NCBI GenBank assembly: GCA_003152255.1
Contig: PLZT01000151.1
Location: 8,019-19,365, forward strand
Direction: 5' to 3'
Origin: Methylocystaceae bacterium
Lineage (GTDB): Bacteria; Pseudomonadota; Alphaproteobacteria; Rhizobiales; Beijerinckiaceae
Length of the DNA: 11,347 nt
The notes beneath the pieces are model-generated. The model ran no database searches. It saw nothing but the letters and a program-made list of their open reading frames with translations, and was not told the origin of the DNA. The stretch's first letter is position 1; every line of letters begins with the position of its first letter. This document shows, piece by piece, positions 1-11,347 of this stretch. The translations under genes were made by a program, and so were the position numbers.

Positions 1-130
1 CACATAGCGCGCGACCGAAAACGCCTGATGAATCAGTCGCTGGAAATATGGGCGCTAATTGGTTAACGCTTGGCTTATCGGCCACGGTCAAGCGACGCCA
101 CGAGCGAAGTCAGCGTCGAGGAAATGAAAA

Positions 131-448
131 TCAGCGTGGCGCGAACAGGATCATCGCGGCGCCGGCGAGACAAAGCGCCGCGCCGCCGAAATCCCATATA
201 TCCGGGGAATGGCCCTCGACACCCCACTGCCAGAATAGCGCCAAGGCGATGTAGACGCCGCCGTAGGCGGCGAAGGCTCGCCCCGCCAAAGCCGCCTCGA
301 CGCGCGTCAGCAGAGCGGCGAATAAAATTAGGCTGACGACGCCCGGAGCGACCCAGAGCGCGGAGCGTCCGAGCCTCAGCCAGACCCAGAACGAAAAACA
401 TCCGGCGATTTCGCACAGACCGGCCGCGAAGTAATACACGAAGGTCAT
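131..448 (-). CDS. ynfA: YnfA/UPF0060 family small inner-membrane protein
   Basis: A 105-residue protein made almost entirely of four hydrophobic helices, the usual size for the UPF0060/YnfA family (about 108). Family signatures are clear: [18 protein letters not shown] at residues 12-29, then [19 protein letters not shown] at 57-75, and the closing [12 protein letters not shown]. YnfA proteins have the topology of small multidrug resistance (SMR) transporters and some have been linked to efflux of cationic compounds; the substrate here is unknown. The ATG has a weak ribosome-binding site (GGGA about eight bases upstream). It starts 35 bp after the stop of the PhnA-like gene on the same strand, so the two are probably co-transcribed. 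Family assignment is secure, function is not. Confidence 0.93.
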
Positions 449-483
449 CGGATATCCCGCTCGCGACGGCTAGTCGCCAGACT

Positions 484-696
484 TCAAGCCTTTTTCACGA
501 ATTCGGTGCGCAGAACCAGGCCCTTGATTTTATCGGACCGGCATTCGATCTCATCCGCATTGTCGGTCAGGCGGATATTTTTGACGAGCGCGCCGCGCTT
601 GAGCGTGATCGAGGAGCCCTTCACCTTCAGATCCTTGACAAGCGTCACATTGTCGCCGTCGGCGAGTTGCGCGCCATTGGCGTCCTTAACGATCAT
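484..696 (-). CDS. Stand-alone PhnA-domain protein (YjdM C-terminal type)
   Basis: A 70-residue protein matching the C-terminal PhnA domain of YjdM, historically called alkylphosphonate utilisation protein PhnA. Seen directly: MIVKDANGAQLADGDNVTLV at the start, then KDLKVKGSSITLKRGALVKN, IRLTDN, and the family-typical ending GLVLRTEFVKKA. The zinc-ribbon domain that precedes this in full-length YjdM (about 110 residues) is absent. The frame stays open a further 84 codons upstream, but the ATG at 696 is chosen because a GGGAGAG ribosome-binding site lies directly before it and the family begins here. The upstream residues are arginine-rich and look like chance open frame. It probably heads a two-gene transcript with ynfA. 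The role of the short form is not established and the name does not prove phosphonate metabolism. Confidence 0.88.
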   Translation of the reverse strand: MIVKDANGAQLADGDNVTLVKDLKVKGSSITLKRGALVKNIRLTDNADEIECRSDKIKGLVLRTEFVKKA

Positions 697-1004
697 TATT
701 TCTCTCCCACAATGCTTTCGAGCGACGCGGATGCGCAAGGCTCCGCGTTGGACGCCGCTGTAATAGCCGCGCGGGGGTCGCGGCGCCAACCCGCCGCCTG
801 TCTCAAAATCACGCAAAAGCTTAAAAAGAGGCGAAGCCCTCGAGGGAACCCTGAAGGCGCGCTTCTCGACCGAGGGCGAAATGTGGCGGCGAGACGCGGC
901 CGAATCCGAAAATCGAGGGAGAACAGCGCCCAAACGCGCGCGCATCACTGATTCGATCCTGCTACGTTCACGTTAGGATCAAATTGTTAACGCGGCCCGG
1001 GGTT
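697..1004. other. Intergenic region upstream of the PhnA-like gene
   Basis: No convincing gene is seen in these 308 bases. They separate the minus-strand four-helix membrane protein from the PhnA-like gene and must carry the promoter of the latter. One modest inverted repeat is present, GATCCT (955-960) and AGGATC (975-980) with 14 bases between. It lies 25 bp past the stop of the membrane-protein gene and contains a direct repeat ACGTT-C-ACGTT. It could be a weak terminator or an operator; there is no T-tract. I could not pick a clear -35/-10 pair. Confidence 0.4.
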
Positions 1005-1484
1005 TCATCCGCCCGACGCTTCGTCATGCTTCGTTCGCGACAACCAGGCGGCGCGCACCGCCAGCGCCGCGGCGCCAAGAAATCCGATGGTCGTCAGGCT
1101 GAAGCTCAGGCCCGCCTGGAACGGAAAATGCGGCTCGGGAATCGACGCCGGGTCGATCTTGGGATGCAGCGCCCGCAAAACAAAAGCCAATGGATTGAAG
1201 AAGGCGCCAAAGCAGCTGGCGCCAACGATCCACCACGGTGGGACAATTGAATATTGCCGAAACAACAGCGCGAAAAGGAACAAGAACTGCGCCATCATGA
1301 GATAGTCGATATGCGCTCTGATGAGATCGGCGCGCTCGAATATCAAACCGGCCAAATAACCGTTCGGGAAGAACAAGGTCACCCCGAGCGCCCACGCCAG
1401 CCCGAGAGCTATGGTGAGACAAAGCGTGGCGAAGGCCAGAAGAAATGTAGTTCGCGTGGAAGTTCGTTCGCTCGTCGCGTTCAT
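1005..1484 (-). CDS. Four-helix membrane protein, possibly styrene-oxide-isomerase-like
   Basis: A 159-residue integral membrane protein with four predicted helices at about 13-37, 58-76, 83-104 and 122-146. The ATG at 1484 is chosen because AGAGGA lies seven bases upstream and because it overlaps the stop of a leader ORF as ATGA; an in-frame ORF start at 1541 would add 19 implausible residues. Conserved-looking features are IRAHIDYLMMAQ at 55-66, PPWWIVGASCFGAFFNPLAF at 82-101, and PHFPFQAG in the last loop. Length, helix count and a histidine at position 58 in an R-A-H motif recall styrene-oxide isomerase, a four-helix haem protein whose axial ligand is (from memory) also His58. That likeness is weak and could be coincidence. 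No styrene-pathway genes are nearby. Gene real; function open. Confidence 0.85.
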   Translation of the reverse strand: MNATSERTSTRTTFLLAFATLCLTIALGLAWALGVTLFFPNGYLAGLIFERADLIRAHIDYLMMAQFLFLFALLFRQYSIVPPWWIVGASCFGAFFNPLAFVLRALHPKIDPASIPEPHFPFQAGLSFSLTTIGFLGAAALAVRAAWLSRTKHDEASGG

Positions 1485-1567
1485 GGTGTCCTCTTGCGTG
1501 AAAGCTCGGCCGATCGAGCGCCGAAGACGCCGGGGCGCCAAAACTCATCGAGCGAGAGTGGCGTCAT
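1481..1567 (-). CDS. Putative 28-residue leader peptide, translationally coupled
   Basis: A short ORF that begins MTPLSLDEFW and ends LSRKRTP. Its ATG is preceded by AAGGAGG with four bases between, one of the best Shine-Dalgarno matches in the window. Its TGA stop overlaps the ATG of the membrane-protein gene as ATGA. This layout predicts translational coupling, so the ORF may set the expression of the downstream gene, or may itself be a small functional protein. The peptide has no run of one regulatory amino acid, so classical attenuation is not suggested. No family recognised. Confidence 0.5.
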   Translation of the reverse strand: MTPLSLDEFWRPGVFGARSAELSRKRTP

Positions 1568-1669
1568 TGGGCCTCCTTCCTCAACGGAGATCCCCCCGGG
1601 AAACGATGGGCAATTTGCCTGATCTTTCCCGAAAGGCCCTCGATCGCTCTCTATTTTGGCGAGATCGCG

Positions 1670-1698
1670 TTGGCCCGACGGCCAAAGCCTGCTTAAAT
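1670..1698 (+). promoter_or_regulatory. Candidate promoter of the sensor kinase operon with overlapping inverted repeat
   Basis: TTGGCC (1670-1675) and TTAAAT (1693-1698) are separated by 17 bases, an acceptable sigma70-like pair with four of six matches each. The -35 hexamer is also the left arm of an inverted repeat TTGGCC-CGAC-GGCCAA (1670-1685), a possible operator. The start codon of the kinase follows 31 bases after the -10 box. Prediction by eye only. Confidence 0.4.
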
Positions 1699-1729
1699 CC
1701 GATCCTCGCGCGAACCGGGAGCACTTTCG

Positions 1730-3130
1730 ATGCCGCTGATCCTCCGCCTCATCCTACGACTGGTCGGCGTTGCTTGCTTTTGTCTCGCGCTCACCGTCGG
1801 TTGGGTGATGCTTGACGCCCACCGCGACGTGGCGGCGCAAACCACGGCCTCGGCCGACCGCGTCGCGCATGAACTCGAGAATTTGTTCTGGCGGGAAATC
1901 CTGTGGCGTCAGAGCATGCGCCGCGACAAAATTTTGCCTATCCCCAACTGGGAAACGATAGCGACCTTGAAGCTGATTTCCCCGGGGGTTTGCATCGCCT
2001 TCGCGCCGGGAGCGGAAGAACCACGCACCATATGCAGTCAGGTGGAAGGCGTGGGAACAACGGCGCCGGAATGGTTTGCAACGGCCTACGAGCGCGCCTT
2101 TGGCGAGGGGGCGCCCGTCGTGCGCGCGCTGACCGTGCGGCAGCCGGAGACGGGCGCGATTGTCGCGACCGCGAATCCGGCGACGGCGGTGCGCCAGGCT
2201 TGGCGACAAATCTCGGTCATCGCGAGCATCGCGGCGTCGATGGCGGTTGCGATCTGCGTTCTCGCCGCCATCGTGATCGCCCATGCGCTGGCGCCCACCA
2301 GGAGCATTATCGAAGGGCTGCGCCGACTTGAGAGCGGACATTATCGCCGTCCGATCGCGCCCGCGACGACAGGGGAATTCGGGCAAATCGCGCGCGCCGT
2401 GAACGATCTCGCGGAGCGGTTGGCGCAAACGACGGCGGAGCGCGTGGCGCTGACGAAACGTCTATTCGAGGTGCAGGAAGAAGAACGGCGCGCGCTCGCC
2501 CGCGACTTGCATGACGAATTCGGCCAGTGTCTAACCGCGTCAATGGCCTTCGCGGCTTCGATTGAAGCGGGCGCGAGCGCGGATCGCCCGGATCTCGCCG
2601 AGGACGCGCGCGCCATCGCGCGCGTCGCCAGCCGAATGATGACGACATTGCGTGAAGCGCTCGCGCGACTGCGTTCGCAAGATCTCGACGAACTCGGGTT
2701 GGAGGCCTGTCTCGTTCAATTGGTCGCGGGCTGGAACACGCGCGCCGAACCGCGCGCTCTCGTGCACCTCGATCTTAGGGGCGACCTCGCGGGCGTGCCG
2801 AGCGCGATCGGAACCAATGTCTATCGCATCGCGCAGGAATGCTTGACCAACGCGATGCGCCACGGCAAACCGAGCGCCGTCTATCTGCGGGTCGAGCGCC
2901 TGGCCTCGCGCGAGGGCGCGCTCGCGCTGACTGTCGAGGACGACGGCGGCGGCGATCCGATGCGAGTCAGCGCCGCGTCGGGACATGGCATTCTCGGCGT
3001 TCAAGAGAGAATCGCCGCGTTTGGCGGCAGTCTGTCGATCGGTCGGGCCGCGCGCGGGGTCCGCGTCGCCGCGCGCATTCCTCTCCTCGCGCCGCTTCCA
3101 ACGCTCGACCGCCAGTTCGCGCCGTCATGA
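1730..3130 (+). CDS. Membrane sensor histidine kinase, NarX/MoxY-like (HisKA_3)
   Basis: A 466-residue sensor kinase of the NarL-system class. Layout: membrane helix at about 3-28, a periplasmic domain at 30-158, second helix 160-187, HAMP-like linker about 187-240, dimerisation domain with phospho-accepting His261 in ARDLHDEFGQ, then a HATPase_c domain. N-box: AQECLTNAMRHG with Asn374. ATP-lid motifs: VEDDGGG at 402-408 and GHGILGVQERI at 418-428. The periplasmic region contains ISPGVCIAF and APEWF and resembles the LapD/MoxY N-terminal domain; MoxY belongs to methanol-oxidation control in Paracoccus. GGGAG eight bases before the ATG supports the start. The stop overlaps the response-regulator start as ATGA, so the pair is coupled. 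The signal sensed is unknown; the MoxY link is an inference from resemblance. Confidence 0.92.
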   Translation: MPLILRLILRLVGVACFCLALTVGWVMLDAHRDVAAQTTASADRVAHELENLFWREILWRQSMRRDKILPIPNWETIATLKLISPGVCIAFAPGAEEPRTICSQVEGVGTTAPEWFATAYERAFGEGAPVVRALTVRQPETGAIVATANPATAVRQAWRQISVIASIAASMAVAICVLAAIVIAHALAPTRSIIEGLRRLESGHYRRPIAPATTGEFGQIARAVNDLAERLAQTTAERVALTKRLFEVQEEERRALARDLHDEFGQCLTASMAFAASIEAGASADRPDLAEDARAIARVASRMMTTLREALARLRSQDLDELGLEACLVQLVAGWNTRAEPRALVHLDLRGDLAGVPSAIGTNVYRIAQECLTNAMRHGKPSAVYLRVERLASREGALALTVEDDGGGDPMRVSAASGHGILGVQERIAAFGGSLSIGRAARGVRVAARIPLLAPLPTLDRQFAPS

Positions 3131-3834
3131 ACCAAATCGCGATTCTGCTGGTGGATGATCATCCCATCGTCCGGGAAGGATACCGCAGCCTGTTGGAGCG
3201 CCAGCCCGGTTGCCGGGTCGTCGCCGAAGCGGATAACGCCGCCTCGGCCTATCAAGCCTATCGCAGCGTGTCGCCCGACCTCGTCATCATGGATCTCTCG
3301 CTTCCCGGCGCCGGGGGGCTGGAGGCCGTCAGGCACATCAGGCAATGGGACAAGGGCGCCCGCATCCTCGTCTTCACCATGCACAGCGGCGCGGCCTTCG
3401 CTCTGAAGGCGTTCGAGGCCGGCGCCTCGGGCTATGTCACGAAGAGCAGCAGCGCCGCCGAACTCGTCCGCGCGGTCGGCGCCGTCGCGAAGGGCGGGAG
3501 AGCGCTCAGCGACGACGTCGCGCGCGAAATCGCCGCCGAGCGTCTGGCGCAAGGGCGCTCGCCGCTCGACGATCTGGGGCCGCGAGAGACGGAAATCCTC
3601 AGACTTGTCGCTTCCGGCCGCACCAGCGAGGAAATCGCGGAGGCGCTAAATCTCAGCACCAAGACCGTTCAAAACTACCACTACCAGATCAAATCCAAGG
3701 TGGGCGCGCGAACCGACGCGCATCTCGTCTGGCTCGCGATCGGCGCCGGTCTCGTCAACGACGACAGGCCGGATGGCTATTCCACCGGCTCGACCGCCGT
3801 GATCTCGATGCCAAAGCCCGATAGGCCCACATAG
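3127..3834 (+). CDS. LuxR/NarL-type response regulator, MoxX-like
   Basis: A 235-residue response regulator partnered with the kinase just upstream. The receiver domain (about 4-120) has the acidic pair Asp10-Asp11, phospho-accepting Asp56 in LVIMDLSLPG, Thr84 and Lys106 in SGYVTKS. A LuxR-type helix-turn-helix follows at about 146-206, with LGPRETEILRLVASGRTSEE and the recognition segment NLSTKTVQNYHYQIKSKVGA. The longer open frame runs 96 codons further upstream, but the ATG at 3127 starts exactly at the receiver domain and overlaps the kinase stop, so coupled translation is expected; no separate strong ribosome-binding site is seen. The last 20 or so residues, after LVNDD, are a polar tail. 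That stretch of DNA also encodes the end of the convergent ribB-like gene, so the tail may have been gained by loss of an earlier stop. Confidence 0.93.
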   Translation: MNQIAILLVDDHPIVREGYRSLLERQPGCRVVAEADNAASAYQAYRSVSPDLVIMDLSLPGAGGLEAVRHIRQWDKGARILVFTMHSGAAFALKAFEAGASGYVTKSSSAAELVRAVGAVAKGGRALSDDVAREIAAERLAQGRSPLDDLGPRETEILRLVASGRTSEEIAEALNLSTKTVQNYHYQIKSKVGARTDAHLVWLAIGAGLVNDDRPDGYSTGSTAVISMPKPDRPT

Positions 3835-4859
3835 GCGCGCGGCTTTGGCGTCGTGCTGCGCAAGCGGATCGAGGAGACGCCCAAATCCTTCAGGATCTGC
3901 GCCCCAAGGCCTACGTCGAACCATTGCCGCCTGCGATTCTCTTCGGCGTTCTCCTCGCGCGGACGCACCACATTAGCGGGCACGCCGGCGGCGCCGTCGC
4001 GCAGATAAACCAGCACTCCCCTGCCCTCGCGAGCGAAGCGCGCCAGCGTTTTCTTAATGGTGTCGGCGCCGCCGAACACATCGCCAATGATGTCGGCGCG
4101 ATGCAGCCGCGCCGGCATGTCGCGGCCATCGCCGATCGAACCGAGCACGAAAGCGAAATGCTGCACGCTGTCGTAAGGCGTGACATAGGCGTAGCCGGTC
4201 AGCGCCCCCGCGGAAGTTTCGACCGGAAAGGTCGCCACGCGCTCGACCAACTTTTCGCGCGATTGGCGGTGCGCGATGAGATCGGCGACCGAAATCACCG
4301 TCAGCTTGTGCTGGAGCGCGAATTGGGTGATTTGCTCGCCTGTCATCACCGAGCCGTCGTCATTGGCGAGTTCGCAGATGACGCCGACCGCCGGCAGGCC
4401 GGCGAGCCGGCAGAGATCGACCGCCGCCTCGGTGTGGCCCGAGCGCATGAGCACGCCGCCTTCCTTGGCGATCAGCGGAAACACGTGGCCCGGCCGCGCG
4501 AAGTCGGCGGCCCCCATATTGCCGTTGGCCAGCGCGCGCACCGTGTTGCAGCGCTGCTCGGCTGAAATGCCGGTGGTGAGGCCGTGGCGGGCGTCCACCG
4601 AAACCGTGAAGGCCGTGCCGAGCGGCGCGTCGTTCTGCGCGACCATGGGCGCGAGATGCAGACGCCGCGCGTCCTCCAGCGTCAGCGGCGCGCAGACGAT
4701 GCCGCAGCAATGGCGTATGATGAAGGCCATTTTCTCGGGGGTGCAGAGCGCGGCCACGATGACCAGATCGCCTTCGTTCTCGCGGTCGTCGTCGTCCGTC
4801 ACGACGACGATTTCGCCGCGCGCGATCGCCTCGATGGCTTGTGTTATTGAATGTGGCAA
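3777..4859 (-). CDS. ribB: 3,4-dihydroxy-2-butanone-4-phosphate synthase with degenerate GTP cyclohydrolase II domain (RibBX-type)
   Basis: A 360-residue two-domain riboflavin-pathway protein. Residues 1-200 are an intact DHBP synthase (ribulose 5-phosphate to DHBP and formate): acidic DDDDRENEGDLV at 22-33, RPGHVFPL at 122-129, and SGHTEAAVDLCRLAG at 140-154. Residues about 200-360 have the GTP cyclohydrolase II fold signature (RLHRADIIGDVFGG at 251-264, GAQILKDLGV, GLSGFGIEI), but the zinc cysteines of a working enzyme (ECLTGD...RCDCG) are absent. The cyclohydrolase half is therefore very probably inactive, as in proteins called RibBX. A separate ribA is needed elsewhere. The start is set at TTG 4859: GGAG lies six bases upstream and MPHSITQAIEAI fits the family N-terminus. 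A TTG at 4892 adds 11 residues with no ribosome-binding site. No FMN riboswitch is visible upstream. Confidence 0.93.
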   Translation of the reverse strand: MPHSITQAIEAIARGEIVVVTDDDDRENEGDLVIVAALCTPEKMAFIIRHCCGIVCAPLTLEDARRLHLAPMVAQNDAPLGTAFTVSVDARHGLTTGISAEQRCNTVRALANGNMGAADFARPGHVFPLIAKEGGVLMRSGHTEAAVDLCRLAGLPAVGVICELANDDGSVMTGEQITQFALQHKLTVISVADLIAHRQSREKLVERVATFPVETSAGALTGYAYVTPYDSVQHFAFVLGSIGDGRDMPARLHRADIIGDVFGGADTIKKTLARFAREGRGVLVYLRDGAAGVPANVVRPREENAEENRRRQWFDVGLGAQILKDLGVSSIRLRSTTPKPRAYVGLSGFGIEITAVEPVE

Positions 4860-4946
4860 GGATGTCTCCGGAACCGCGCGATCAGCCTTCAAAGCGAGAC
4901 GCCAAGAAACGGCTATCGCGGTCGGCGGTCGTTCCAGACATCTAGC

Positions 4947-4960
4947 GCCGCCAGGGCGGC
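4947..4960. repeat. Short GC inverted repeat upstream of ribB
   Basis: GCCGCC-AG-GGCGGC, a perfect six-base inverted repeat 87 bp upstream of the ribB start codon. It may be an operator or only GC-rich chance. Nothing else in the 4860-5007 gap was recognised apart from the hairpin at 4998-5025. Confidence 0.3.
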
Positions 4961-4997
4961 TTTACAAATCCCGCTGATCCCGCGCCGCGCGCGGCCG

Positions 4998-5025
4998 AGC
5001 CTGCCTGTCACTCGATCGGCAGGCT
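4998..5025 (-). terminator. Hairpin at the 3' end of the hypothetical gene
   Basis: AGCCTGCC (4998-5005) pairs perfectly with GGCAGGCT (5018-5025) across a 12-base loop. It spans the stop codon of the minus-strand hypothetical gene. No T-tract follows on the minus strand, so it is at best a non-canonical terminator or an mRNA 3'-end stabiliser. Confidence 0.4.
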
Positions 5026-5421
5026 GCCAGGTTCATGCAAGCGCATGCCGCCGCACTTCGCGCACAGCGCGAAACGATGGCCGGTCTCCCCCGCGAGCAG
5101 GGATTTGGTCGGCTCGCGCCGGATCGGCGCATCCGCCGAATCGGCCGCCACCAGACGGATCTGGATATCGTCGCCGATACGCAAAGCGGTATCCTCGATC
5201 CATTCAACGCTCTGGTCGCCTGAAGACTCCGACGAATCAATGCCGCCAACGCGCAGGTCGAGGCCGTCGATTTCCGCCCCCTCGATCGCTCTGGAGGACG
5301 CTCCCGCGCCTTTGCCCACCCAGGTGAGCATGAAAGATACGGCGCCGCTATGCTCCAAGCCCGCCACCGCGAGTTTTTTCCCGTTTTTCCATATTTCAAA
5401 CGCGAGCACCGGAGCCTCCAT
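5008..5421 (-). CDS. Conserved-looking hypothetical protein with C-terminal CxxC
   Basis: A 137-residue soluble, acidic, probably beta-rich protein with no signal peptide or membrane helix. The N-terminal part reads as strands with WKNGKKLAVAGLEHSGAVSF at 10-29; the middle contains DGLDLRVGGIDSSE, and then RIGDDIQIRLVAADSADAP. This layout recalls a widespread unnamed family of small proteins sharing the LRVGGLDSS and VGDEI patterns; I know no function for it. The C-terminus adds CAKCGGMRLHEPG, a single CxxC that could bind metal only with a partner. The ATG at 5421 is preferred over a TTG at 5466 (15 residues longer); neither has a strong ribosome-binding site. It stands alone, transcribed away from modE. 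Confidence 0.65.
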   Translation of the reverse strand: MEAPVLAFEIWKNGKKLAVAGLEHSGAVSFMLTWVGKGAGASSRAIEGAEIDGLDLRVGGIDSSESSGDQSVEWIEDTALRIGDDIQIRLVAADSADAPIRREPTKSLLAGETGHRFALCAKCGGMRLHEPGSLPIE

Positions 5422-5829
5422 GACCAGCCGATTGGTCCGCCATTTCTCGAATCCGCTGGAGCGCAACTGGTTGTGTTCGAATCGCGATTTTCTTCAAAGT
5501 CCGCCGACCGCCATTTGCGTCCGCCCAAGCTTGCGCGAAACACTATATGGCCGATCCTAACGCATTCATAACGCCGGCCCGCCCTTGCGGTTTGATTAAT
5601 CATCGGCGGCGCCGAGCAATCCGATCGGCCGATCTTGCCTCCGAAATCAGTTTTACAGGCGCCGCCACCAGGCTGACAGCGGCCCGGTCAAATGGACGGG
5701 AAACCCTGCGCGCGCGGCGCCGAACATGTATAATGACCGGCTGGAGTGGAGCCAATGTCGCCAAAATGGCGGCCGCCGAGCCCCTGAATTGCGCTAAGAG
5801 TTATCGGAAGCGATGCGGAGACCCCTCAG
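5422..5829. other. Divergent intergenic region between the hypothetical gene and modE
   Basis: About 400 bases with no convincing gene. A perfect -10 box TATAAT lies at 5729-5734 on the plus strand with no good -35 at the right distance, giving a possible modE transcript starting near 5741. Within that leader is the inverted repeat CGCCA-AAA-TGGCG (5759-5771), a possible operator. No classic ModE box (two TATATA half-sites flanked by CG) was found. GCGGAG at 5815-5820 is the modE ribosome-binding site. Confidence 0.4.
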
Positions 5830-6621
5830 ATGACCGGCGAGAAAATCGACGCCCTTTTGGCGTTGCGCAGCGACGGGCGGCTCCTCGTCGGGCGCGATCG
5901 GATCAAACTTCTCGAAGCCGTGGCCGAACATGGCAGCATCACCAGAGCGGCCAAGGCCGCCGGCTTTAGTTATAAGACGGCCTGGGACGCCGTGGACGCG
6001 ATCAACAATCTGCTGCCGAGTCCCGCCTTTATCACCAAGGCCGGCGGACGTAGCGGCGGCGGGGCGCATGTCACCGAGGAGGGGCGCCGGCTAATTGAGA
6101 CCTTCCACCGGTTGGAGGCGCGCATGTCGCGCATCTCGTCGTTGATCGCGCAGGAGGGTTTCGCCGGTCACGACGATTTCGCGCTGTGGAGCCTTGGCAT
6201 CAAGATTTCGACCCGCAATATGTTTCAGACGGAAGTGGTGGGCGTCCGCAGGTGGCCGGTCGACGTCGAGGTGACGCTAAAGGTGACGGCGGAGAGCGTG
6301 ATTCACGCGATCGTCACCAACGAGGCGGCGGACGAACTGGGACTGGAGCCTGGACGCAAGGCGCTGGCGCTGATCAAATCCTCCTTCGTGCGGCTTTCTC
6401 TCCCGGGCGCGGTGGCCAAGGCCGAGCGCAACAGCTTCAACGGCGTTGTCAGGCGACGAATTGACGCCGAACGCAACAGCGAAGTGCTGATCGACATCGG
6501 TTCGGGCAAAACCATGACGTCGGTGATCGCGCGCCAGACCGCCGAGGATCTCGAAATTCGGCCGGGCATGCCAGCGGTGGCCAGTTTCAACGCGAGCGAC
6601 GTGATTCTCGCGGTCGATTGA
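5830..6621 (+). CDS. modE: Molybdate-responsive transcriptional regulator ModE
   Basis: 263 residues, against 262 in E. coli ModE. The N-terminal winged helix-turn-helix (about 20-95) reads RIKLLEAVAEHGSITRAAKA then AGFSYKTAWDAVDAINNLLP, the ModE/LysR-like DNA-binding pattern, followed by a wing rich in glycine (KAGGRSGGGAHVTEEG). The C-terminal half holds two TOBE/Mop molybdate-binding domains, about 126-190 (ISTRN, VTNEAADELGLEPGRKALALIKSSFV) and 200-262 (RNSFNGVV, RQTAEDLEIRPGMPAVASFN). ModE dimerises, binds molybdate or tungstate, and usually represses the modABC transporter. No mod transport genes are in the window, so this copy is detached from its usual operon. The ATG is backed by GCGGAG nine bases upstream. 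The neighbouring peroxidase is a possible target, but that is only a guess from position. Confidence 0.93.
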   Translation: MTGEKIDALLALRSDGRLLVGRDRIKLLEAVAEHGSITRAAKAAGFSYKTAWDAVDAINNLLPSPAFITKAGGRSGGGAHVTEEGRRLIETFHRLEARMSRISSLIAQEGFAGHDDFALWSLGIKISTRNMFQTEVVGVRRWPVDVEVTLKVTAESVIHAIVTNEAADELGLEPGRKALALIKSSFVRLSLPGAVAKAERNSFNGVVRRRIDAERNSEVLIDIGSGKTMTSVIARQTAEDLEIRPGMPAVASFNASDVILAVD

Positions 6622-6645
6622 TGGCGCGAGATCGCGGGCGCGCCA
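6622..6645 (+). terminator. Hairpin directly after modE
   Basis: TGGCGCG (6622-6628) and CGCGCCA (6639-6645) form a perfect seven-base stem with a ten-base loop, beginning on the base after the modE stop. No T-tract follows, so termination would be non-canonical. It suggests modE and the peroxidase are separate transcripts. Confidence 0.45.
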
Positions 6646-6738
6646 AATGAACGCAGTAGGTTCACAGCCCACGAGCAATCGACTAGAAACCGCCAAGCCC
6701 GGGGCGCGGTCCGCGTGGTCGCGCGTGGCGTAAAACGT

Positions 6739-6757
6739 GCTATTTTGACAAAATAGC
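6739..6757. promoter_or_regulatory. Perfect 19-bp palindrome before the peroxidase, candidate operator
   Basis: GCTATTTTGACAAAATAGC: nine-base arms around one central A, perfectly symmetric and AT-rich in a GC-rich setting. It ends 15 bases before the peroxidase start codon and just upstream of its AGAGG ribosome-binding site (6762-6766). A dimeric repressor site or an mRNA hairpin (eight pairs, GAC loop) would both affect this gene. I do not recognise the regulator; it does not match ModE, FNR or classic Fur boxes well. Confidence 0.55.
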
Positions 6758-6772
6758 AGATAGAGGCAGCCT

Positions 6773-7849
6773 ATGATCATGCGAATCTCGACGATTGCGT
6801 CATTGCTCCTATTCCTCGCGACCGGCTCCTCTGTCGCGGCGGACTCCTTGCGTGAACAGGCGAAGGGGCTGTTCGAGCCCATACCAGCCGCCGCGCCCGC
6901 CCTACCGGGAGACCCGGCGACGCCCCAGACGCTCGCGCTCGGCAAGATGCTGTACTTTGATCCGCGACTCTCGGAGAACAACGACATCAGCTGCGCCGCC
7001 TGTCACAACATCGGCATGGGGGGAGTCGGCGGCCCCGCCTCCTCGAAGGGGCATAGCGGCGAGCTCGCCGGCCGCAATGTGTTGACGGTCTTGAACGCCG
7101 TCTTCAACAAGTCGCAGTTTTGGGACGGCCGCGCCGCCGATCTCAAGGAGCAGGTCGTGCTCGGCGTGATGGCCAACCCCGCCGCCATGTTGAAGACGAG
7201 AGGTGGACCGATTATCGGCGATTCCGCGGCCAATAATCTCACCAAGCAACATATCGTCGAGCGGCTCAAGAGCATTCCCATCTATGTCGAGGCGTTTAAA
7301 AAGGCGTTTCCGGCCGAATCCGATCCGATCGTCTACGACAATATCGGAAAGGCCATCGCTGTTTTCGAAGCGACCTTGATAACGCCGGACGCTCCTTTCG
7401 ACCTTTGGCTGAACGGCGACGACAACGCGCTTTCGGAAGATCAGAAGGCCGGCCTGAAAATCTTCATCGATAAGGGATGCTCAAACTGCCACAACGGGGT
7501 CAATATTGGCGGCGGAACCTTCGCGCGCTTTGGAATGGCGCAATCCCCGGGTTCCGAATTGCTGCCATCGGACGATTGGGGCCGCTTCGCGGTCACCAAG
7601 AATGTCGCCGACAAATACGCCTTCAAGGTTCCGAGCCTACGGAATTTCGAATTGATCGCGCCCTATTTTCATACGGGGCAAACAGTGGATCCGAGAAAAG
7701 CTGTCGCGATCATGGGCGCGTCTCAGCTCGGGCAAAAGCTGAGCGACGGCGAGATCGACAAAATCGTGGCCTTCCTCAAATCGCTGACAGGGCGCCAGCC
7801 GGAGGTCGTACTGCCGATTCTGCCTCCGAATGCTCTCCCCGCCCCCTAG
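6773..7849 (+). CDS. Di-heme cytochrome c peroxidase (CcpA/MauG superfamily), periplasmic
   Basis: 358 residues with a Sec signal peptide (helix about 4-21, cleavage near SVAAD at 20-24). Two c-type haem sites: CAACH at 74-78 and CSNCH at 236-240. Other classical bacterial peroxidase marks are FDPRLSENNDISC, GRNVLTVLNAVFNKSQFWDG (100-119), VMANPAAM, GRFAVTKNVADKYAFKVPSL, APYFHTGQ, and AVAIMGASQLGQKLSDGEID with the probable distal methionine Met314. It reduces hydrogen peroxide to water using electrons from a small cytochrome or cupredoxin. The length and motifs fit true CcpA-type enzymes better than MauG, which modifies methylamine dehydrogenase; no mau genes are here. AGAGG precedes the first ATG by six bases; an ATG two codons later is also possible. 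Probably its own transcript, ended by the hairpin at 7881. Confidence 0.93.
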   Translation: MIMRISTIASLLLFLATGSSVAADSLREQAKGLFEPIPAAAPALPGDPATPQTLALGKMLYFDPRLSENNDISCAACHNIGMGGVGGPASSKGHSGELAGRNVLTVLNAVFNKSQFWDGRAADLKEQVVLGVMANPAAMLKTRGGPIIGDSAANNLTKQHIVERLKSIPIYVEAFKKAFPAESDPIVYDNIGKAIAVFEATLITPDAPFDLWLNGDDNALSEDQKAGLKIFIDKGCSNCHNGVNIGGGTFARFGMAQSPGSELLPSDDWGRFAVTKNVADKYAFKVPSLRNFELIAPYFHTGQTVDPRKAVAIMGASQLGQKLSDGEIDKIVAFLKSLTGRQPEVVLPILPPNALPAP

Positions 7850-7880
7850 GCGAGGCTAGGCCGCGCGACGGAAGGCGCGA

Positions 7881-7913
7881 GGAAATCCGGCGGTTTGGTC
7901 CGGGTTTCCTTTC
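7881..7913 (+). terminator. Intrinsic-type terminator of the peroxidase gene
   Basis: GGAAATCCGG (7881-7890) pairs with CCGGGTTTCC (7900-7909) over ten base pairs (one G-U) with a nine-base loop. It is followed by a short T-run (TTTCCC when read from 7910). The stem lies 32 bases past the peroxidase stop and separates it from the fluoride-responsive unit. Confidence 0.7.
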
Positions 7914-7966
7914 CCGCCCGCCGCAATGATCCGTCACAATAATTATGTGGGAAAGCGGTGGGCTTG

Positions 7967-7995
7967 TTGACACGACTGGCCCGCTGACGTTTAAC
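7967..7995 (+). promoter_or_regulatory. Sigma70-like promoter of the riboswitch-exporter operon
   Basis: A perfect -35 TTGACA (7967-7972), exactly 17 bases, then TTTAAC (7990-7995) as -10. The predicted start of transcription, about seven bases further on, falls at 8001-8003, directly in front of the first paired base of the fluoride aptamer (8004). That agreement between two independent signals supports both. Confidence 0.75.
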
Positions 7996-8003
7996 CTTGG
8001 CTT

Positions 8004-8067
8004 CGGCGATGGAGTTCGCCGTACAACCGCCTCGATGGTTTAGCGCCGGGGCTGATGACTCCTACTG
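8004..8067 (+). promoter_or_regulatory. Fluoride riboswitch aptamer (crcB motif)
   Basis: All parts of the fluoride aptamer can be traced. P1: CGGCGA (8004-8009) with TCGCCG (8016-8021). The P1 loop TGGAGT (8010-8015) carries GGAGT, which makes the pseudoknot with ACTCC (8058-8062). The junction ACAACC (8023-8028) precedes stem GCCTC (8029-8033) with GGGGC (8048-8052), which has a 14-base loop. The invariant TGATG (8053-8057) and CCTACTG (8061-8067) close the motif. The same blocks, in the same order, occur in the known Thermotoga petrophila and Pseudomonas syringae aptamers. The RNA binds one fluoride ion through magnesium ions. It would sense fluoride and control the exporter genes that follow. 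Confidence 0.93.
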
Positions 8068-8087
8068 TCATAAGCAGGGGAGGAGTC
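8057..8087 (+). promoter_or_regulatory. Expression platform: Shine-Dalgarno-sequestering hairpin
   Basis: GACTCCT (8057-8063) pairs perfectly with AGGAGTC (8081-8087), with an inner CTG (8065-8067) / CAG (8075-8077) pairing. The right arm is the ribosome-binding site GGGGAGGAG (8077-8085) of the leader ORF. The left arm contains the pseudoknot strand ACTCC (8058-8062). GGAGT therefore occurs twice, in the aptamer (8011-8015) and at the ribosome-binding site (8082-8086), and both copies compete for one ACTCC. Fluoride-bound RNA should free the ribosome-binding site, an ON switch at translation. No terminator hairpin with a T-run is present here. Confidence 0.7.
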
Positions 8088-8090
8088 CGC

Positions 8091-8186
8091 GTGGAAAACG
8101 CTCGATCCATTGTCGTAAAAGCGAGGCTCGCCCGTCGCGACCGTCGGTTCGCGGCTAACCGGCCGACGGCGCTGGGCGCGGTCTAG
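8091..8186 (+). CDS. Putative 31-residue leader peptide under the fluoride riboswitch
   Basis: A GTG-started ORF whose product begins MENARSIVVKARLARRDRRF and ends PTALGAV. GGGGAGGAG lies five bases before the GTG, while the exporter's own ATG two bases after this ORF's stop has no visible ribosome-binding site. The simplest reading is that ribosomes load here and reinitiate at 8189. The peptide is basic (eight arginine or lysine residues) with no membrane helix, and matches nothing I know. It might be only a coupling device or a remnant of a longer gene once controlled by the riboswitch. It is not a frameshifted N-terminus of the exporter: its frame meets a stop soon after, and the exporter frame has a stop at 8156. 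Confidence 0.55.
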   Translation: MENARSIVVKARLARRDRRFAANRPTALGAV

Positions 8187-8188
8187 CC

Positions 8189-9781
8189 ATGCCGCGCGGC
8201 GATTCCCAACGCCTGAGCGGATGGCGTTTTCTGCTGCTCAACATCGTGCTCGGGCTCGGCAATGTCGTCGTGTTGTCCAATGTGCCGGGCTATACGATTG
8301 TCGCGCCCTATGCGGCCGGCAATCTGCAGGGCGTGACGCCGAGCTTCGGCACGTGGGCGACGACGGACCATATGATCGGCCTCGCGCTGGGCTTTCCTCT
8401 CGCGCGCTGGATCGCGGCCAGACTCGGCGCTCACCGCGCTCTCGTCGCGGCCTATGCGCTTTATGCCGTCTTCTCGTTCGTTTGCGCCATGAGCGAAACG
8501 ATCTACTTTTTCGTGGCCGCGCGCATTCTGCTTGGCCTCGCCGGCGGCGTCATTCTCCCGATCGGCCAATCCGTGCTGCTGAACGAATATCCCGAAAAAC
8601 TGCGGACGTTCGGCGTCGGAGTTTGGGGCATCCTCGGCATGATGCCGTTCATGGTCGGGATTTTCATCGGCGGCTGGTGGGCCGAACATTTCGGCTGGCG
8701 CTATTTGTTCTACTCGAACATCCCGGTCGCGCTCCTGGCCGCCGGCGTCGCGGGCTCCCTGCTGTACGGCCGCGAGATTCGCCCGCGTTTTCATCGCTTC
8801 GACTTTGTCGGCTTTTTCCTGCTCGCGGCGGTTTTTCTCGGTTCGCAGACGATTTTCAACATGGGCAACGACTTCGACTGGCTCCACTCGCCTATCTTGG
8901 TCGGCGTGCTGATTGTGGTAGCGCTGGCGCTGCCTTGCTTCGTCATCTGGGAGCTTGGCGAACGACATCCGGCGATCGACGTCCGTCTCTTCACTCACCG
9001 CAATTATGCGATCGCGACGCTCTGCTCGGTGGTGGGGTTCCTGGTCATTCAGGGATTGTTGTCCCTGTTCATCGTGCAAATGCAAGTGCTTCTCGGCTAC
9101 AGCTCGTCCCTCGCCGGCGGCGTCTATCTCTGGATGTTGCTGTTGTCCGTGCCATCCGCCGCGATCGTGCACGAGCTGTGCAAGCAGATCGACGTTCGCC
9201 TGATCTGTTGCATGAACTTTCTTGGCTTCGCCGCGACGCTGACCTGGTTCGGCATGTTCGACAAAACCGCCTCCTTCGATCAGATCGCCTGGCCGATGAC
9301 CTTTTTCGGCTTCTCGCTCGCCATGTTCTTTACGCCGCTGGCGAATCTCGCGATGTTTGGTCTGCAGGGCGCGCAACTCATCCGCGCGGCGGAGGAGTTC
9401 GCGCTGCTGCGGACGGTCGCCGGCGGCTTTGGCATCGCGCTGCAAGGCGTGGTTCTGTTCCGGCGCACGCCGCAACACGTGCTCGCTCTTTCGGATCAGT
9501 TTGATGGGAGACGCTTCGCCGAACTCGATCAGATGACCCAACTGTCCGACAGGCTTCAAGCTTTGGGCTTCACCCAGGCCATGGCCAGTAGCCAGGTCGG
9601 GCGCTTTCTGCGACAGCAGGCGGGGCTGCTGGCGCTCAACGACGCCTTTCTGCTCGGCGCCGTCGTGTTCGTCGGACTCGCCGTCGTCGTTTGGCTCGCC
9701 CGCACCACCCACCCCTTGCGTCTGACCGCCGCGCAAGAGCTGAAGCAACTCACAGCCGAGGAGCTGATGGAACAGCCATGA
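8189..9781 (+). CDS. DHA2-family MFS exporter (EmrB/QacA-like)
   Basis: 530 residues with about 14 hydrophobic helices, the size and topology of DHA2 drug:proton antiporters such as EmrB. Family marks: VAPYAAGNLQG and GTWATTDHMIG (38-64), close to the EmrB region around its first two helices; the loop 2-3 motif ARWIAARLGAHR (72-83); ARILLGLAGGVILPIGQSVL (111-130); and GGWWAEHFGWRYLFYSNIPV (161-180), the exporter motif that ends helix 5. It should exchange protons for an unknown substrate at the inner membrane. A close outer-membrane partner overlaps its 3' end as ATGA. The ATG has no evident ribosome-binding site and probably depends on reinitiation from the leader ORF. Control by a fluoride riboswitch suggests a role in fluoride stress, but DHA2 proteins are not known fluoride carriers, so the true cargo is open. 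Confidence 0.92.
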   Translation: MPRGDSQRLSGWRFLLLNIVLGLGNVVVLSNVPGYTIVAPYAAGNLQGVTPSFGTWATTDHMIGLALGFPLARWIAARLGAHRALVAAYALYAVFSFVCAMSETIYFFVAARILLGLAGGVILPIGQSVLLNEYPEKLRTFGVGVWGILGMMPFMVGIFIGGWWAEHFGWRYLFYSNIPVALLAAGVAGSLLYGREIRPRFHRFDFVGFFLLAAVFLGSQTIFNMGNDFDWLHSPILVGVLIVVALALPCFVIWELGERHPAIDVRLFTHRNYAIATLCSVVGFLVIQGLLSLFIVQMQVLLGYSSSLAGGVYLWMLLLSVPSAAIVHELCKQIDVRLICCMNFLGFAATLTWFGMFDKTASFDQIAWPMTFFGFSLAMFFTPLANLAMFGLQGAQLIRAAEEFALLRTVAGGFGIALQGVVLFRRTPQHVLALSDQFDGRRFAELDQMTQLSDRLQALGFTQAMASSQVGRFLRQQAGLLALNDAFLLGAVVFVGLAVVVWLARTTHPLRLTAAQELKQLTAEELMEQP

Positions 9782-11337
9782 CAAGCCGGCGTCTATCCAT
9801 CGCGCCCGCGGCCGGGCTTCTTTTGCTTCTCGGCGGCTGCGCGGAGACGTCACCGAACAGCGAACGCGCGCAATTCATCGAGTCTCCGGCGATGGACCGC
9901 ACCTTGGCGCGGTCTGGCGCGCCGATCGCTTCGCAAACCGAGGCGAACTGGCCCAGCAGCGAATGGTGGCGCCGCTTCCGCAGTCCCGAACTCGACCGCA
10001 TCGTCGAGACGGCGCTGGCTGAAAATCAAAACCTGAAAAAGGCCATGGAAGCGTTGCGCGACGCCGAGGCTTTCTCGGAGGTCGAAGGGGCGCGGCTGTT
10101 GCCCTTCCTCAACGCGGATATGGGCATGCGCCAATCGCGCATTCCCAATCATGGCGTCGTCGCCTCCTATAATCCCGCCCTGGCCGGCCTCGAGAAGACC
10201 ATGGCCTACATCAACCCGCTGTCGCTTCACTACGAATTCGACTTCTGGGGCAAGAACCGGGCGATCCTCAACGCCGCGCTCGGCGAGGCCGCGGCGCAAG
10301 CGTCGGAGGCCGTGGAAGCGCGGCTGCTGCTGACCACCGCCGTCGCGCGCGTCTATTTTCGCATCCGCGCGCTGGCCCGGCAGGCGGAAACCGCGAGCGA
10401 GATGGTCAAACTGCGCCGAGACCTGCTCGCGGTCGCGCAAACGCGGTTCAGAACCGGGATCGACACCGCCGACGGCGTGGCCGAAGCGAGCGCCGCGGTG
10501 GAGGCCGCCGTCAAACGCCAAGCCGGCGTCACGGCGCAACTGGACTTCCAGCAGAATTTGCTCGCGCGCCTCATGGGCCAGGGACCGGACGCCGGACGCG
10601 GCATTGTCGGCGCGAAGGCGATGAGCCCGCCAGCGGCTCCCGCCTTGCCGCGACAACTTCCGGTGGAGCTTCTCGCCCACCGGCCGGACGTCGCCGCCGC
10701 CATGCATCGCGCCGAGGCGGCCGCGGAGCGGATTCACGCCGCCAAGGCGGAGTTCATGCCGTCCGTCGATCTCACGATTGTCGGAGGGCTGGAGGCCTCA
10801 AGGACTTCGACGAAGATCGACGATCTGGGGAAATACTTGTTCCGAACCTCGGCGATCGGCTACGCCGTCACGCCCAACATCCATCTGCCGCTGTTCCAGG
10901 GCGGCAGTTTGCGCGGCAGGCTGGAGGGCCGCCGCTCGGAATATGACGAGGCGGTCGACGGCTACAATGAAACGCTGCTCAAGGCGGCGCAGCAGGTCGC
11001 CGACAGCCTGGCCAGCCTGAAGGAGACGCGCTCCCAGTCGGAGGCGCAGCGCCGCTTGAGCGCCACCGCGCGCGCGGAACTCGAACTCGCGCGCTCGCGC
11101 TGGCGCAGCGGGCTGAAGGATAAGCGCGAACTGCTGGTGCAAGCGCATGTCGCGCTCGAACAGATTTACGTGCTCGACGCGCTCGACGCCGACTACCTGT
11201 CGTCGCATGTGGATCTGATCCAGGCGCTGGGCGGCGGCTATCTGGAGGGTCCAGAAGCGTTCGCGCCGCGGCCGGAGCCGGAAAAGGATCGGCTGACGCC
11301 GCTCGTCGACGCGATCGAGGCGCTCGGCGGCGGATAG
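9778..11337 (+). CDS. Outer-membrane efflux lipoprotein, NodT/TolC family
   Basis: 519 residues, within the usual range of the NodT subfamily. A lipoprotein signal ends in LLLLLGGC with Cys21 as the lipidated residue. The body shows both OEP repeats: WWRRFRSPELDRIVETALAE (63-82) with NQNLKKAMEALRDAEA, then YEFDFWGKNRAILNAALGEA (152-171), and in the second half LLAHRPDVAAAMHRAEAAAE with HRPD at 301-304, followed by FMPSVDLT and LFQGG. Such proteins form trimeric channels through the outer membrane and periplasm. The ATG at 9778 overlaps the exporter stop, so the two are co-translated. A membrane-fusion (HlyD/EmrA) adaptor would complete a tripartite pump; none precedes the pair and only ten bases remain after the stop. 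The C-terminal tail, rich in acidic and proline residues, is longer than strictly needed. Confidence 0.93.
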   Translation: MTSRRLSIAPAAGLLLLLGGCAETSPNSERAQFIESPAMDRTLARSGAPIASQTEANWPSSEWWRRFRSPELDRIVETALAENQNLKKAMEALRDAEAFSEVEGARLLPFLNADMGMRQSRIPNHGVVASYNPALAGLEKTMAYINPLSLHYEFDFWGKNRAILNAALGEAAAQASEAVEARLLLTTAVARVYFRIRALARQAETASEMVKLRRDLLAVAQTRFRTGIDTADGVAEASAAVEAAVKRQAGVTAQLDFQQNLLARLMGQGPDAGRGIVGAKAMSPPAAPALPRQLPVELLAHRPDVAAAMHRAEAAAERIHAAKAEFMPSVDLTIVGGLEASRTSTKIDDLGKYLFRTSAIGYAVTPNIHLPLFQGGSLRGRLEGRRSEYDEAVDGYNETLLKAAQQVADSLASLKETRSQSEAQRRLSATARAELELARSRWRSGLKDKRELLVQAHVALEQIYVLDALDADYLSSHVDLIQALGGGYLEGPEAFAPRPEPEKDRLTPLVDAIEALGGG

Positions 11338-11347
11338 GCGCGCGCCG

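Follow-up and report, generated by a model that had tools for sequence, protein, structure and literature searches.

Fluoride riboswitches usually act on Fluc (CrcB) and CLC-F, the only kinds of bacterial fluoride exporter named in the consulted parts of a review (PMC11139923), and the locus described here raises the question why such a riboswitch would stand at the head of genes for a drug-type efflux pump. The locus lies in a stretch of 11,347 nucleotides from a Methylocystaceae bacterium, referred to below as the window. A preliminary description had proposed that a fluoride riboswitch precedes a DHA2 exporter and an outer-membrane channel, instead of crcB or a CLC-F gene. The features concerned are the following.

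7967–7972, plus strand: −35-like hexamer TTGACA, followed after a 17-nt spacer by TTTAAC (7990–7995); putative promoter
7996–8071, plus strand: fluoride riboswitch aptamer (RF01734, 53.3 bits, E 1e-12)
8005–8008/8017–8020, plus strand: P1 of the aptamer, pairs counted in an alignment of 16 aptamers
8029–8031/8050–8052, plus strand: P2 of the aptamer, counted in the same alignment
8011–8015/8058–8062, plus strand: pseudoknot GGAGT/ACTCC, joining the P1 loop with the 3' strand
8057–8063, plus strand: switching arm 1, GACTCCT, overlapping the 3' pseudoknot strand
8077–8087, plus strand: switching arm 2, AGGAGTC (8081–8087), complementary to arm 1, with the overlapping Shine-Dalgarno-like GGGGAGGAG (8077–8085)
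8091–8186, plus strand: predicted leader ORF of 31 codons with a GTG start, beginning 5 nt past GGAG and stopping 2 nt ahead of the transporter ATG
8189–9781, plus strand: DHA2/EmrB-like MFS transporter, 530 aa (PF07690/MFS_1, TIGR00711, PDB EmrB 8zal)
9778–11337, plus strand: NodT-type outer-membrane efflux channel, 519 aa from the ATG at 9778 (PF02321/OEP, TIGR01845)

Riboswitch and leader region

When the whole window was scanned with cmscan at gathering thresholds, RF01734 was the single hit (7996–8071, plus strand), with a score well above the gathering threshold of 34 bits and a match over the full model length (1–64 of 64). The covariance model thus bears out the fluoride riboswitch; the start at 8004 given earlier lies inside the aptamer, but the match begins already at 7996. 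In an alignment of 16 hand-chosen aptamers, P1, P2 and the pseudoknot together contain 98.4% standard pairs, a value reached in 0 of 500 shuffles, and for the pseudoknot alone 97.5% of the cells are paired. Three pairs changed on both sides among these aptamers, a covariation count that was equalled in 23 of 500 shuffles. Both the model match and the pair count indicate that the window's aptamer retains the conserved core.

The TTGACA/TTTAAC pair upstream may serve as promoter. TTGACA starts 28–30 nt ahead of the aptamer in all 12 riboswitch-transporter loci that were measured, and it is also present upstream in locus L133. A consensus promoter scan of 7850–8300 did not report the site because its second hexamer deviates from the consensus.

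With other RF01734 riboswitches the window shares the aptamer core, the pseudoknot and an alternative arm that takes the 3' pseudoknot strand. For transcriptional fluoride riboswitches, the consulted parts of PMC13273304 describe strand exchange into the expression platform. The window differs in that arm 2 holds the Shine-Dalgarno-like site of a leader ORF adjoining the transporter start, and a search of 7850–8300 found no terminator-like site. The complementarity of the arms in the window has a shuffle fraction of 0.064, so that the pairing is only suggestive if the window is taken alone; for the nearest relative, L019, which carries a mismatch in arm 2, the fraction is 0.608. Of 36 leaders entered in the test, two were missed by the motif used and dropped, and among the 34 scored the fraction was at most 0.05 in 20 and higher in 14, the intact transporter leaders contributing 7 of 12 at or below this value. 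GGAG falls within arm 2 in 9 of the 12 intact transporter leaders scored, and the pairing of the arms is present in the predicted fold of all six leaders folded, including that of the window.

The leader ORF occurs in 12 of 13 intact transporter loci, with its stop at or near the transporter ATG in every one; in L133 it is fused. For the window, the chance that a shuffled leader frame stops at this place is 0.0095. The openness of the frame is at chance level in 9 of 12 loci (shuffle control, 0.36–1.0) and was not accepted as stand-alone proof of a leader gene.

The pump

The designation of the transporter as EmrB-like, made earlier, was upheld. The ORF matches MFS_1 (E 4.2e-26), passes the TIGR00711 model of the DHA2 EmrB subfamily narrowly (231.7 against a cut-off of 230.2 bits) and aligns with PDB EmrB 8zal (E 1.6e-63), to which its predicted model (pLDDT 75.8) is also similar in fold (TM 0.83/0.88 to 8zal_J); it remains below the E. 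coli EmrB model NF000391 (259.1 vs 925 bits). The following gene likewise deserves its name of NodT-type channel (TIGR01845, 322.4 against a cut-off of 210.05 bits), and its ATG at 9778 overlaps the transporter stop in an ATGA. At E <= 0.001, MFS_1 and OEP are the only domains in the two proteins, and the Fluc and CLC-F domains (PF02537 and PF00654) are absent.

Since the window ends first, the adaptor is known only from relatives. In L019, whose transporter is 94% identical to that of the window, an EmrA-like adaptor gene begins 59 nt past the channel gene; with 258 it scores below the EmrA/EmrK cut-off of 390.8. An adaptor gene of this kind would lie just past the end of the window. The putative tripartite pump under predicted fluoride control that had been suggested is thus represented by the aptamer, transporter and channel in the window and the adaptor in L019.

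In comparison with E. coli EmrAB-TolC, the fold and sequence family of EmrB are common to both, as is an EmrA-like adaptor in the relatives. The window's pump differs in its sequence (26% identity in the fold alignment), in having a NodT-type channel and not TolC, in the fluoride riboswitch, and in Asn31, the counterpart of the Asp in the first helix of EmrB. This Asn occurs in 31 of 32 alphaproteobacterial-clade sequences, the remaining one having a gap, and His61 in the second helix occurs in all 32. At position 61, Phe is found in all 29 gammaproteobacterial and nitrifier sequences and in EmrB, and Tyr in four paralogs.

Recurrence of the riboswitch-pump pairing

An intact fluoride riboswitch was found directly ahead of this transporter subfamily in 13 loci, the window included, several of which have the channel gene next, so the order sought in other genomes does recur. 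Searches across loci were done with model R1; a stricter regular expression matched only the window, L019 and L022. Of 26 alphaproteobacterial loci, 11 have a riboswitch immediately before the transporter gene (seven intact, four degenerate), as compared to none of 30 loci in Nitrospirota and other Proteobacteria, one of which (L045) has only about 100 nt upstream. This distribution, together with the score, rules out that the RF01734 hit is due to chance.

Several operon layouts occur. The riboswitch is followed by transporter, channel and adaptor genes in L002, L019, L022, L132 and L133, and in the window as far as its sequence reaches; L101 and L131 add an antiporter gene. The antiporter that ends some of the relatives' pump operons is of the CPA2 cation/H+ type. 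The transporter stands without adjoining channel or adaptor in L004, L005, L006, L008 and L144, whereas in L145 the riboswitch precedes antiporter, channel and adaptor genes. Other Methylocystis genomes have a split pump, with separate fluoride riboswitches for the transporter and the channel-adaptor genes, and in all five such channel-adaptor operons that were fetched (L087–L090, L099) genes for a P-type H+-ATPase and PPK2 follow. In Methylocystis sp. B8 (G005), CrcB has a riboswitch of its own in addition to one each before the transporter and the channel-adaptor operon. The same riboswitch class heads CrcB in G013 and G027 as well, and an antiporter in G044 and G116, all of them genomes that also carry it on the pump. 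The co-regulated genes include those for the H+-ATPase, the cation/H+ antiporter, PPK2 and a universal stress protein.

A class-wide survey gave 23 places over the cut-off, of which two were already known from G013 and one had no locus. None of the 20 examined, in other alphaproteobacteria, has a gene for a DHA2 transporter, a channel or an adaptor (BLAST E <= 1e-3 to representatives) within about 1.5 kb past the riboswitch; they comprise 11 CrcB, three antiporter and three CLC loci, one other MFS, one weak NifU-like match and one locus without ORF.

The transporter also occurs without riboswitch. Its tree shows nine label changes, with loss inside the same clade, and in Methylosinus trichosporium OB3b the transporter is preceded by a MarR gene, with no riboswitch hit at this place. 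The role of the transporter is therefore wider than fluoride.

Does the pump export fluoride?

If the pump itself exported F− or HF, it would be a third route beside Fluc and CLC-F, substituting where CrcB is missing. CrcB was found in 14 of the 25 genomes examined. In the other 11 a CrcB query at E <= 1 gave nothing in nine and weak fragments only in G009 and G012. The CLC proteins read from six genomes (G001, G008, G012, G044, G084, G116) have GSGIP/GREGP and lack GNN, which we take to be the CLC-F motif; the riboswitch-linked CLCs of L169, L170 and L176 differ in carrying it. No CrcB match was obtained in G001, the MAG of the nearest relative; its full-length CLC is of the chloride type, and a second, split CLC reads GNGI. 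Hidden CLC-F exporters among the CLCs that were read were thus rejected.

CrcB is absent from 8 of 10 genomes with an intact riboswitch-transporter pair and from 3 of 15 others (p 0.005, for a biased draw of genomes, several of them fragmentary, and ignoring kinship). Together with His61 and the replacement of the EmrB Asp by Asn31, this is in favor of fluoride export. On the other hand, G005 and G140 combine CrcB with a riboswitch-pump, His61 is kept with or without riboswitch, Asn31 is likewise not peculiar to the riboswitch clade, and the gammaproteobacterial and nitrifier relatives that were searched have no riboswitch ahead of the transporter. A pump that crosses the outer membrane would also be a strange way to remove a small ion able to return as HF, and we know of no DHA2 protein that carries F−. 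That the pump itself exports fluoride is possible, but we regard it as unlikely, as we do the more specific proposal that in Methylocystis-type methanotrophs without Fluc and CLC-F the riboswitch-controlled MFS-adaptor-channel system, with its clade-specific His61 and Asn31, forms a third, proton-driven and envelope-spanning kind of fluoride exporter. As a universal replacement of CrcB the pump can be dismissed: the claim that it occurs instead of CrcB does not hold generally because some pump genomes carry a riboswitch-headed CrcB, although 11 of the 25 genomes gave no CrcB match and the CLCs read there lack the CLC-F motif.

Other explanations

Fluoride could also be a sign of metal-fluoride complexes, or of fluorinated organics that methane monooxygenase co-oxidizes, and the pump would expel these; both kinds of substrate had been considered earlier. 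The transporter subfamily indeed tracks pmoA, which is present in 7 of 8 carriers as compared to 11 of 149 genomes of the family overall (p 9e-9), a correlation that genus-level kinship could produce. The related pumps of Nitrospira, Nitrococcus and gammaproteobacterial methanotrophs have no riboswitch, an inspection not aimed at organofluorine genes noticed none nearby, and the H+-ATPase, antiporter, PPK2 and stress protein fit acid and energy stress better. We found nothing that specifically favors such substrates and consider this explanation quite improbable. Among the 149 genomes, the unnamed membrane protein HYP148 is confined to the pmoA carriers and G084, which has the pump; a fold search with it gave no match at E <= 0.001.

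That a mobile leader landed by chance before a general multidrug pump, or that the pairing is decaying, could be read from the degenerate aptamers (L012, L017, L024 and L048, at 31.9–32.2 Rfam bits for the four scored, and plasmid locus L102 by model R1), from the losses inside one clade and from strain KS32, where a 4,458-bp pump cassette, 99.98% identical, is present once with and once without riboswitch, but it is very improbable in view of the recurrence over several clades and operon layouts, the riboswitches on both halves of the split pump within one genome and the conserved core of the window's aptamer.

Proposed mechanism and relation to known systems

We consider it probable that the element is a translational ON switch for an EmrAB-type, H+-driven tripartite pump that forms part of a fluoride regulon of Methylocystis-type methanotrophs and relieves acid and energy stress caused by HF. 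Direct reading of the sequence gives the aptamer, the complementary arms, the positions of the ORFs, the gene families and the recurrence; the fluoride response, the coupling through the leader, pump assembly, proton coupling and substrate are what we infer. Without fluoride, arm 1 would pair with arm 2 and hide the ribosome-binding site. In the presence of fluoride, arm 1 would be drawn into the pseudoknot, so that the site is exposed and the leader ORF translated, and ribosomes that end there may start again at the ATG of the transporter, which follows after 2 nt. Transporter, channel and the adaptor expected past the window would then assemble to an envelope-spanning pump, which together with the co-regulated antiporter, P-type H+-ATPase, PPK2 and stress protein may relieve the HF-driven stress. 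The acid-stress reading is based on the neighboring genes, and the cargo would most likely be a weak-acid or anionic compound.

The riboswitch and the protein families are already known. The pump is unrelated in protein family to Fluc and CLC-F, and in Methylocystis the riboswitch-headed CrcB is a separate unit. According to the consulted parts of PMC5533749, the fluoride resistance operon of Enterobacter cloacae FRM consists of ppaC, uspA, eno, gpmA, crcB and orf5249, and like the methanotroph set it has a fluoride riboswitch, a universal stress protein and phosphate-related genes. Its transporters are instead CrcB and the annotated divalent-cation ATPase orf5249; these parts contain no MFS pump, and two neighboring RND efflux genes barely changed (0.9 and 1.4 fold; PMC5533749). 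Among the matches listed in a literature search by titles and abstract beginnings, none describes a fluoride riboswitch ahead of such a pump, and earlier mention, for example in supplements, is possible.

The repeated occurrence of a fluoride switch on a tripartite efflux pump, partly where neither known exporter was found, provides a lead to a new fluoride response, and suggests that the fluoride regulon may extend to a proton ATPase, PPK2 and HYP148. It raises the questions which compound must exit when fluoride enters the cell, and whether a pump of the drug type is able to take the place of Fluc.

Riboswitch and pump genes

Database models bear out the preliminary description, which had proposed a fluoride aptamer ahead of an EmrB-like DHA2 transporter gene and a NodT-type channel gene, the relevant features being the following.

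7996-8071, + strand: fluoride riboswitch RF01734; 53.3 bits against a gathering threshold of 34, E 1e-12 (Rfam)
8189-9781, + strand: MFS transporter, 530 aa; 231.7 bits in the model for the DHA2/EmrB subfamily, a narrow pass of its cut-off of 230.2
9778-11337, + strand: outer-membrane efflux channel, 519 aa; clear pass of the NodT model, 322.4 against 210.05 bits

The riboswitch is the sole Rfam match in the window at gathering thresholds, and the transporter and channel genes, whose frames share an ATGA overlap, are the next large genes on its 3' side. The nearest solved structure to the transporter by sequence is EmrB of EmrAB-TolC (E 1.6e-63), to which the predicted fold is also closest (TM 0.83/0.88; model pLDDT 75.8). 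The window ends 10 nt past the channel gene; at locus L019, which has a transporter 94% identical to that of the window, an EmrA-like adaptor gene begins 59 nt 3' of the channel gene. Just 5' of the riboswitch lies a di-haem peroxidase gene (6773-7849, + strand), which scores above the Pfam CCP_MauG cut-off but falls short of those set by NCBIfam for MbnH-type proteins and for MauG.

Recurrence of the association

A genome scan with the window's transporter yielded 56 loci, 26 of them alphaproteobacterial and 30 from Nitrospirota and other Proteobacteria. Eleven of the 26 have a riboswitch directly 5' of the transporter, intact in seven (L002, L004, L005, L006, L008, L019, L022) and degenerate in four (L012, L017, L024, L048), against none of the 30, of which L045 has upstream sequence of just some 100 nt. 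When 11 non-alphaproteobacterial genomes were searched whole, eight gave no riboswitch match whatsoever, one more gave a match below the cut-off, and two (G022, G025) carried one each over it, 5' of an ABC transporter gene. These Nitrospira genes (L074 in G022; L096:6399-7877 in G025) are of the permease/ATPase type, with weak matches of the CydC/MsbA kind for that in L096. Further intact cases are L101, on a Methylocystis iwaonis plasmid, and L131, L132, L133 and L144 in genomes of the family; the plasmid locus L102 has a degenerate riboswitch and a transporter identical to that of L017. With the window included, the intact riboswitch-transporter loci number 13, some of which are close kin (e.g. 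L004, L005, L006, L008), and transporter identity to the window goes down to 58%.

Of 68 transporter rows, three identical ones (L023 among them) were left out and the other 65 placed on a maximum-likelihood tree. Riboswitch presence, whether intact or degenerate, requires nine changes on it, and the riboswitch has therefore been gained or lost repeatedly. The transporter of L023, which has no riboswitch, is identical to that of L022, which has one. Both loci belong to Methylocystis sp. KS32, where a pump cassette of 4,458 bp occurs at two places with 99.98% identity (L022:5985-10442, L023:5985-10442); one copy is preceded by the fluoride riboswitch and the other by unrelated sequence, the breakpoint lying at the transporter ATG. 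At L014, L040, L007 and L013, of the same clade, the region 5' of the transporter holds TTGACA and a short ATGACTC-like remnant with no riboswitch match, and reads like riboswitch loss.

Operon layouts and other riboswitch targets

The riboswitch-DHA2-channel order, for which a survey of genomes had been proposed, does recur, in company with other layouts. Transporter, channel and adaptor follow the riboswitch at L002, L019, L022, L132 and L133, as in the window up to its end, and an antiporter is added at L101 and L131; L145 has antiporter, channel and adaptor, and at L004, L005, L006, L008 and L144 the transporter has no adjoining channel or adaptor. Channel genes of this family are under their own fluoride riboswitch in 12 genomes (L057-L068), and all five of these that were fetched at length (L087-L090, L099) show the order channel, adaptor, P-type H+-ATPase, PPK2 (two ATPases scored, 930.3 and 922.4 vs 615.5 bits; one PPK2 scored, 360.6 vs 247.2 bits). 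In Methylocystis sp. B8 (G005) the transporter, the channel-adaptor-H+-ATPase-PPK2 operon and CrcB are each headed by a fluoride riboswitch of their own, three in all. Separate switches of the same type on each half of one pump are hard to explain by hitch-hiking.

Further riboswitch units carry an antiporter (with a universal stress protein in L092 and L094) or HYP148, a family of 148-aa membrane proteins with long N-terminal helices and a conserved Cys (P0121-P0211, 91 database relatives). HYP148 is headed by the riboswitch in L092 (8642-9100), L094, L095, L097, L098, L135 and L142. Of 149 family genomes searched, 12 have it, namely the 11 with pmoA and G084. Its member P0125 had no Pfam or NCBIfam match, and the fold search gave no PDB match at E <= 0.001. 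Genomes G040 (13 matches, nine of them inside about 39 kb) and G060 (7 matches) are unusually rich in fluoride riboswitches. Elsewhere a fluoride riboswitch lies 5' of a protein with weak NifU-like similarity (L163:1588-2376) and 5' of a different MFS protein of 402 aa (L167:199-1404, - strand).

Leader and probable switching

TTGACA starts 28-30 nt 5' of the aptamer in all 12 loci measured; the window's site is absent from the output of a consensus promoter scan. The arm complementary to the 3' pseudoknot strand (ACTCC) lies downstream of that strand and includes GGAG in nine out of 12 scored leaders from intact transporter loci (exceptions L019, L022, L133), with a start codon 5-9 nt further on in all 13 (L144 by eye). 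Of 36 leaders entered for arm pairing, 34 were scored, two being missed by the search motif; the shuffle fraction was <=0.05 in 20/34 and in 7/12 intact transporter leaders, 0.064 in the window and 0.608 in L019, which has one mismatch. The arm hairpin was present in six of six leaders folded, whose z-scores for folding range between -4.2 and the -1.1 of the window, and no terminator-like site was found in window 7850-8300.

A leader ORF of 21-64 codons opens at that start in 12 of the 13 transporter loci, its frame ending at or near the transporter ATG; its stop overlaps this ATG as ATGA in eight loci, and in L133 it is fused to the transporter. Since the open frame is unsurprising against shuffled sequence in 9/12 loci (0.36-1.0), being unusual only in the window (0.0095), L019 (0.015) and L144 (0.048), and since the peptides differ from clade to clade, translational coupling of leader ORF and transporter is likely but not proved.

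Known exporters and distribution

In each of 25 related genomes, a biased set picked for carrying riboswitch, pump or pmoA, a fluoride riboswitch exceeds the cut-off; CrcB is present in 14 and a CLC protein in 16. The proposal that the pump stands instead of crcB thus holds in part: 11 genomes gave no CrcB match (G001, G002, G004, G006, G008, G009, G012, G017, G044, G084, G116), but 14 did, and in G005 CrcB has its own riboswitch. A repeat search with Methylocystis CrcB at E <= 1, which found four positive controls, gave nothing in nine of the 11 and only weak fragments in G009 (0.07) and G012 (0.004). The absence is most credible in G044 and G116, because their contigs are chromosome-sized (4.3 and 4.6 Mb); several others are MAGs. 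The CLC proteins read from G001, G008, G012, G044, G084 and G116 show GSGIP and GREGP, motifs of the chloride type; G001 has another, split CLC-like gene with GNGI, and G002, G004, G006 and G017 gave no CLC match. CrcB is absent in 8/10 genomes with an intact riboswitch-transporter vs 3/15 others (Fisher p 0.005, kinship and missing sequence uncontrolled); G005 and G140 have both.

Among 149 genomes drawn from the family, eight carry the transporter subfamily (E <= 1e-100), 11 carry pmoA and seven carry both (p 9e-9). A pump gene is under the riboswitch in six of the 11 pmoA genomes (G002, G005, G013, G044, G116, G140) and HYP148 instead in the other five (G069, G105, G152, G154, G171), as a 39% relative in G152. 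Across 385 genomes of the class, where only the best few candidates per genome were scored and weaker relatives may escape, the subfamily (E <= 1e-90; best 3) was found in one, G013, and the riboswitch over the cut-off (best 13) in 19, the usual targets being CrcB, an antiporter and a CLC-F-like CLC. In these samples, then, having the pump as a fluoride target is characteristic of this methanotroph group.

Comparison with the literature and possible substrate

In the available text of a review (PMC11139923), Fluc and CLC-F are the only bacterial fluoride exporters named, and 'MFS', 'major facilitator' and 'multidrug' do not appear. The first paper on the crcB motif mentions, in its accessible part, mutS, formate hydrogen lyase and the transport of K+ or Cl- (PMC2864571). 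The fluoride operon of E. cloacae differs, in the portion available, in having crcB and an annotated divalent-cation ATPase with no MFS pump seen, and its neighbouring RND genes hardly changed (PMC5533749). The genome paper on Methylocystis sp. B8, as far as accessible, reports 3.19 mg/L fluoride in the sampling water and nowhere uses 'riboswitch' or 'multidrug' (PMC7716213). The riboswitch-pump association may nevertheless have been listed earlier.

On the substrate of the pump the sequence gives hints only. Asn31 of the window's transporter takes the place of the first-helix Asp of EmrB, an exchange shared by almost all of the gamma and nitrifier relatives. The second helix carries His61 in 32/32 alpha-clade transporters, with or without the riboswitch, the position being Phe in EmrB and in 29/29 gamma and nitrifier rows and Tyr in four paralogs. 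A weak-acid or anionic compound is the most likely substrate; fluoride itself is an unlikely yet serious candidate, and fluorinated organics or metal-fluoride complexes, which the preliminary description had considered, are less likely still. According to the available part of the review, fluoride stress is tied to pH homeostasis, Na+/H+ antiporters and phosphate (PMC11139923). The genes regulated together with the pump, for H+-ATPase, cation/H+ antiporter, PPK2 and stress protein, point to a response that relieves HF-driven acid and energy stress.
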